From: Paracoccus sp. SMMA_5_TC
Lineage (GTDB): Bacteria; Pseudomonadota; Alphaproteobacteria; Rhodobacterales; Rhodobacteraceae
Reading direction: 5' to 3'
Assembly (NCBI RefSeq): GCF_009696685.2
Contig: NZ_CP102355.1
Span: forward strand, 372,001-436,000
DNA: 64,000 nucleotides
In this document: positions 1 through 64,000 of the stretch, piece after piece
Numbering within the stretch: the first letter of the stretch is position 1
How the letters are laid out: every line of letters starts with the position of its first letter
Translations under genes and position numbers: made by a program
Notes under the pieces: model-generated
What the model was told of the DNA's origin: nothing
What the model saw: only the letters and a program-made list of their open reading frames with translations
The model's database searches: none

Positions 1-190
1 CCATGTTCGACAGCGACGCGGCGATGCCGCCCTGTGCCGCCACCGTATGCGAGCGGGTCGGGAACACCTTGGTCACGCAGGCGGTGCGCAGGCCCTGTTC
101 GGCCATGCCCAGCGTCGCGCGCAGCCCGGCGCCGCCGGCGCCGACGACCACCACGTCGTAATCATGCGTCTGGTATTGATAAGCAGCCAT
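1..190 (-). CDS. sdhA: Succinate dehydrogenase flavoprotein subunit, N-terminal 63 residues (partial)
   Basis: Only the beginning of the gene lies in the window; it continues past position 1. The ATG is at 190-188 and the reading begins [20 protein letters not shown]. The GAGGAG dinucleotide-binding loop is at residues 17-22, and a [10 protein letters not shown] segment follows, in which the His is the covalent FAD attachment site of the SdhA/FrdA family. The protein oxidises succinate to fumarate on the cytoplasmic face of the membrane within complex II. It starts 10 bases after the sdhD stop, in the usual sdhC-sdhD-sdhA order, and is surely co-transcribed with them. The identification is firm from the N-terminus alone. 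Confidence 0.95.
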
Positions 191-199
191 GGCGATCCC

Positions 200-589
200 T
201 CAAAGCACGACGATCGCGCCCAGACCCATGCGGGCCAGCGCGTAGATGGCCGCGGCGATCACCGTCCAGCCAAGGATGACAGAAAAGATGATCGCGGCCT
301 TGCGGGCGGTGCCCTGCAGATAGTCGTCGATCATGATCCGGGTGCCCTTGATGAAATGCACCATGCCCACGGCAACGAACAGCCCGGTGATCAGCGCCGG
401 GATCGGTCGCCCGAAATAGACCAGAAGTTGCTGATGCGGCAGGCCGATGGCGCGGGCCACCACGATCATGAACAGCGGCGTCAGGATCAGCAGCGCGACC
501 GCAGTCACCGTCATTGCCCAATGATGCAGCGTGCCCTGATGGGCCGAACCCAGGCCCTGCGCAGCCTTGCGGGGGGTGATATAGCGCAT
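200..589 (-). CDS. sdhD: Succinate dehydrogenase membrane anchor subunit SdhD
   Basis: This 129-residue protein has three hydrophobic membrane segments at about residues 25-46, 63-82 and 96-118. His78 is followed eleven and twelve residues later by Asp89 and Tyr90, the same spacing as haem-ligand His71 and quinone-site Asp82/Tyr83 of E. coli SdhD, so it should carry the haem b ligand and part of the ubiquinone site of complex II. It sits between sdhC (12 bases upstream) and sdhA (10 bases downstream) in one operon. Length and segment count are normal for the family, and I see nothing unusual in it. Confidence 0.93.
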   Translation of the reverse strand: MRYITPRKAAQGLGSAHQGTLHHWAMTVTAVALLILTPLFMIVVARAIGLPHQQLLVYFGRPIPALITGLFVAVGMVHFIKGTRIMIDDYLQGTARKAAIIFSVILGWTVIAAAIYALARMGLGAIVVL

Positions 590-601
590 CTGCCGCCCTC
601 C

Positions 602-994
602 TTAGAACACGAAGAAGATGATCAGGGTCAGCACGGCCAGAATTACCGAACCGGCGATCAGCGCCTGGCTGGATTTCTGCGCCTGGTCGATTTCCAGCCC
701 ATAGCCGGCGTCATAGAACAGGTGCCGCAGCCCGGCCAGCAGGTGATACCACAGCGCCCACATCGACCCGGTCAGGATCAGAAAGCCCAGCCAGGACCGC
801 ACCACCCAATCGGCGGCAGCGAAGGCACGCGGCGAGGCCACGGCGGCGACCAGCCACCAGACGATCAGCACGATGCCCGCCACCAGCGCATGGCCGGTGA
901 TGCGGGTCAGGATCGAGGTGATGGCGGCAAGGGGCAGGCGATAGACCTGCAGATGCGGTGACAGCGGCCGGTTTCCCCGGTTGACGTCAGCCAT
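602..994 (-). CDS. sdhC: Succinate dehydrogenase cytochrome b556 subunit SdhC
   Basis: The 130-residue protein opens with the family signature RPLSPHLQVYRLP at residues 9-21 and has three membrane helices. Ser27 and Arg31 fall at the same numbers as the quinone-site residues of E. coli SdhC, and the later YHLLAGLRHLFYD segment supplies the haem-ligand histidine. I chose the ATG at 994-992 because an AGGAGA ribosome-binding site lies about 7 bases upstream; the frame stays open further but has no comparable site. It is the first gene of sdhCDA. The 292-base space before it carries a paired GTGATCAC operator (1143-1173) and a candidate promoter (1069-1096). Confidence 0.95.
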   Translation of the reverse strand: MADVNRGNRPLSPHLQVYRLPLAAITSILTRITGHALVAGIVLIVWWLVAAVASPRAFAAADWVVRSWLGFLILTGSMWALWYHLLAGLRHLFYDAGYGLEIDQAQKSSQALIAGSVILAVLTLIIFFVF

Positions 995-1068
995 GATGCG
1001 CTCTCCTGCGTTCAGGGCCCTGGCCGCGCGTCGCGGCTGGCGGCAAGGGCTGGCCGAATTTGCAATCG

Positions 1069-1096
1069 CTTCTAGTCCAATATTTCCCGCTGTCAC
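1069..1096 (-). promoter_or_regulatory. Candidate sigma-70 promoter of sdhCDA
   Basis: On the minus strand a GTGACA hexamer (1096-1091) is followed after 16 bases by TAGAAG (1074-1069), matching the -35/-10 consensus at 5 and 4 of 6 positions. It would start transcription about 65-70 bases before the sdhC ATG. This is a hexamer match only; the position relative to the operator at 1143-1173 is consistent with upstream activation. Confidence 0.35.
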
Positions 1097-1142
1097 GGGC
1101 CGACGGCGGCATTGCGGCGTTTGCCGGCAGATTTTCCGATTT

Positions 1143-1173
1143 TGTGATCACGCAAACGCCAGCCGTGATCACA
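1143..1173. promoter_or_regulatory. Paired GTGATCAC palindromes, putative operator of sdhCDA
   Basis: Two perfect GTGATCAC octamers lie at 1144-1151 and 1165-1172, with centres exactly 21 bp apart, two helical turns, between the mch stop and the sdhC start. The outer flanks extend the symmetry (T before the first copy, A after the second). The same two-site arrangement with the same spacing stands upstream of sucC at 6065-6093. I infer binding by one dimeric regulator to two phased sites; the regulator is not identified. CceR and AkgR, known regulators of central carbon metabolism in alphaproteobacteria, are candidates to test. Confidence 0.7.
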
Positions 1174-1286
1174 TCGGCGCGGATTGCCCCAACCGGGACG
1201 ATCCTTTTCCGAAAACCCCGCGATTCCCCAGCGAAAGCCGGAAAAAACGCGGGTGGCGGGGCCGGACCCGGCCCCGACCGGGCGGA

Positions 1287-2321
1287 TCACATGGGCATCA
1301 AGGCCCAGTAATCCAGGTCCAGCAAGACCTGCGGATGATATTTTCCGTCAGGCCCGCGCAAAACGTGATCACCTGCCGCGCCCTTGTGCGCGACCAGCCG
1401 CAGGCGGATGGCGCCGACGCCCGGCGCCTCGGTCGGGGCCTTGTCCAGCACCTCGGACCAAGCCCGCACGGTATCGCCGGCGAAACAGGGGTTGGCATGG
1501 GCACCGGCATTCAGCGCCACGATCATCTGCGCATTGGCCAGCCCGTTGAAGGACAGCGCCCGCGCCAGGCTGATGACATGGCCGCCATAGATCAGGCGCC
1601 GGCCGTCCTGGCGATGGGTGGCGTCGAAATGCACCTTGGCGGTGTTCTGCCACAGCCGGGTGGCCAGCATGTGCTCGGCCTCTTCGATGGTGACGCCATC
1701 GACGTGGTCGATGATCTCGCCCGGGCTGTAGTCGCCCCAGCGGTGCGGCTCGCCGGCCAGCTCGAAATCATACCGGCTGAAGTCCAGCCCCGCCGGCACC
1801 ACCAGATCCTGTGGCGCCACCACCGCGGCCAGATCCGGCAGGACCGGCTGCGGCGCCGGTGCAGCGGGATCGCGCTTGCGCACCATCACCCAGCGCACAT
1901 AGTCCAGCACCGCAATGCCCATCTGGTTCAGCCCGCGCGTGCGCACATAGACCACGCCGGATGTGCCGTTCGAGTTTTCCCTGAGCCCGATCACCTCTGA
2001 TTCCGCGCGCAGCGTGTCGCCGGGCCAGACCGGATGCAGCCAGCGACCCTGGGCATAGCCCAGGTTCGCCACCGCGTTCAGGCTGATGTCGGGCACCGAC
2101 TTGCCGAACACGACGTGAAAGGCGATCAGATCGTCCAGCGGACTGCTTTCCAGCCCGCAATCGGCCGCAAACTCGTCCGAGGAATACAGCGCATGCCGGG
2201 CCGGATACAGCGCGTGATAGAGCGCCCTTTCCCCTTCGGCGACAGTGCGGGGCACGGCATGGCGGATCACCTGGCCGATGCGGTAATCCTCGAAGAAGCG
2301 GCCGGGATTGGTCTTGGTCAT
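1287..2321 (-). CDS. mch: MaoC-like hydratase, probable beta-methylmalyl-CoA dehydratase (mesaconyl-CoA hydratase)
   Basis: This 344-residue protein is built of two MaoC/hot-dog halves, the layout and length of the Mch enzyme that interconverts beta-methylmalyl-CoA and mesaconyl-CoA in the ethylmalonyl-CoA pathway. The N-terminus GRFFEDYRIGQVIRHAVPRT is typical of that group. The ATG overlaps the stop of the preceding small gene as ATGA. The gene lies downstream of a malyl-CoA lyase/thioesterase homologue on the same strand, which supports the assignment over generic enoyl-CoA hydratase. Its 3' coding part contains a single GTGATCAC octamer at 1365-1372. Membership in the two-domain MaoC family is certain; the exact substrate is inferred from overall similarity and neighbours. 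Confidence 0.85.
   Translation of the reverse strand: MTKTNPGRFFEDYRIGQVIRHAVPRTVAEGERALYHALYPARHALYSSDEFAADCGLESSPLDDLIAFHVVFGKSVPDISLNAVANLGYAQGRWLHPVWPGDTLRAESEVIGLRENSNGTSGVVYVRTRGLNQMGIAVLDYVRWVMVRKRDPAAPAPQPVLPDLAAVVAPQDLVVPAGLDFSRYDFELAGEPHRWGDYSPGEIIDHVDGVTIEEAEHMLATRLWQNTAKVHFDATHRQDGRRLIYGGHVISLARALSFNGLANAQMIVALNAGAHANPCFAGDTVRAWSEVLDKAPTEAPGVGAIRLRLVAHKGAAGDHVLRGPDGKYHPQVLLDLDYWALMPM
1365..1372. promoter_or_regulatory. Single GTGATCAC octamer inside the 3' end of mch
   Basis: This is the same perfect octamer as in the paired operators, but alone and within coding sequence, about 200 bp upstream of the sdhC operator pair. It may be an auxiliary site or chance. Confidence 0.25.
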
Positions 2322-2524
2322 TGCTGCCCCAGTTTCATGTCGGGATGATAGGGTTCGCCGATTTCCTTGGTGACGGCCTGGGCACAGCGCATCACCCCGC
2401 GCGCGGCGTCAAAGGCATAGGCGGGGCTGCCGTGCAATTGCCAGCCGGCGGCCAGCGCCGCGCTGACCTTGTGACAGAATGCCGAGGTGTCGTCCTCGGT
2501 CAGCAGGCGGTAGATCAGGGGCAT
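2318..2524 (-). CDS. DUF1737-like small protein
   Basis: A 68-residue soluble protein beginning MPLIYRLLTEDDTSAFCHKV. It resembles the DUF1737 family, short proteins of unknown function common in proteobacteria: an aromatic N-terminal strand, then a helix and an AAGWQLHGSPAY segment. The start at 2524 lies one base after the stop of the upstream nnrU-like gene, with GGAG about 10 bases before, and its stop overlaps the mch start as ATGA. The tight coupling on both sides places it in one transcription unit with mch. No catalytic residues can be named and its job is unknown. Confidence 0.8.
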   Translation of the reverse strand: MPLIYRLLTEDDTSAFCHKVSAALAAGWQLHGSPAYAFDAARGVMRCAQAVTKEIGEPYHPDMKLGQQ

Positions 2525-2525
2525 C

Positions 2526-3068
2526 TCAGGCTCCGAACGGGTTGTAGCCAAGCCAGCGGTGGATCAGCCCGACCACCAGCATCACCAGCAGCGCCCCCAG
2601 TCCGGCCATGAGTTCCTTGCGGGCCGGAAACGGGCCGGCGGGCGGGGTCCACTGTGGCTGGGCACGGTTGATGACCACAATCTCGACCAACGCCCACAAG
2701 AACAGCCCGCCGAAAAGGATCGCACTGGGCAGATCGCCGTTGACCAAGAGATGCGCCAGGGCCCACAGCGCGAACCCGGTCAGTTGCGGGTGGCGGATGC
2801 GGGCGGTGATGCGGGTTTTCATGCCGGCGGCGGCGAACAGGTAAAAGGCGGCCAGGACCAGCAGGTTGTTGATGCCGACCGTGGCGGCGCTGGCGCCCCA
2901 CCAGACCGGGCCCGCCGCGCCGCGATAGCCCAGCACCATCAGCACCACCGACAGCACCAGCAGCCCGGCGATGCCGCCGCGCCCCAGCCGGTCGCGCAGG
3001 CCCGGCGCCAACCGCTTGAGCAGATGCGCCCCCCACCACAGCGCCACGCCCAGTATCAGCATCACCAT
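2526..3068 (-). CDS. NnrU family integral membrane protein
   Basis: The 180-residue protein is almost wholly hydrophobic, with about five or six membrane segments, and shows the NnrU-family pattern: MVMLILGVALWWGAHLLKR at the N-terminus, then RHPQLTGFALWALAHLLVNG near residues 92-111 with conserved His and Asn. NnrU was named for a link to nitrite/NO metabolism in Rhodobacter, but its biochemical role is not established and homologues are widespread. The longer frame upstream of 3068 overlaps mcl2 and lacks hydrophobic character, so I take the ATG at 3068. It sits 43 bases after mcl2 and one base before the DUF1737-like gene, so it is probably co-transcribed. Confidence 0.85.
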   Translation of the reverse strand: MVMLILGVALWWGAHLLKRLAPGLRDRLGRGGIAGLLVLSVVLMVLGYRGAAGPVWWGASAATVGINNLLVLAAFYLFAAAGMKTRITARIRHPQLTGFALWALAHLLVNGDLPSAILFGGLFLWALVEIVVINRAQPQWTPPAGPFPARKELMAGLGALLVMLVVGLIHRWLGYNPFGA

Positions 3069-3111
3069 CCCTTGGCCCTCCGTGCAGTTGCCTTTGCGGC
3101 CCAGACTGCCA

Positions 3112-3951
3112 TCAGCCGGCCAGCGCGGCAATTGCCCCGGCCTTCGCCAGGGTCTTGCGCGCGGTTTCCACGTGCAGGTTCTCGACGATGCGGCCATCGA
3201 CCACCGCCACCCCCTTGCCCTGGGCCTGCGCCTCGTCAAAGGCCTGGATCTGCCGCCGCGCCAGGTCGATTTCCTCCTCGGATGGGGCAAAGACCTGGTT
3301 CGCGATCGCAAGCTGGGCGGGGTGGATCAGCGTCTTGCCGTCGAATCCCATGTCGCGACCCTGTTCGCATTCCGCGCGCAGGCCCTCGTCGTCCTTGAAG
3401 GCATTGAACACGCCGTCGACGATCACCCGCCCATGCGCGCGCGCCGCCAGCAGGCACAACCCCAGCCCGGTCAGCATCGCCAGCCGGTCGGGGCGAAAGC
3501 GGCTGACCAGTTCCTTGGCCAGATCGTTGGTGCCCATCACCATGCCATGCAGGCGCGGATGGGCGGCGATGGCCTGGGCGTTCAACATGCCCTCGGCGGT
3601 TTCCATCATCGCCCACAGCGGCGTCTGCGGCACCAGCTCGGCCACGCGGTCCAGATCCGCCGGGCGGCTGACCTTGGGGATCAGCACCGCATCGGCGCCG
3701 CTGGCAAAGGCGATGGCGTCGTCACGGCCCCATTCGGTGTCCAGCCCGTTGATGCGCACGATGCGCGCCCGGCCGCCGTAATCCGCCTGCAGCGCCTGGG
3801 CCAACAATCCGCGCGCCGCCGGCTTTTCCGCCGGGGCCACCGCATCCTCGAGATCGAAGATGATGGCATCGGCGGCCAGGGTCCGCGCCTTGTCCATGGC
3901 CCGGGCATTGGCGGCGGGAATATACAGCACGGAACGATAGGGTCGGGTCAT
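3112..3951 (-). CDS. mcl2: CitE/HpcH-family (3S)-malyl-CoA thioesterase or malyl-CoA lyase
   Basis: A 279-residue TIM-barrel protein of the HpcH/HpaI-CitE family. The FDLEDAV motif at residues 32-38 provides the metal-binding acidic residues, and VRINGLDTEWGRDD and MVMGTNDLAKEL are characteristic segments. It is closest in style and length to Mcl2 of Rhodobacter sphaeroides, which hydrolyses (3S)-malyl-CoA to malate and CoA, rather than to the longer lyase Mcl1 (about 318 aa). With mch nearby it suggests ethylmalonyl-CoA pathway or acetate/propionate assimilation. A TTGCGCAA palindrome stands 21 bases before its start. Choice between thioesterase and lyase activity is inferred. Confidence 0.8.
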   Translation of the reverse strand: MTRPYRSVLYIPAANARAMDKARTLAADAIIFDLEDAVAPAEKPAARGLLAQALQADYGGRARIVRINGLDTEWGRDDAIAFASGADAVLIPKVSRPADLDRVAELVPQTPLWAMMETAEGMLNAQAIAAHPRLHGMVMGTNDLAKELVSRFRPDRLAMLTGLGLCLLAARAHGRVIVDGVFNAFKDDEGLRAECEQGRDMGFDGKTLIHPAQLAIANQVFAPSEEEIDLARRQIQAFDEAQAQGKGVAVVDGRIVENLHVETARKTLAKAGAIAALAG

Positions 3952-3971
3952 CGCAGCCTCGCGTAAGAATC

Positions 3972-3979
3972 TTGCGCAA
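3972..3979. promoter_or_regulatory. TTGCGCAA palindrome upstream of mcl2
   Basis: A perfect octamer palindrome, flanked as CTTGCGCAAAG, located 21-28 bases before the mcl2 start. The same octamer occurs in the sucC leader (6116-6123) and before the lytic transglycosylase gene (16603-16610). It is loosely like the TTTGCAAA-type sites of short-chain-acyl-CoA regulators, but not identical. Confidence 0.3.
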
Positions 3980-4031
3980 AGCTGCCCGCAAACGCATCAG
4001 ATGGCAAGGGCGATTTTGCCGCACTGCGGCA

Positions 4032-4766
4032 TCACAACCCGTCCCAGATCAGCTTGATCGAAACCAGGGCCAGCGCCCAGGTGATGAAGCGGTAAAAGAC
4101 CTGGGCCGGCATCCGCCGCACCAGCCACAGCCCCGCCAGCACGCCCAGCACCGCCGGCAACGCCAGCGCCAGCGCCACGCCCAGATTCCGCGGCGACAGC
4201 TGGCCCAGCATCGCATAGGGGACCAGCTTGGCGGCGTTGCAGATGGCGAAATAGATGGTGGTGGTTCCGGCATAGGTCAGCGGCGACATCCGCAGCGGCT
4301 GCGCATAGACCTGATAGGGCGGCGCCCCGGTATGCGAGATGAAGCTGGTAAAGCCGGAAACCCCGCCCCAGAAACTGCCCTTGATCCAGCTGGGCGCGCG
4401 GGCCCTTCCATCAGAAGCCGGATGCAGCATGGCATTCAGGGCAAATGCCAGCCCGATGATACCGACCATCAGCGCCACGACACGGTCATCCACGTGATGC
4501 GCCAGGGCCCAGCCCAGGCCGATACCGCCCAGCGCTCCGGGCAGGACACGGCTCAGCGCCCGGCGGTCGAACTGGCGCCGAAAGGCGATCAGTCCGCCGA
4601 TGTCCGACACGATATAGACCGGCAGCAGAATCCCTGCCGCCTGCACCGGCGACATGCCCAGCGCCATCAGCGGCACCGAAATCGTGCCCACCATCGACAA
4701 TCCGCCCTTTGATAGACCGATGGCGAAGGCCGCAATCACCCCAAGAACCCAGCCGGTAATGTCCAT
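4032..4766 (-). CDS. TauE/SafE family sulfite/anion exporter
   Basis: This 244-residue polytopic membrane protein starts MDITGWVLGVIAAFAIGLSK and has the two repeated halves of the TauE/SafE (DUF81) family, about eight membrane segments, with a GLSKGGL segment near residues 17-23 and SGFTSFISHTGAPP near the middle. Family members export sulfite, sulfoacetate or related organic anions, but the substrate here cannot be read from sequence. The ATG at 4766 has a strong AGGAGG six bases upstream; the frame upstream of it is not gene-like. It diverges from mdh across about 216 bases and has no clear partner gene. Confidence 0.88.
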   Translation of the reverse strand: MDITGWVLGVIAAFAIGLSKGGLSMVGTISVPLMALGMSPVQAAGILLPVYIVSDIGGLIAFRRQFDRRALSRVLPGALGGIGLGWALAHHVDDRVVALMVGIIGLAFALNAMLHPASDGRARAPSWIKGSFWGGVSGFTSFISHTGAPPYQVYAQPLRMSPLTYAGTTTIYFAICNAAKLVPYAMLGQLSPRNLGVALALALPAVLGVLAGLWLVRRMPAQVFYRFITWALALVSIKLIWDGL

Positions 4767-4877
4767 GACCCCTCCTGTGGATCCTTTTGTGGCATGCAAG
4801 CCGTCCTGCCGGCCAGCCCCGCCGGCGGCAGTCCGGCCTGCCATCCGGGAACCGCGCCGACCGGGCGGCGCAGATGA

Positions 4878-5945
<1,068 letters not shown>

Positions 5946-5971
5946 TCGCCCGCGCGACCGGATCCCGATTG

Positions 5972-6003
5972 CCCCTGCAGGTTCGCCCTGCAGGGGTTTT
6001 TCC
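5972..6003 (+). terminator. Rho-independent terminator of mdh
   Basis: A perfect 10-bp stem (CCCCTGCAGG at 5972-5981 with CCTGCAGGGG at 5987-5996), a five-base loop and a TTTTTCC tail, 27 bases after the mdh stop. Confidence 0.9.
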
Positions 6004-6064
6004 TGTCTGCCCCGCGCTTTTGCCGGTGCCGACGAATCCGCCGGCGCAAGGTTGACGGCGTTTT

Positions 6065-6093
6065 GTGATCACACGCCGAATTAGCGTGATCAC
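6065..6093. promoter_or_regulatory. Paired GTGATCAC palindromes, putative operator of the suc operon
   Basis: Two perfect GTGATCAC octamers at 6065-6072 and 6086-6093, centres 21 bp apart, flanked outside by TTTT and AAA so that the whole 36-bp region is close to symmetric. This duplicates the arrangement before sdhC (1143-1173). A perfect TATAAT box with no good -35 follows at 6133-6138; the sites would be centred near -55 and -76 relative to the expected start, which suits an activator better than a simple repressor. The regulator is unknown. Confidence 0.75.
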
Positions 6094-6115
6094 AAACCAG
6101 GCTTTCCTGCCCCTT

Positions 6116-6123
6116 TTGCGCAA
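6116..6123. promoter_or_regulatory. TTGCGCAA palindrome in the sucC promoter region
   Basis: A perfect TTGCGCAA octamer (extended TTTTGCGCAATT) lies between the paired operator and the TATAAT box, where a -35 element would be expected. It is shared with the mcl2 and lytic transglycosylase upstream regions. Confidence 0.3.
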
Positions 6124-6132
6124 TTGGCCACG

Positions 6133-6138
6133 TATAAT
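6133..6138 (+). promoter_or_regulatory. -10 element of the suc operon promoter
   Basis: A perfect TATAAT, unusual in this GC-rich sequence, 62 bases before the sucC ATG. No TTGACA-like hexamer stands 16-18 bases upstream, so the promoter probably needs an activator. Confidence 0.5.
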
Positions 6139-6199
6139 GCTTTGGCCGCCCGAGGGGATATGCCACAAGCCCCGCAACCGACAACTGCGGGGAAGCACC

Positions 6200-7393
6200 A
6201 TGAACATCCATGAATACCAGGCCAAGGCGCTGCTGCGCCAATATGGCGCGCCGGTCTCGGACGGGCGGGTGGTGATGAAGGCCGACGAGGCCAAGGCCGC
6301 CGCCGGCGAACTGGACGGCCCGCTCTGGGTCGTCAAGGCCCAGATCCATGCCGGAGGCCGTGGCAAGGGTCACTTCAAGGAAAAGGAAGCCGGTGAAAAG
6401 GGCGGCGTGCGGCTGGCCAAATCGGTCGCCGAGGCCGAGGAGCTGACCCGGCAGATGCTGGGCCGCACCCTGGTCACCCACCAGACCGGCGAAACCGGCA
6501 AGCAGGTGAACCGCATCTATATCGAGGATGGCAGCGACATCGCGCGCGAACTGTATCTGGCGCTGCTGGTCGATCGCGGCACCTCGCGCATCAGCTTCGT
6601 CGCCTCGACCGAAGGCGGCATGGACATCGAGGAAGTTGCCGCCAAGACCCCCGAAAAGATCGTCAGCTTCAGCGTCGATCCCGCCTCGGGCCTGTCGGAT
6701 TTCCATGGTCGCCGCGTGGCCTTTGCCTTGGGCCTTGAAGGCGCCCAGGTCAAGCAATGCGTGCAGCTGGTCAAGAATCTCTATCGCATGTTCATCGAGC
6801 GCGACATGGAGATGCTGGAGATCAACCCGCTGATCGTGACGCCCGAAGGCAACATCAAGTGCCTGGACGCCAAGATGGGCTTCGACAACAACGCGCTTTA
6901 TCGCCAGCCCGACATCCTGGCGCTGCGCGACGAGACCGAGGAAGATCCCAAGGAGCTGGCCGCCTCCAAGTTCGACCTGAACTATATCGCGCTGGACGGC
7001 GAGATCGGTTGCATGGTCAACGGCGCGGGCCTGGCCATGGCCACCATGGACATCATCAAGCTTTACGGCGCCGAACCGGCGAACTTCCTGGATGTCGGCG
7101 GCGGTGCCAGCAAGGAAAAGGTGACCGAGGCGTTCAAGATCATCACCTCGGACCCGAATGTCAAAGGCATCCTGGTCAACATCTTCGGCGGGATCATGCG
7201 CTGCGACATCATTGCCGAGGGCATCATCGCCGCGGTCAAGGAGGTCGGCCTGCAAGTGCCGCTGGTCGTGCGGCTCGAAGGCACCAACGTCGATCTGGGC
7301 AAGAAGATCATCGGTGAATCGGGGCTGAACGTGATCGCGGCCGACGACCTGTCGGATGCCGCCCAGAAGATCGTGAAAGCGGTGAAAGGATAA
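6200..7393 (+). CDS. sucC: Succinate-CoA ligase (ADP-forming) beta subunit
   Basis: This 397-residue protein begins with the family signature [19 protein letters not shown]. It has an N-terminal ATP-grasp domain (about residues 1-235, with [15 protein letters not shown] for nucleotide binding and LEINPLIVT) and a C-terminal CoA-ligase domain with the glycine-rich [10 protein letters not shown] segment. It binds nucleotide and succinate in the SucC-SucD complex, making GTP or ATP from succinyl-CoA. I take the ATG at 6200, with a GGGGAA site upstream, because the longer open frame covers the operator and promoter region. It is the first gene of sucCD-GT-sucAB-x-MAPEG-lpd. Confidence 0.97.
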
Positions 7394-7397
7394 GAAG

Positions 7398-8282
<885 letters not shown>

Positions 8283-8298
8283 CAGTTCCGCCAGAACT

Positions 8299-8327
8299 TT
8301 GACTTGGGCATGGCCCCTGCCTACCTT
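8299..8327 (+). promoter_or_regulatory. Candidate promoter between sucD and the glycosyltransferase gene
   Basis: TTGACT (8299-8304), a 17-base spacer and TACCTT (8322-8327) match the sigma-70 consensus at 5 and 4 positions. It would drive the glycosyltransferase, sucA, sucB and lpd independently of sucCD. It is a sequence match only. Confidence 0.4.
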
Positions 8328-8475
8328 CGGGGGGCACCCCGTCAGCGGGGACCATGCCAGAACCCTTCAGCTCGGGTGCCATAGTGGACCGCCGCCCTCG
8401 CCTGCCCCTGTTTCGCCCCGCTGTGGCCCCGCCGTGCCCCAGCCTGTCGGGCGCTGCCGTTCCGCGGGGCCGGGC

Positions 8476-9663
8476 ATGAACGCGCCCGCGAACCCCGACC
8501 GTCGCGGTCAGGCCCGCGACTGGGCGCTGTGCGTCGCCACCTACAACCGCGGCGCCATGTTGCTGAACTGCGTGCGCCACGCCCTGGCCTCGACCCTGCC
8601 GCCTTCGGAAATCGTGATCATCGATGCCAGCGACGACTGGCAGGCCAACCGCGACGCCGTCGCCGCGCTGGTGGCCCAGGCCGGGAGCTGCCCGCTGCAC
8701 TATCAGCCGGCGCGGCGCCGGTCGCTGACGGCGCAGCGCAACCAGGCCGTGGCGCTGGCCAGCGCCGACATCCTGTTCATGATCGACGACGATGCCATGC
8801 TGGCGCCTGCGACCGCGCAGCGCATCATGGACCATTACCGCGCCGACACCGCAGGCCGCATCGTCGCGCTGTCCTGCTGCCCCGTTGCGGAAGATACCGC
8901 CGCCCCGGATGCCGAAATCGGTGCCCAGGCGCGCAAGCAGGTAAATCGCGCCGGCCGGCTGGTGCAGCAGCAGCCGGCGGCCATGCGCAGGCTGACGGAT
9001 TTCGCGCTGCGCCATCTGCTGATGATCCCGGCCGACCAGCGCTTTGTGGGCTATGACAGCCCGGCGCGCCGCTGGCAGGGCGACGACCGCCTGCCGGCGC
9101 CGCTGGCGCGGGTGGATTTCATCGTGGGCTTTGCCCTGACGCTGCGGCGCTGGGTGGCGCAGGCCGAACCCTTTGACGAGGGTCTGGTCGGCAGCTGCAT
9201 GGCCGAGGATCTGGACGCCAGCTATCGCTTTGGCCGCCACGGGCTGCTGGGCTTTGCCCCCGACGCGCCGATCCGGCACCTCGAGGCTGCGGCCGGGCGC
9301 GACCGCCGGCGCATCAACAGCACCCTGGCCCTGCTGAACGTCGCCTATTTCGTTCGGCGCAACAGCGACCGCCCGCGCCGCGATCTGGCCCGCTACGCGC
9401 TGTGGTATCTGCGCATGACGCTGGCCGAATTGCCCAAGGATCTTGCCGGCGGCCGCTGGCGCCTGCCGCAACTGCGCGGCGCGCTGGACGCCGGACGCCA
9501 TCTGCCGGCGCTGCTGCGCCAGACACGCGCCGACCTGCCCGGCTGGTATCAGACAATTCAGACCAGGCTTGTTTCCGGCCCTGGCCGGAACAGCCCTCAG
9601 CCCGAAACCAATGCCCCCCGCATCGGGGCCAATGGACAGAACTTTCCGGAGGCAAAGCCATGA
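8476..9663 (+). CDS. Family 2 (GT-A fold) glycosyltransferase inside the suc operon
   Basis: This 395-residue protein shows the GT-A pattern: CVATYNRG at residues 19-26, EIVIIDASDD at 45-54 and the metal-binding FMIDDDAM at 101-108 (DDD motif), followed by an acidic EDLDASYRFGRHG acceptor-region motif. It should transfer a sugar from a nucleotide-sugar donor in the cytoplasm; donor and acceptor cannot be told. No signal peptide or membrane helix is evident. The start at 8476 is the only ATG placing the N-terminal strand in frame; the upstream frame is not gene-like. Its stop overlaps the sucA start as ATGA, so the two are translationally coupled, an unexpected neighbour for a TCA-cycle gene. 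Confidence 0.85.
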   Translation: MNAPANPDRRGQARDWALCVATYNRGAMLLNCVRHALASTLPPSEIVIIDASDDWQANRDAVAALVAQAGSCPLHYQPARRRSLTAQRNQAVALASADILFMIDDDAMLAPATAQRIMDHYRADTAGRIVALSCCPVAEDTAAPDAEIGAQARKQVNRAGRLVQQQPAAMRRLTDFALRHLLMIPADQRFVGYDSPARRWQGDDRLPAPLARVDFIVGFALTLRRWVAQAEPFDEGLVGSCMAEDLDASYRFGRHGLLGFAPDAPIRHLEAAAGRDRRRINSTLALLNVAYFVRRNSDRPRRDLARYALWYLRMTLAELPKDLAGGRWRLPQLRGALDAGRHLPALLRQTRADLPGWYQTIQTRLVSGPGRNSPQPETNAPRIGANGQNFPEAKP

Positions 9664-12626
9664 ACGATCAGTCCCCCAACGCAGCCTTCCACGATTCCAG
9701 CTTTCTGCAAGGTCACAACGCCACCTATGTCGAACAGCTTTACGGGCAGTGGGCGCAGGATCCCGGCGCGGTCGACGCGGCCTGGGACGCGTTCTTCCGC
9801 AGCCTGGGCGATGACGAAGGCACCGTCACCCGCGAGGCGCGCGGCGCCAGCTGGCAGCGCAAGGACTGGCCGCCGATGCCTGGCGACGACACCACCGCAG
9901 CCCTGACCGGCGAATGGCCGATGATGCCCAAGGGCGAGGCCAAGGCAGCGCTGGACAAGATCGCCGCCAAGGCCGGGGAACGCGGCGTCAGCCTCAGCGA
10001 TGACCAGCTCAAGCGCGCAGTGCTGGACAGCGTGCGCGCCATCATGCTGATCCGCGCCTTCCGCATTCGTGGCCACCTGCACGCCGATCTTGATCCTCTG
10101 GGCATGCGCGAGATCCCCGATCACGGCGAACTGAAGCCCGAAACCTACGGCTTTACCGCCGCCGACATGGACCGCCCCATCTTCATCGACAACGTCCTGG
10201 GTCTGCAGATCGCCACCCTGCGCCAGATCGTCGAACTGATGCGGCGCACATATTGCGGCACCTTTGCCATCCAGTTCATGCATATCTCGGACCCCGAGGA
10301 GGCCGCCTGGCTCAAGGAGCGGATCGAGGGCTACGGCAAGGAGATCGCCTTTACCCGCGAGGGCCGCCGCGCCATCCTCAACAAGCTGGTCGAGGCCGAG
10401 GGCTTCGAGAAGTTCCTGCATGTCAAATACATGGGCACCAAGCGTTTCGGCCTGGACGGGGGCGAGGCGCTGATCCCGGCGATGGAACAGATCATCAAGC
10501 GCGGCGGCGCGCTGGGGGTCAAGGAAATCGTCATCGGCATGCCCCACCGCGGCCGCCTGTCGGTGCTGGCCAATGTGATGGGCAAGCCCTATCGCGCCAT
10601 CTTCCACGAATTCCAGGGCGGCAGCTACAAGCCCGACGAGGTGGACGGCTCGGGCGATGTGAAATATCACCTTGGTGCCTCCTCGGACCGCACCTTCGAC
10701 GACAATACCGTCCACCTGTCGCTGACCGCCAACCCCAGCCATCTCGAGGCCGTGAATCCGGTGGTGCTGGGCAAGGTGCGGGCCAAACAGGATCAACTGT
10801 CTGACCAGGCCCATCGCACCGCGGTGCTGCCAATCCTGCTGCACGGGGACGCCGCATTTGCCGGTCAGGGCATCGTGGCGGAATGTTTCCAGCTGTCGGG
10901 GATTCGCGGTCATCGCACCGGCGGCACCATCCATATCGTGGTCAACAACCAGATCGGCTTTACCACGGCGCCGCATTTCAGCCGCACCTCGCCCTATCCC
11001 ACCGACATCGCGCTGATGGTCGAGGCGCCGATCTTTCACGTGAACGGCGACGACCCCGAGGCGGTCGTCCATGCCGCCCGCGTGGCAACCGAATTCCGGC
11101 AGAAATTCCACAAGGACGTGGTGCTGGACATCTTCTGCTATCGCCGCTTCGGTCACAACGAAGGCGATGAGCCGATGTTCACCAACCCGGCCATGTACAA
11201 GAAGATCAAGGGCCACAAGACCACGTTGCAGCTTTACACCGAGCGGCTGGTGGCCGACGGCCTGGTGCCCGCCGGCGAGATCGAGGAGATGAAGGCCGCC
11301 TTCCAGGCGCATCTGAACGAGGAGTTCGAGGTCGGCAAGAACTTCAAGCCGAACAAGGCCGACTGGCTGGACGGCAAGTGGTCGGGCCTGGAATCGCAGC
11401 ACGCCGAGGACAACCTGGGCCAGACCGGCATCAGTGCCGAAACCATGGCCGAGGTGGGCGGCGCGCTGACCCGCGTGCCCGAGGGCTTCGACCTGCACAA
11501 GACCGTGGGCCGGCTGCTCGAGGCCAAGAAACAGATGTTCGACACCGGAACCGGCTTCGACTGGGCCACGGGTGAGGCGCTGGCCTTTGGCTCGCTGCTG
11601 ATCGAGGGCCATCCGGTGCGGCTGGCGGGCCAGGATTCGACCCGCGGCACCTTCAGCCAGCGGCATTCGGCCTTCATCGACCAGAGCACCGAGGAACGCT
11701 ATTACCCGCTGAACCATATCCGCGGCGGCCAGGCGCGGTATGAGGTGATCGATTCCATGCTGTCGGAATATGCGGTCCTGGGGTTCGAATACGGCTATTC
11801 GCTGGCCGAACCGAACAGCCTGGTGATGTGGGAAGCCCAGTTCGGCGATTTCGCCAATGGCGCGCAGATCATGTTCGACCAGTTCATCACCTCGGGCGAA
11901 AAGAAGTGGCTGCGCATGTCGGGTCTGGTGATGCTGATGCCGCATGGCTACGAGGGCCAGGGCCCGGAACACAGTTCGGCCCGGCTGGAACGCTGGCTGC
12001 AGATGTGCGCCGAGGACAACTGGATCGTCGCCAACTGCACCACGCCGGCGAACTATTTCCACATCCTGCGCCGGCAGTTGAAACGGCCCTTCCGCAAGCC
12101 GCTGGTGCTGATGACGCCGAAATCGCTGCTGCGCCACCCGCTGGCGGTGTCGACCGCCGACGAGTTCCTGACCGGATCGGTGTTCAACCGCGTGCTGGCC
12201 GACGACGCCGATCGCGGCAAGTCCGAATTCAAGCTGGCCGCCGACGACAAAATCCGGCGCGTGGTGATCTGTTCGGGCAAGGTCTATTACGACCTGGTGC
12301 AGGCGCGCGACGCCGCCGGCGCCGATGACGTCTATATCCTGCGGCTGGAACAGTTTTATCCCTTCCCGGCGCAATCGATGTCCAAGGAACTGGAACGGTT
12401 CAAGCAGGCGGAAATCGTCTGGTGTCAGGAAGAGCCGAAGAACCAGGGCGCCTGGAGCTTTGTCGAGCCGAACATCGAATGGGTGCTGTCGCGCATTGGC
12501 GCCAAGCATGGCCGCGCCCGTTACGTCGGCCGCCATGCCGCCGCCTCGCCGGCGACGGGTCTGGCCTCGCGTCACAAGGCCGAACAGGAGGCGCTGGTGA
12601 ACGAAGCCATCACCATGGGGTCTTGA
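9660..12626 (+). CDS. sucA: 2-Oxoglutarate dehydrogenase E1 component
   Basis: This 988-residue thiamine-diphosphate enzyme decarboxylates 2-oxoglutarate and passes the succinyl group to lipoyl-SucB. The N-terminus contains the E2-binding-type segment [17 protein letters not shown]. The E1 core has [24 protein letters not shown] and [11 protein letters not shown], and the C-terminal part has the transketolase-like pyrimidine-binding domain with [13 protein letters not shown]. Length is normal. Its ATG overlaps the stop of the glycosyltransferase gene and lies after an AGGCAAAG site; sucB begins one base after its stop. It works in the cytosolic 2-oxoglutarate dehydrogenase complex with SucB and Lpd. 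Confidence 0.97.
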
Positions 12627-12627
12627 G

Positions 12628-14199
12628 ATGACCGTCGAGGTGCGTGTCCCCGCATTGGGGGAATCGGTATCCGAGGCGACGGTGGCCACCTGGTTCAAGA
12701 AACCGGGCGATGCCGTCGCCGTGGATGAAATGTTGTGCGAACTGGAAACCGACAAGGTGACGGTCGAGGTGCCCTCGCCCGTGGCGGGCAAGCTGGCCGA
12801 GATCGTCGCCGCCGAAGGGACGGTGGTGGCCCCCGACGCGCTGCTGGCCCAGATCGCCGAACAGGGGGCTGCGATCCCCGAAGAAACCTTGCCCAAGGCA
12901 GACGCGGGCGTGACAGCTCAGGAAGGACAAAGTGAGATGAGCGGAAAATCCGTCGATGTGATGGTGCCCACCCTGGGCGAAAGCGTGACCGAAGCCACGG
13001 TGGCCACCTGGTTCAAGAAGGTGGGCGATGCCGTCGCGCAGGATGAGATGCTGTGCGAGCTGGAAACCGACAAGGTGTCGGTCGAGGTGCCCAGCCCCGC
13101 CGCCGGCGTGTTGGCCGAAATCCTGGCGCCCGAAGGCACCACCGTCGATGCCAGCGCCCGGCTGGCCATCGTCACCGAAGGCGCCGCCGGCGCCGCCAGC
13201 CCTGCCCCGGCCGCGGGCGCGGCCGATGACCGCGCCACGGCCGCGCAGGCGGTGGAATCGCCCGGCGCCGGCCCGGAAACGCCCAAGCCCCGCGCCGATG
13301 TCGAGGATGCGCCCGCCGCGAAAAAGGCCATGGCCGAGGCCGGCCTGTCGCGCGATGCCGTCACCGGCACCGGCCGCGACGGTCGGGTGATGAAAGAGGA
13401 CGTGGCCCGCGCCGCCGCTGCGCCGGCGGTGAAATCGGCCGCCGCGCCCGCCCCGGCCCCGGCCCAGGCGCCGCGAAGCCCCAGCTCGGCCGAGGATGCT
13501 GCCCGCGAAGAGCGGGTCAAGATGACGCGCCTGCGCGCCACCATCGCCCGCCGGCTCAAGGATGCCCAGAACACCGCCGCCATCCTGACCACCTATAACG
13601 AGGTGGACATGAAGGCGATCATGGACCTGCGCAACGCCTACAAGGACCAGTTCGAAAAGAAGCACAAGGTCAAGCTGGGCTTCATGTCGTTCTTCGTGAA
13701 GGCCTGCTGCCACGCGCTGAAAGAGGTGCCCGAGGTCAATGCCGAGATCGACGGCGGCGACATCGTCTACAAGAACTTCGTGCATATGGGCGTCGCCGTG
13801 GGCACCCCCAACGGGCTGGTGGTGCCGGTGGTCCGCGATGCCGACCAGAAATCCTTTGCGCAGATCGAAAAGGAAATTGCCGAACTGGGGCTGCGGGCGC
13901 GTGACGGCAAGCTGACCATGGCCGAAATGCAGGGCGGCACCTTCACCATCTCGAACGGAGGGGGCTATGGGTCGCTGATGTCCTCGCCGATCCTGAACCC
14001 GCCGCAATCGGGCATCCTGGGCATGCACAAGATCCAGGATCGTCCGGTGGTGGTCGATGGCCAGATCGTCATCCGGCCGATGATGTATCTGGCGCTGAGC
14101 TACGATCACCGCATCGTCGACGGCAAGGGCGCCGTCACCTTCCTTGTCCGCGTCAAGGAGGCGCTCGAGGATCCGCGCCGCCTGCTGATGGATCTGTGA
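12628..14199 (+). CDS. sucB: Dihydrolipoyl succinyltransferase (E2) with two lipoyl domains
   Basis: This 523-residue E2 core subunit carries two tandem lipoyl domains rather than the single one of E. coli SucB: residues about 2-76 with ETDKVTV (lipoyl Lys43) and about 108-182 with ETDKVSV (Lys149). An Ala/Pro-rich linker follows, then the E3-binding domain around residues 235-275, another linker, and the catalytic domain ending in HRIVDG (His494, Asp498). It moves the succinyl group to CoA. The second lipoyl domain begins at an in-frame ATG (12937, residue 104) preceded by GGAAGGA, so an internally started one-lipoyl form is possible. Two-lipoyl SucB proteins occur in the Rhodobacteraceae. 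Confidence 0.96.
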
Positions 14200-14392
14200 C
14201 CGCGATCGGGACCGGGGCAGACGATCGCCCGGTCCCGGCCACCTCGCGCGGCCGCCCGCAGGCAACCGAAATGCCGGTGACGGGTTGGGCAACAGGCCGG
14301 ATGTGCCCGCCCCGGCACCGAGGAGGACGCACACGGCGATCACGGCAGCGGCGAGGAAAGCCCCCGCCCTGCCCCGAGCCATGAGGATGACC

Positions 14393-14650
14393 ATGACCCA
14401 GATGCTTGCCCATTACGCCTTCGGGGATTTCGCCACCTTCCGCGCCGCCTTCGACGCCGATGCCGAGGATCGCGGCCACAACGGGCTGTCGCTGCTACAG
14501 CTTTGGCGCGAAAACGACCGCAGTGCCTGGGCGCTGTTTTCGGTGGGCGATGCCGCCGCAGCCCAGGCCTATCTGCAAGGCGCGGCCGGGGTGTTCAACA
14601 GCCAGGCCGGGGTCACCGCGACCGAATTCCACCTGGTCGAGACCGCGTGA
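14393..14650 (+). CDS. Small conserved protein of unknown function in the suc operon
   Basis: An 85-residue soluble protein beginning MTQMLAHYAFGDFATFRAAF and ending FHLVETA. The layout (strand, helix, central strand with LWRENDRSAWALFSV, helix, closing strand) suggests a ferredoxin-like alpha/beta fold like the small monooxygenase-type domains, but I see no cofactor residues. Three in-frame ATGs lie at 14381, 14387 and 14393; I chose the last because GAGGA sits just ahead of it. Its stop overlaps the next start as GTGATGG. The position between sucB and lpd suggests co-transcription, not necessarily a role in the complex. Confidence 0.7.
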   Translation: MTQMLAHYAFGDFATFRAAFDADAEDRGHNGLSLLQLWRENDRSAWALFSVGDAAAAQAYLQGAAGVFNSQAGVTATEFHLVETA

Positions 14651-15042
14651 TGGCGGCCGAAACCACCGCGCTGGCGCTGGCCGCGCTGTTGCAGGCCGGG
14701 CAGATCGCGCTGGCGGGCGCGGTCATGAACCGCGATGTGGGCGCGCGCTGGAATGCGGGCCCGCGCGACGATCAACCCTCGTTTTCGGCTTTGACCGGGC
14801 GGCTGCGGCGTGCCGCAAACAACCATTTCGAGGGGTTGATCCTGTTCACCATCGCCGTGGTGGTGGTGGTGCTGGGCGATGCCGGCTCGCCGCTGACGGC
14901 GGCCTGCGCCTGGCTGTATCTGCTGGCGCGGATCGTCTATGTGCCGGCCTATGCCCTTGGCTGGACGCCCTGGCGGTCGGTCATCTGGGGCGTGGGCTTT
15001 CTGGCCACGATGACGATGATCCTGTCGGCGCTGATGAAATAA
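14650..15042 (+). CDS. MAPEG family membrane protein
   Basis: A 130-residue protein with four hydrophobic segments in the pattern of bacterial MAPEG (microsomal glutathione S-transferase-like) proteins: the first ends at RDVGARWNAGPRDD, then RLRRAANNHFEGLILFTI, the conserved loop carrying Arg and Glu, then ARIVYVPAYALGW in the third. Eukaryotic relatives act on glutathione and eicosanoids; the bacterial function is unknown. It overlaps the preceding small gene by one base and is followed 48 bases later by lpd, so it belongs to the suc transcription unit. Family assignment is good, role unknown. Confidence 0.8.
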   Translation: MAAETTALALAALLQAGQIALAGAVMNRDVGARWNAGPRDDQPSFSALTGRLRRAANNHFEGLILFTIAVVVVVLGDAGSPLTAACAWLYLLARIVYVPAYALGWTPWRSVIWGVGFLATMTMILSALMK

Positions 15043-15090
15043 TCGAATGGCCGGCGCCGGGGACGCGCCGCCAACTGCAAGGAGTGCCTG

Positions 15091-16485
15091 ATGTCCACCT
15101 ATGATCTGATCGTGATCGGCGCCGGTCCCGGCGGTTATGTCTGCGCGATCCGCGCCGCCCAGCTGGGGCTGAAGGTCGCCTGCGTCGAGGGGCGCGAGAC
15201 CCTTGGCGGCACCTGCCTGAACGTCGGTTGCATCCCGTCCAAGGCGCTGCTGCACGCCAGCCACATGCTGCACGAGACCCATGAAAACTTTGCCCGCATG
15301 GGGCTGATGAATGCCCATGTCGATGTCGATTGGGTGCGGATGCAGTCCTACAAGGCCGAAACCGTCGCCGGCAACACCAAGGGCATCGAATTCCTGTTCA
15401 AGAAGAACAAGGTGACCTGGATCAAGGGCTGGGCGGAAATCGTGGCGCCGGGCCAGGTCAAGGTCGGCGACGAAACCCATCAGGCCAAACATGTCGTCAT
15501 CGCCTCCGGGTCCGAACCGGCCAGCCTGAAAGGGATCGAGGTGGACAATGCCGGCGGCGTGGTGGTCGATTCGACCGGCGCCCTGTCGCTGCCGCGGATA
15601 CCGAAGTCGATGGTGGTGATCGGCGCCGGCGTGATCGGGCTGGAGCTGGGTTCGGCCTATGCCCGACTGGGAACCGAGGTGACGGTGGTCGAATATCTGG
15701 ACGCCATCACCCCGGGCATGGATGCCGAGGTGCAAAAGCAGTTCCAGAAGATCCTTGCCCGTCAGGGTCTGAAATTCGTGCTGGGTGCCGCAGTTTCCGG
15801 CGTTACACAGGACAATGGCACGGCCACCGTCGCCTATGAACTGCGCAAGGACGGCAGCAGCCAGCAGTTGCAGGCCGAATGCGTTCTGGTCGCCACCGGC
15901 CGCCGGCCTTATGTCGCCGGGCTGGGCCTGGACAAGCTGGGCGTGCAGATGACCGACCGCGGCTTTGTCCAGGTGGACAAGCACTGGCAGACCAGTGTCG
16001 CGGGCATCTATGCCATCGGCGATGCCGTGCCGGGGCCGATGCTGGCCCACAAGGCCGAGGACGAAGGCATGGCCGTGGCCGAGGTGATCGCCGGCAGGCA
16101 TGGCCATGTGAATTACGACATCATTCCCGGCGTCATTTACACCACGCCCGAGGTCGCCTCGGTCGGCATGACCGAAGAAGCAGCCAAGGCCAGCGGCCGC
16201 AAGATCAAGGTCGGCAAGTTCCCCTTCATGGGCAATGCCCGCGCCAAGGCCATGTTCCAGGCCGACGGCTTCGTCAAGCTGATCGCCGATGCCGACACCG
16301 ATCGGGTTCTGGGCTGCCACATCATCGGTCCCACTGCCGGCGAGATGATCCATGAAGTCTGCGTCGCCATGGAATTCGGCGCATCGGCCCAGGACATTGC
16401 CCTGACCTGTCACGCACATCCGACCTGTTCCGAGGCCGTGCGCGAAGCGGCCCTGGCCTGCGGCGACGGCGCCATTCACGCCTGA
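15091..16485 (+). CDS. lpd: Dihydrolipoyl dehydrogenase (E3)
   Basis: This 464-residue flavoprotein has [17 protein letters not shown] at residues 10-26 for FAD, the redox disulfide in [13 protein letters not shown] (Cys42, Cys47), a second [11 protein letters not shown] loop for NAD, and the C-terminal HPTCSE motif with the catalytic His443-Glu448 pair. It reoxidises dihydrolipoyl groups of SucB and passes electrons to NAD+. An AAGGAG site stands eight bases before the ATG. As last gene of the suc operon it is followed by a strong terminator at 16537-16569, so it is likely dedicated to the 2-oxoglutarate dehydrogenase complex. Confidence 0.97.
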
Positions 16486-16536
16486 TCGGCGGATCCTTAC
16501 CTATTCGCCTGTCTCCGACGGCGGAATCCTGCCCAC

Positions 16537-16569
16537 GGGCTGCCCGAACACCGGGCGGCCCTTTCTTTT
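16537..16569 (+). terminator. Rho-independent terminator of the suc operon
   Basis: A 10-bp stem (GGGCTGCCCG at 16537-16546 with CGGGCGGCCC at 16552-16561, one G-T pair), a five-base loop and a TTTCTTTT tail, 51 bases after lpd. Confidence 0.9.
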
Positions 16570-16602
16570 GCATTCGCGCAACGCGCTGACGGCGCTAATC
16601 CT

Positions 16603-16610
16603 TTGCGCAA
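16603..16610. promoter_or_regulatory. TTGCGCAA palindrome upstream of the lytic transglycosylase gene
   Basis: The same octamer as before mcl2 and sucC, here 18 bases ahead of the ATG at 16629. Confidence 0.25.
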
Positions 16611-16628
16611 GCAAGAACGAGGGCACAG

Positions 16629-17123
16629 ATGAAATCCAGGATCGGACTGCTGGCACTGGCCGCGGCTCTGGCCGTCGGCGCCTGTGGCGACAATCAGGTC
16701 GATCACGACCGTCGCTATCTGGTCGAACCGCGCATGTCGCAGGCACAGACCACCCGGCTACACGCCAATGAAACCCCCGAACTGCGCCGCCTGATCGAGA
16801 AATACGCTGCCGAATACCAGGTGCCGGTCGATCTGGTGCATCGCGTCATCATCCGCGAATCGCATCACCGCCCCGGCGCGCGCAACGGCCCCTATTATGG
16901 GCTGATGCAGATCCTGCCCGCCACCGCGCGCGGCATGGGCTACCGCGGTCCGGCAAGCGGCCTGCTGGATGCGGAAACCAACCTGAAATACGGCGTCAAG
17001 TATCTGCGCGGCGCCTACCTGGTCGCAGGCGGCAACTATGACGGTGCCGTGAAATGGTATTCGCGCGGCTACTATTACGAAGCCAAGCGCAAGGGCTTGC
17101 TGGAAGAAACCGGCCTGCGCTGA
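16629..17123 (+). CDS. Lytic transglycosylase SLT-domain lipoprotein
   Basis: A 164-residue protein with a lipoprotein signal peptide: charged MKSR, a hydrophobic stretch and the lipobox VGAC, giving lipidated Cys19. The SLT (goose-lysozyme-like) domain spans about residues 50-150, with RVIIRESHH placing the catalytic glutamate at Glu77, then YYGLMQILPATARGMG and NLKYGVKYLRGA. It should cleave glycan strands of peptidoglycan from the periplasmic side of the membrane. It stands alone between the suc terminator and a convergent GNAT gene, with a GGGCGGCAT hairpin after its stop. It is small for the family but the domain is complete. Confidence 0.9.
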   Translation: MKSRIGLLALAAALAVGACGDNQVDHDRRYLVEPRMSQAQTTRLHANETPELRRLIEKYAAEYQVPVDLVHRVIIRESHHRPGARNGPYYGLMQILPATARGMGYRGPASGLLDAETNLKYGVKYLRGAYLVAGGNYDGAVKWYSRGYYYEAKRKGLLEETGLR

Positions 17124-17135
17124 AAGCGTTCGTCC

Positions 17136-17156
17136 GGGCGGCATCCCATGCCGCCC
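17136..17156. terminator. Hairpin between two convergent genes, possible shared terminator
   Basis: A perfect 9-bp inverted repeat (GGGCGGCAT at 17136-17144, ATGCCGCCC at 17148-17156) with a CCC loop, placed 13 bases after the transglycosylase stop and four bases from the end of the convergent GNAT gene. No T-run follows on either strand, so termination is only likely. Confidence 0.45.
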
Positions 17157-17159
17157 GCT

Positions 17160-17600
17160 TCAGCCTTGCCGAACATATCTGATGAAGGGTGACTTGACCG
17201 CAATCCGGTCATAAAGCATGCGGCCGGGATAATTATCCTCGGCCGTCAGCCAGTAGACCGACGGCACGCCCGCCAGATCGGCCTGGGCATAGACGGCCTC
17301 GATCAGTGCCCGCCCGATGCCCCGCCCCCGCGCCTGGGGTGCTGTGAACAGATCCTGCAGATAGCAGACGCCTTCCTCGCGCCACAGGTTGGGATGGAAC
17401 ACAAAATGCGCCAACCCCAGCAGCCGACCTGCATCGGCATGGACAAGTCCGCGAAATTCGCCCGGCTGGCCTGACATCAGCCGCGCAAAAACCTTGTCAT
17501 AGAACCCGGCCGGCCGGTCATGCCAGCCATAGAAGGCCTGATACCCCTGATAAAGCGACAGCCATTCGGGCCGGTCGCCGGGTTCAAGCGCCCGGATCAA
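17160..17600 (-). CDS. GNAT family N-acetyltransferase
   Basis: A 146-residue acetyltransferase. The acetyl-CoA-binding motif appears as LFTAPQARGRGIGRALIEAV (Q/RxxGxG/A type) in the middle, followed by YWLTAEDNYPGRMLYD, the typical motif B region. The best start is TTG at 17600-17598, which overlaps the stop of the upstream MoxR gene as TTGA; no ATG or GTG exists near the domain start. The frame reads on upstream into a sequence antisense-like to nothing but out of frame within moxR, so a long fusion is not real. Substrate unknown. Coupling to MoxR suggests co-expression. Confidence 0.82.
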   Translation of the reverse strand: MIRALEPGDRPEWLSLYQGYQAFYGWHDRPAGFYDKVFARLMSGQPGEFRGLVHADAGRLLGLAHFVFHPNLWREEGVCYLQDLFTAPQARGRGIGRALIEAVYAQADLAGVPSVYWLTAEDNYPGRMLYDRIAVKSPFIRYVRQG

Positions 17601-18436
17601 CGCTGCCGCCGCGCCATGAACGCCAAGCGCTCGAACAGCGCGACATCCTGTTCGTTCTTCAGCAGCGCGCCATGCAGTCGCGGCAGCATCTCGCCCGCCG
17701 GGCGCTTCAGATCCTCGGGGGCCAGATCCTCGGCCAGGATCAGCTTCAGCCAGTCCAGCAACTCGCTGGTGGATGGCTTCTTCTTCAGCCCCTGCACCGC
17801 GCGCAGTTCCAGGAACTGCGACAGGGCCTCGTCCAGCAGCCGCGGCTTCAGACGGGGAAAATGCACCTCGACGATACGCCTGAGCGTTTCGGCATCGGGA
17901 AAACGGATATAGTGAAAGAAACAGCGCCGCAGAAAGGCGTCGGGCAGTTCCTTTTCGTTGTTCGAGGTGATGATGACCACCGGCCGGTGGCGCGCCTGCA
18001 CGGTCTGGCCCGTCTCGTAGACGTGGAATTCCATCCGGTCCAGTTCCTGCAACAGGTCGTTCGGGAATTCGATGTCGGCCTTGTCGATCTCGTCGATCAG
18101 CAGCACGGTCTTGCCGGGCGCCTCGAAGGCCTGCCACAGCTTGCCCTTGCGGATGTAATTGGCGATGTCATGCACGCGCGCATCGCCCAGCTGGCTGTCA
18201 CGCAGGCGGCTGACGGCATCGTATTCGTAAAGCCCCTGCTGGGCGCGCGTGGTCGATTTGATGTTCCATTCGATGATCGGCAGTCCCAGGCTGGCCGCGA
18301 CCTGGCGCGCCAGCTCGGTCTTGCCGGTGCCGGGCTCGCCCTTGACCAGCAAGGGCCGTTCCAGCGCGATGGCCGCGTTCACCGCCACCGTCAGATCGTC
18401 GGGGGCCACATAGCTGTCCGTCGAGGAAAACCGCAT
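17597..18436 (-). CDS. MoxR-family AAA+ ATPase
   Basis: This 279-residue ATPase has Walker A GEPGTGKT at residues 33-40, Walker B VLLIDEID at 111-118, sensor 1 VVIITSNNEKELPDAFLRRC and the arginine-finger region typical of MoxR proteins. Members act as chaperone-like ATPases that help assemble or activate partner proteins, commonly with a von Willebrand factor A (CoxE-like) protein encoded next door. No such partner follows here; a GNAT gene does instead. The start at 18436 is followed by the usual MRFSSTDSYVAPDDL N-terminus, and dksA is divergent upstream. Confidence 0.93.
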   Translation of the reverse strand: MRFSSTDSYVAPDDLTVAVNAAIALERPLLVKGEPGTGKTELARQVAASLGLPIIEWNIKSTTRAQQGLYEYDAVSRLRDSQLGDARVHDIANYIRKGKLWQAFEAPGKTVLLIDEIDKADIEFPNDLLQELDRMEFHVYETGQTVQARHRPVVIITSNNEKELPDAFLRRCFFHYIRFPDAETLRRIVEVHFPRLKPRLLDEALSQFLELRAVQGLKKKPSTSELLDWLKLILAEDLAPEDLKRPAGEMLPRLHGALLKNEQDVALFERLAFMARRQR

Positions 18437-18593
18437 CGCCAGTCCTTTCCCGTGTTGCCCGGCAACCTAACCATCGCCCCTGCGCGGCGCAAGGCGCTGG
18501 CGGCTGCCGGAAAGGGCTAGTGACAATCCTTCTGCCATACTTTATGGGGGCCGCAAGGAGTGGGCAGTCAGGCGCCCTGCTCCGGGAGGACCG

Positions 18594-19016
18594 ATGAAAG
18601 CCCAAATCTTTCTGCCCGAAGATTATCGCCCCGCCGAAGACGAGCCTTTCATGAATGAGCGGCAACTGGAATATTTCCGCCGCAAGCTGATTGCATGGAA
18701 ACAAGAGCTTCTGGACCAATCCGCCGAAACGCTGGAAGGCTTGCAGGACAGCGCCCGCAATGTTCCCGACCTGGCCGACCGCGCGTCCGAGGAAACCGAC
18801 CGCTCGCTGGAACTGCGCACCCGTGACCGCCAGCGCAAGCTGGTCAGCAAGATCGACGCGGCCTTGCGCCGAATCGAGACCGGCGAATATGGATATTGCG
18901 AGATGACGGGCGAGCCGATCAGCCTCAAGCGGCTGGACGCGCGCCCCATCGCCACCATGACGCTCGAGGCGCAGGAACGCCACGAACGGCGCGAACGCGT
19001 GCACCGCGACGACTGA
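18594..19016 (+). CDS. dksA: DksA family RNA polymerase-binding regulator with one zinc-site cysteine
   Basis: A 140-residue protein with the DksA plan: an N-terminal helix, a coiled coil with the tip DLADRASEE (Asp62 and Ala64 match the functional Asp/Ala of E. coli DksA), RRIETGEYGYCEMTGEPIS and a C-terminal helix. Of the four zinc-finger cysteines only Cys102 remains; the others are replaced by Thr, Leu and Ala. Cysteine-poor DksA proteins are known in Rhodobacter. It should bind the RNA polymerase secondary channel and, with ppGpp, adjust promoter choice. A GGGAGGA site precedes the ATG. The gene is monocistronic or the first of a pair with the DJ-1-like gene. Confidence 0.93.
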   Translation: MKAQIFLPEDYRPAEDEPFMNERQLEYFRRKLIAWKQELLDQSAETLEGLQDSARNVPDLADRASEETDRSLELRTRDRQRKLVSKIDAALRRIETGEYGYCEMTGEPISLKRLDARPIATMTLEAQERHERRERVHRDD

Positions 19017-19052
19017 ATTGCGCGCCTGCGGTCGCGCACCTGGGACAAGGGG

Positions 19053-19637
19053 ATGCCGATGCAGCAGATGACGACACGCCCGGTGCTGATCGTGCTGATC
19101 GACGGCTTTGCCGATTGGGAAACGCCGCTGATTTCCGCAATCGGCGGCAGTTTCTATGGGTTGCAGGTGCGCCATGCCACGCCCGGCGGCGGCCAGGTGC
19201 GGTCCATGGCCGGCTTGCAGGTGACGGGGCTGCCCGATGCCGTGCCCCAAGGCGACGAGGTTATCGTGATCTGCGGCTCGAACGGCTGGACCGGCGCGGA
19301 TGCGCCGGATCTTTCCGCGATGCTGCGCGCCGCCCATTCAGCCGGCCAGACCGTGGCCGGCATCTGCGGCGGCACCCTGCCGCTGGCTCGGGCAGGCTTG
19401 CTGAACGGGCGGGCGCATACCTCGAACGGGCTGGATTTCCTGCGCCAGTGCCTGCCCGACTACAGCGCCCAGGACAATTACCGCGATCAGCCGGCGGCGG
19501 TGGCCGATGATCGGATCATCACCGCCCCCGGCACCGCCCCCGTGACCTTTGCAACCGAGGTGTTGCGTGCAGCCGGTGTTCCCGAACCGGCCTTGGAACA
19601 GTTCATGGCGTTGGCCACGGCCGAGGTGCGCCGCTGA
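19053..19637 (+). CDS. DJ-1/PfpI family protein (class I glutamine amidotransferase-like)
   Basis: A 194-residue alpha/beta protein with the DJ-1/PfpI nucleophile elbow GICGGT placing the reactive Cys at residue 105, and Glu23 in GFADWETP where the family has its conserved glutamate beside the cysteine. Members include proteases, chaperones, glyoxalases and cyanide hydratases; nothing here decides between them. It is preceded by GGACAAGGGG and ends within the CTGA overlap with the following FAD monooxygenase gene, so the two are probably translated together. Confidence 0.85.
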   Translation: MPMQQMTTRPVLIVLIDGFADWETPLISAIGGSFYGLQVRHATPGGGQVRSMAGLQVTGLPDAVPQGDEVIVICGSNGWTGADAPDLSAMLRAAHSAGQTVAGICGGTLPLARAGLLNGRAHTSNGLDFLRQCLPDYSAQDNYRDQPAAVADDRIITAPGTAPVTFATEVLRAAGVPEPALEQFMALATAEVRR

Positions 19638-20746
19638 GCCTGCGCGTCACCATCATCGGCGCCGGCATCGCCGGGCTGGCTGCTGCCTGCGCCCTGGCGC
19701 GCAATGGCGCCCGTGTCACGGTGCTGGAACGCGCCGGTGCCCTGCGCGAGGTGGGCGCAGGCTTGCAGATATCGCCCAACGCCGCGCGGGTGCTTGCGGC
19801 CCTGGACCTGACCCGGGCGTTCCAGGCGGAATCGGTGCCCTCGGCCCGGGTGGAACTGCGCGATTCGCTGGGCCGGCAGGTGGCCGTGCTGGATCTGGCC
19901 CGGCATCGGCCCAATGACAGCTTTCGGCTGATCCATCGCGCGCGGCTGGTCGCGATCCTGGAACAGGCGGCGCGGCAGGCGGGGGTGCGCATCCTGCTGG
20001 ATCATCCGGTGACCGAACCGCCGCAGGATTGCGACCTGCTGATCGGCGCCGACGGGCTGAAAAGCGTGGTCCGACCGCTGCTGAACGGACCCGAGACCCC
20101 GTTCTTTACCGGCCAGACCGCCTGGCGGGCGCTGATCGCCGATGATCGGGACAGCGCGCCCCTGGTGCAGGTGTTCATGGGGCCGGGTCGCCATCTGGTC
20201 AGCTACCCCCTTGGGCGGGGGCAGCGCAATCTGGTCGCTGTGGTCGAACGCCCCGACTGGCAGGACGAAGGCTGGTCCATCGCCGGCGATCCCGCCGATC
20301 TGCGCGCAGCCTTCCAGCGCTTTGGCGGCCCGGTGCCGGGCTGGCTGGACCGGGTGGAACAGACTGGCGTCTGGGGCCTGTTCCGCCATCCCGTCGCCGC
20401 GCATTGGCACGATGGGCAGCGCATGGCGCTGATCGGCGACGCCGCCCATCCTACCCTGCCGTTTCTGGCGCAAGGCGCGGTCATGGCGATCGAGGATGCC
20501 TGGGTTCTGGCGGCCTGCGTGGCGACCGCGCCACTGCCTCAGGCGCTGGCGCGATATCAGGCGCTGCGCCAGCCGCGCTGCCGCCGCATCGTCGAGGCGG
20601 CCAATGCCAATGCCCGCAATTACCACCTGCGCGGACCGACCCGCGCCGTCGCCCATGCCGGGCTGCGCGCGGTCAACCGCCTGGCCCCCGGTCGGCTGAT
20701 CGAACGGTTCGCCTGGCTCTACGATCACGACCCCACAGCGTTGTGA
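19634..20746 (+). CDS. FAD-dependent aromatic-ring monooxygenase, apparent CTG start
   Basis: A 370-residue group A flavoprotein monooxygenase (salicylate hydroxylase / UbiH-like). The FAD loop GAGIAGLAAACALARNG is at about residues 9-25, VLEVAG-like VLERAG and REVGAGLQISPNAARVL follow, LLIGADGLKS is the DG motif, and LIGDAAHPTLPFLAQGA is the second FAD motif. The only ATG, GTG or TTG in frame is the GTG at 19721, which would delete the whole FAD loop. The CTG at 19634, overlapping the previous stop as CTGA and giving MSLRVTIIGAG, fits the family. Substrate unknown; the partner may be an aromatic or quinone precursor. Confidence 0.85.
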   Translation: MSLRVTIIGAGIAGLAAACALARNGARVTVLERAGALREVGAGLQISPNAARVLAALDLTRAFQAESVPSARVELRDSLGRQVAVLDLARHRPNDSFRLIHRARLVAILEQAARQAGVRILLDHPVTEPPQDCDLLIGADGLKSVVRPLLNGPETPFFTGQTAWRALIADDRDSAPLVQVFMGPGRHLVSYPLGRGQRNLVAVVERPDWQDEGWSIAGDPADLRAAFQRFGGPVPGWLDRVEQTGVWGLFRHPVAAHWHDGQRMALIGDAAHPTLPFLAQGAVMAIEDAWVLAACVATAPLPQALARYQALRQPRCRRIVEAANANARNYHLRGPTRAVAHAGLRAVNRLAPGRLIERFAWLYDHDPTAL

Positions 20747-20758
20747 CGGCTGGCCGGG

Positions 20759-22102
20759 TCAGGCGGCCTTTTCGACTGCCGCAACGATGCCCTCGACCAC
20801 TTCGCGCAGCACTTCTTCGTCCTCGGCCTCGGCCATGACGCGGATCAGCGGCTCGGTTCCCGACTTGCGGATCAGCACCCGGCCCGTGCCGTTAAGCCGC
20901 GCCTCGGCCCGGGCGATCTCGGCCTGAACGGCCTCGGCCGACAAGGGATCGGCGCCGACGGCATAGCGGACATTCTTCAGCAGCTGCGGCACCGGCTGGA
21001 ACTGCGCCACCAGCTCCGAGGCCCGCCGCCCCGAATCCGACAGCGCCGCCAGGAATTGCAGCCCGGCAATCAGCCCGTCGCCGGTGGTGGCATAATCGGT
21101 CATCACGATATGCCCCGATTGTTCGCCGCCCAGGTTGAAGCCATGTCCCCGCATCCGCTCGACCACATAGCGGTCGCCGACCGCCGTGCGTTCCAGCCGC
21201 AGCCCGCGCCCTTGCAGGAAGCGTTCCAGCCCAAGGTTCGACATCACCGTCGCCACCAGCGCCCCGCCGCGCAGCCGCCCCTGCGCCGCCCAGCGGTCGG
21301 CCAGCAGCGCCATGATCTGGTCGCCGTCGGCGACCTGGCCTTGCTCGTCGATGATCATCACCCGGTCGGCATCGCCGTCCAGGCTGATGCCGACATCGGC
21401 GCCATGTTCCAGCACGGCGCGGGCACAGGCCTGCGGATGGGTCGAGCCGACGCCGTCGTTGATGTTGTGGCCATTGGGGCTGACCCCCAGCGGGATCACC
21501 TCGGCCCCCAGTTCCCACAGCACGTCCGGCGCGGCGCGATAGGCGGCGCCATGGGCGCAATCGACGACGACCTTCAGCCCCTCCAGCGTGCGGCCCTGCG
21601 GGAAGGTGGTCTTGGCATATTCGACATAGCGGCCTCGGCCATCGTCGATGCGCTTGGCGCGGCCGATGTTCTGGGGCTGGGCCGGGTCGATCTCGCCCCC
21701 GACCAGGCGCTCGATCTCGGCCTCGGCCTCGTCGGACAGCTTGAAACCGTCAGGGCCGAAGAACTTGATGCCGTTGTCATGCGCCGGGTTGTGGCTGGCC
21801 GAGATCATGATGCCGACATCGGCCCGCATCGACCGCGTCAGATAGCCCACCGCCGGCGTCGGCACCGGCCCCAGCAGCAGCACGTTCATGCCGGTGCTGG
21901 TCAGACCGGCGGTCAGCGCGTTTTCCAGCATGTAGCCGGACAGCCGCGTGTCCTTGCCGATGACGACGCGGTGGTGATTCTCGCCCTTGCGGCGGAAATA
22001 GCGCCCGGCGGCCGCGCCCAGCCGCAGCGCCATTTCGGCGGTCATCGGATAGCTGTTGGCACGGCCCCTGACGCCGTCGGTGCCGAAAAGTTTCCTGCTC
22101 AT
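20759..22102 (-). CDS. glmM: Phosphoglucosamine mutase
   Basis: This 447-residue enzyme converts glucosamine-6-phosphate to glucosamine-1-phosphate on the way to UDP-GlcNAc for peptidoglycan and lipopolysaccharide. It opens with [16 protein letters not shown]; the phosphorylated serine is Ser103 in ISASHNP, the metal-binding loop is DGDADR, and the sugar-phosphate loop near the C-terminus is [14 protein letters not shown]. The ATG at 22102 overlaps the folP stop by ATGA; a longer frame upstream duplicates folP sequence and is not used. It forms an operon with folB and folP. Confidence 0.97.
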
Positions 22103-23073
22103 TCGTCCCCCTCGGTCACGGCCCGCCACAAGGCGAGTCCCTGCCTGATTTCTGCCACGTCATGGACGCGGTGGATTTGCACCCCCTGCGCGATCGCGGC
22201 CAGGGTCACGGCCAGCGTGCCCGGCGTCCTGTCCGCCGCACGCTCGGCCCCGCCGATGCTGCCGATGAAGCGCTTGCGCGACACCCCCAGCAGCAGCGCG
22301 CAGCCCAGGCCATGATAGACCGAGATCCGTCGCAGGATCGCCAGATTATGCTCCTGGGTCTTGCCAAAACCAATGCCCGGATCGATCACGATGCGCTCAC
22401 GGGGGATTCCCGCCGCCTCGGCCCGGGCGATACGCTGTTCCAGCGCGTCATAGACATCCAGCAGCACGTCGCCATATCGGGGGTCGTCCTGCATCGTGGC
22501 CGGCACGCCCTGCGCATGCATCAGGCAGATCGGCACCCCGGCCGCCGCCGTCACCCGCGCCAGCGCCGGGTCGAAATCCAACCCCGAGACATCGTTGACC
22601 ATGCCCGCCCCGGCCGCCAGTGCCGCCAGCGCCACCGCCGACTTGCGGGTATCGACCGACACCGGCGCCAGGTCGCGCGCCGCGGCGATCACCGGACGAA
22701 TGCGGTCGATTTCCTGCGCCGCAGGCACCTCTTGCGCGCCCGGACGGGTCGATTCGCCGCCGATGTCCAGGATCTCGGCCCCGGCATCGGCCAGCAGCCG
22801 TGCATGGGCGGCACCGTCATAGCTGCCGCCATCGGAAAAGCTGTCGGGGGTGGCATTGACGATGCCCATGATCCGCGGCCGGTCCAGGGCCAGCCCCAGC
22901 AGCGGCGCGCGCGGCGCGGTCAGCCGCGCCATGACGGCATCGGGTGCCTCTTCGACGATCTGCGCAGGCGCGCCCCGCCGCAACCGCTCGAGCCGCGAAA
23001 ACCGCAGCCAGCCGCCGGCCAGCGGCCAGCGGCCCGTGGCTTCGGGGACAGGGCGGAAATATTCCCGGCTCAT
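22099..23073 (-). CDS. folP: Dihydropteroate synthase
   Basis: A 324-residue TIM-barrel enzyme joining p-aminobenzoate with hydroxymethyl-dihydropterin diphosphate in folate synthesis. Visible family motifs are [16 protein letters not shown] (pterin site), [11 protein letters not shown] (p-aminobenzoate loop), [10 protein letters not shown], the DPGIGFGKT segment and the C-terminal RVHDVAE. An N-terminal stretch of about 60 residues precedes the barrel, a little longer than E. coli FolP. Its start overlaps the folB stop by four bases and its stop overlaps glmM. Target of sulfonamides in general; nothing in the loops looks altered. Confidence 0.96.
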
Positions 23074-23867
23074 GCCAGCCCCCCACGCAGGCGCCCGACA
23101 GGCAGGCCGATATCATGGGGCACGACCGGATCGGGGGCATCGGGCGGCAAGGCCCAGTCAAGGCGCTGTGCCCCCAGGCGCTGCGCCAGCCAGATGGCCA
23201 GCACATGCGGCTCGACCGGGACGCCGGGCACGTCGCGCAGCATCCGCGCCGGAGCCCAGACCACGGCGCGCTCTTCGCTGGCGGCCCAGTCGAGTTCCGT
23301 GCGGCTGTCCGCCACCGTCAGCCCCAGCCGTCCGGCCAGCGCCCAGGCCGCCTGATCCAGCGCCAGCAGCGCGATCTCGCGCGCATTGCCGCCGGCCGGC
23401 AGGGGCAGCCCCGGATCGTCGGGCACCAGCGCCAGCGCGCCCGCCGGCAGCACCAGATCGGCGCCGTGAAAGATCACCCGGATCGGGGCGGCCACGCTGT
23501 CGGCCGCGACCCGGGCCTGCCGCCGGACCAGTGTCACCCCCAGGGCGCCGGGAATCCGGTCAAGTTTTTCCACGCTCACCGAAACCTGCGCCGCGCGCGG
23601 ATGCACCAGGATCTGCGCTGCGATCTTTTCGGCCAGTGTTTCCAGCAGGTCATAGCGCCGGTCGGCCAGGCCGCTGGCCACCGCCGCGGTCAGGATGTCA
23701 TAGCTGAGGATACGATCCACCTCGTCGTTGACGCCGACGACATGCGCGGCCAGTTCGACGTCGATGTTGAAGCGCAGCCGCTGCGGGTGGCCCCGTTCGG
23801 TCTGAAAGGCGCCGATCTCGGCCGCGACGATATAGTCGCGCAGATGGATTCTGTCAGGCTGTTCCAT
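23070..23867 (-). CDS. folB: Dihydroneopterin aldolase with a C-terminal extension
   Basis: The first 120 or so residues are a normal FolB domain: IHLRDYIVAAEIGAFQTER with the early catalytic glutamate, a YDILTAAV stretch, YDLLETLAEKIA and VSVSVEKLDR, with the family's usual length. It cleaves dihydroneopterin to hydroxymethyl-dihydropterin and glycolaldehyde. About 140 further residues follow, rich in Ala, Leu and Pro, including LALVPDDPGLPLPAGG and WAPARMLRDVPGVPVEPHVL, which I do not recognise. I use the ATG at 23867; a TTG further upstream gives a non-family tail. It starts the folB-folP-glmM operon, with no folK beside it. Confidence 0.88.
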   Translation of the reverse strand: MEQPDRIHLRDYIVAAEIGAFQTERGHPQRLRFNIDVELAAHVVGVNDEVDRILSYDILTAAVASGLADRRYDLLETLAEKIAAQILVHPRAAQVSVSVEKLDRIPGALGVTLVRRQARVAADSVAAPIRVIFHGADLVLPAGALALVPDDPGLPLPAGGNAREIALLALDQAAWALAGRLGLTVADSRTELDWAASEERAVVWAPARMLRDVPGVPVEPHVLAIWLAQRLGAQRLDWALPPDAPDPVVPHDIGLPVGRLRGGLA

Positions 23868-23885
23868 GGCCCGAGTGATGAAAGG

Positions 23886-23915
23886 AAAACGGCCCCGCCG
23901 CAAGGGTCGGGGCCG
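23886..23915 (-). terminator. Rho-independent terminator after the cell-wall hydrolase gene
   Basis: Reading the minus strand: CGGCCCC (23915-23909), an interior loop, GGGGCCG (23896-23890) and a TTTTCC tail. It closes the gene at 23937-24473 and separates it from folB. Confidence 0.85.
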
Positions 23916-23936
23916 CTGTTTCGTCAGGCGTCGGGC

Positions 23937-24473
23937 TCAGTTCGCGGCCAGCCGCCGATCCGAGCGATAGAAGGTGTGGCTGCCGATGCGGATGGTGCGC
24001 TCGAAGCGATTGGTCCAGGACGGGCGCACGCCGCGGGCATGGAAATAGGTGGCGCCGTTGGTCAGGTTGCGCGGCGCCCCGGACAGTGCAGCCATGGCCA
24101 CTTTCTGCACACGTGCGAAGGTGCCCTTTTCGCGGATGCGCGCGTTCTTGTTATATGTGAACTGGCCGCGCTGGTTCACGACGCCGCAGACGGTCTTGGG
24201 GAAACGGGGGTGATCGACGCGATTCAGGATCACCTCGGCCACGGCGCGCTGGCCCTGCACGCCCTCGCCGCGGGCCTCGAAATAAAGCGCCTCGGCCAGA
24301 CACTCCAGATCGCGCTGGCTGATCTTGGAGGTGCCGGCGGCGGTGCGCACGGTCAGGGTTTCAGGGGCGGGTTGGCGTTGCAACTCCGCTTGCGCGGGGG
24401 CAGCGCTCAGAAGGGAAAGCGCGACGGCAACACACACGGAAACGCGCGCCAGCCATGACTTGTGGATCGACAT
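23937..24473 (-). CDS. SleB-type cell wall hydrolase, secreted
   Basis: A 178-residue protein with a signal peptide (MSIHKSWLAR, hydrophobic core, cleavage after AQA near residue 29) and a Hydrolase_2 (SleB/CwlJ) domain at about residues 50-175. Key segments are LECLAEALYFEARGEG, with the catalytic glutamate, AVAEVILNRVDHPRFP, VCGVVNQRGQFTY and TNGATYFHARGVRPSW. In spores such enzymes cut cortex peptidoglycan; in alphaproteobacteria they are general peptidoglycan hydrolases. It has its own terminator and about 215 bases of upstream sequence in which I find no convincing promoter. Confidence 0.9.
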   Translation of the reverse strand: MSIHKSWLARVSVCVAVALSLLSAAPAQAELQRQPAPETLTVRTAAGTSKISQRDLECLAEALYFEARGEGVQGQRAVAEVILNRVDHPRFPKTVCGVVNQRGQFTYNKNARIREKGTFARVQKVAMAALSGAPRNLTNGATYFHARGVRPSWTNRFERTIRIGSHTFYRSDRRLAAN

Positions 24474-24688
24474 GTTGGTCCTGTTTACGGTCCGGGGCCT
24501 GGGCCCGGCAGTTGGTCGGAGGGTGCCCTTGCGGGCCGGGATTGCCGGTTACAGACCAAAAACCTGCGTGCCCGATCCAGCCCACAGGTGTGTGAGCCGC
24601 CGGATTCCTGCAAAATCAGGGGATTCTGGCGGAAACCCGCCGACCCGAAACTTGCCCACGGGCAGATTCCGGCCAGTTGCGGGCCGGC

Positions 24689-27250
24689 CTAAGACTGCGG
24701 CGACTGGTCGGATTCGGCCTCGTCCCGCGCCATGAGAATCGATTCCTGCGCCGCGGCCAGCCGCGCGACAGGGACACGGAAGGGCGAACAGGACACGTAA
24801 TTCACCCCCGCGCGCAAGCAGAAGGCGATCGATTCGGGGTTGCCGCCATGTTCCCCGCAGACCGAAATGGTGATGCCCGGCTTGTGGCTGCGCGCACGCT
24901 CGGCGCCGATCGCGACCAGCTCGCCCACCCCGTCGCGGTCGAGGATGTGGAACGGATCCTCGGAATAGACCCCCTGGGCGACATAGGTGCCCATGAAGCG
25001 GCCGGCGTCGTCGCGCGACAGGCCATAGGTCATCTGTGTCAGGTCGTTGGTGCCAAAGGACAGGAAGGCCGCGTGTTCGGCGATATCACCGGCGCGCAAG
25101 GCGGCGCGCGGCGTCTCGACCATGACCCCCAGCCGATAGGTGAAATCCTTGCGGGTTTCGTTGCGCACGGCGGCGGCGACGGCATCGATGCGGGTCTTGA
25201 CCAGTTCCACCTCGCGCCGGGCACTCACCAGCGGGATCATGATTTCGGGCACCACCGGATCGCCGTTGTGGCTGGCCTGGATGGTTGCCTCGAAAATGGC
25301 GCGCGCCTGCATGTCATAGATTTCCGGCACGGTTATGCCCAGCCGCACGCCGCGCATCCCCAGCATCGGGTTGAATTCGCTGAGCGCTTCGACCCGGCGG
25401 ATGACATCGGACAAGGGCAGGTCCAGCGAGGCCGCCAGCTCCCGCATGCCCTCGCGGTCATGGGGCAGGAATTCATGCAGCGGCGGGTCGAACAGGCGGA
25501 TGGTGACGGGCAGTCCGGCCATGATCTCGAACAGGGCGGCGAAATCGCCGCGCTGCATCGGCAACAGGCGTTCCAGCGACAGGCGTCGATCCTCGGGCTT
25601 GTCGGCAAAGATCATCTCGCGCATGGCCGGCAGGCGTTCATCGTCAAAGAACATGTGCTCGGTCCGGCACAGGCCGATGCCCTGCGCGTTGAAGCGGCGG
25701 GCGGTGCGCGCATCCTCGGGCGTGTCGGCATTGGCGCGGATTTTGATGCGGCAATGGCTGTCGGCCCAGTCGAGCAGCTGGTTGAAGCTGTCGTCCAGCG
25801 CGGGTTCCAGCATTTCGGCAGCGCCGGCCAGCACCTCGCCCGAGGTGCCGTCGACGGTGATTTCCTCGCCCTCGTGAAACAGCCGCCCGGCCACCTGCAT
25901 GGTTCGCGCGCGGAAATCGATGCTGATGCCCGTGGCGCCGACGATGCAGGGCAAACCGATGCCGCGGGCAATCACGGCGGCGTGGCTGGTCATGCCGCCG
26001 CGTTCTGTGACCACCGCGACCGAGGCGTGCATGCCGCGGATATCCTCGGGCACGGTTTCTCGCCGCACCAGAACCACCCGCTCGCCCCGCGCCTCGGCGG
26101 CCTGCGCGGCCGCGGCGGTAAAGACGATGCGGCCGGTCGCGGCGCCGGGGCTGGCGTTGATGCCGCGAGCAATCACCTCGCGGGGGGCGCGTGGATCGAC
26201 CTGGTGGTGCAGCAGGTCGGACAGGGCCCGCGGCTCGACCCGCATCACCGCCTCTTCAGCCGGAATGATGCCGTCGCGGGCCAGGGCAACGGCGATGCGG
26301 ACGCTGGCCCGCGACGTGCGTTGAACACGGGTGGCGTCGATGATCGACAACCGGCTGTCCGAGACGACGAATTCGATCTGCATTTCCTCGCGCAGGCGCT
26401 CGCGGGCGGCCACGCCATAGCGGATCAGGTCGGCAAAGACTTGCGGCGCCGCCTCCTCCAGCGAGGGGCCGCGCGGGTCACGGGTCAGATACAGCGTCTC
26501 GGCGCCCTGACCGCTGGTGCTGCCCTGGCTCTGGCCGCGAAAGCGTCCGGTGACGCGCGGGGTTCCGGTCAGTCCATCGACAAGCTGAATGGTGCCCGAT
26601 CCGGTGACGCCGGGGCCAATGGCCAGCGCCATGTCCTGCACCACCAACCCCAGCGGCGCGTTCGGAGGCGCACCCTTGGCCTGACGCAGCAGCCGTGCGG
26701 TCGGCCCGTCCCAGGCCCGGGCCATGCTGCGCAGCACCTCGGCCAGCTGCTGCGCAGGATCCTGGGGAAATTCCTCGTCGGTTTCGTCCTCATAGGCGCG
26801 CAGTGCGGCGGCAAGGCTTGTGTCGCTGTCGGAAAACATGTCCGGGTCCAGCCGCGCCACATGCACGGCATAGGACTGCACGAAACCCAGATAGATGGCA
26901 TCGGCGGCCGCCTGGCCGCGCGACTGGACCAGGCGGGCGTGACATGCGTCGTTTATCCCGACATTCAGGACAGTGCCCGGCCCGCCCCAGGCTGGATCCA
27001 CGGCCGAGGGCCGCACGCTGACCAGCCCGCCACCGCGCGCGATGATCCGGGCAAGACTGTCGGGATCGGGGCTGTGGCCCGCGGCGATGGCGCGCACGGC
27101 ATCGGCGGAAATCGCGAAGCTGGCCGGCACCGGTAAATCCATGCGGATCAGCCGCTGCAGGCATTTCGCCCGCCAGCCGTGACGGGAGGTTTGCACCCGT
27201 GCGGCGGGGGTGATTTCGACAATGGCTTCGGGATCGGTCAAAAGGGACAT
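24689..27250 (-). CDS. Pyruvate phosphate dikinase-like PEP-utilising protein with altered ATP site
   Basis: An 853-residue protein with all three PPDK parts. The swivelling phosphohistidine domain is intact (GGMTSHAAV, His423), and the C-terminal PEP/pyruvate barrel is intact (RLFDPPLHEF, FGTNDLTQMTYGLSRDDAGR, VCGEHGG with Cys798). The N-terminal ATP-grasp region is divergent: the GGKG loop reads HGWRAKC, the MPGMMDTVLNLG stretch reads AWGGPGTVLNVG, and the LQTR segment that supplies ATP ligands reads IDAT. Arg80 and Glu293 remain. It may be a PPDK with unusual nucleotide use or a PEP-binding paralogue. It lies between glyS and the cell-wall hydrolase gene, apparently alone. Confidence 0.82.
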   Translation of the reverse strand: MSLLTDPEAIVEITPAARVQTSRHGWRAKCLQRLIRMDLPVPASFAISADAVRAIAAGHSPDPDSLARIIARGGGLVSVRPSAVDPAWGGPGTVLNVGINDACHARLVQSRGQAAADAIYLGFVQSYAVHVARLDPDMFSDSDTSLAAALRAYEDETDEEFPQDPAQQLAEVLRSMARAWDGPTARLLRQAKGAPPNAPLGLVVQDMALAIGPGVTGSGTIQLVDGLTGTPRVTGRFRGQSQGSTSGQGAETLYLTRDPRGPSLEEAAPQVFADLIRYGVAARERLREEMQIEFVVSDSRLSIIDATRVQRTSRASVRIAVALARDGIIPAEEAVMRVEPRALSDLLHHQVDPRAPREVIARGINASPGAATGRIVFTAAAAQAAEARGERVVLVRRETVPEDIRGMHASVAVVTERGGMTSHAAVIARGIGLPCIVGATGISIDFRARTMQVAGRLFHEGEEITVDGTSGEVLAGAAEMLEPALDDSFNQLLDWADSHCRIKIRANADTPEDARTARRFNAQGIGLCRTEHMFFDDERLPAMREMIFADKPEDRRLSLERLLPMQRGDFAALFEIMAGLPVTIRLFDPPLHEFLPHDREGMRELAASLDLPLSDVIRRVEALSEFNPMLGMRGVRLGITVPEIYDMQARAIFEATIQASHNGDPVVPEIMIPLVSARREVELVKTRIDAVAAAVRNETRKDFTYRLGVMVETPRAALRAGDIAEHAAFLSFGTNDLTQMTYGLSRDDAGRFMGTYVAQGVYSEDPFHILDRDGVGELVAIGAERARSHKPGITISVCGEHGGNPESIAFCLRAGVNYVSCSPFRVPVARLAAAQESILMARDEAESDQSPQS

Positions 27251-27385
27251 GGCGCTTGCAGATTAGGCATGCGCCGCATCTTGCTGCAAGTGCGAACAGC
27301 GGCTGCGGCGCACCGGGGCGCAGCCCCCGGCCGGGCCGGCCCCCGATGGGGCGGCACGGCCGGACCCGGCCCGGGGCTTTGCGCC

Positions 27386-29488
27386 TCAGCCCTCGATACG
27401 GCCGAAATCGGCGACCAGCCGGCCGGCATCGCGGATGCGCGACAGCAGGTTCAGCCGGTTGCGGCGCAAGACCTGGTTGTCGCTGTTGATCTGCACCGCC
27501 TCGAAAAAGGCGTCGATCGGGGCGCGCAGCGCGGCGATGGCCGCCATCGCGGCCGAGAAGTCCTCGCCGGCGACGGCCGCAGAGATCGCCGGTTCTGCGG
27601 TGTCAAGGGCGGCGAAAAGGCCGCGTTCCTCGTCGGTCTCGGCGAATTTCGGGTCGGCGCCAAAGCTGTATTCGACCCCATCCTTTTCCTCGGCCTGCGC
27701 CAGGATATTGCCCGCGCGCTTCAGGCCCTGGGTCAGGTTCCGGCCGTCGTCGGTCTGCAGCATGGCGTTCAGCGCCGTAGCGCGCCTGACCACCAGCACC
27801 AGATCGTCATTGCCGGGCATCGCCAGCACCGCATCGATGATGTCGTGACGGATGCCCTGGTCGCGCAGATAGACCTTGAGCCGGTCATGGATGAAGGAAA
27901 GCAGTTCATTGGTATCGGCAGGGCCGGGACCGCCGTCGCGTTCCCTTGCGCCGACCAGTTCCTGGGCCTTGGCAAAGGGCCCGGGCCGAGCATTGAGGGC
28001 AATCCTTGCCTCATTGCCCAACACCAGCCGGATCACCCCCAGCGCCGCCCGCCGCAGTGCAAAGGGGTCTTTCGACCCGGTGGGTTTCTCGTCAATCGCC
28101 CAGAACCCGGTCAGCGTGTCGATCTTGTCGGCCAGGGCGACGGCGACCGATACCGGCGCGGTCGGCACGGCATCGGACGGGCCCAGCGGCGAATAGTGAT
28201 CGCGCGCGGCATCGGCGACGGCGGGCGCCAGCCCGGCCTCCAGCGCGTAATAGCGCCCCATCGTCCCCTGCAACTCGGGGAATTCGCCGACCATGGCGCT
28301 GCGCAGGTCCAGCTTGGCGATGCGCGCCGCCTGTTCGGCCAGATCGGGATCGGCACCGACCTGCGGCGCGATCTCGCGCGCAAGCGCCGCGATGCGCGCG
28401 ATGCGGTCGGCCTGACTGCCCAGCTTGCCGTGGAAGGTGACGGATTTCAGCCCCTCGGCCCAGGCGCCCATCCCGGCTTTCGCCTCGCGCAGGTCGTTTT
28501 CCCAGAAGAAGGCGGCATCGGACAGGCGCGCCGCCAGCACCCGCTGGTTGCCGGCCAGGATCGCCGCGCCGTCATCGGCGGCCTCGATATTGGCGACGGT
28601 GACGAAGCCCTCGATCCGGCCGGTTTTCGGGTTGCGGGCCGAAAAGAACTTCTGATGTTCCTTCATCGAGGTTTGCAGCACCTCGGGCGGCAGCGACAGG
28701 AAACGCTCCTCGATCGCGCCCATCAGCGGCACCGGCCATTCGACCAGGCCGGCGACCTCGGCCAAGAGCGCATCGTCGGGCACGATCTCCCAGCCGCGGG
28801 CAAAGGCCAGGTTCGCGGCCTCTTGCCGGATCGCGGCCTCGCGCTCGGCGGGGTCCAGCATCACCCTGGCGCGGCGCAGCCGGGCGGCGTAATCGTCAAA
28901 GCCGGACACGGCAAAGGCATCGGGGGCCATGAAACGATGGCCGCGGGTGCTGTTGCCAGCGCGAATGCCGTCGATGTCCAGCGGCACCACCGTGGCCCCG
29001 GCCTCGTCCGACAGCAGGCAGATGATCGCATGCAGCGGCCGCACCCAGCGCAGGCTGCCATTGCCCCAGCGCATGGATTTCGGCCAGGGAAAGTTGCGGA
29101 TCGTGCCCGCCAGCACCTCGGCCACGATCTCGGCGGCGGGGCGGCCGGGTTTTTCGACCACCGCGAACCAGACCTGACCCTTCTTGTCGTCGCGCGCCTC
29201 GAGCTGATCGCGCGTGAGGCCGGTCGAACGCAGGAAACCCTGCAAGGCCGCCTCGGGCGCGTCGGTGCGCGGGCCCTTGCGCTCCTCGCGCGTGGTTGGG
29301 CTGTGGGCGGTCAGCCCCTGGACGGTCAGCGCCAGCCGGCGTGGCGTCGAGAAGGCGCCCGCACCGGCATAGGTCAGCCCGGCCTCGACCAGACCGTCGG
29401 TAACCAGTTTCTTCAGATCCTCGCGGGCGCGGGCCTGCATCCGCGCCGGGATTTCTTCCGAGAACAGCTCGATCAGAAGGTCGGGCAT
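27386..29488 (-). CDS. glyS: Glycine-tRNA ligase beta subunit
   Basis: The 700-residue beta subunit of the bacterial alpha2beta2 glycyl-tRNA synthetase starts MPDLLIELFSEEIPARMQAR, the family N-terminus, and contains GTHGHRF-like RGHRFMAPDAF, KEHQKFFSARNP, and GEFPELQGTMGRYYA. The C-terminal part is the anticodon-recognition region. It supports tRNA binding and charging together with GlyQ. The ATG at 29488 shares its A with the stop of the preceding DUF6446-like gene (TGATG). The longer frame that reads upstream overlaps that gene and is not used. Confidence 0.96.
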   Translation of the reverse strand: MPDLLIELFSEEIPARMQARAREDLKKLVTDGLVEAGLTYAGAGAFSTPRRLALTVQGLTAHSPTTREERKGPRTDAPEAALQGFLRSTGLTRDQLEARDDKKGQVWFAVVEKPGRPAAEIVAEVLAGTIRNFPWPKSMRWGNGSLRWVRPLHAIICLLSDEAGATVVPLDIDGIRAGNSTRGHRFMAPDAFAVSGFDDYAARLRRARVMLDPAEREAAIRQEAANLAFARGWEIVPDDALLAEVAGLVEWPVPLMGAIEERFLSLPPEVLQTSMKEHQKFFSARNPKTGRIEGFVTVANIEAADDGAAILAGNQRVLAARLSDAAFFWENDLREAKAGMGAWAEGLKSVTFHGKLGSQADRIARIAALAREIAPQVGADPDLAEQAARIAKLDLRSAMVGEFPELQGTMGRYYALEAGLAPAVADAARDHYSPLGPSDAVPTAPVSVAVALADKIDTLTGFWAIDEKPTGSKDPFALRRAALGVIRLVLGNEARIALNARPGPFAKAQELVGARERDGGPGPADTNELLSFIHDRLKVYLRDQGIRHDIIDAVLAMPGNDDLVLVVRRATALNAMLQTDDGRNLTQGLKRAGNILAQAEEKDGVEYSFGADPKFAETDEERGLFAALDTAEPAISAAVAGEDFSAAMAAIAALRAPIDAFFEAVQINSDNQVLRRNRLNLLSRIRDAGRLVADFGRIEG

Positions 29489-29958
29489 CAGTCCATCACT
29501 CCGCGTTCGGGGGTCTTGTCGTTGAATTGCTGCCAGCCAAAGGCGCGGCCGTCGGGATAGACGGCGATCACCCGATCGACATCGGGGCGGATCTCGGACC
29601 GGGACAGATAGGCGCGGGCGGCGCCCGATTCCAGGTCGGCGCCGATGCGGGCGGCGTCGAAACAGGAAAACCAGCGCGGCGCGTTCAGGGGCGTCGGCTG
29701 CGCAAAGGGCTGCGCATCGGCAGGCAGCGGCTCGACCAGACGGAAACACGCCCGCCAGCGGATGGGCGAGCTGTCGGCATCGATGGCCTCGACCCCATCG
29801 GTTGCCAGAGGCAGCGCCTGATCGCCCACCATCACCGTCAGCGCCGCGGCCGACGGGTCGAGCCGGTCGTAAAAGCCGTATTCCTGCGCATACCAGACGC
29901 CGGCGCCGGCGGCCAGCGCGGCGGCGATCAGGATCATGGCGGGGATGCGTCCGTTCAT
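29488..29958 (-). CDS. DUF6446-like membrane-anchored protein between glyQ and glyS
   Basis: A 156-residue protein with one N-terminal membrane segment ([20 protein letters not shown]) and a periplasmic remainder with CFRLVEP, WFSCFDAARIGADL and a C-terminal VYPDGRAFGWQQFNDKT. It resembles DUF6446 proteins found between glyQ and glyS in Rhodobacteraceae. Two cysteines, in the CFR and SCF segments, could form a disulfide. Function unknown. The ATG at 29958 is chosen because the hydrophobic segment starts there; it follows glyQ with a few bases of overlap and is one base from glyS. Confidence 0.75.
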   Translation of the reverse strand: MNGRIPAMILIAAALAAGAGVWYAQEYGFYDRLDPSAAALTVMVGDQALPLATDGVEAIDADSSPIRWRACFRLVEPLPADAQPFAQPTPLNAPRWFSCFDAARIGADLESGAARAYLSRSEIRPDVDRVIAVYPDGRAFGWQQFNDKTPERGVMD

Positions 29959-29962
29959 CGGC

Positions 29963-30925
29963 TCAGGCCCCGCTGTCAAACGCCGGCAGCGGCGCTCCGG
30001 TCGCGGCCGAGGTGGTGACGAACAGATCGGCGCAGCGCTTGGCCAGCGCCCGCACCCGGCCGATATAGGCCTGGCGTTCGGTTACCGAAATCACCCCGCG
30101 CGCATCCAGCAGGTTGAACAGGTGGCTGGCCTTGATCGCCTGGTCATAGGCGGGATGGGCCATCACGATGGCCCGTCCGGCATCGTCGGTTTCGGCCGCG
30201 GCCAGGATGCGGTCGCATTCGGCCTCGGCATCCTTGAAATGCTGCAGCAGCATGTCGGTATCGGCCTGCTGGAAGTTCCAGCGCGAATATTCCCGCTCGG
30301 CCTGGCGGAAGATGTCGCCATAGGTCAGCGGGATCGGGCTGTCGGGATGGTTGAAGGGCATGTCCATGACATGCTCGACCCCCAGCACATACATCGCCAG
30401 CCGCTCGAGCCCATAGGTCAGTTCGCCCGAGACCGGGCGGCAGTCATGGCCGCCGACCTGCTGGAAATAGGTGAACTGGCTGACCTCCATCCCGTCGCAC
30501 CAGACTTCCCAGCCCAGGCCCCAGGCGCCCAGCGTCGGGCTTTCCCAGTCATCCTCGACAAAGCGGACATCGTGGATCATCGGGTCCAGGCCGATGGCCT
30601 TCAGGCTGCCCAGATACAGGTCCTGCAGGTTGGCGGGGCTGGGCTTGATGATGACCTGATACTGGTAATAATGCTGCAAACGGTTCGGGTTCTCGCCATA
30701 GCGGCCGTCGGTCGGCCGGCGCGAGGGTTGCACATAGGCCGCTGCCCAGGGCCGCGCCCCCAGACTGCGCAGCGTGGTCGCCGGGTGGAAGGTGCCCGCC
30801 CCCACCTCCATGTCATAGGGTTGCAGGACCGCACAGCCCTGCGCCGCCCAATAGGACTGCAGGCGCAGGATCACGTCCTGAAAGCAGGCCGGCTTGCTCG
30901 TCGGGGCATGCAGGGGGCTGGTCAT
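29963..30925 (-). CDS. glyQ: Glycine-tRNA ligase alpha subunit
   Basis: The 320-residue catalytic alpha subunit contains [53 protein letters not shown] (motif 2) and [14 protein letters not shown] (motif 3). It charges tRNA-Gly with GlyS; the window also encodes one of its substrates, tRNA-Gly(TCC), at 34001-34074. Two in-frame ATGs exist, at 30943 and 30925; I prefer 30925 because AAGGAA lies eight bases upstream. It leads a glyQ-DUF6446-glyS operon divergent from the SPOR-like gene. Confidence 0.96.
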
Positions 30926-31011
30926 CGCGGTTTCCTTGGGCATAACTGGCAGGAAAGAACTGCCGCCTTCTAGGCAGAGGGCGGCGCAGGGTCAATGAGA
31001 GGGACAAGCCC

Positions 31012-32472
31012 ATGCGGCGCTTTGCAGGGATCATCGGGGCAGGCATCATCGGTTCGGCCCTGACACTGGCCGTCAGTGCGCCGGCGCTGGCCGAAGATGT
31101 GGTCATCCGCATCGAGGCCAAGCGCGGCGCCGAGGCGGCCGCCCAGGCCGCGCGCGGCTGGGGGGCGCAGTTTCCCGATGTGGTGACCTTTCCGCTGTCC
31201 GATGGCTGGGTCGGCATCGCGCTGGGGCCGATGCCGCGCGACCAGGCCGCCGCCCGGCTGGAGCAGCTGAAATCCCAGGGCCAGGTGCCGGGCGACAGTT
31301 TCCTGTCAGCCGCGGCGGGCCGGCAGTTGACACCGGTCAACGACGCCGCGCAGCCCGAGGCGGCGCAACCGCCCGCAGGCGCCGGCAATGCCTCGACCTT
31401 TCCGCGACCCGCCGCCGCCGATCCTGCCAGTGCCGACACTGCCGGTGCCGACCCTGATGCGGCAGAGGCACAGCCGGCGGCAGCCGAAACCGCCGCCGAT
31501 CCTGTCCCGGCGCCGCCGCAGTTTCACATCCGTCTGGAATCGACCCCCGACCGCGCCAAGGCCGAACAGCTGCTGGCCGACTGGCGCCAATCCCTGCCCG
31601 AGGCCGCGCTGTGGACCTTGCCCAATGGTCGCAGCGCCATTGCCATCGGCCCCGTGGATGAAGCCGCCGGCAAGGCCTGGCTGCGGGCGCTGCGCAATGC
31701 CGGGCTGGCACCCAAGGACGCCTTTCTTGCGCCCGCCGCGGACATGGGCGACATCGCCGTCGCCGGCGACGCCCCGCGCCTGCCCGCCCCCCCGTCCGAG
31801 GACGCCCGCCCTACCATGCCGCCGCTCGAGGAGATCCAGCGCGCGCTGCGCTGGGCCGGCCATTACGACGGCGCGATCGACGGCAAGGACGGGCCGATGA
31901 CGCAAAAGGCCATTGCCGAGGAAATCGTGCGGCTGCGCGCCTCGCCCGATCCGGCCACGGCGATGGCCGAACTGATCCGCCGCCGCGGCGAATGGCGCGC
32001 GCAGATGGGCCTGACCGAACTGCGCGACGACCACACTGGCCTGGCGCTGCCGGCACCGATGAACAAGCTGCAATTCGACCGCAACGAACGGGCGCTGTCG
32101 ATCTATGGCCCGCGCGACGGGTCCGGCGCGGCCCTGATCCTGTTCAGCCAGCCCGGCGGCCGGCAAGAGATGCTGGACCTGACCGGGCTGGTCACCGCGC
32201 TTGGCTGGGTGCCCTCGCCCCAGCGCAGCATCACCGCCGACAGCGCCCTGCTCAAGGGCCGCAACGACACCCATATCGGTCAGGCCGAGACACGCATCAT
32301 CGACGGTCAGGTGCAGGGTTTCGTGCTGATCTGGCCGGCAAGCGATGCCGAGACCCAGGCCCGGCTGGCAGCCGAGATGTCGGATGGCATCACCCGGATC
32401 AGTGCGCCCGCCGCGGCCGACGCCACCACCCAGGCCGCGGTCGACGACGCGCCGGCCCCACCCGCGCCCTAG
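31012..32472 (+). CDS. Secreted protein with two SPOR-like repeats and a peptidoglycan-binding-like segment
   Basis: A 486-residue exported protein. A signal peptide ends at APALAED near residue 29. Two related units follow, at about 29-100 and 165-235, each opening VIRIEAK or FHIRLES, then a helix, then a strand pair with GIALGP or AIAIGP, and closing FL; this is a SPOR-like duplication. They are joined by an Ala/Pro linker. A peptidoglycan-binding-1-like stretch (EEIQRALRWAGHYDGAIDGK) begins near residue 265, and a beta-rich C-terminal domain ends in an acidic Ala/Pro tail. Likely periplasmic and cell-wall associated; the C-terminal domain is unrecognised. Its TAG shares the CTAG with the convergent trkH stop. 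Confidence 0.75.
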   Translation: MRRFAGIIGAGIIGSALTLAVSAPALAEDVVIRIEAKRGAEAAAQAARGWGAQFPDVVTFPLSDGWVGIALGPMPRDQAAARLEQLKSQGQVPGDSFLSAAAGRQLTPVNDAAQPEAAQPPAGAGNASTFPRPAAADPASADTAGADPDAAEAQPAAAETAADPVPAPPQFHIRLESTPDRAKAEQLLADWRQSLPEAALWTLPNGRSAIAIGPVDEAAGKAWLRALRNAGLAPKDAFLAPAADMGDIAVAGDAPRLPAPPSEDARPTMPPLEEIQRALRWAGHYDGAIDGKDGPMTQKAIAEEIVRLRASPDPATAMAELIRRRGEWRAQMGLTELRDDHTGLALPAPMNKLQFDRNERALSIYGPRDGSGAALILFSQPGGRQEMLDLTGLVTALGWVPSPQRSITADSALLKGRNDTHIGQAETRIIDGQVQGFVLIWPASDAETQARLAAEMSDGITRISAPAAADATTQAAVDDAPAPPAP

Positions 32473-33917
32473 TCGCGCCAGAACCGCGGCAGCAGCAGCA
32501 CGAATACCGACAGCAGCTCCAGCCGGCCGACATACATCCCCAGGATCATCAGCCATTTCGCCGATGTGGGCAGTTCGCTGACCGAACCGTTGGCCGTCAG
32601 CTCGGGCCCCCACATCACGCCGATGTTGGCAATCGCCGTCCAGGCGCCGGTCAAAGCCGTGCGCGGATGCAGCCCGGTCAGCGCCAGCCCTACGATCAGC
32701 AGGCCAAAGGACAGGATGAACAGGGTAAAGAAGGCCATGACTGAGTTGATGACATCTTCGTCCAGCGGGCGGCCGTCATACAGCAGAGGAAACACCCGGT
32801 GCGGTGACTGCATCCGCCGCAACTGCGCCTTGACCGCCTGGAACAGCACCAGATAGCGGAACACCTTGACCGAACACGAGGTCGAGCCGGTGCAGCCGCC
32901 GATCAGCCCCGCCACCACCAGGATCACGAAGGGGAAATGCCCCCATTGCGTCACATCGGTCGACGCAAGGCCTGTGCCCGAGAATGTCGAGATGACGTTG
33001 AACGTGGTCTCGCGCAGCACCTCGGCCGGGTTCTGCGCCCCCAGCCACAACAGTCGATACAGCACGATGGCAGCTATGGCATAGCCGATCCAGCGGATAT
33101 AGACGCGCACCTGCACGTCGCGCCACAGCGGCACGGCCGAGCCGCGGATCAGCTGCACCATGCGGATAAAGGGGATCGACGCCATCAGCATGAACACCGA
33201 ACATGCGTATTCGGCCGGGCCGATATAGGGTCCGAAGCTGCTGTCGTAATTGGAAAACCCGCCCGTCGAACAGGTGGACAGCGCCAGCACCAGCGCGTCA
33301 TAGCCGGTCATGCCCAGAAGGATATAGACGATCATGCACAGCGCGGTCATGGCGATATAGACGCCGGTCATCTCGCGCGCGATGTCGAAGGCGCGCGGCA
33401 GGATCTTGCCCAGCGTATCGAACCCCTCGGAGCGAAAGAACTGCATGCCGCCGACCTTCATCACCGGCAGGAAGATCATCGCCACCACGATGATGCCCAA
33501 TCCGCCCGACCAGTTCAGGAACGCCCGCCACAGGTTCGTGCCCTTCGGCAGGTCGTCCAGCTGCGGAAAGGCGGTGGTGCCGGTGGTGGTAACGCCCGAC
33601 ATCGCCTCGAAATAGGCATCGGTCCAGCTGGCGCCCGGCGCGCCCAGCACAAAGGGCAAGGCGCCGGCCACCGGCAGCACCAGCCACAGCAGCGCCGTCA
33701 GCAGGAACACCTGATGGATTTCCAGCGAACGGTCCACCCGCGCCGTGGCCATTGCAACAAGTCCGCCGCCCAGCATGGTCAGCACCGCCGATTCCAGGAA
33801 TACCTGCCAGTGCGGATCGCCGTGCCACCAGTCCACCAGCATCGGCAGCATCATCGTCGCCCCCAGCGCGACGACGATCTTGCCGACAATATTGGCCACC
33901 GGGCGGACATCCATCAT
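32469..33917 (-). CDS. trkH: TrkH-type potassium uptake protein
   Basis: A 482-residue integral membrane protein of the Trk/Ktr/HKT superfamily with the four pore-loop repeats; visible filter segments are MSGVTTTGTTAF in the first, LALSTCSTGGFSNYD in the second, ISTFSGTGLASTD in the third and AWTAIANIGVMWGPE in the fourth. It should form the K+ channel unit that works with a TrkA subunit encoded elsewhere. Start at 33917 (MMDVRPVANIVGK), without an obvious ribosome-binding site; the longer frame upstream runs into the tRNA. Its stop overlaps that of the convergent gene. Confidence 0.93.
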   Translation of the reverse strand: MMDVRPVANIVGKIVVALGATMMLPMLVDWWHGDPHWQVFLESAVLTMLGGGLVAMATARVDRSLEIHQVFLLTALLWLVLPVAGALPFVLGAPGASWTDAYFEAMSGVTTTGTTAFPQLDDLPKGTNLWRAFLNWSGGLGIIVVAMIFLPVMKVGGMQFFRSEGFDTLGKILPRAFDIAREMTGVYIAMTALCMIVYILLGMTGYDALVLALSTCSTGGFSNYDSSFGPYIGPAEYACSVFMLMASIPFIRMVQLIRGSAVPLWRDVQVRVYIRWIGYAIAAIVLYRLLWLGAQNPAEVLRETTFNVISTFSGTGLASTDVTQWGHFPFVILVVAGLIGGCTGSTSCSVKVFRYLVLFQAVKAQLRRMQSPHRVFPLLYDGRPLDEDVINSVMAFFTLFILSFGLLIVGLALTGLHPRTALTGAWTAIANIGVMWGPELTANGSVSELPTSAKWLMILGMYVGRLELLSVFVLLLPRFWRD

Positions 33918-34000
33918 GGCTGACTGCTTGCCCCGCCTGCACGAAAGCGTCAAGCGCGCCGCTTGCATGCGCGGCCGCCAGCCCCTATAGAGGTCGCGTC

Positions 34001-34074
34001 GCGGGTGTAGCTCAATGGTAGAGCAGCAGCCTTCCAAGCTGAATACGTGGGTTCGATTCCCATCACCCGCTCCA
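34001..34074 (+). tRNA. tRNA-Gly, anticodon TCC
   Basis: A full cloverleaf: acceptor stem GCGGGTG (34001-34007) with CACCCGC (34064-34070), D arm GCTCAATGGTAGAGC, anticodon loop CTTCCAA with TCC at 34033-34035, T arm GTGGGTTCGATTCCCAT, discriminator T and an encoded CCA (34072-34074). The first pair of the anticodon stem is G-A. It reads GGA and GGG codons. It stands between divergent trkH and a small plus-strand gene. Confidence 0.96.
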
Positions 34075-34190
34075 CGCCTTCCGGTTCCGCGACTGCCTGG
34101 CGATGCTGGCATGGCTCGCGGCCCTGCCCTTCCGTTCGCTGTGTCTTGGCCCTATATGCTGAAGCAACACCGGCAATGGGAAAGGAAGCC

Positions 34191-34274
34191 ATGTCCCAGA
34201 AAGCGATGCAGCGTCTGTCCTTCTTTCTGCTGATGGGATTGACGCTTTATGCCTCGTTCGTGGGCGCCGGCTAG
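34191..34274 (+). CDS. 27-residue hydrophobic peptide
   Basis: A short frame starting at ATG 34191 with an AAGGAAG site five bases upstream and ending in TAG at 34274. The product, MSQKAMQRLSFFLLMGLTLY followed by ASFVGAG, has a charged N-terminus and one clear membrane helix. It ends nine bases before the ATG of the XpaC-like gene, and the GAGG of that gene's ribosome-binding site overlaps its stop, so the two are likely co-translated. No homologue can be named. It could be a small membrane protein or a leader peptide. Confidence 0.6.
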   Translation: MSQKAMQRLSFFLLMGLTLYASFVGAG

Positions 34275-34283
34275 AGGCGCGCC

Positions 34284-35225
34284 ATGGCCAGACCCTTTCG
34301 CGGGCCGTTCTCGCCCGATAACTCCACACCGACCGGGGCCGCGCCCCAACCCCCGCGCCACCGGCTGGAATCGCGCACCCGCTGGATCACGGTAATGGCA
34401 ACGCCACTGCTGATCAGCGCCTTCTGGCAGGATCCGCAGGGGCTGGCGCTGCAACTGCTGGCCTTTGCCGGCATCGCCGGCGGCATGGCGTTGACGCGCG
34501 AGGGGCTGCGGGCCGAGGCGGCTTATGACCAGCGCCGCGTTGCCCGCCGCCCGGCGCTGCCGCGCAAGCTGTTCGGCGGCGTCCTGACCGGCCTGGGCCT
34601 GGCCTTGGGCGCATGGGTGCCGGGGGCCGAGGCCGGGGCGGCGGTGATCGGCGTGGCCGGCGCGGTGCTGCACTGGCTGGCCTTTGGTCCCGACCCGATG
34701 CGCGACAAGGGCATGGAGGGCGTCGACACCCACCAGCAGGACCGCGCCCAACGCAGCCTGGCCGAGGCAGAGGCGCATCTGCGCGCCATGCAGGATGCCA
34801 TCCTGCGCACGGGCGACCGCCGGCTGGAGGCGCGGGTGGGGATGTTTGCCGCCACCGCCCGCACGCTTTTCGCCCATGTCGAGGATAACCCCGATACCAT
34901 CGCCGCGGTGCGCCGCTATCTGGGGATCTATCTTCAGGGCGCGCGCGACGCGACCGTCAAGTTCGCCGATCTCTATGCCCAGACCCGCGATGCCCGCGCG
35001 CGGCAGGATTATGAAACCCTGCTGTCCGATCTGGAAACCGAATTCGCCGCCCGCACCCGCCAGCTGATCGCCGGCAACCGCACCGATCTGGATATCGAGA
35101 TCGGCGTGCTGCGCGACCGGCTGACGCGCGAGGGCGTGCGCCCCGCAGAACCGCCGGCGCTGGAATCGGGCTTGCAGCCCGCCGATCCGCTGGCCAGCCT
35201 GCGCCGCGACAAGCAGCCGCGCTGA
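34284..35225 (+). CDS. XpaC-like (5-bromo-4-chloroindolyl phosphate hydrolysis) family protein
   Basis: A 313-residue protein with two membrane segments at about residues 35-75 and 95-135 and a long helical, charged C-terminal region (about 145-300) beginning [20 protein letters not shown]. This is the layout of the XpaC family, which was named from a Bacillus phenotype; its members often sit next to TelA-type toxic-anion resistance genes, but none is visible here. Function is unknown, probably inner-membrane. The ATG has GAGG eight bases upstream. The stop overlaps the truA start as TGATG, coupling it to truA. Confidence 0.78.
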
Positions 35226-36016
35226 TGCCGCGTTACGCGCTGCTGATCGAATACGACGGCGGGCCCTTTGCCGGCTGGCAGGCCCAGGCCGCCCATGCCA
35301 GCGTCCAGGCCACGATCGAGGCCGCGCTGGCGCGGCTGGACCCCGGCTTTGCCGCCGGCGCGCGCATCGCCGCCGCAGGTCGCACCGATGCGGGCGTTCA
35401 TGCCACCGGCCAGGTTGCCCATGCCGACCTGCAGCGCGACTGGGATCCGTTCCGCCTGTCCGAGGCGTTGAACTGGCATCTCAAGCCGGCGCCCATCGCG
35501 ATTCTGGCAGCCGCCCCGGTCGGACCGGATTTCCACGCCCGGTTTTCGGCCCGTGAACGGCGCTATACCTTTCGCCTGGTGGCAAGGCGGGCGCCGGTGA
35601 CGCATGATCGCGGCCGGGTCTGGCAGGTCATCCATCCGCTGGATGCCGAGGCCATGCGCGCCGGCGCCCGGCATCTGATCGGCCTGCACGATTTCACCAC
35701 CTTTCGCTCGACCATGTGCCAGTCGAAAAGCCCGCTCAAGACGCTGGACGAAATCCGCATCGAGGAGATGCGCTTGCCGCAGGGGCATGAATTCCGCTTT
35801 CACCTGCGGGCGCGGTCGTTCCTGCATAACCAGGTCCGCTCGATCGTCGGCACGTTGGAGCGTGTGGGGGCCGGGGCATGGCCGCCCGAACGCGTGGCGC
35901 AAGCGCTGGCCGCGCGCGATCGCGGCGCCTGCGGGCCGGTCTGCCCGCCGCAGGGGCTGTATCTGACGGGTGTGGGCTATCCGCAGGATCCGTTCGCGGC
36001 CGGCACGGCAGGCTAG
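35225..36016 (+). CDS. truA: tRNA pseudouridine(38-40) synthase TruA
   Basis: A 263-residue enzyme isomerising uridines 38-40 in the anticodon arm of tRNAs. The TruA signature is complete: [17 protein letters not shown] at the N-terminus, the catalytic Asp in [22 protein letters not shown] and the [18 protein letters not shown] segment. Its length is normal. It starts in the TGATG overlap with the XpaC-like gene and ends shortly before the convergent sugar transferase gene. Confidence 0.96.
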
Positions 36017-36029
36017 TCGACGCAGAGGG

Positions 36030-36860
36030 TTATTCTGCCGGCATGGTGCGGGGATCGGCCAGGCTGGCCCGGGCGGGCATCGGCGCGATCTGCTGGGACT
36101 GCAAGGGCAGGATTGCGGCCCGCTGCGCGGGTCGGGATCGCCGCGGCCGACGCCCCTGCCAGGTCGGATGGATCACCGTCATCACCGTGTGCCAGATGAT
36201 CCACATATCCACGCGCAGACTGCGCCGCTGCTGATAGATCATGTCCAGCCGCAGCTTCGTCGGCAGGCAGCGGCGATAATAGGCAGCCTCGGTCGCCTCG
36301 GCGGTGGCGCAGCGGGCCATGATCCGGTCCTCATGCGCGTGATAGATCATCGTGGCCAGACCGGTAACGCCAGGCCGATTGCGCAACACCTGCGCATATT
36401 GCACCGGAAAGCGCTCGACATATTCGCGCAGGGGCGGGCGCGGACCCACAAAGCTCATGTCACCGCGCAGGATGTTGAACAGCTGGGGCAGTTCGTCGAT
36501 GCGGGTGCGGCGCAGGAAACGTCCCACCCGGGTGATGCGCCAGTGCTTGTGAGCGCCGGTGGCGCCGAAATCGCCCGGTTCGCACAGCATGGTGCGAAAC
36601 TTCAGCAGGTTGAAGGGTTGTCCCGGCGCGCGCATCCGCGGCGCAACATAAAGCAGCGGCCGCCCCTGGGTGATCAGCAGCACCACGGAAATGAGCGCCA
36701 TCACCAGCGACAAGGGCACCAGCAAGATCAGCGCAAAGACGATGTCGAAAGCGCGCTTGCCGGGCGTCATGCCCACACGGCCGGCTGGGTCGGCAAGCTG
36801 CACCTCCAGCGGTGCAACACTGTTCCGGTCGGACCCGTCCCAGCTGTGATGGATTGTCAC
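36030..36860 (-). CDS. Undecaprenyl-phosphate phosphoglycosyl transferase (bacterial sugar transferase, WcaJ/PglC type)
   Basis: A 276-residue monotopic enzyme: a re-entrant or membrane helix at residues about 40-65 (FALILLVPLSLVMALISVVL), then LLKFRTMLCEP, GRFLRRTRIDELPQLFNILRG with the catalytic Asp-Glu pair, SFVGPRPPLREYVERF, and RPGVTGLATM. It transfers a sugar-1-phosphate from UDP-sugar to a lipid carrier to start glycan assembly. A 30-residue N-terminal lead precedes the helix. It stands alone, without a polysaccharide cluster around it; the family 2 glycosyltransferase is 27 kb away. The sugar cannot be predicted. Confidence 0.9.
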   Translation of the reverse strand: MTIHHSWDGSDRNSVAPLEVQLADPAGRVGMTPGKRAFDIVFALILLVPLSLVMALISVVLLITQGRPLLYVAPRMRAPGQPFNLLKFRTMLCEPGDFGATGAHKHWRITRVGRFLRRTRIDELPQLFNILRGDMSFVGPRPPLREYVERFPVQYAQVLRNRPGVTGLATMIYHAHEDRIMARCATAEATEAAYYRRCLPTKLRLDMIYQQRRSLRVDMWIIWHTVMTVIHPTWQGRRPRRSRPAQRAAILPLQSQQIAPMPARASLADPRTMPAE

Positions 36861-37015
36861 GATTGCGCCCCGCTCGGCCGGAAAAGTTTCTTTTCATCGA
36901 CTAGCACAGCACCCCGAGATTGCAAACCTTGGCAAGCGGATTCCGGCGACAGACTTGCGCCAGCGTGTCCTTTCGGCCAGTCTTTGCCGAAATCTTGGCT
37001 GCTGACAGGGGAAAG

Positions 37016-37471
37016 ATGCGGAAATTTCTGGTGGTTCTGGACGATTCGCGCGAATGCCTGAACGCCATCCGCTATGCCGCGCTGCGCGCGTCCAAGACCG
37101 GCGGCGGCGTTCAGGTGCTGGCGGTCATCCCGGCCAACACCATCCAGCATGGCATGGGCGTGGCCGACGTCATGCGCGCCGAAGCCTATGAGCGGATCGA
37201 ACAGCATTTCGAGGTCTTTGCCAAATGGATGCGCGACCGCCCGGGGGTCGAGCCCGAACTGGTCGTGCGCGAAGGCGAGCCGGGCGCCGAGCTGCTGGCC
37301 CAGATCAACGAGGATCCCGAAATCGGTGTCGTGGTGCTGGCGGCATCGACCGAAAGCTCCGGGCCGGGCCCGCTGATCAGCCGCCTGATGCGCGAACTGT
37401 CCAGCCTGCCATGCCCGATCACCATCGTTCCCGGCGACATCTCGCGCGAGCAGCTGGAAAAGGTGACCTGA
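37016..37471 (+). CDS. Universal stress protein UspA family
   Basis: A 151-residue single-domain Usp protein: MRKFLVVLDDSRECLNAIRY at the N-terminus, a central helix rich in charge, VVREGEPGAELL, and the ATP-binding-type strand VVVLAAST with SGPGPLISRL followed by SSLPCPITIVPG. Members bind ATP or act as stress chaperone-like factors. The ATG at 37016 has GGGGAAAG upstream. It is followed 10 bases later by the CPBP protease gene and is divergent from the phosphoglycosyl transferase. Confidence 0.9.
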   Translation: MRKFLVVLDDSRECLNAIRYAALRASKTGGGVQVLAVIPANTIQHGMGVADVMRAEAYERIEQHFEVFAKWMRDRPGVEPELVVREGEPGAELLAQINEDPEIGVVVLAASTESSGPGPLISRLMRELSSLPCPITIVPGDISREQLEKVT

Positions 37472-37480
37472 CGGGGTGGC

Positions 37481-38095
37481 ATGAACAGGGCGCTGATCCT
37501 GCCCTGCCTGCTGGGCACGCTGATCCTGGCGCTGCTGTTTCACGGCCTTGTCCGCCTGCCGATACCGCCGCTGGCCGCATATGGGGCCGGAATGGTCCTG
37601 TATTGGCTGCTGCTGGCCTGGATGATCCATCGCCACCGCGCCTGGCACTGGCTGCGCCTGCGCCGCCCGCCGCCAGTCATCCTGCTGTTCCTGGCGGGCG
37701 CAGTGCTGGCGGTCTGGTGGGCCGAGGGCGACCGGCTGGCCGAATTGACCGCCAGCCAGCTGGCGCTGGTGGTGGCCGCCGCCGCCATCAATGGCAGCCT
37801 CGAGGAAGGGTTCTGGCGCGGCGCGTTGCTGGATCGGGCGCCTCTCGACGCCCGGGCGGTGCTGCTGGCGGGCGGGCTGTTCACGCTGTGGCACATCGCG
37901 CCGGCGATGGGCATGGACCGGCTGCATGTCACGGCCGGACCGCTGGTCTTTGTCGCCTTGGCCGGGCTGTGGGCGGTGCCGATGCTGGCCGCACGCCTGG
38001 GCTCGGGCAGTGCCGGCGCCGGGGCGGTCGCGCATGTGCTGATGAACATCGTCCTGTTCGCGGCGCTGGCCGCCGACAATTGGCCGCAGGGGTGA
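37481..38095 (+). CDS. CPBP family intramembrane metalloprotease (CAAX/Rce1-like)
   Basis: A 204-residue polytopic protein with about six membrane segments and the three CPBP motifs: GSLEEGFWRG (EExxxR), FTLWHI (FxxxH) and HVLMN (HxxxN/D), which together bind the catalytic metal within the membrane. Relatives process prenylated proteins, act on bacteriocins or are scaffolds; the substrate is not known. It lies between uspA and the Nfu gene on the same strand. All key residues are present, so it is likely active. Confidence 0.88.
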   Translation: MNRALILPCLLGTLILALLFHGLVRLPIPPLAAYGAGMVLYWLLLAWMIHRHRAWHWLRLRRPPPVILLFLAGAVLAVWWAEGDRLAELTASQLALVVAAAAINGSLEEGFWRGALLDRAPLDARAVLLAGGLFTLWHIAPAMGMDRLHVTAGPLVFVALAGLWAVPMLAARLGSGSAGAGAVAHVLMNIVLFAALAADNWPQG

Positions 38096-38109
38096 ACGGG
38101 CCTGGACGC

Positions 38110-38138
38110 TTGACTTGCGCCCCCTTGGATCCCCATAT
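38110..38138 (+). promoter_or_regulatory. Candidate promoter of the nfu-tsaB-rimI group
   Basis: TTGACT (38110-38115), a 17-base spacer and a CCATAT hexamer (38133-38138) precede the Nfu gene start by 20-25 bases. The -35 is good, the -10 weak. Confidence 0.3.
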
Positions 38139-38157
38139 CGCCGCAAAGGAGCGCGCC

Positions 38158-38718
38158 ATGTTCATTCAGACCGAAACCACCCCCAACCCCGCCACGCTGA
38201 AATTCCTGCCGGGACAGACCGTTCTGGGCAGCGGCACGGCCGACTTTCCCAGCGCCGATGCCGCCGGGGCAAGCCCGCTGGCGCGGCGCATCTTTGCGGT
38301 GCCGGGGGTGACGGCGGTGTTCCTGGGGTCCGATTTCGTGACCGTCACCAAGGACGAGGCGAGCCTGTGGGACCATCTGAAGCCCTCGGTCCTGGGGGCG
38401 ATCATGGAACATTACCAGTCCGGTGCGCCTGCGCTGGAACAGGCCGCCGCCACCGCGGGCGGGCATAATGAACAGGACGGCCCCGACGCCGAAATCGTCA
38501 AGCAGATCAAGGAACTGCTGGATACCCGCGTCCGCCCTGCCGTGGCGCAGGATGGCGGCGACATCACCTTTCACGGCTTTGATCGCGGCGTGGTCTATCT
38601 GCACATGCAGGGGGCCTGCGCCGGCTGCCCCTCCTCGACCCTGACGCTGAAGATGGGGATCGAGAACCTGCTGCGCCACTATATTCCCGAAGTGACCGAG
38701 GTCCGCCCCGTTGGCTGA
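38158..38718 (+). CDS. Nfu-type iron-sulfur cluster scaffold/carrier
   Basis: A 186-residue protein with an N-terminal Nfu_N domain (MFIQTETTPNPATLKFLPGQ) and a C-terminal NifU-like domain with the cluster-binding CAGC motif (Cys154, Cys157). It should hand a [4Fe-4S] cluster to client proteins; the window has clients such as succinate dehydrogenase. The fold order matches the mitochondrial NFU1/bacterial Nfu type. Its stop overlaps the TTG start of tsaB, which is read in another frame, so the pair is translationally coupled. Confidence 0.93.
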   Translation: MFIQTETTPNPATLKFLPGQTVLGSGTADFPSADAAGASPLARRIFAVPGVTAVFLGSDFVTVTKDEASLWDHLKPSVLGAIMEHYQSGAPALEQAAATAGGHNEQDGPDAEIVKQIKELLDTRVRPAVAQDGGDITFHGFDRGVVYLHMQGACAGCPSSTLTLKMGIENLLRHYIPEVTEVRPVG

Positions 38719-39304
38719 GCCGCTGGTTCTGGGATTCGACACATCGGCCGCGCATTGCGCGGCCGCTTTGCTGCAAGGCGACCGCCTGCTTGCCGCGCGC
38801 CACGAGGACATGGCCCGCGGCCAGGCCGAGCGGCTGTTTCCCCTGCTGACGGAACTGCTGGCGCAGGCCGGTCGCGACTGGCCGGATCTGGCCGCGATCG
38901 GCTGCGGCATCGGGCCTGGAAACTTCACCGGGGTGCGCATCGCCGTGGCGGCGGCGCGCGGGCTGTCACTGTCGCTGGGCATCCCCGCCATCGGCGTCAG
39001 CGCCACCGAGGCCGCGGCTTACGGCCTGCCGCGCCCTTGCCGGGTGCAGCTGCCTGGCCGCGCGGACGAGGTGATCTGGCAGGATTTCATTCCCGGTCAG
39101 GACACGCGCCCCGCCCAGGCGGCGCGGGTGGACCTGCCGCCCGGTCCGCCGGTGCTGCCCCCCGCCCTGCCCCTGGCCGAGGCCATTGCCCGCATCGCCA
39201 TGATCCGGCGCGACCTGAGCGGGGTGCCGGCGCCGTCACCGATCTATCTTCGTCCCGCCGATGCCGCGCCTGCGCGCGATCGCGGGCCGAGGATCCTGAC
39301 ATGA
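38711..39304 (+). CDS. tsaB: tRNA threonylcarbamoyladenosine biosynthesis protein TsaB
   Basis: A 197-residue ASKHA-fold protein; VLGFDTSAAHCAAALL at the N-terminus and IGCGIGPGNFTGVRIAVAAARGLSLSLGIP are characteristic. It is a partner of TsaD in making the t6A base of tRNAs. The start is TTG at 38711 (giving MAEPLVLGFD), eight bases inside the end of the Nfu gene; no ATG is available nearby. It is shorter than E. coli TsaB (about 231 aa), mainly at the C-terminus. Its stop overlaps rimI as ATGA, the usual tsaB-rimI pairing. Confidence 0.92.
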   Translation: MAEPLVLGFDTSAAHCAAALLQGDRLLAARHEDMARGQAERLFPLLTELLAQAGRDWPDLAAIGCGIGPGNFTGVRIAVAAARGLSLSLGIPAIGVSATEAAAYGLPRPCRVQLPGRADEVIWQDFIPGQDTRPAQAARVDLPPGPPVLPPALPLAEAIARIAMIRRDLSGVPAPSPIYLRPADAAPARDRGPRILT

Positions 39305-39735
39305 TCCCCGATCCGGCAGGGTTGGCCGCGCTGCATGGCCAGTGCTTTTTCGATCATCCGCGCCCCTGGTCGGCCGCAGAATTCCGGGCGCTGCTGGACA
39401 GCGCGCCGAACTTCCTGCTGACCGAGCGCGGCGGTTTTCTGCTGGGCCGCTGCATCGCCGACGAGGCCGAACTGCTGACGCTGGCGGTCGATCCCGCCCT
39501 GCGCCGGCAAGGCATCGCGCGACGGCTGCTGGCACGATTTGCCGCAACGTCAGAAGAACGCGGCGCGCATCTGGCGCATCTGGAGGTGGCGGCGGACAAT
39601 GCCGCCGCGCTGCGACTTTATGCGGGCGACGGCTGGGAAATCTGCGGGTGCCGGCGCAACTATTACGCGCCGGGGCGTGACGCGGTGCTGATGCGACGGG
39701 CCTTGGCGGCCGGATCCGGCGGACAAGCCTGTTGA
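39301..39735 (+). CDS. rimI: RimI-type N-acetyltransferase
   Basis: A 144-residue GNAT protein with the acetyl-CoA motif VDPALRRQGIARRLLARF and the downstream HLEVAADNAAALRLYAGDGW and RRNYYAPGRDAVLM segments of the RimI family, which acetylate the N-terminus of ribosomal protein S18 in E. coli. Neighbouring tsaB and ATGA overlap agree with the known tsaB-rimI arrangement. The substrate here is inferred from family and context. Confidence 0.88.
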   Translation: MIPDPAGLAALHGQCFFDHPRPWSAAEFRALLDSAPNFLLTERGGFLLGRCIADEAELLTLAVDPALRRQGIARRLLARFAATSEERGAHLAHLEVAADNAAALRLYAGDGWEICGCRRNYYAPGRDAVLMRRALAAGSGGQAC

Positions 39736-39808
39736 CGGATTCCGGCCCATGCGCCCTAATCCGATCCATCCCGGGCTGAATCGCCCGCAATCCGGTTTGA
39801 GGTTCCGC

Positions 39809-40794
39809 ATGTCCCTGATGAAATCGCTTCTGGCTGGCGCCTGTCTGTCCGTCCTGCCGCTGGCTGCCCTGGCCGATCCGGCGCTGATCTTCGATCTTGG
39901 CGGCAAGTTCGACAAATCCTTCAACGAGGCTGCATACAACGGTGCCGAGCGCTGGAAGGCCGAGACCGGGGGCACTTACAAGGAACTGGAAATGCAGTCC
40001 GAGGCGATGCGCGAACAGGCGCTGCGCCGGCTGGCCCAGTCGGGGGCCAACCCGATCGTGATGACCGGCTTTGCCTTTGGCGAGGTGCTGAACAAGGTCG
40101 CTCCCGACTATCCCGACACCAAATTCGTCATCATCGACACCACGGTCGATCAGCCGAACGTCCAGTCGATCACCTTTGCCGAGGAACAGGGGTCCTATCT
40201 GGCCGGGGTCATGGCGGCCAAGGCCTCGAAGTCCGGCACGGTCGGCTTCATCGGCGGCATGGACATCCCGCTGATTCACAAGTTCGAGTGCGGCTATGCC
40301 CAGGGCTTCAAGGCCACCAACCCCGAAGGCAAGCTGATCATCAACTATACCGGCACCACCCCGGCGGCCTGGAACGACCCGGTCAAGGGCGGCGAGCTGG
40401 TCAAGGCCCAGGTCTCGCAGGGCGCCGACGTGATCTATGCCGCCGCCGGGGCCACGGGCATCGGCGTGCTGCAGGCCGCGGCCGATGCCGGCATCCTGTC
40501 GATCGGCGTGGACAGCAACCAGAACCATCTGCATCCGGGCAAGGTGCTGACCTCGATGGTCAAGGGTGTCGACAACTCCGTCTACGAGGCATTCAAGGCC
40601 GGGGTGGATGTCCAGCCGGGCGCCAAGGTGATGGATCTGGCCTCGGGCGGTGTGTCGGTCGCCATGGACGACAACAACAAGCCTCTGGTGACCGAGGAGA
40701 TGGCCGCCGCCGTCGAGGCCGCGGCCAAGGGCATCGGTGACGGTTCGATCAAGGTCCATGACTACATGACCGACAATACCTGCCCGGTGCAGTA

Positions 40795-40795
<1 letters not shown>
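39809..40795 (+). CDS. BMP family ABC transporter substrate-binding protein (nucleoside)
   Basis: A 328-residue periplasmic protein with a signal peptide (MSLMKSLLAGACLSVLPLAA, cleavage after ALA) and the Bmp/PnrA fold: LIFDLGGKFDKSFNEAAYNG, PIVMTGFAFG, VGFIGGMDIPLIHKFECGY and SIGVDSNQNHLHPGKVLTS. BMP proteins bind purine and other nucleosides. I take the ATG at 39809 with GAGG 7 bases before it; a longer frame upstream lacks a signal. It is followed by the ATPase gene with a TAATG overlap and leads the operon, with a purine nucleoside phosphorylase at the end, so import of purine nucleosides is the likely role. Confidence 0.92.
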
Positions 40796-42359
<1,564 letters not shown>

Positions 42360-42360
<1 letters not shown>

Positions 42361-43454
42361 TGGAGCGGATGCCGAAATGGGCCGATCTGGTCCTGACCCC
42401 GCTGTTGTCGCTGATCCTGGCTTTCGCCATATCGGCGCTGGTGATCCTGGCCATCGGCGAAAGCCCGGCGCAGGCCATGAAGGTGATGGTCGAAGGCGCG
42501 CTGATGTCCAGCTATGGCTGGGGCTTCACGCTGTATTACGCGACCAATTTCATCTTCACCGGGCTGGCGGTGATGGTGGCCTATCACGCCGGGCTGTTCA
42601 ACATCGGCGGCGAAGGTCAGGCGGCGATGGGGGGGCTGGGGGTGGCGCTGGTGGCGCTGGCCCTGCCCTGGCCGCATTGGGCGCTGGCGCTGCCGGCGGC
42701 GATGATCGGCGCGGCGCTGTTCGGGGCGCTTTGGGCGCTGATCCCGGCCTGGCTGCAGGCGCGCCGCGGCAGCCATATCGTCATCACCACCATCATGTTC
42801 AACTTCATCGCCGCCGCGACGCTGAACTATGTCCTTGTCAATCTGCTGCGACCGGTGGGCAGTATGGACCCGGCCTCGGCCAGTTTTCCGCCGGGAACGC
42901 ATCTGCCCAAGCTGTCGGAACTGGCGTTGCTGCTGGGCATCGACTGGGGGCGCAACAGCCCGGCGAACATCACCTTCTTCATTGCCCTGGCGGCCTGCGT
43001 GCTGGTGTGGCTGCTGATCTGGCGCAGCCGGCTGGGCTATGAGATCCGCGCCTTTGGCAAATCCGAGCCGGCGGCGCTTTACGCCGGCATTTCGCCGGTG
43101 CGCATCACCGTGCTGGCGATGCTGATTTCCGGCGCGCTGGCCGGGCTGATGGCAGTCAACAACGTTATGGGCGAGGCCGAGCGGCTGGTGCTGAACGCGG
43201 TCGAGGGCGCGGGCTTCATCGGCATTGCCGTGGCGCTGATGGGGCGCAACCACCCGCTGGGCATCCTGATGGCAGCGCTGCTGTTCGGGTTCCTGTATCA
43301 GGGCGGGGGCGAGCTGGCACTGTGGACCACCATCCCGCGCGAGCTGATCGTGGTCATTCAGGCGCTGGTGATCCTGTTCACCGGCGCGTTGGACAACATG
43401 GTGCGGATGCCGCTGGAAAGACTGTTCGCGGCCCGGCGCCGCAAGGGGGCATGA
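42360..43454 (+). CDS. Nucleoside ABC transporter permease 1
   Basis: A 364-residue membrane protein with 8-10 hydrophobic segments of the branched-chain/BMP permease family: LSLILAFAISALVILAIGES near the start, FNIGGEGQAAMGGLGVAL in the middle, RSRLGYEIRAFGKSEPAALYAG and EGAGFIGIAVALMGRNHPLG. It pairs with the permease encoded next, forming the channel for the nucleoside importer. The ATG is in the TGATG overlap with the ATPase gene and its stop overlaps permease 2 by ATGA. Confidence 0.93.
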
Positions 43455-44419
43455 TGGATTTCGGCACCACCATCCAGATCCTCGATTCCGCGCTGCGATT
43501 GATGACGCCGCTGCTGCTGGCCTGCCTGGCGGGGCTTTATTCCGAACGTGCCGGGGTGTTCGACATCGGCCTGGAAGGCAAGATGCTGATGGCGGCCTTT
43601 ACCTCGGCCTCGGTCGCCTATGCCACGGGCAGCGCCTGGCTGGGTCTGCTGGCGGGGATCGCCGGCGCGCTGAGCCTGGCGGTCCTGCACGGGCTGGCCT
43701 CGATCAGCTTTCGCGGCAACCAGCTGATTTCCGGGGTCGCAATCAATTTCCTGGCGGCAGGGCTGACCGTGCTGCTGGGCCAGAAGATATTCGCCCTGGG
43801 CGGTCGCACCCCGTCGCTGGAGGGCGCGGCACGATTTCGCCCCATCACCCTGCCTCTGGCACAGGAGTTGCGCGATGTGCCGATCCTGGGCCCTATCTAT
43901 GCCGAGCTGATTTCCGGCCATACGATCCTGGTCTATGTCGCATTCCTGATGGTGCCGCTGACCTGGTGGGTGCTTTATCGCACGCGTTTTGGCCTGCGCC
44001 TGCGGGCGGTGGGGGAAAACCCGGCCTCGGTCGATACTGCGGGCGTGTCGGTCACGCGGCTACGCTATGGCGCGGTCATGATCTGCGGCGTGCTGTGCGG
44101 AATCGCCGGCGCCTATCTGGCCACGGGTATTTCGGCGGGCTTCGTCAAGGAAATGACCGCCGGGCGCGGCTTCATCGCGCTGGCCGCGCTGATCTTTGCC
44201 AAATGGCGGCCCTGGGCGGCGCTGGGGGCGACTTTCCTGTTCGGCCTGCTCGAGGCGGTGGCCAACCGTTTCCCGAATCTGGACCTTGGAGTGGTGACGG
44301 TGCCCTCCATGTTCATGAACGCCCTGCCCTACATCCTGACCGTCATCATCCTGGCCGGTTTCGTCGGCCGCGCCACCCCGCCCCGCGCCGGAGGAGAGCC
44401 CTATGTCAAAGAGCGCTGA
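43451..44419 (+). CDS. Nucleoside ABC transporter permease 2
   Basis: A 322-residue membrane protein, homologue of permease 1 but shorter: SERAGVFDIGLEGKMLMAAF, FRGNQLISGVAINFLAAGL, RTRFGLRLRAVGENPASVDTAG and ITAGRGF-like KEMTAGRGFIALAALIFAKW. It completes the importer of the 39.8-45.2 kb operon. Its 3' end overlaps the start of the purine nucleoside phosphorylase gene by 17 bases, tying import to nucleoside breakdown. Confidence 0.93.
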   Translation: MMDFGTTIQILDSALRLMTPLLLACLAGLYSERAGVFDIGLEGKMLMAAFTSASVAYATGSAWLGLLAGIAGALSLAVLHGLASISFRGNQLISGVAINFLAAGLTVLLGQKIFALGGRTPSLEGAARFRPITLPLAQELRDVPILGPIYAELISGHTILVYVAFLMVPLTWWVLYRTRFGLRLRAVGENPASVDTAGVSVTRLRYGAVMICGVLCGIAGAYLATGISAGFVKEMTAGRGFIALAALIFAKWRPWAALGATFLFGLLEAVANRFPNLDLGVVTVPSMFMNALPYILTVIILAGFVGRATPPRAGGEPYVKER

Positions 44420-45200
44420 TCTGGCCGCGCTGATCCGTGACCGTGCCGGCAGCGCGCCACCCGAATACGCCCTGATCCTGGGGTCGGGCCTGGGGCATCT
44501 TGCCGACGCGGTCGAGGGGGTGGCGATCCCCTATGCCGATCTGCCCGGCTTTCCCCACGCCGGTGTCTCGGGCCATGTGCCGCGGCTGGTCATCGGCCAG
44601 TTCGAGGGCCGGCGCATCGCCGTGCTGGGCGGGCGCGCGCATTACTATGAATCGGGTCGGGCCGATGTGATGCGCCTGCCGCTCGAGGTGCTGCGCGACC
44701 TGGGCTGTCGCCGGCTGATCCTGACCAATGCCGCCGGCAGCCTGCGCCCCGAGATGCCGCCGGGTTCGCTGATGCTGCTGGCCGATCACCTGAACCTGTC
44801 CGGCGCCAACCCGCTGATCGGCGAGGGTTCCGACGCGCGTTTCGTGGCGATGACCGCCGCGCATGATCCCGCGATGCGCGCAGGCCTGCGCGATGCCGCG
44901 CGGGCCGAGGGCATCGACCTGCCCGACGGGGTCTATTGCTGGTTTTCCGGCCCCACATTCGAAACCCCGGCCGAAATTCGCGCGGCCCGCATCCTGGGCG
45001 CCGATGCTGTCGGCATGTCAACCGTCCCCGAGGTGATCCTGGCGCGGTTTCTGGGTCTCGACTGCGCGGCGGTCTCGGTCATCACCAACATGGGGGCGGG
45101 GCTGTCGGACGAATCGATCAGCCACGAACATACCAAGGCCATGGCGCCGCTGGGCGCGGCCAAGCTGGAGCGCGTGTTACGCCGGTTCCTGCGCAGCTAG
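44403..45200 (+). CDS. Purine nucleoside phosphorylase (trimeric, PunA/XapA type)
   Basis: A 265-residue enzyme splitting purine nucleosides with phosphate to base and ribose-1-phosphate. Signature segments are LILGSGLGHLADAV (phosphate loop), GGRAHYYESGRADVMRLPL, LTNAAGSLRPEMPPGSLMLL, CWFSGPTFETPAEIRAAR and VGMSTVPEVILARFLG, ending VITNMGAGLS. It is the trimeric low-molecular-mass type, which prefers inosine and guanosine. Overlap with the permease gene supports use of imported nucleosides as carbon and purine source. Its last 24 bases overlap the convergent mnmH gene. Confidence 0.93.
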   Translation: MSKSADLAALIRDRAGSAPPEYALILGSGLGHLADAVEGVAIPYADLPGFPHAGVSGHVPRLVIGQFEGRRIAVLGGRAHYYESGRADVMRLPLEVLRDLGCRRLILTNAAGSLRPEMPPGSLMLLADHLNLSGANPLIGEGSDARFVAMTAAHDPAMRAGLRDAARAEGIDLPDGVYCWFSGPTFETPAEIRAARILGADAVGMSTVPEVILARFLGLDCAAVSVITNMGAGLSDESISHEHTKAMAPLGAAKLERVLRRFLRS

Positions 45201-46229
45201 CGCGGCTTCGACCGCATCGGCGGCGGCGTCCAGGTCGTCCAGATCGGCCAGGGGCAGGATGCGGCCCCTGCCGTGGTCGTGGCGGGCGCGGTGCTTTTCA
45301 TAGCGCGGATCGTAATGCGCGCACATCAACCCCATGGCCAGGGCATGGAAATCGCCCGCCTCGGCCAGCCGCAGCCAGTCGGCGATGCGCTCGGCCGGGT
45401 GCAGGGGGCGCAGACTGGAAATGATCGCCGCCAGCCGCGCCGGATCGGCGCCGGCATCGGCATAGCTGCGCGCCGTATAGGCGGCACGCGCCGCCGCCGG
45501 GACCGACAGATGCAATCGCGGCGCGGCGATCATCGCCCGCCAGATGCCTTGCGGCAGGTTGAGATTGCCGATGCGGGAACTCTCGGCCTCGACCAGCAGC
45601 GGCCGGCTCGGGTCCAGCGCCTCGAGCGCCATGGCGAGGCGGCTTTCAAACAGCTTCTGCGGCGGCTGACCCCCCGGACGGGCACCGAACAGACTGCCGC
45701 GGTGATTGGCCAGCCCCTCAAGGTCGATGACCTGATGACCGCGCGCCGCCAGCCGGGCGAGGATTTCAGTCTTGCCGCTGCCGGTATTCCCGTCCAGCAC
45801 GATGACCGGCGCGGGCGGATGCGCCGCCAGCCGCGCGACGACCAGGGCCCGCCAGCCCTTGTAGCCGCCTTGCAGCCGGGCGACCCGCCAGCCGATCTGG
45901 GCCAGAATGGTGGCAAAGGCGCCCGAGCGCTGACCGCCCCGCCAGCAATAGACCAGCGGCCGCCAGCTGCCGTCAAAGCCGGCCAGCGGGCCCGCGATGT
46001 GGCGCGCGGCATTGGCGGCCAGCAACGCGCCCCCCAGCTTGCGGGCATCGAAGGGCGAGACCTGCTTGTAGATCGTCCCCACCCGGGCGCGTTCTTCATC
46101 CGACAACACCGGCAGGTTGATCGCACCCGGCAGGTGATCCAGCGCATATTCCGCCGGCGAGCGGGTGTCGATGATGGTGTCGAACCCGGTCAGGGCCGCA
46201 TCCGACAGAGATGTCAGCCGGATATCCAA
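45177..46229 (-). CDS. mnmH: tRNA 2-selenouridine synthase
   Basis: A 350-residue protein with an N-terminal rhodanese domain (DTRSPAEYALDHLPGAINLP and active-site Cys95 in YCWRGGQRSG) and a C-terminal P-loop domain (GNTGSGKT at residues 147-154). It swaps sulfur for selenium at the wobble uridine of some tRNAs, using selenophosphate and a geranylated intermediate. The selenophosphate donor SelD would be encoded elsewhere. It converges with the purine nucleoside phosphorylase gene, overlapping by 24 bases, and is next to the L,D-transpeptidase gene on the same strand. Confidence 0.92.
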   Translation of the reverse strand: MDIRLTSLSDAALTGFDTIIDTRSPAEYALDHLPGAINLPVLSDEERARVGTIYKQVSPFDARKLGGALLAANAARHIAGPLAGFDGSWRPLVYCWRGGQRSGAFATILAQIGWRVARLQGGYKGWRALVVARLAAHPPAPVIVLDGNTGSGKTEILARLAARGHQVIDLEGLANHRGSLFGARPGGQPPQKLFESRLAMALEALDPSRPLLVEAESSRIGNLNLPQGIWRAMIAAPRLHLSVPAAARAAYTARSYADAGADPARLAAIISSLRPLHPAERIADWLRLAEAGDFHALAMGLMCAHYDPRYEKHRARHDHGRGRILPLADLDDLDAAADAVEAALAAQEPA

Positions 46230-46246
46230 ATCAGCCGTTTATCCGA

Positions 46247-46834
46247 TCAGTAGACATAGACCGGAGTGCCGATCGGCACCTGCTCATACAGATCCATCAC
46301 CGCCTCGTTGCGCATGCGGATGCAGCCGTTCGAGACGGCGCGGCCGATGGAATTGGGCTCGGTGGTGCCGTGGATGCGGATGGCCGTGTCATTGCCGCGT
46401 GCATCATACAGATACAGCGCCCGCGCCCCCAGGGGGTTGTTGGGCCCACCCGGCATGCCATCGGCCCATTTCCCGTATTGCTCGGGCTTGCGCTTGATCA
46501 TCGCAGGCGTGGGGGTCCAGCTGGGCCATTCGGTCTTGCGCCCGACGGTGGCGCGACCTTTCCAGACCAGTTCGTCGCGGCCGACGGCCACGCCATAGCG
46601 CACTGCCCGACCCGGCGCGATGACGTGATACAGGAAGAAGTCCTTCGAGACGACGACGATGCTGCCCACCTCGAAATCGGGGCGGATCGCCACCTCGGTG
46701 GGGGCATAGGGGTCGCGCTTGGCCTGCGGCTTGGCGACGGGCGCTGCGGGCATGGCCCGGTCCTGCGCCAGCGCCAGCGAGGGCGCGGCAGCCAGCAGGG
46801 CGGACAGCATCAGCATCTGGCGGCGTTTCATCAT
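46247..46834 (-). CDS. L,D-transpeptidase (YkuD family), exported
   Basis: A 195-residue protein with a signal peptide (MMKRRQMLML, hydrophobic core, cleavage after ALA near residue 23) and a YkuD domain from about residue 55. The catalytic motif HGTTEPNSIGRAVSNGC gives His155 and nucleophile Cys171, followed by IRMRNEAVMDLYEQVPIGT. It makes L,D-crosslinks in peptidoglycan or attaches proteins to it in the periplasm. The domain is complete. It ends 17 bases before mnmH and is divergent from the copper ATPase region. Confidence 0.92.
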   Translation of the reverse strand: MMKRRQMLMLSALLAAAPSLALAQDRAMPAAPVAKPQAKRDPYAPTEVAIRPDFEVGSIVVVSKDFFLYHVIAPGRAVRYGVAVGRDELVWKGRATVGRKTEWPSWTPTPAMIKRKPEQYGKWADGMPGGPNNPLGARALYLYDARGNDTAIRIHGTTEPNSIGRAVSNGCIRMRNEAVMDLYEQVPIGTPVYVY

Positions 46835-46964
46835 CTTGTCCCGAATTTCACTGCTCTTGTCCTAGCCGGTAAACGCTTGCCGGTCCGGGATCAACTCAAA
46901 GCGCCGTGACGCTGTTGAAAATGCGCCCGAACGTGCCTAGCTTGCATCGGGAAGGAGGCTTGCG
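46835..46964. other. Divergent intergenic region before the copper-ATPase group
   Basis: This stretch separates the L,D-transpeptidase start from the candidate ORF at 46965. It holds the candidate plus-strand promoter at 46915-46943. I looked for a CueR/HmrR-type operator (long-spacer promoter with a CTTCC/GGAAG dyad) and do not see one. Confidence 0.5.
46915..46943 (+). promoter_or_regulatory. Candidate promoter of the Cys/His-rich ORF and copper ATPase
   Basis: TTGAAA (46915-46920), a 17-base spacer and TAGCTT (46938-46943), about 22 bases before the ATG at 46965. Spacing is normal rather than the 19-20 bp of MerR-family controlled metal promoters. Confidence 0.35.
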
Positions 46965-47201
46965 ATGGCCTGTCCCCACAGCCCTGCATCTTTTCGCCCC
47001 CGCCGGGCGGCCGTGCGTCCCGCGCATCTGTGCCGCGGCCGCGGTGATCGGGCCTGCAGGTGCCACATGCGGGCGCGTCCGCATCTGGCGCTGGCTAGCG
47101 GACCGTCGCCCTGGGAACAGGCACGGCGCAGCTGCGCGGGGCGGCATCAGGCCCTGCAGGCCCTGCCCCACGTCCCGCAAGCGCCACCCTGCCCTGTCTG
47201 A
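46965..47201 (+). CDS. Candidate Cys/His-rich leader protein upstream of the copper ATPase
   Basis: A 78-residue frame from ATG 46965 to TGA at 47201, with a very strong AAGGAGG six bases before the start. The product begins MACPHSPASF and contains six Cys (including a CRC pair) and several His, plus many Pro and Arg; it has no signal peptide or membrane helix. It ends 36 bases before the copper ATPase ATG. Codon third positions are less G+C-rich than in neighbours, so this may not be a conserved protein. A metal-binding peptide or a translated leader controlling the ATPase would fit; the Bordetella/Rhodobacter DUF2946 leaders (CruR, CutF) are a known analogy, not a match. Confidence 0.45.
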   Translation: MACPHSPASFRPRRAAVRPAHLCRGRGDRACRCHMRARPHLALASGPSPWEQARRSCAGRHQALQALPHVPQAPPCPV

Positions 47202-47237
47202 ATCGCGCCTTTACGCAATTCCGGCAGGACACAGAAC

Positions 47238-49664
47238 ATGACATATCCGAAAACCGCCGAAGTTTCCGTCACCGGCATGAGCTGCGCAGCCTGCGCCGGC
47301 CGGGTCGAAAAGACCCTGCGCGCCGTGCCAGGCGTGACCGAGCCGCGCGTCAACCTGGCCACCCATCGGGTGCGACTGCACCTGGCCAACGATCAGGTGC
47401 TGGCCGATGCCGTGGCCGCGCTGGAAAAGGCCGGCTATCCCGCAGCCGCTGAGCAGACCCCACTGACCGTGCAGGGGATGACCTGCGCCTCGTGCGTGGG
47501 GCGGGTCGAACGGGCGCTGACCGCCCTGCCGGGGGTCGATCGGGCGCAGGTCAACCTGGTCACCGCCACGGCCAGCGTGCATCACGGGCCGCAGGTGGCG
47601 CCCGATGACCTGATCCGCGCCGTGACCGCCGCCGGATACAAGGCCGAGCTGCAGCAGTCCGTCATGCCCGCGCTGCATGACCACGGTCAGGACGCGGCAC
47701 GGCTGCGGCGCGATTTCCTGATCGCGCTGGCGCTGACGCTGCCGGTGTTCGTGATCGAGATGGGCGGTCACCTGCTGCCCGCCTGGCACCACTGGCTGCA
47801 CGCGAGTCTTGGCCAGACCCGGCTGTGGTTGCTCGAGTTCGTGTTGACCTCGGCCGTGCTGCTGGGACCGGGGCGCGGGTTCTTTCGCCTGGGCCTGCCG
47901 GCGCTGTGGCGCGGTGCGCCGGAAATGAACAGCCTGGTGGCGCTGGGGGCGCTGGCCGCCTGGCTTTACTCGACCGTTGCCACCTTTGCCCCGCAGCTGC
48001 TGCCCGCCGAATCGCGCCATGTCTATTTCGAGGCAGCGGCGGTAATTGTCACCCTGATCCTGTTGGGCCGCTGGCTTGAGGCCCGGGCCAAGGGCCGGGC
48101 CGGACAGGCCATCCAGCGGCTGCTGGCCCTGACCCCCGATACCGCGCGCAGGCGCGGCGATCACGGCGTCGAGGTGGTTCCCGTGGCCAGCCTGCAACCG
48201 GGCGACCTGGTCGAACTGGCCCCCGGCGAGCGGGTGGCGGTCGACGGGGTGCTGGTCGAAGGCCGGGGCAGCATCGACGAATCGATGCTGACCGGCGAGC
48301 CGGTTCCCGTGGTCAAGGCGCCCGGCGACCCGGTCACCGGCGGCACCGTCAACGGCCCGGCGGCGCTGAGCTATCGCGTCACCGCCACCGGCAGCGACAC
48401 GGTGCTGGCGCGTATCGTGGCCATGGTCAACGATGCCCAGGCCACAAGATTGCCGGTGCAGGCGCTGGTGGACCGCATCACCGCGGTGTTCGTGCCGGTG
48501 GTGATCGGGCTGGCGCTGCTCAGCTTTGCCTTGTGGCTGCTGTTCGGCGGCACCCTGGGCCAGGCGCTGGTGGCGGCGATTTCGGTGCTGATCATCGCCT
48601 GCCCCTGCGCCATGGGTCTGGCGGTGCCGGTCTCGATCCTGGTGGGCACCGGCCGGGGGGCCGAGCTGGGGGTTCTGTTCCGGCGCGGCGACGCGCTGCA
48701 GCGCCTGGCGCAGGCGCGCATCGTCGGTTTTGACAAGACCGGCACCCTGACCCTGGGCCAGCCGGCGCTGACCGGGATCGCGGTGCAGGGCATGGCCGAG
48801 GATGAGGCGTTGCGCCTGGCCGCCGCGGCCGAGGCGCGTTCGGAGCACCCGCTGGCGGCGGCGGTGGTGGCGGCTGCACGGGCGCGCGGGCTGGAACTGC
48901 CCGCGGCGCAGGCGGTGACCGCGCGCGCCGGCCGCGGCCTGTCGGCCGAGGTCGAAGGCCACGCATTGCTGATCGGAAATGCCGCCGCCCTGCAGGATGC
49001 CGGCATTGCCGCCCAGCCCGGGCTGATCGGGCAGGCCGAAGGCTGGGCCGACGCCGGCGCCACGCCCGTCCATCTGGCCATCGATGGTCGGCATGTGGCG
49101 GCGCTGGCGCTGGCCGATCCGATCCGGCCGCAGGCGGCGGCTGCGGTGGCGGAACTGCACACCATGGGGCTGCGCACGGCGATGATTTCGGGGGATGTGC
49201 CGGCGACGGCGCAGGCGGTCGGGCGACAGCTGGGCATCGATCAGGTGACGGCCGGGGTGCTGCCCGACGGCAAGTTGCAGGCGATCCGCGACATGGGGCC
49301 GGGCACGGTCTTTGTCGGAGACGGTATCAATGACGCCCCGGCCCTGGCAGCGGCCGAAACCGGCATTGCCCTGGGCAGCGGCACCGATGTCGCCATCGAG
49401 GCGGCCGAGGTGGTGCTGGTCGGCGGCGATCCGCAGGGGGTGGCGCGCGCCATCCGGCTGTCGCGGCAGGTGATGCGCAACATCCGCCAGAACCTGTTCT
49501 GGGCCTTCGGCTATAATGTCGCCCTGATCCCGGTCGCGATGGGGGCGCTGGTGCCGCTGGGCGGGCCGCAGCTGTCGCCGATGCTGGGGGCGGGCGCGAT
49601 GGCGCTGTCCTCGGTCTTTGTAGTCAGCAATGCGCTGCGGTTGCGGCGGGCGGGCCAGGCATGA
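47238..49664 (+). CDS. copA: Copper(I)-exporting P1B-type ATPase
   Basis: An 808-residue membrane pump with two N-terminal heavy-metal domains (GMSCAACAGR, Cys16/Cys19; GMTCASCVGR, Cys83/Cys86), the actuator loop TGEPVPV, the CPC translocation motif at 455-457, the phosphorylated Asp499 in DKTGTLT, SEHPLA for nucleotide binding, and NLFWAFGYN plus MALSSVFVVSN in the last helices, as in Cu+ exporters. It exports copper from the cytosol. The ATG at 47238 has a modest GGCAGGA site. A candidate Cys/His-rich ORF lies just upstream; no cueR is in the window. Confidence 0.94.
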   Translation: MTYPKTAEVSVTGMSCAACAGRVEKTLRAVPGVTEPRVNLATHRVRLHLANDQVLADAVAALEKAGYPAAAEQTPLTVQGMTCASCVGRVERALTALPGVDRAQVNLVTATASVHHGPQVAPDDLIRAVTAAGYKAELQQSVMPALHDHGQDAARLRRDFLIALALTLPVFVIEMGGHLLPAWHHWLHASLGQTRLWLLEFVLTSAVLLGPGRGFFRLGLPALWRGAPEMNSLVALGALAAWLYSTVATFAPQLLPAESRHVYFEAAAVIVTLILLGRWLEARAKGRAGQAIQRLLALTPDTARRRGDHGVEVVPVASLQPGDLVELAPGERVAVDGVLVEGRGSIDESMLTGEPVPVVKAPGDPVTGGTVNGPAALSYRVTATGSDTVLARIVAMVNDAQATRLPVQALVDRITAVFVPVVIGLALLSFALWLLFGGTLGQALVAAISVLIIACPCAMGLAVPVSILVGTGRGAELGVLFRRGDALQRLAQARIVGFDKTGTLTLGQPALTGIAVQGMAEDEALRLAAAAEARSEHPLAAAVVAAARARGLELPAAQAVTARAGRGLSAEVEGHALLIGNAAALQDAGIAAQPGLIGQAEGWADAGATPVHLAIDGRHVAALALADPIRPQAAAAVAELHTMGLRTAMISGDVPATAQAVGRQLGIDQVTAGVLPDGKLQAIRDMGPGTVFVGDGINDAPALAAAETGIALGSGTDVAIEAAEVVLVGGDPQGVARAIRLSRQVMRNIRQNLFWAFGYNVALIPVAMGALVPLGGPQLSPMLGAGAMALSSVFVVSNALRLRRAGQA

Positions 49665-50401
49665 GGCTGCGGCGGCGCCTGATCGTGCTGATGCTGGCGC
49701 CGCTGCTGACGCTGGCGCCTGCCGTCGCGCTGGCCCAGGCGCCGGCGCCGCCGCTGCGGGTTCTGGTCTTTGGCGACAGCCTGACCGAAGGTTATGGCCT
49801 GCCCCGCAAGGACGGGCTGGTGCCGCAGTTGCAGGCCTGGCTGGACCGGCGCGGTCAGGATGCGACCGTGCTGAATGGCGGGCTTTCGGGCGACACCACC
49901 GCCGGCGGTCGGGTCAGGATCGGCTATTCCATCGCCCGGCACCGCCCCGATGCGGTTGTGGTCGAGCTGGGCGGCAACGATCTGCTGCTGGGCTTCGGCC
50001 CGGCGATGGTCGAGGACAACCTCGATTCCATCCTGACCCAGGCGGCGCGCCGCGACCGGCCGCTGTTGCTGGTGGGCATCGCCCTGCCCGACGCGGGCGC
50101 CAGGGATATCCCGGCCAGCGACAGCACCGAACGTGCGGCCTGGGCTGCGATCTGGCCGCGCCTGGCCGACCGCCACCGCGCATTGCTGCTGCCGAACCTG
50201 TTCCAGCCCCTATACGACGCGCCCGAGGATTATCGCGCCTATCTGCAGGCCGATGGCCTGCACCCATCCGCGCGTGGCGTGCGTGAAATCGTCGAAGTCC
50301 TGGGCCCCAAGGTCGAGGAACTGATCGCCGAAACCCGCCGGCGGCGCGCCCTGGCCGATGCCCAGCCGGAAACGGACCTCGACCCGGCCGACGGCGGATA
50401 G
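49661..50401 (+). CDS. SGNH/GDSL arylesterase or thioesterase, TesA-like, exported
   Basis: A 246-residue hydrolase with a signal peptide (MRLRRRLIVLMLAPLLTLAP, cleavage near ALA-QA) and the four SGNH blocks: FGDSLTEGYGL (Ser40), a Gly block in NGGLSGDTT, GGNDLLLG (Asn) and the Asp-x-x-His pair in DGLHPSARG. It is like TesA/arylesterase, acting on small esters or acyl-CoA in the periplasm. It starts in the ATGA overlap with the copper ATPase gene, so the two are coupled, though no functional link is evident. A C-terminal tail rich in Asp ends the protein. Confidence 0.9.
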   Translation: MRLRRRLIVLMLAPLLTLAPAVALAQAPAPPLRVLVFGDSLTEGYGLPRKDGLVPQLQAWLDRRGQDATVLNGGLSGDTTAGGRVRIGYSIARHRPDAVVVELGGNDLLLGFGPAMVEDNLDSILTQAARRDRPLLLVGIALPDAGARDIPASDSTERAAWAAIWPRLADRHRALLLPNLFQPLYDAPEDYRAYLQADGLHPSARGVREIVEVLGPKVEELIAETRRRRALADAQPETDLDPADGG

Positions 50402-50423
50402 CGCCCGGGACAATGCCAAACGC

Positions 50424-50449
50424 AAAAGCCCTGCCATTGCTGGCAGGGC
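50424..50449 (-). terminator. Rho-independent terminator of rpmB
   Basis: On the minus strand an 8-bp perfect stem (GCCCTGCC with GGCAGGGC, 50449-50442 and 50435-50428), a six-base loop and a TTTT tail. A second hairpin without T-run (ACCGGGCC/GGCCCGGT, 50464-50489) lies between it and the rpmB stop. Confidence 0.85.
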
Positions 50450-50504
50450 GGAATGCCACGGCGACCGGGCCCGAATCGAACGGCCCGGTGTCGTCAGCTT
50501 GCAA

Positions 50505-50780
50505 TCAGGCTTTCGCCAGCTCGCGCTTGATCTTCAACGCACGCTCGGACAGATCGGCGTCCTTGGCCTTGGCCAGGAAAGCATCCAGACCGCCACGGTG
50601 ATCGACCGAACGCAGCGCCGCGGCCGAAATGCGCAGCTGATAGCTGCGGCCCAGTTTTTCCGACAGCAGCGAGACTTCGTTCAGGTTCGGCAGAAACCGG
50701 CGACGCGTCTTGTTGTTGGCGTGAGAGACGTTGTTGCCGCTCATCGGGCCCTTGCCGGTCAGTTCGCAAACGCGCGACAT
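50505..50780 (-). CDS. rpmB: 50S ribosomal protein L28
   Basis: A 91-residue ribosomal protein beginning [20 protein letters not shown], followed by [17 protein letters not shown], the standard L28 signature. It lies in the large ribosomal subunit. A GGAACA-type site precedes the ATG and the gene has its own terminator at 50424-50449; the upstream 220 bases hold its promoter, though no clear hexamers stand out. No zinc-binding cysteine set beyond Cys5 is visible. Confidence 0.96.
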
Positions 50781-51003
50781 GATCTTGTTCCTTCGATTCG
50801 ATCCAGGGCGGGCAAGGCCCGCAATATGAAAGGGCGCCGCGTGGCAGCGCCCGAAATCCGATGGCGGGGATACGCGCTGCGCGGCCGCGCGTCAAGTGCT
50901 TTTGCCCTGTCCAGCCTGTTCGCCGGACTGTTCACCCACCCAGGCCCAAGCGCATTGCCCTCGCGGCCTGCGATTTCGGACTGGCTCACCTGCCTGTCAA
51001 GGG

Positions 51004-52017
51004 TCAGGCGCCTTGTCCCGCCCCGGCCTGGCACAGCTCCGCCCCCGATTCGACCACGGTGTCCAGGCAAGCCAGCATCTGCGCCGCCGCGCGTGCCGGA
51101 TCGGTTTCGCCCCGGGCCACCGCATCGCCGATCTGTTGCAGCTTCTGGCGCATCGCCGGCGATTCAAGCCGCGCCAGCAGCCCGGCGCGCAATTCCGCCA
51201 GAAACCAGTGGCGCGCCTGTTCCGCACGGCGGCTGGCGAAATGCCCCTGCGCACGGCGCCAGTCGCCGAGGGCCGTCATCTCTTGCCAGGCGAGATCCAG
51301 CCCCTCGCCCGTCTGGGCCGAAACCGGCAGGGCCTTGGGAAACCCCGGCGGATCCTGGGGGCGCTTGCGCAAAAGCCGCAGCGCCCCGGCATAATCGGCA
51401 ACCGTGCGCAGCGCGGCTTCGCGCAGATCGCCGTCCGCCTTGTTGACCAGGATCAGATCGGCCATTTCCATGATGCCACGCTTGACCCCCTGCAACTCGT
51501 CGCCCCCCGCGGGGGCCAGCAGCAGCACGAACAGGTCCGACATCTCGGCAACCAGGGTTTCGGACTGGCCGACGCCGACCGTCTCGATCAGAACCAGATC
51601 GAAACCCGCCGCCTCGCACAGGCGCACCGTCTCGCGCGTGCGGCGCGCAACTCCGCCCAGTTCCGCGCGCGAGGGCGAGGGCCGGATGAAGGCGTTGGGA
51701 TCGCGGCTCAGCGTCTCCATCCGGGTCTTGTCGCCCAGGATCGACCCGCCCGAGCGCGCCGAGCTTGGATCGACCGCCAGCACGGCAACCCGCAGCCCCT
51801 GCCCGGTCAGCATCTTGCCGAAAGTCTCGATGAAGCTGGACTTGCCCACCCCCGGCGTCCCCGACAGGCCGATGCGCAACGCCTGGCGGGCCGGCAGTTC
51901 GGCCAGCAGCGCCACGGCACGGGCACGGTGGTCGGCGCGCGTGCTTTCGATCAGTGTGATGGCGCGCGACAGCGCCCGGCGGTTGCCCGCGATCAGCGGG
52001 GCAGTCAATTCGTCCAT
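51004..52017 (-). CDS. meaB: Methylmalonyl-CoA mutase-associated GTPase MeaB (ArgK family)
   Basis: A 337-residue P-loop GTPase that protects and reloads B12-dependent methylmalonyl-CoA or ethylmalonyl-CoA mutases. Walker A is GTPGVGKS at residues 53-60; [28 protein letters not shown] and VNKADGD (guanine-binding NKxD) follow. The C-terminal dimerisation arm is present. I take the ATG at 52017 ([16 protein letters not shown]); a longer start is possible at 52086. Substrate mutases are not in the window, but Mch and Mcl2 make a link to propionyl-CoA and ethylmalonyl-CoA metabolism sensible. Confidence 0.94.
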
Positions 52018-52138
52018 CGTCCACGGCCCTGCAAGACATTTACGGCGGCTCGCCGCATCCTGTGGATAGGGGGCGCCGATGCGCATGTAAATCGCTGTCG
52101 CGATTGCGGGGCGGCGCGGGGGGCCTTAGGTTGCGGCC

Positions 52139-52498
52139 ATGATCGCACGTCGCACGGTTCTGGCGGGATTGGTGGCGCTGTCGGCGACGCGGGCGGCGGC
52201 GCGGGGGCAATTGCGTCTGCTGATGGTGCGTCGCGCGGGCTGCGTCTATTGCGCGCAATGGGACCGCCAGATCGGCCCGCATTACGCCAGCCACCCGCTG
52301 GGCCGGCAGGCGCCGCTGCTGTCGGTGGACCTCGACGGGCCCTATCCCGACGGGCTGGCGCTGGCGCGGCGCCCCTGGCTGACGCCCACATTCATCCTGC
52401 TGCAAGACGGGCTCGAGATTACCCGGGTCGAGGGCTATCCCGGCGCCGACCGTTTCTTTGCGGTGCTGGCCGACATGCTGGCGCTGGCGCGGGGCTGA
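52139..52498 (+). CDS. SoxS-like thioredoxin-fold protein, exported
   Basis: A 119-residue protein with a short signal peptide (MIARRTVLAGLVALSATRAA) and a thioredoxin-like domain with CVYC (Cys35, Cys38), then QWDRQIGPHYASHPLGRQAP, PTFILLQDGLEITRVEGYPG. It resembles the SoxS thioredoxin of the Paracoccus sulfur-oxidation cluster and similar orphan proteins. It should be a periplasmic disulfide reductase or isomerase-type partner, its client unknown. It is divergent from meaB and precedes serS by 62 bases. Confidence 0.8.
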   Translation: MIARRTVLAGLVALSATRAAARGQLRLLMVRRAGCVYCAQWDRQIGPHYASHPLGRQAPLLSVDLDGPYPDGLALARRPWLTPTFILLQDGLEITRVEGYPGADRFFAVLADMLALARG

Positions 52499-52560
52499 CA
52501 GGGTTTCCCCGCGCGCGGCTTTGCGCTATCGGATCGCCATAACCTTGCCGAGGGACGATC

Positions 52561-53853
52561 ATGCACGACATCCGCGCCATCCGCGAAAATCCCGCAGCCT
52601 TCGACGCAGCCCTGGCGCTGCGCAACCTGCCGGCCGCCTCGCCCGAGATCCTGTCGCTGGATGCCGACCGCCGTTCCCGCATCAGCGCCGCCGAGGCCGC
52701 CCAGGCCGAGCAGAACCGCGCCAGCAAGGAGGCGGGCGCCGCCAAGGGCCGCGGCGACGAGGCCGAATTTCAGCGCCTGCGCGCACTGGTCAGCGCCAAG
52801 AAGGACGAAACCGCCCGCCTGCAGGCCGAGGCCGCGGCGCTGGACGCGCAGCTGCGCGACCTGTTGCTGACCATCCCCAACCTGCCGCTGGACAGCGTGC
52901 CGCCGGGGCAGGACGAAAACGACAACGTCGAAATCCGCCGCTGGGGCCAGCCGCGCCAGATGGATTTCCAGCCGCGCGAACATTTCGACATTCCGGGCGT
53001 CAGACCCGGCATGGACTTTGAAACCGCCGCCAAGCTTTCGGGCAGCCGCTTCGTGCTGCTGTCGGGGGGTGTGGCACGCATCCATCGGGCCCTGGCGCAG
53101 TTCATGCTGGATCTGCACACCGCCGAACACGGCCTGGTCGAGACCTGGACCCCGGTGCTGGTGCTGTCCGAGATGATGGAGGGCACCGGCCAGCTGCCCA
53201 AATTCGGCGAGGACAGCTATCAGACCCGCGAAGGCTGGTGGCTGATCCCGACCGCCGAGGTGACATTGACCAATATCGTCAACGGCAGCCTTGTCGATCA
53301 CGAAACCCTGCCACGCCGCTATGTCGCCCACAGCCAGTGCTTCCGCTCCGAGGCGGGCAGCGCCGGGCGCGACACCGCCGGGATGCTGCGCCAGCACCAG
53401 TTCGAAAAGGTCGAGATGGTCTCGATCACCGACGCCGAGACCGGGATTGCCGAACATGCCCGCATGACCCGCTGCGCCGAGGCGGTGCTGGAGCGGCTGG
53501 ACCTGCCCTATCGCACCATTGTGCTGTGCGGCGGCGACATGGGCTTTGGCGCGCGCATCACCCACGACCTCGAGGTCTGGCTGCCCGGCCAGGGCAAGTA
53601 TCGCGAGATTTCCAGCGTCAGCTATTGCGGCGACTTCCAGGCCCGGCGGATGAACGCCCGCTATCGCCCCACGGGCGGCGGCAAGCCTGAATTCCTGCAT
53701 ACGCTGAACGGGTCCGGTCTGGCGGTCGGGCGGACGTTGATCGCGGTGCTGGAAAACGGTCAGCAGGCGGATGGCTCGGTCGATCTGCCGCCGGCGCTTC
53801 ATCCCTATCTGGGCGGCAGGACTCGGCTGGGCTCGGACGGCCAGCTGGCCTGA
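52561..53853 (+). CDS. serS: Serine-tRNA ligase
   Basis: This 430-residue class II synthetase starts with the two-helix tRNA-binding coiled coil (about residues 1-105, [20 protein letters not shown] onward) and has the catalytic core with [25 protein letters not shown] motif 1 region, [20 protein letters not shown] (motif 2) and the C-terminal motif 3 [16 protein letters not shown]. It charges tRNA-Ser (and tRNA-Sec). GGGACGATC precedes the ATG. Length and motifs are standard. It is followed by an unrelated membrane protein gene on the same strand. Confidence 0.97.
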
Positions 53854-53924
53854 GCGTCAGACCGGAAAACCGCCGGGTTGCAGATTGTGCGAAACCTCCG
53901 GCATCCGGCTCGCGTTTCCCGCGC

Positions 53925-54731
53925 ATGGCACGCAGCGGCACAGTCCTGTTGACGCTTTCGGTGCTGGTGTTCATCGCCAGCTCGCTGGCCTATGCGCTGT
54001 GGCCCCATGCCGGCCTGCTGCCGCCCGAGCCGCCCAATCCCTGGTCGGGATTGCGTCCCGTCCCCGCGCCAATCGACCCGGTCCAGCTGTTCCTGAAACC
54101 CGAAAGCCTGGCAATGTCGGCGCTGTTGGGCATGATCTGGGCGGCATTGGCCTATCACGTGCTGCGCATCTGGATCGAGCGGCATCGCTTGGCCCATGGC
54201 CGCAACCAAGCCGCCACCACGGCAGAAACGCGGGGGCATGATCCGGCGCCGCAGGATCCGGTTTCGGAACAGCTGCCGCTGCTGGTCGGGTTGCTGACGG
54301 GCGCGACATGGCCGTGGCTGATTTCCACGGCCCCTGTCGCCACCCTGTTGCTGGCGCTGCTGATGAGCCTGGGCTTTCTGCTGGGGGCGCTGCGCGGATG
54401 GCGACTTGGACAGGTCATCAAGCGCAGTTCCACCTTGGGATTTGTCGCCGGCTGGGCCTTGCTCTTGGGGCTCTCGGTATTCGCCGTGTTCGTGCGAGAC
54501 CGGTTGCAGGTATCCTCGGCCGCAGCGACCACCGTCGCGGTGCTGGTGGGGGCCGTCGCGGCCGTCAGCGTTCAGTTGCGCCTGGGGCAACGCATCGGCT
54601 TCAGCGTCGCCTTGATCTGGGGATTGATCGGCATTGCTGCCGGCACGGTCGGCGACGATGCCGCCGTGGCCACGGCCACGGTGGTCGCGATCGCCATGGT
54701 GGCCGTGGCGGTGGTGCGGGTCACGACCTGA
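53925..54731 (+). CDS. Conserved membrane protein of unknown function
   Basis: A 268-residue protein with about six or seven membrane segments: one near residues 7-27, one near 65-85, then a pair or more at 120-160 and 175-195, and a highly Ala/Val-rich pair at 205-265. The loop after the first contains PPEPPNPWSGLRPVPAPIDP and the third region is preceded by a polar, Pro-rich stretch. I recognise no transporter or enzyme motif. It follows serS by 71 bases and converges with der, two bases from its end. Confidence 0.7.
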   Translation: MARSGTVLLTLSVLVFIASSLAYALWPHAGLLPPEPPNPWSGLRPVPAPIDPVQLFLKPESLAMSALLGMIWAALAYHVLRIWIERHRLAHGRNQAATTAETRGHDPAPQDPVSEQLPLLVGLLTGATWPWLISTAPVATLLLALLMSLGFLLGALRGWRLGQVIKRSSTLGFVAGWALLLGLSVFAVFVRDRLQVSSAAATTVAVLVGAVAAVSVQLRLGQRIGFSVALIWGLIGIAAGTVGDDAAVATATVVAIAMVAVAVVRVTT

Positions 54732-54732
54732 C

Positions 54733-56202
54733 TCAGGCCCCCTTGGGCTTCTGCCGGCGCTTGTGTTTGGCCAAGGCCCCCGACTGATTGATCTTGGCCG
54801 CCTTATCCTTGTAGGGATTCTTGGCCCCCTGATCGCGGAAGGTCAGGCGAATCGGCGTTCCCGGCATGTCGAAATCGGCGCGCAGCCCGTTCACCAGATA
54901 GCGCTGATAGCTGTCGGGCAGCTTGTCGGTGTGGGTGGCCATGACCACGAAAGCCGGCGGCCGCGCCTTGACCTGGGTGATATAGCGCAGGCGGATACGC
55001 CGGCCGCCCGGTGCCGGCGGCGGATGCGCCTCGGTCATGGCACCCAGCCACTGGTTCAGCCGCGCCGTCGGAATGCGCCGGTTCCAGACCTCATGCGCCT
55101 TGAGAATGGCCGCATGCAGGCGGTCCAGCCCCTTGCCGGTGCGGGCCGAGACGGTGACCAGCGGCGCGCCCTTCAGCTGCGGCAGCAACCGCTCGAACGC
55201 CTCGCGCAGCTCGTTCAGCTTTTGCGGCTTGTCTTCCTCGAGATCCCATTTGTTGGCGGCGACGACCACGGCGCGGCCTTCGCTTTCGGCGAAATCGGCA
55301 ATGCGCAGATCCTGTTGTTCAAAGGGGATGCCGACATCCAGCAACACCACCACCACTTCGGCAAAGCGCACCGCGCGCAGTCCGTCGGCCACCGACAGCT
55401 TTTCCACCTTGTCGGTCACCCGCGCCTTCTTGCGCATGCCGGCGGTATCGAAGATGCGCACCGGCGTGCCCATGAAGTCGGTGGTGACGCTGATCGAATC
55501 GCGGGTGATGCCGGCCTCGGGACCGGTCAGCAGCCGGTCCTCGCCCAGGATCTTGTTGATCAGCGTGGACTTTCCGGCATTGGGCCGCCCGATCACCGCG
55601 ATCTGCAGCGGCTTGGCGGCCGAGGGGCGCCAATCCTCGGTCTCGTCCTCGTCGTCCGAGACATCCACGTCGGTTTCGGGGGCTTGCTGGATGTTTTCGG
55701 ACTCGAACCGTTCGGCCAGCGGCAGCAGGGCGCGATAAAGATCGTCCATGCCCTCGCCATGTTCGGCGGAAATGCGCAAGGGCTCGCCCAGGCCCAGGGC
55801 ATAGGCCTCGATCGCGCCCGATTCGCCCGCCCGGCCTTCGGCCTTGTTGGCGGCCACAATCACATGGCGGGCCCGCTTGCGCAGGATGTCGGCGAAATAT
55901 TCGTCGGCGGCGGTGACCCCAGCCCGCGCATCGATCACGAACAGGCAGACGTCGGCCTCGTCCACGGCGCGTTCGGTCAGCCGCCGCATCCGGCCTTGCA
56001 GGCTGTCGTCATCGGCCATTTCCAGACCGGCCGAATCGACGACGATGAACCGCAGATCGCCCAGCCGGGCCTGGCCCTCGCGCAGGTCGCGCGTCACCCC
56101 CGGCTGGTCATCGACCAGGGCCAGCCGCTTGCCGACCAGGCGGTTGAACAGGGTGGACTTGCCGACATTCGGGCGCCCGACAATGGCGAGGGTAAAGCTC
56201 AT
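54733..56202 (-). CDS. der: Ribosome-assembly GTPase Der (EngA)
   Basis: A 489-residue protein with two consecutive GTPase domains, unique to Der: domain 1 with [14 protein letters not shown] and DSAGLE, domain 2 with [14 protein letters not shown] and [11 protein letters not shown] and NKWDLEE, and a C-terminal KH-like domain. It helps assemble the 50S subunit. The gene lies directly downstream of bamB and yfgM-like genes in the yfgM-bamB-der order also seen in E. coli. Its ATG overlaps the bamB stop by four bases. A lysine-rich tail ends the protein. Confidence 0.97.
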
Positions 56203-57521
56203 CTGTATGCGATCAACTGGCCGTCATGGGTGACGACATAAAGGGTCTGGCCCGCGACGGCCGGGGCCGCAGCGGCGCCGCCCGGAATTTCGGCCGTGCC
56301 GACCAGGGCGCCCGATGCGGGGTCAAAGACGCGCAGATAGCCGTCCGAGCTGGCAAGGTAAAGCCGGTTTCCAGCCAGCACCGGACCGTAGTGGTTCCAG
56401 ACCCGGCTTTGCTTGCGCACGATCTGCTTGGTGAAATAGGGCAGCTTCTGCGCCCAGACCCGGCCGCCGGTGCTGGCGTCCAGCCGCAGCAACTGCGCCT
56501 GGTCATTGACCAGGAACACCGAATTGCCGGCTGGCAGCATCGCGCCCGAGGCGCCTTCGCCCACCTCCCAGCGGGGCATGCCGGTGGCCAGGTCGAATGC
56601 CCCCGCCCGGCCCGAGCTGGTGCCGGCATAGACGGTGCCGCCCGCGATCACCGGATCGCCGGTCATGTCCCGGAACAGCGCGATCGAGCGGCCCAGACGC
56701 GAGCCGGCGACATTGGCCGTCCAGATCGGGTTGCCGCTGGCCGCGTCCACCGCCGTCAGCGCCCCGGTCAGCGACGGCAGCACCACCGTCCCCCCGGAAA
56801 CGGCCGGCGCCGAATGGCCCATGACCCCTGCCATGCCCTCATTGCCGAAGTTGCGCCACAACACCTTGCCATCGCTGGCGCGCACCCCCCAGCCGACGCC
56901 ATTGCGGCCCTGGACGAATACGGTGCCGTTCTGAACCGCCGGCGCGCCGCTGACGGCGGTTTCCAGCTTCTGGCGCCAGGCGATGCCTCCGGTTCGGGCA
57001 TCCAGCGCCACCAGTTCGCCGTAACCGGTGGTGACCAGCACGCGATTGTCCTCGAAGGCGAGACCGCCGCCCGAGGCGCTGTCGCCGCTTTCGCCCGCCG
57101 GGCGCAGATCCACCTGCCAAACCCGCCCGCCCTGGGGGGTGGTGGCACTGACCCGCGAACGGCTGTCCAAGGTAAAGACCAGCCCCGCCGCCACGATCGG
57201 TTCGGCAGTGATGCGGTGGCGCTTATCGGAAGCCGCGCCGATCGACACCGCCCAGATGCGCTGCGTGCCCGCCCCCAGCGCCAGGTTGCCCGCGACATGC
57301 GCGGCATTGCCGCCCGGCTGCGACCAGTCGGCATTGGCGCGCAGCGGCGGCAGCGACAATGCGCTGCCCGTGGGCGCAGGCGGCTGTTCGGCGGCGGGAC
57401 CATCAGGCGACAGCACCGCGCGGGGGTCCAGACGCTCGCCCGGCAGGATGGTCTCGCGCTCGGCACAGGCCGACAGCGCGGTCAGACCGGCCAAAGCAGC
57501 GATCAGGGGCAGCCTCGTCAT
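56199..57521 (-). CDS. bamB: BamB-like PQQ-repeat lipoprotein of outer-membrane protein assembly
   Basis: A 440-residue lipoprotein: signal [19 protein letters not shown] with lipidated Cys19, then an Ala/Pro linker and an eight-bladed PQQ-type beta propeller, seen as repeated [21 protein letters not shown] and RLDASTG blade signatures. In the BAM complex it supports insertion of beta-barrel proteins. GAAGGAGAG stands just before the ATG. The order yfgM-bamB-der matches E. coli, which supports the BamB call over other PQQ-repeat proteins. Confidence 0.9.
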
Positions 57522-57594
57522 CGCTCTCTCCTTCTTGCAGGGGCTGGCGTCATCTGCCCGCTGCACAGCTTGTTGCGCATCGATTGCCGGCGGA

Positions 57595-58290
57595 TCAGTT
57601 CACCGCCGGCGCCGGCATGGTCTGCGGCCCGGGATCCTGGTCGCGCTGGGGCTCGGCACCAAGGGTAATCATCATTTCGGACAGGCGGCGGCGCAAGGGT
57701 TCGGACAACCCGTCCTTTTGCTGGATCTGGCCGATCAGGGTGATCGCATCCTCGTTGCGCCCGGCATCGATCAAGGCCACGACCTTCTGTTCCAGCGCCA
57801 GCAGTTCAAAGGGCGCGCCAGGCTTGCTCAGCTGAGTCAGGGTCGCGTCACGCTCGGCCGGGTCCATGCTGCTGCCCGCGGCCATCACCGCCTTGAGCAG
57901 CGCCAGATCGTGCAACACCGGATCATCGGCGACCAGCGCGGCGGCGGCCTTCAGCCGCTGCGCCGCCTGCGCACCCTGACCCGCCTCGACCTCGGCGCCG
58001 GCGGCCAGCATCTCGGACAGGGCCTTGCGCGCCGCCGAACCCTGGCCATCGACGGCGGCCAGCGCGGCTGCCGGATCGTCGGCCTTTTGCGCCGCCAGCA
58101 CCGCATCGCCCCAGGCCTGCGCCTGCTGGCGCGCCTTGGTCGCGGAATATTCCCGCCAGGCCGCACCGCCGACAATGGCCAGGATCAGCAACAGCGCCAG
58201 CCAGCCATAGCGACGGAACATCGCAAACAGCCGGTCGCGGCGCAGATCCTCGGTCACCTCGTCGATGAAGCTGTCGTTCTGATTGGCCAT
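57595..58290 (-). CDS. YfgM-like tetratricopeptide membrane protein
   Basis: A 231-residue protein with one membrane helix at about residues 28-48 after a charged cytoplasmic N-terminus (MANQNDSFIDEVTEDLRRDR), then a helical TPR-like periplasmic region containing repeating Ala-rich helices, ending in a Pro-rich tail. This matches the YfgM family, which in E. coli binds the Sec translocon and periplasmic chaperones. Position before bamB and der agrees. The helical repeats are weak, so annotation as YfgM-like rests partly on context. Confidence 0.85.
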   Translation of the reverse strand: MANQNDSFIDEVTEDLRRDRLFAMFRRYGWLALLLILAIVGGAAWREYSATKARQQAQAWGDAVLAAQKADDPAAALAAVDGQGSAARKALSEMLAAGAEVEAGQGAQAAQRLKAAAALVADDPVLHDLALLKAVMAAGSSMDPAERDATLTQLSKPGAPFELLALEQKVVALIDAGRNEDAITLIGQIQQKDGLSEPLRRRLSEMMITLGAEPQRDQDPGPQTMPAPAVN

Positions 58291-58359
58291 GGTGCCCCCG
58301 GTTGTTCCTTGCCGCTGTTCTATACGGGCTTGCGTCCCTTTGCCAATGGCGCTGGCGCA

Positions 58360-59256
58360 TCACGCCCCGCGCGGCATCCTCCGCAGCGCCGAGGCCGAAT
58401 AGATCGCAAGCGCCAGCCAGATGATGGCAAAGGCGATCATGTGCCAGACGGTAAAGGTTTCGCCGAACAGCAGCACCGCGCACAGGAATTGCAGCGTCGG
58501 GTTCAGATACAGCATCAGCCCCAGCGTCGCCATTTCGACCCGTCGCGCGGCATAGCTGAACAGGATCAGCGGCACCGCCGTCACCGCCCCCGAGGCGACC
58601 AGCAGCAGGCTGACCGTCATGTCTTGGCCGAAGGCCACCGGCTGGGCCAATGCCGTCGGCATCACCCCCGCCGCCTGGGCCAGCAGCCAGCCCAGCGCCA
58701 GCGGCGTCAGCAGCGCCACCTCGGCCGCGACCGACAGCACCGGGCCCATGGGCAGGGATTTCTTGGCGACACCATAGAGGCCGAAGGTGACCGCCAGCCC
58801 CAGGCTGACCCAGGGCGCCACGCCCAAGCCCCAGGTCAGCAACAGCACCGCCGCCGCCGCCAGGCCGACGGCCAGCATCTGCGCCCGGCTGAGCCTTTCG
58901 CCAAAAACCACGACCCCCAGCAACACCGCGACCAGGGGAAAGATGTAATAGCCCAGCGAGCTTTGCACCACATGCCCCGACTGCACCGCCCAGATGAACA
59001 GGCCCCAGTTGGTCGACACCATCGCCGCCGCAAAACCGATGCGCGCCAGATGCGGCCCGGCAAGCGCGCGCCACAGCTCGGCCAGCCGTCCTTGCAGCGC
59101 CAGCACCCCCAGAAACAGCAATAGCGACCAGATGGTGCGATGCGCCAGCACCTCGACCGTGGGCACCCCGATCAGCAGCCGGTAAAAGATCGGCGACAGG
59201 CCCCAGGCGAGGCAGACGGCGATCATCGCCCAGAACCCCTTGGTCCATTCGCGCAT
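58360..59256 (-). CDS. rarD: RarD-type EamA-family transporter
   Basis: A 298-residue protein with ten membrane helices in two EamA repeats: MREWTKGFWAMIAVCLAWGL and SPIFYRLLIGVPTVEVLAHR in the first repeat, and VEMATLGLMLYLNPTLQFL with GETFTVWHMIAFAIIWLAL in the second. RarD proteins of Rhodobacteraceae belong to the drug/metabolite transporter superfamily; substrate unknown. ATG at 59256, GGGGGCCGGAA before it; the upstream frame crosses the sodB terminator and is rejected. It is transcribed separately from sodB. Confidence 0.9.
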   Translation of the reverse strand: MREWTKGFWAMIAVCLAWGLSPIFYRLLIGVPTVEVLAHRTIWSLLLFLGVLALQGRLAELWRALAGPHLARIGFAAAMVSTNWGLFIWAVQSGHVVQSSLGYYIFPLVAVLLGVVVFGERLSRAQMLAVGLAAAAVLLLTWGLGVAPWVSLGLAVTFGLYGVAKKSLPMGPVLSVAAEVALLTPLALGWLLAQAAGVMPTALAQPVAFGQDMTVSLLLVASGAVTAVPLILFSYAARRVEMATLGLMLYLNPTLQFLCAVLLFGETFTVWHMIAFAIIWLALAIYSASALRRMPRGA

Positions 59257-59337
59257 TTCCGGCCCCCGTTGCAGCGCGCCCAGACTTGCGTTGTATGGCG
59301 CGCGCCCGCAAGGGGCGAAAACGCCGGCACCAAATGC

Positions 59338-59363
59338 AAAAGGCCCGCCACAGGGCGGGCCTT
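59338..59363 (-). terminator. Rho-independent terminator of sodB
   Basis: On the minus strand AGGCCCGCC (59362-59354) pairs perfectly with GGCGGGCCT (59349-59341) around a four-base loop, with a TTTGC tail, 22 bases after the sodB stop. Confidence 0.88.
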
Positions 59364-59384
59364 GGTCGCAAGCCTTAGCCGCGA

Positions 59385-59984
59385 TCAGAGCCGCGAGGCC
59401 ACGTTTTCCCAGTTCACCAGATTGTTCAGGAAGTTTTCCAGATACTTCGGGCGGGCGTTGCGGAAGTCGATGTAATAGCTGTGTTCCCACACATCACAAC
59501 CCAGCAGTGCGGTCTGACCGAAGCACAGCGGGTTCACACCGTTTTCGGTCTTGGTCACTTTCAGGCTGCCATCGGCATCCTTGACCAGCCAGGCCCAGCC
59601 CGAACCGAACTGGCCAACGCCGGCTTCGGTGAACTTCTTCTTGAATTCATCCACCGAGCCGAAGGATTCGGTCAGCGCCTTTTCCAGCTCGCCCGGGATC
59701 GCCCCCGACTTGGGGCCCATCATTTCCCAGAACTGGGCATGGTTCCAGTGCTGGCTGGCGTTGTTGAAAATGCCGTTCTGAGCTACGGCGCCGGGCTGAT
59801 AGGTGCCCTTGACGATGTCCTCGAGGCTCTTGCCTTCCCATTCGGTGCCGGCCACCAGTTCGTTCAGCTTGTCGACATAGGCCTTGTGGTGCTTGTCGTG
59901 GTGGTATTCCAGCGTCTCCTTGGACATGCCGGCGGCGGCCAGCGCGTCATGGGCATAGGGAAGATCGGGAAGCGTGAAAGCCAT
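59385..59984 (-). CDS. sodB: Superoxide dismutase (Fe/Mn family)
   Basis: A 199-residue enzyme dismutating superoxide in the cytoplasm. Metal ligands are in EYHHDKHH (His28), the NHAQFW region and DVWEHSYYIDF with the final Asp and His; LPDLPYAHDAL begins the protein. The iron-type pattern AQFW...GSGWAWLV and the sequence NNASQHWNHAQF indicate the Fe subgroup, though metal cannot be fixed from sequence. An AAAGGAAA site is eight bases before the ATG and a terminator follows. Confidence 0.94.
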   Translation of the reverse strand: MAFTLPDLPYAHDALAAAGMSKETLEYHHDKHHKAYVDKLNELVAGTEWEGKSLEDIVKGTYQPGAVAQNGIFNNASQHWNHAQFWEMMGPKSGAIPGELEKALTESFGSVDEFKKKFTEAGVGQFGSGWAWLVKDADGSLKVTKTENGVNPLCFGQTALLGCDVWEHSYYIDFRNARPKYLENFLNNLVNWENVASRL

Positions 59985-60058
59985 GGTCGATTTCCTTTCA
60001 AGTGGTTTCGGCAGAGTTCTGGCATGGATGCCGAACGGGGGAAAGCCCTGTCGGCGTT

Positions 60059-60523
60059 TCAACGTCGCGGGGATGGGGGTGGTTCCTGCGGCAGATCCCC
60101 GGGCGCCCGCCCGCAAACCCCGCGTCCTGTCATCACATTGTCATAGCCCAGCGCCGTCGCCTGCAGCAGCGCGGCGCCATCGCCTTTCTGCACGGTCAGC
60201 CGGTAATCAAGCCGTTCGGTGCGTTGTCCGGAACGGTTGCGCACCCCGGCCAGCGCCCAGCCGTAGCTGCGGCTGGCGGCATCGTCCCGGACCACGCCCG
60301 CGACGATCGGGCGCCCGACCAGCGCCTTCAGGATCGGGTCGAACACCTCGATCCTGCCGTCGCGCGGGCCGCCGACCTGACGGGTCAGCATGATGAATTC
60401 GGGCACCCAGCCGGTGCCGCTTTCATCGGCGATTCGGCACATCATCACCACCGGCGGCTCTTGCGCGCGCGCCCAGGGCGAAGGGATCAGGCAGGCTAGG
60501 GCTATGGCAAGGGCAAGGCGCAT
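60059..60523 (-). CDS. Secreted hypothetical protein
   Basis: A 154-residue protein with a signal peptide (MRLALAIALACLIPSPWARA, cleavage near AQ-EPP) and a small beta-rich domain with VVMMCRIADESGTGWVPEF, VFDPILKALVGRPIVAGVV and VMTGRGVCG; two Cys could pair. The C-terminus is Pro/Arg-rich. I recognise no family. A longer start at 60553 (MDEAFQRLIP...) is possible; neither has a clear ribosome-binding site. It stands between sodB and soxG on the same strand. Confidence 0.65.
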   Translation of the reverse strand: MRLALAIALACLIPSPWARAQEPPVVMMCRIADESGTGWVPEFIMLTRQVGGPRDGRIEVFDPILKALVGRPIVAGVVRDDAASRSYGWALAGVRNRSGQRTERLDYRLTVQKGDGAALLQATALGYDNVMTGRGVCGRAPGDLPQEPPPSPRR

Positions 60524-60580
60524 GGGAATCAACCGCTGGAACGCCTCATCCATAAGCCCTGGCCCGGCGCGGGCAAGGCC

Positions 60581-61099
60581 CTAGCGCGGCTCCAGCGTGG
60601 TGCCGGGTGCGGCAGCCCCGCGCAACAATTCTGCCAGATAGTCGGTGACCGAGCGAAAGCCCACCAGCACAAAGCCGCCCGGCTCGCACCAGATGCCGCA
60701 GGCGACCTGCGCGGCGCGGGTGCGGCGCAATCCGTCCTGCGGCATCGCGCCCAGGTCGGTCGGGCACAGCTTGGCCAGAACCTGCCAGGCCCGGTCGCCC
60801 TGGATGCGGAACATGGCCCGCATGTCGCTGACATCCAGCACCAGCGCATGCTGCCCCGCCAGCCCCTGCTGCAATGCCTCGACCATCGCGGGCACATCCG
60901 CCCGTGGCAGCACCAGCAGCAGTTCGTCGGGCGACATCCAGCCCAGCAGCCGCCCCTGGTCGCGGGTGGTGGCGGTCTTTCCGGGCACCGCCAGGCCAGT
61001 GGCCTGGGCAATCGCCGCCCCTGCCGCGGTCAGGTCGGCGCGAATCTGGATCATGCCCATGTCCTGAACCTGCGAAATCCGTGCCAGCGCCTCAGCCAT
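60581..61099 (-). CDS. soxG: Sarcosine oxidase gamma subunit
   Basis: A 172-residue SoxG protein: MAEALARISQVQDMGMIQIR, then LGWMSPDELLLVLP, LVLDVSDMRAMFRIQG and LGAMPQDGLRRTRAAQVACGIWCEP, a conserved set that forms the folate-binding partner fold (GcvT-like) with SoxA in heterotetrameric sarcosine oxidase. Its start overlaps the soxA stop by eight bases, so the two are coupled, the usual ...soxA-soxG order. Confidence 0.92.
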   Translation of the reverse strand: MAEALARISQVQDMGMIQIRADLTAAGAAIAQATGLAVPGKTATTRDQGRLLGWMSPDELLLVLPRADVPAMVEALQQGLAGQHALVLDVSDMRAMFRIQGDRAWQVLAKLCPTDLGAMPQDGLRRTRAAQVACGIWCEPGGFVLVGFRSVTDYLAELLRGAAAPGTTLEPR

Positions 61100-64000
61100 T
61101 CGCCCGGCTCCCTTCCTTGTCGAAAAACACCGGATCGACGATCCGCGCCTTGTAGCTTTCCTGCCCGGCGACCGGGAATTCCAGGATTTCACCCATCCGC
61201 TCGGGACCACGCCGCACCAGTCCCATGGCGATGGGACGGTTCAGCGTCGGCGACATATAGGTCGAGGTCACGCGACCCTGGGTATTGCGCTGGCCATTGG
61301 CGTTGCGCCCTTCGTCGACGGCATAGACGCCATCGGGCAGCACCCGCCCATCCAGGCTTTCCAGCCCGACCAGCTTCCAGCGTTCGGGGTCGGTCATGTG
61401 ACTGCGCTCTTGCGCGCGCTTGCCCAGATAGTCGGGCTTCTTCTTGCCGATGGCCCAGTTCAGGCCCAGATCCTGCGGGATCACCGTGCCGTCGGTTTCA
61501 TCGCCGATCATGATGAAGCCCTTTTCGGCGCGCATGACATGCATCGCCTCGGTGCCATAGGGGGTGATGCCAAGGTCCTGCCCGGCGTGATGCAGCTTTT
61601 CCCACAGCTCCAGCCCGCGGCCGGCCGGCACCGCCACCTCGAAGGACAATTCGCCCGAGAAGCTGATGCGATAGACCCGCGCGGGGATGCCGGCGATCTT
61701 GCCCTCGGCCCAACCCATGAAGGGCAGCGCCTCGGCCGACAGGTCCATGCCGCCCAGCCGTTGCAGCAGCATCCGCGCCTTGGGGCCGACCACGGCCACC
61801 TGCGCCCATTGTTCGGTGACATTGGCGGTATAGACCTGCCAGTCCCACCATTCGCATTGCAGCCAGTCCTCGAAATGGGCGTGCATGCGGTCGGCGCCGC
61901 CGGTAGTGGTGTGCACCAGCCAGGTGTCGTCCGAAAGCCGCGCGGCCACGCCATCGTCGATCAGGAAGCCGTTTTCGTTGCAGATCAAGCCGTAGCGGCA
62001 CTTGCCCACCGGCAGGGTGGACATGGTGCCGGTATAGATCATGTCCAGGAACCGCCCGGCATCGGGGCCCTCGACGATGATCTTGCCCAGGGTCGAGGCA
62101 TCCAGCGTCCCCACCCCGGCGCGCACCGCCCGCACCTCGCGCGCGACCGCCTCGGCATGGCTTTCGCCCGGTGCCGGGTAGCAATAGGGCCGCCGCCAAT
62201 GACCCACGGGTTCGAAAAACGCGCCGCGCGCCTGGTGCCAGCCATGCATCGGCGTCTTGCGCAGCGGCTGGAACAGCTCGCCCCGGGCCTCGCCGGCGAT
62301 GGTGCCCAGCGTCAGCGGCGTATAGGGCGGGCGGAAGGTGGTGGTGCCGGTCTGCGGGATCGGCTGGTTCAGCGCATTGGACAGCACCGCCAGGCCATTG
62401 ATGTTGCTGACCTTGCCCTGGTCGGTGGCCATGCCCAAGGTGGTATAGCGCTTGGTGTGCTCGACGCTGTGATAGCCCTCTTGCGCGGCCAGTTCGACGT
62501 CCGACACTTTCACGTCGTTCTGGAAATCCAGCCACATCTTGAACTTCATCTTCCGGGTGGCATGGGCGGGCATCACCCAGACCGGCATCACCGCAGCCTC
62601 GTCCGCGGCCCCGGTCAGATCGGCCACCCGCAGGTCGCCGGCCGCCGCCCCCACGACCGAGGCCATGGCCCGCCCGTCGGCGCCGGTGGGCGGGCGGGTC
62701 GGGTCGGGGGCGAACAAGCTGTCGGCATCCGACCAGGTCAGCTTGCCGCCGCAATGGCTCCACAGATGCACGACCGGCGACCAGCCGCCGGACATGGCGA
62801 GGCAATCGGCCTCGACGATCTCGGTCACCTCGCCCGAGCCGGAATGTGCGCACAGCTTGACCGCCTCGACCGATTGGCCGCCCTTGACGCCGGCGATCGC
62901 GCTGCCGGTCAGCACGCGGATGCCCAGCGCCCGCACCGCCGCCGGCAAGGCGCCATTGGCGTGGCTGCGGGCATCGATCACCGCCGCGACCGTCAGCCCG
63001 GCCTGATGCGCGACCAGCGCGGTGCGGTAGGCGTCATCGTTGTTCGTCACCACCACGATGCGCCGGCCGGGCGCCACGCCGTAATTGTCGATGTAATCGC
63101 GCACGGCCGAGGCCAGCATCACCCCCGGCACGTCATTGCCGGCAAAGCTCAGCGGCCGTTCCAGCGCGCCGGTGGCCACCACCACATGACCGGCGCGGAT
63201 GCGCCACAGCCGCTGGCGCGGCAGGCCGGCGTTGGGGTCGTGATCGGCCAGCGCCTCGCGCGCCAGCAGATAGCCGTGATCGTAAAGCCCGGTGGCCATG
63301 GTCGAGCGGCGCAACACTACCCCCGGCAGCGCCCGCAATTCCTGCAGCAAGGCATCGACGCGGGACTGGCCGTCGGCGTGGTCTGTCGGGGTGCGGCCGC
63401 CGAAATGCGGCGTCTGTTCCACCACCCAGACCGACTTGCCCGCGCGCGCCGCATCGCGCGCCGCGCTCAACCCGGCAATGCCGCCACCGACCACCACCAC
63501 ATCGACATGGGCATAGGCCTGTTCGTAGCGGTCGGGATCGGCCTCGGTCGGCGCCTTGCCCAGCCCGGCCGAACGGCGGATCACCGGCTCGAACACATGT
63601 TTCCAGAAGCCGCGCGGATGCATGAAGGTCTTGTAATAGAACCCGGCCGGAAAGAACCGATACAGCCAGTTGTTCACCGCCCCCACATCGGCGTTCAGGC
63701 TGGGCCAGCAGTTCTGCGGCATCGCCACCATGCCGCCGACCAGGGGCGTGGTGGTGGCGCGCTGGTTCGGTTCGAACCGGCCACCCTGCCCCAGACCCAG
63801 CAGGGCGTTGGGCTCCTCGACCCCCGAGGCGATCGGGCCGCGCGGTCGGTGATACTTGAAGCTGCGCCCCATCAGCAGCTGGCCGTTGGCCAGCAGGGCC
63901 GAGGCCAGCGTGTCGCCGACCAGGCCCCGCATCTGGCGCCCGTCAAAGCGGAAGGGCAGCTGATAGGCGCGGTCGATCAGGCGGCCGCCACGCGGCAGGC
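61092..64000 (-). CDS. soxA: Sarcosine oxidase alpha subunit (missing only the extreme N-terminus)
   Basis: About 969 residues lie in the window, from LPRGGRLIDRAYQLPFRFDG at the edge; the start codon should be only a few codons outside. The N-terminal part has the DGRQMRGLVGDTLASALLAN ferredoxin-like region, then the FAD/NAD domain VVVGGGIAGLSAARDAARAG, and the C-terminal half is the aminomethyltransferase (GcvT) folate-binding domain (ARGAFFEPVGHWRRP, VRAGVGTLDASTLGKI). The enzyme demethylates sarcosine to glycine with tetrahydrofolate, making methylene-THF and H2O2. SoxG follows; SoxB and SoxD would be upstream, outside the window. Confidence 0.95.
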   Translation of the reverse strand, partial: LPRGGRLIDRAYQLPFRFDGRQMRGLVGDTLASALLANGQLLMGRSFKYHRPRGPIASGVEEPNALLGLGQGGRFEPNQRATTTPLVGGMVAMPQNCWPSLNADVGAVNNWLYRFFPAGFYYKTFMHPRGFWKHVFEPVIRRSAGLGKAPTEADPDRYEQAYAHVDVVVVGGGIAGLSAARDAARAGKSVWVVEQTPHFGGRTPTDHADGQSRVDALLQELRALPGVVLRRSTMATGLYDHGYLLAREALADHDPNAGLPRQRLWRIRAGHVVVATGALERPLSFAGNDVPGVMLASAVRDYIDNYGVAPGRRIVVVTNNDDAYRTALVAHQAGLTVAAVIDARSHANGALPAAVRALGIRVLTGSAIAGVKGGQSVEAVKLCAHSGSGEVTEIVEADCLAMSGGWSPVVHLWSHCGGKLTWSDADSLFAPDPTRPPTGADGRAMASVVGAAAGDLRVADLTGAADEAAVMPVWVMPAHATRKMKFKMWLDFQNDVKVSDVELAAQEGYHSVEHTKRYTTLGMATDQGKVSNINGLAVLSNALNQPIPQTGTTTFRPPYTPLTLGTIAGEARGELFQPLRKTPMHGWHQARGAFFEPVGHWRRPYCYPAPGESHAEAVAREVRAVRAGVGTLDASTLGKIIVEGPDAGRFLDMIYTGTMSTLPVGKCRYGLICNENGFLIDDGVAARLSDDTWLVHTTTGGADRMHAHFEDWLQCEWWDWQVYTANVTEQWAQVAVVGPKARMLLQRLGGMDLSAEALPFMGWAEGKIAGIPARVYRISFSGELSFEVAVPAGRGLELWEKLHHAGQDLGITPYGTEAMHVMRAEKGFIMIGDETDGTVIPQDLGLNWAIGKKKPDYLGKRAQERSHMTDPERWKLVGLESLDGRVLPDGVYAVDEGRNANGQRNTQGRVTSTYMSPTLNRPIAMGLVRRGPERMGEILEFPVAGQESYKARIVDPVFFDKEGSRANG

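Follow-up and report, generated by a model that had tools for sequence, protein, structure and literature searches.

The first kilobases of a 64,000-nucleotide stretch of the Paracoccus sp. SMMA_5_TC chromosome (hereafter the window) raise the question of why two operons of the tricarboxylic acid (TCA) cycle are each preceded by the same pair of short palindromes, and which regulator would read them. An earlier note, made from the letters of the window, had placed four copies of the octamer GTGATCAC at 1144-1151, 1165-1172, 6065-6072 and 6086-6093, and a position check recovered all four, in two pairs that each have a 13-bp spacer and centres 21 bp apart, one before sdhC and the other before sucC. 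The first twin operator, GTGATCAC-N13-GTGATCAC at 1144..1172 (no strand assigned), ends 149 bp before sdhC (succinate dehydrogenase cytochrome b subunit; 602..994, reverse strand), followed on the same strand by sdhD (200..589), and the operon runs past the window edge to sdhA, as read from the fetched locus L076. The second, of the same form at 6065..6093 (again without strand), ends 107 bp before sucC (succinyl-CoA synthetase beta subunit; 6200..7393, forward strand), with sucD (alpha subunit; 7398..8282), sucA (2-oxoglutarate dehydrogenase E1; 9660..12626) and sucB (dihydrolipoamide succinyltransferase E2; 12628..14199) on the same strand. These are ORFs whose identities we take from sequence knowledge, as is the name of a glycosyltransferase-like ORF (8299-9663, same strand) that sits between sucD and sucA as an odd guest in the suc operon. 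A terminator-like hairpin at 5971-5997, located 3' of mdh and immediately before the suc operator, may keep mdh off the suc transcript.

How far these copies depart from chance depends on whether the octamer or the pair is counted. The earlier note had put the octamer at well under one expected occurrence per 64 kb, which proved too low, as shuffles of the window gave a mean of 1.02 per 64 kb. The window itself holds a fifth copy that the note had missed, at 1365-1372 (no strand assigned) within what is presumably a mesaconyl-CoA hydratase-like ORF; 1 of 100 shuffles reached five copies, and this lone copy is background, outside the operator system. Across the 3.12 Mb genome there are 42 single octamers against approximately 50 extrapolated from the window shuffles, and since this is no more than chance we dropped the single octamer as a genome-wide regulon marker. 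The note's contention that the copies are not chance therefore fails for the octamer but holds for the pair: from 42 scattered sites in 3.12 Mb simple arithmetic predicts about 0.0006 pairs at exactly N13, and a whole-genome pattern scan found two, only before sdhC and sucC. With up to three mismatches allowed the pair pattern has 51 matches in the genome, the two exact pairs among them. As a control, the pattern read backwards gave zero matches in every genome of our own, genus, other-family and family pair scans, a weak control because it contains CTAG and also gives zero for the single octamer.

The exact N13 pair was found in all 61 genomes of the genus (60 relatives and our own) and in 338 of 394 genomes of the family sampled at about one per genus (305 of 347 among those of good quality), where the commonest count was two copies per genome, and in none of the 40 genomes sampled from the other families of this class. 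All 18 named genomes chosen among the 80 named loci of the candidate regulator gene akgR (described below) possess a pair with an N12 or N13 spacer, including one before sdhC in P. denitrificans DSM 413, one before sucC in Rhodobacter capsulatus, and two in Cereibacter ovatus. Whereas per-genome pair counts are complete, the genes downstream were read from 151 fetched loci with some pair, taken among the matches listed. An N12 or N13 spacer was found in 146 of these, and every one of the 146 precedes a TCA-cycle gene (sdhC 75, sucC 68, sucA 2, fumC 1), with the pair lying 107-191 bp (median 142) from the sdhC start codon and 96-178 bp (median 109.5) from that of sucC. A further 19 loci (18 from the named genomes plus L361; one of them, L343, is the same pair as L009) fell before sdhC in 11 cases and before sucC in 8. 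The earlier note had called for such a scan of genome and relatives with the downstream genes listed; sdhC and sucC predominate, and the pair is neither scattered away from promoters nor unconserved in relatives, keeping its TCA-operon location family-wide.

A few loci depart from this scheme. One genome carries a third exact N13 pair (L062, G141:C16:228293-228321) before a gene that we take from sequence knowledge to be the class II fumarase fumC, and this pair adds a further TCA enzyme to the predicted regulon of a single genus. At L144 and L198 the order mdh-pair-sucA replaces mdh-pair-sucC, the operator being kept with sucA. The five of the 151 loci with spacers of 4, 5, 22, 28 and 28 bp had no match to any of the genes probed, namely SdhC, SdhD, SdhA, Mch, Mcl, Mdh, SucC, SucA, FumC and AkgR. 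Of 13 extra odd-spacer loci ten likewise gave no probe match and three could be placed: L360, an N14 pair before sucC; L358, an N5 pair at akgR; and L361, an N5 pair formed by a third site adjoining an sdh N13 pair. The only other N14 locus, L359, ends at a contig end and had no probe match, and for spacers outside 12-14 bp, 14 of 16 loci matched none of the ten probes. Three loci (L356, L357 and L163, in G235, G141 and G263) have spacers of 22-23 bp, or about three helical turns, and lie near no probed gene.

When 198 family genomes were scanned with any spacer from 0 to 30 bp allowed, 66 pairs in 33 genomes were distributed as N12 31, N13 22, N14 2 and other 11, a tally in which N12 is over-represented because the 33 genomes were picked for fewer N13 pairs. 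Spacers are mostly N12 or N13, which sets most centres two helical turns (20 or 21 bp) apart. A is frequent in the outer flanks and not in the inner ones (A at position 2 in 160 of 222 outside versus 28 of 222 inside); since a lone palindrome should be flanked alike on its two sides, the pair has the look of a single unit. In two loci, L274 (a Gemmobacter nectariphilus MAG) and L278 (Pseudotabrizicola sediminis), three copies of GTGATCAC stand at N13 steps before sucC.

Which protein would bind such a unit? A domain search returned 16 GntR-domain matches in this genome, and only one of these has GTGATCAC within 100 bp upstream. This gene, the candidate akgR (G000:C1:1929045-1929689), carries the octamer at -17 to -10 from its ATG and encodes a 214-residue protein with both a GntR winged helix-turn-helix (PF00392, 48.3 bits) and an FCD domain (PF07729, 63.1 bits) above cut-off, placing it in the FadR/FCD subfamily of the GntR family. 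Its closest sequence match among solved structures is McbR (4p9f, presumably from E. coli; E 2e-19). The gene lies 1.55 Mb along the contig from the sdh and suc operons, and none of the 16 GntR matches falls in the 18-kb stretch of this genome around sdh (L076). RSP_0981 of R. sphaeroides is presumably AkgR. That GntR-type protein is the predicted regulator of sucCD (RSP_0967-6), sdh (RSP_0974-6) and 2-oxoglutarate dehydrogenase (RSP_0965-62) according to PMC4344238, and PMC6365646 reports GTGATCAC as an AkgR binding motif and AkgR as an activator. Among the candidates that the earlier note had named, AkgR therefore fits on both reported motif (PMC6365646) and predicted targets (PMC4344238). 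While the identity of the motif and the activator role are taken from these papers, the sites, their spacing, conservation and targets, the co-occurrence and the A/T phasing described here are our own observations.

The best 80 named relatives, of at least 565, are 72-94% identical to the candidate protein, RSP_0981 itself lying outside this comparison. In 13 of these 80 best named loci akgR is found within approximately 11.5 kb of sdhC or sucC, the neighbourhoods extending at most 10 kb on each side and several ending at contig ends. In L282 and L297 the akgR relative lies 7-10 kb from sdhC, as the RSP numbering would suggest, and in two Cereibacter species no probed TCA gene was found within 10 kb of it.

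Regulator and pair also share much of their distribution. Taking as a strong akgR homologue any match with E<1e-60, a cut set in this analysis, the 394 family genomes divide into 328 with both regulator and exact N13 pair, 28 with the regulator only, 10 with the pair only and 28 with neither (Fisher odds ratio 33, p 2.9e-19, a value that ignores the kinship of the genomes and, since they are related, is not a true probability). The ten genomes with a pair and no strong akgR are G119, G132, G195, G213, G355, G363, G372, G418, G424 and G433; seven of them are less than 90% complete, and G213 is 100% complete in 320 contigs. Among the 56 genomes lacking an exact N13 pair, several have exact N12 pairs, and 16 have an N13 pair with one mismatch while 40 do not; when 16 such one-mismatch loci were fetched, 6 lay at sdhC or sucC and 10 elsewhere. 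The 28 genomes lacking both regulator and pair gave SucC matches in 26, comprising 24 true sucC genes (71-83% identity) and 6 paralogues (50-53%), and no exact GTGATCAC occurs in the 400 bp upstream of any of these 30 genes, the closest approaches to a pair having three mismatches (L309), four (L327) or at least five (all others). Across the sampled genomes, then, losses of the regulator and of the pair tend to coincide.

This distribution bears on a rival reading in which akgR only accompanies the true regulator, some other transcription factor such as a second GntR-type protein of GTGATCAC specificity. The ten genomes with a pair and no strong akgR match speak for this reading, and a precedent is at hand in the GntR regulator of a Pseudomonas deoxyribonate cluster, 32% identical to AkgR, which is proposed in a passage of PMC6365646 to use GTGATCAC. 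On the other hand, the remaining 15 GntR matches of this genome have no octamer within 100 bp upstream, akgR and the pair tend to vanish together, akgR lies near suc or sdh in the 13 named loci counted above, and the literature assigns the motif to AkgR (PMC6365646). We consider such another regulator very improbable.

The earlier note had also named the LacI-type protein CceR, and a role for it at these promoters deserves mention on published grounds. For R. sphaeroides, PMC4344238 predicts control of sdh by RSP_1663, presumably CceR, and both succinate and 2-oxoglutarate dehydrogenase are stated to belong to the CceR regulon of that species (PMC11323563). However, the CceR motif predicted in PMC4344238, [AGT]GTT-N6-8-AAC[ACT], is unmatched by the GTGATCAC pair, and in P. 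denitrificans sdh and 2-oxoglutarate dehydrogenase fall outside the CceR regulon (PMC11323563). Motif and P. denitrificans regulon both speak against this candidate, and we find it hardly credible that CceR binds the pair. The twin palindromes are, from these comparisons, very probably docking sites for AkgR.

In the window, sdhC has a putative -35 element GTGACA (1091..1096, reverse strand), whose first base lies 48 bp past the operator, and, after a 16-bp spacer, a putative -10 element TAGAAG (1069..1074, reverse strand), both proposed from sequence and alignment; the 47-bp linker (1097..1143, reverse strand) is where the A/T tracts of aligned relatives fall. The corresponding 47-bp linker before sucC (6094..6140, forward strand) has A/T tracts at approximately 10-bp steps in both its sequence and the aligned profile, and leads to a putative -35 element TTTGGC (6141..6146, forward strand) that is marked by a conserved T and is less securely assigned than that of sdh. 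The suc core promoter, its -10 element included, is weakly defined, the TATAAT at 6133-6138 within the linker falling in an A/T rung, and a consensus scan returned no sigma-70 promoter at the sdh or suc region.

For relatives, promoter counts were made on 143 loci (32 of the Paracoccus set and 111 others), with the other eight of the 151 (L062, L144, L145, L151, L154, L156, L163 and L198) as well as L338-L355 and L361 standing outside them. Of the 23 Paracoccus-set sdh loci, 20 have a -35-like GTGAC that begins 47-50 bp past the pair; in the 52 other sdh loci it starts at 57-62 bp in 39, at 47-50 bp in 1, at 68-72 bp in 2 and at 78-82 bp in 2, and is lacking in 8. In total 64 of 75 sdh loci have GTGAC in one of these four ranges and 11 do not. 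The operator-promoter distance clusters near 48, 59, 70 and 80 bp, steps of roughly 10-11 bp; four random positions were as regular in 108 of 5000 trials, which makes helical stepping suggestive and not proven. At suc, a T occupies position 48 in 49 of 59 non-Paracoccus loci.

Between operator and -35 region, A/T content oscillates with a period of about 10 bp and in the same phase relative to the operator in sdh and suc, with peaks near 2, 11, 22, 32 and 42 past the operator. The amplitude over positions 5-47 is 0.129 for sdh (52 loci) and 0.150 for suc (59 loci), and none of 1000 random circular shifts reached either signal, the null maxima being 0.057 and 0.042. Counted from the conserved -35 as it stands, the rungs at suc would lie near -82, -72, -62, -52 and -42, with the operator dyads at about -87 and -108.

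Bacterial promoters are known to tend in general to carry phased A/T tracts on their upstream side, and the ladder and fixed distance could be a trait of strong promoters in these GC-rich organisms that owes nothing to AkgR. Consistent with this, the periodic signal does not vanish altogether beyond the operator, with upstream amplitudes (-63 to -6) of 0.029 and 0.030 for sdh and suc that were reached by 1 and 0 of 1000 shifts (the mostly coding downstream stretch gave 0.027 and 0.020, reached by 24 and 11), and sucC regions of AkgR-less genomes (24 loci) have a phase-free 10-bp periodicity of 0.096, slightly above the 0.058 of shuffled sequence. Yet this phase-free measure rises more than twofold, to 0.221, in suc loci with AkgR sites (50 loci; p 3.8e-7), in a comparison where the AkgR-less control is imperfect because GC content differs (47% with AkgR sites versus 55% without), and the aligned signal keeps a fixed phase to the operator and is lower by a factor of four to five on its upstream side. 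We lean slightly against a general promoter trait and regard it as a serious contender for the ladder and its fixed distance.

The same geometry bears on whether the pair might act as an RNA or cruciform structure and not as a protein operator, for which the attraction is that two identical palindromes could pair into a stem that closes a loop of 12-13 bases. Since the likely promoter is downstream of the pair, the pair should be absent from the transcript; single sites occur at akgR, and both the flank preferences and the phasing relative to the -35 region agree with a DNA-bound protein. We give such a structure next to no weight. The CceR, RNA-structure and cruciform readings were all set aside.

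Binding by AkgR may also extend to its own gene. An GTGATCAC octamer lies at most 60 bp upstream of akgR in 49 of the 80 best named loci (of at least 565 relatives), including 36 of 38 from Paracoccus, and is absent there in 31, both Cereibacter species among them; among 30 further loci, the best-scoring of matches in 376 genomes, it is present in 9 and absent in 21. Where present it often stands just after a TTGAC, about one promoter spacer on (L093-L098, L105, L112, L122 and named loci), and may overlap the -10 element, a position that suggests autorepression. Given its near-constant presence in Paracoccus and scattered occurrence in other genera, autoregulation seems labile.

Taken together, we hold with high confidence that the pairs are twin AkgR operators, at which two dimers on one DNA face, probably cooperative, would activate sdhC and sucC through a phased linker, akgR itself probably being autorepressed. 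The proposal of the earlier note that a single regulator jointly controls sdh and suc, with two dimers on one face, draws strong support from the comparison of genomes. In what we infer for cooperativity, mode of contact, start sites, autorepression and ligand, AkgR would act as a GntR/FCD-type activator with one dimer on each palindrome, two helical turns apart on the same face; the dimers would probably bind cooperatively and would activate sdhC and sucC from approximately 87 and 108 bp upstream of the presumed transcription starts. The A/T tracts every 10 bp or so would probably bend the linker DNA or dock the alpha subunits of RNA polymerase at minor-groove subsites, and the phasing of the linker would bring AkgR and polymerase together on the correct face. 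Through the single palindrome at the start of akgR, the protein would probably limit its own synthesis. Members of the FadR subfamily are described as binding small ligands, carboxylic acids among them (PMC4494728), and on this account a TCA-cycle acid may be the natural signal for AkgR.

In R. sphaeroides the regulator, its motif and its targets are already known or have been predicted, and given the reported AkgR motif, the predicted RSP_0981 targets and the co-occurrence of akgR with the pair, the link between regulator and operator is mostly known. What is possibly new is the reading of the pair as one unit with centres 20 or 21 bp apart, the A/T tracts at approximately 10-bp steps, and the sdh distance that changes in roughly helical steps. 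In the passages found in literature on GTGATCAC, AkgR, CceR and RSP_0981 other than the primary AkgR paper (Imam 2015), we came across no mention of a fixed twin spacing, a phased linker or a stepped distance. A fuller description, on which we are evenly divided, would be a Rhodobacteraceae TCA module consisting of a twin unit of about 35 bp, TTT-GTGATCAC-R-N10/11-Y-GTGATCAC-AAA, followed by about five phased A/T rungs (a curved or alpha-CTD-binding ladder) up to the -35 element, with distance changes only by whole turns and a tiny regulon comprising sdh, suc and, in some cases, fumC. According to a remark in the CceR study of P. denitrificans (PMC11323563), these enzymes must be governed by some other regulatory mechanism there, and the twin AkgR operator is a likely answer to that remark. 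More broadly, the operator shows how one small regulon could let a large bacterial family tie succinate dehydrogenase to both succinyl-CoA synthetase and 2-oxoglutarate dehydrogenase. To our knowledge activation from far upstream by GntR-type proteins is poorly understood, and the phased linker, if real, would be a natural library of hundreds of promoters on the role of DNA geometry in this process.

Several known systems resemble parts of this arrangement. At E. coli class I CRP promoters and UP elements, the activator sits upstream of -35 at distances that vary by helical steps, and A/T subsites occur near -42, -52 and -62. The arrangement proposed here would resemble these promoters in all three features, namely the activator upstream of -35, the suggested helical-step distance and the A/T subsites, whereas the presumed operator centres (approximately -87 and -108) would be further upstream and about half a turn off the classic CRP positions. 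With respect to the site itself, GTGATCAC shares the GT...AC palindrome of FadR-subfamily GntR motifs as described in PMC4494728. The typical gap between GT and AC is 3 nt in FadR-type sites, with exceptions stated, whereas GTGATCAC has 4, the gap of most HutC-type sites in that same account (PMC4494728), even though the protein has an FCD domain. The nearest cooperative GntR assembly that we found described is E. coli NanR (PMC8012715), in which, as proposed here, several GntR-type dimers occupy spaced sites, three dimers binding cooperatively and in a spacing-sensitive manner. In contrast, NanR acts as a repressor from closely set direct repeats, (GGTATA)3 (PMC8012715), while the sites described here are full palindromes at a distance of 20 or 21 bp, well before a promoter that is reportedly activated. 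The AkgR regulon of R. sphaeroides has the same palindrome GTGATCAC (PMC6365646), the same target operons (PMC4344238) and a GntR-type regulator. Relative to that regulon, our data extend the system to Paracoccus and to most of approximately 390 genera sampled, and relative to those AkgR passages (PMC6365646, PMC4344238) the twin layout at 20 or 21 bp, the asymmetry of the flanks, the phased linker and the stepped distance were found only here.
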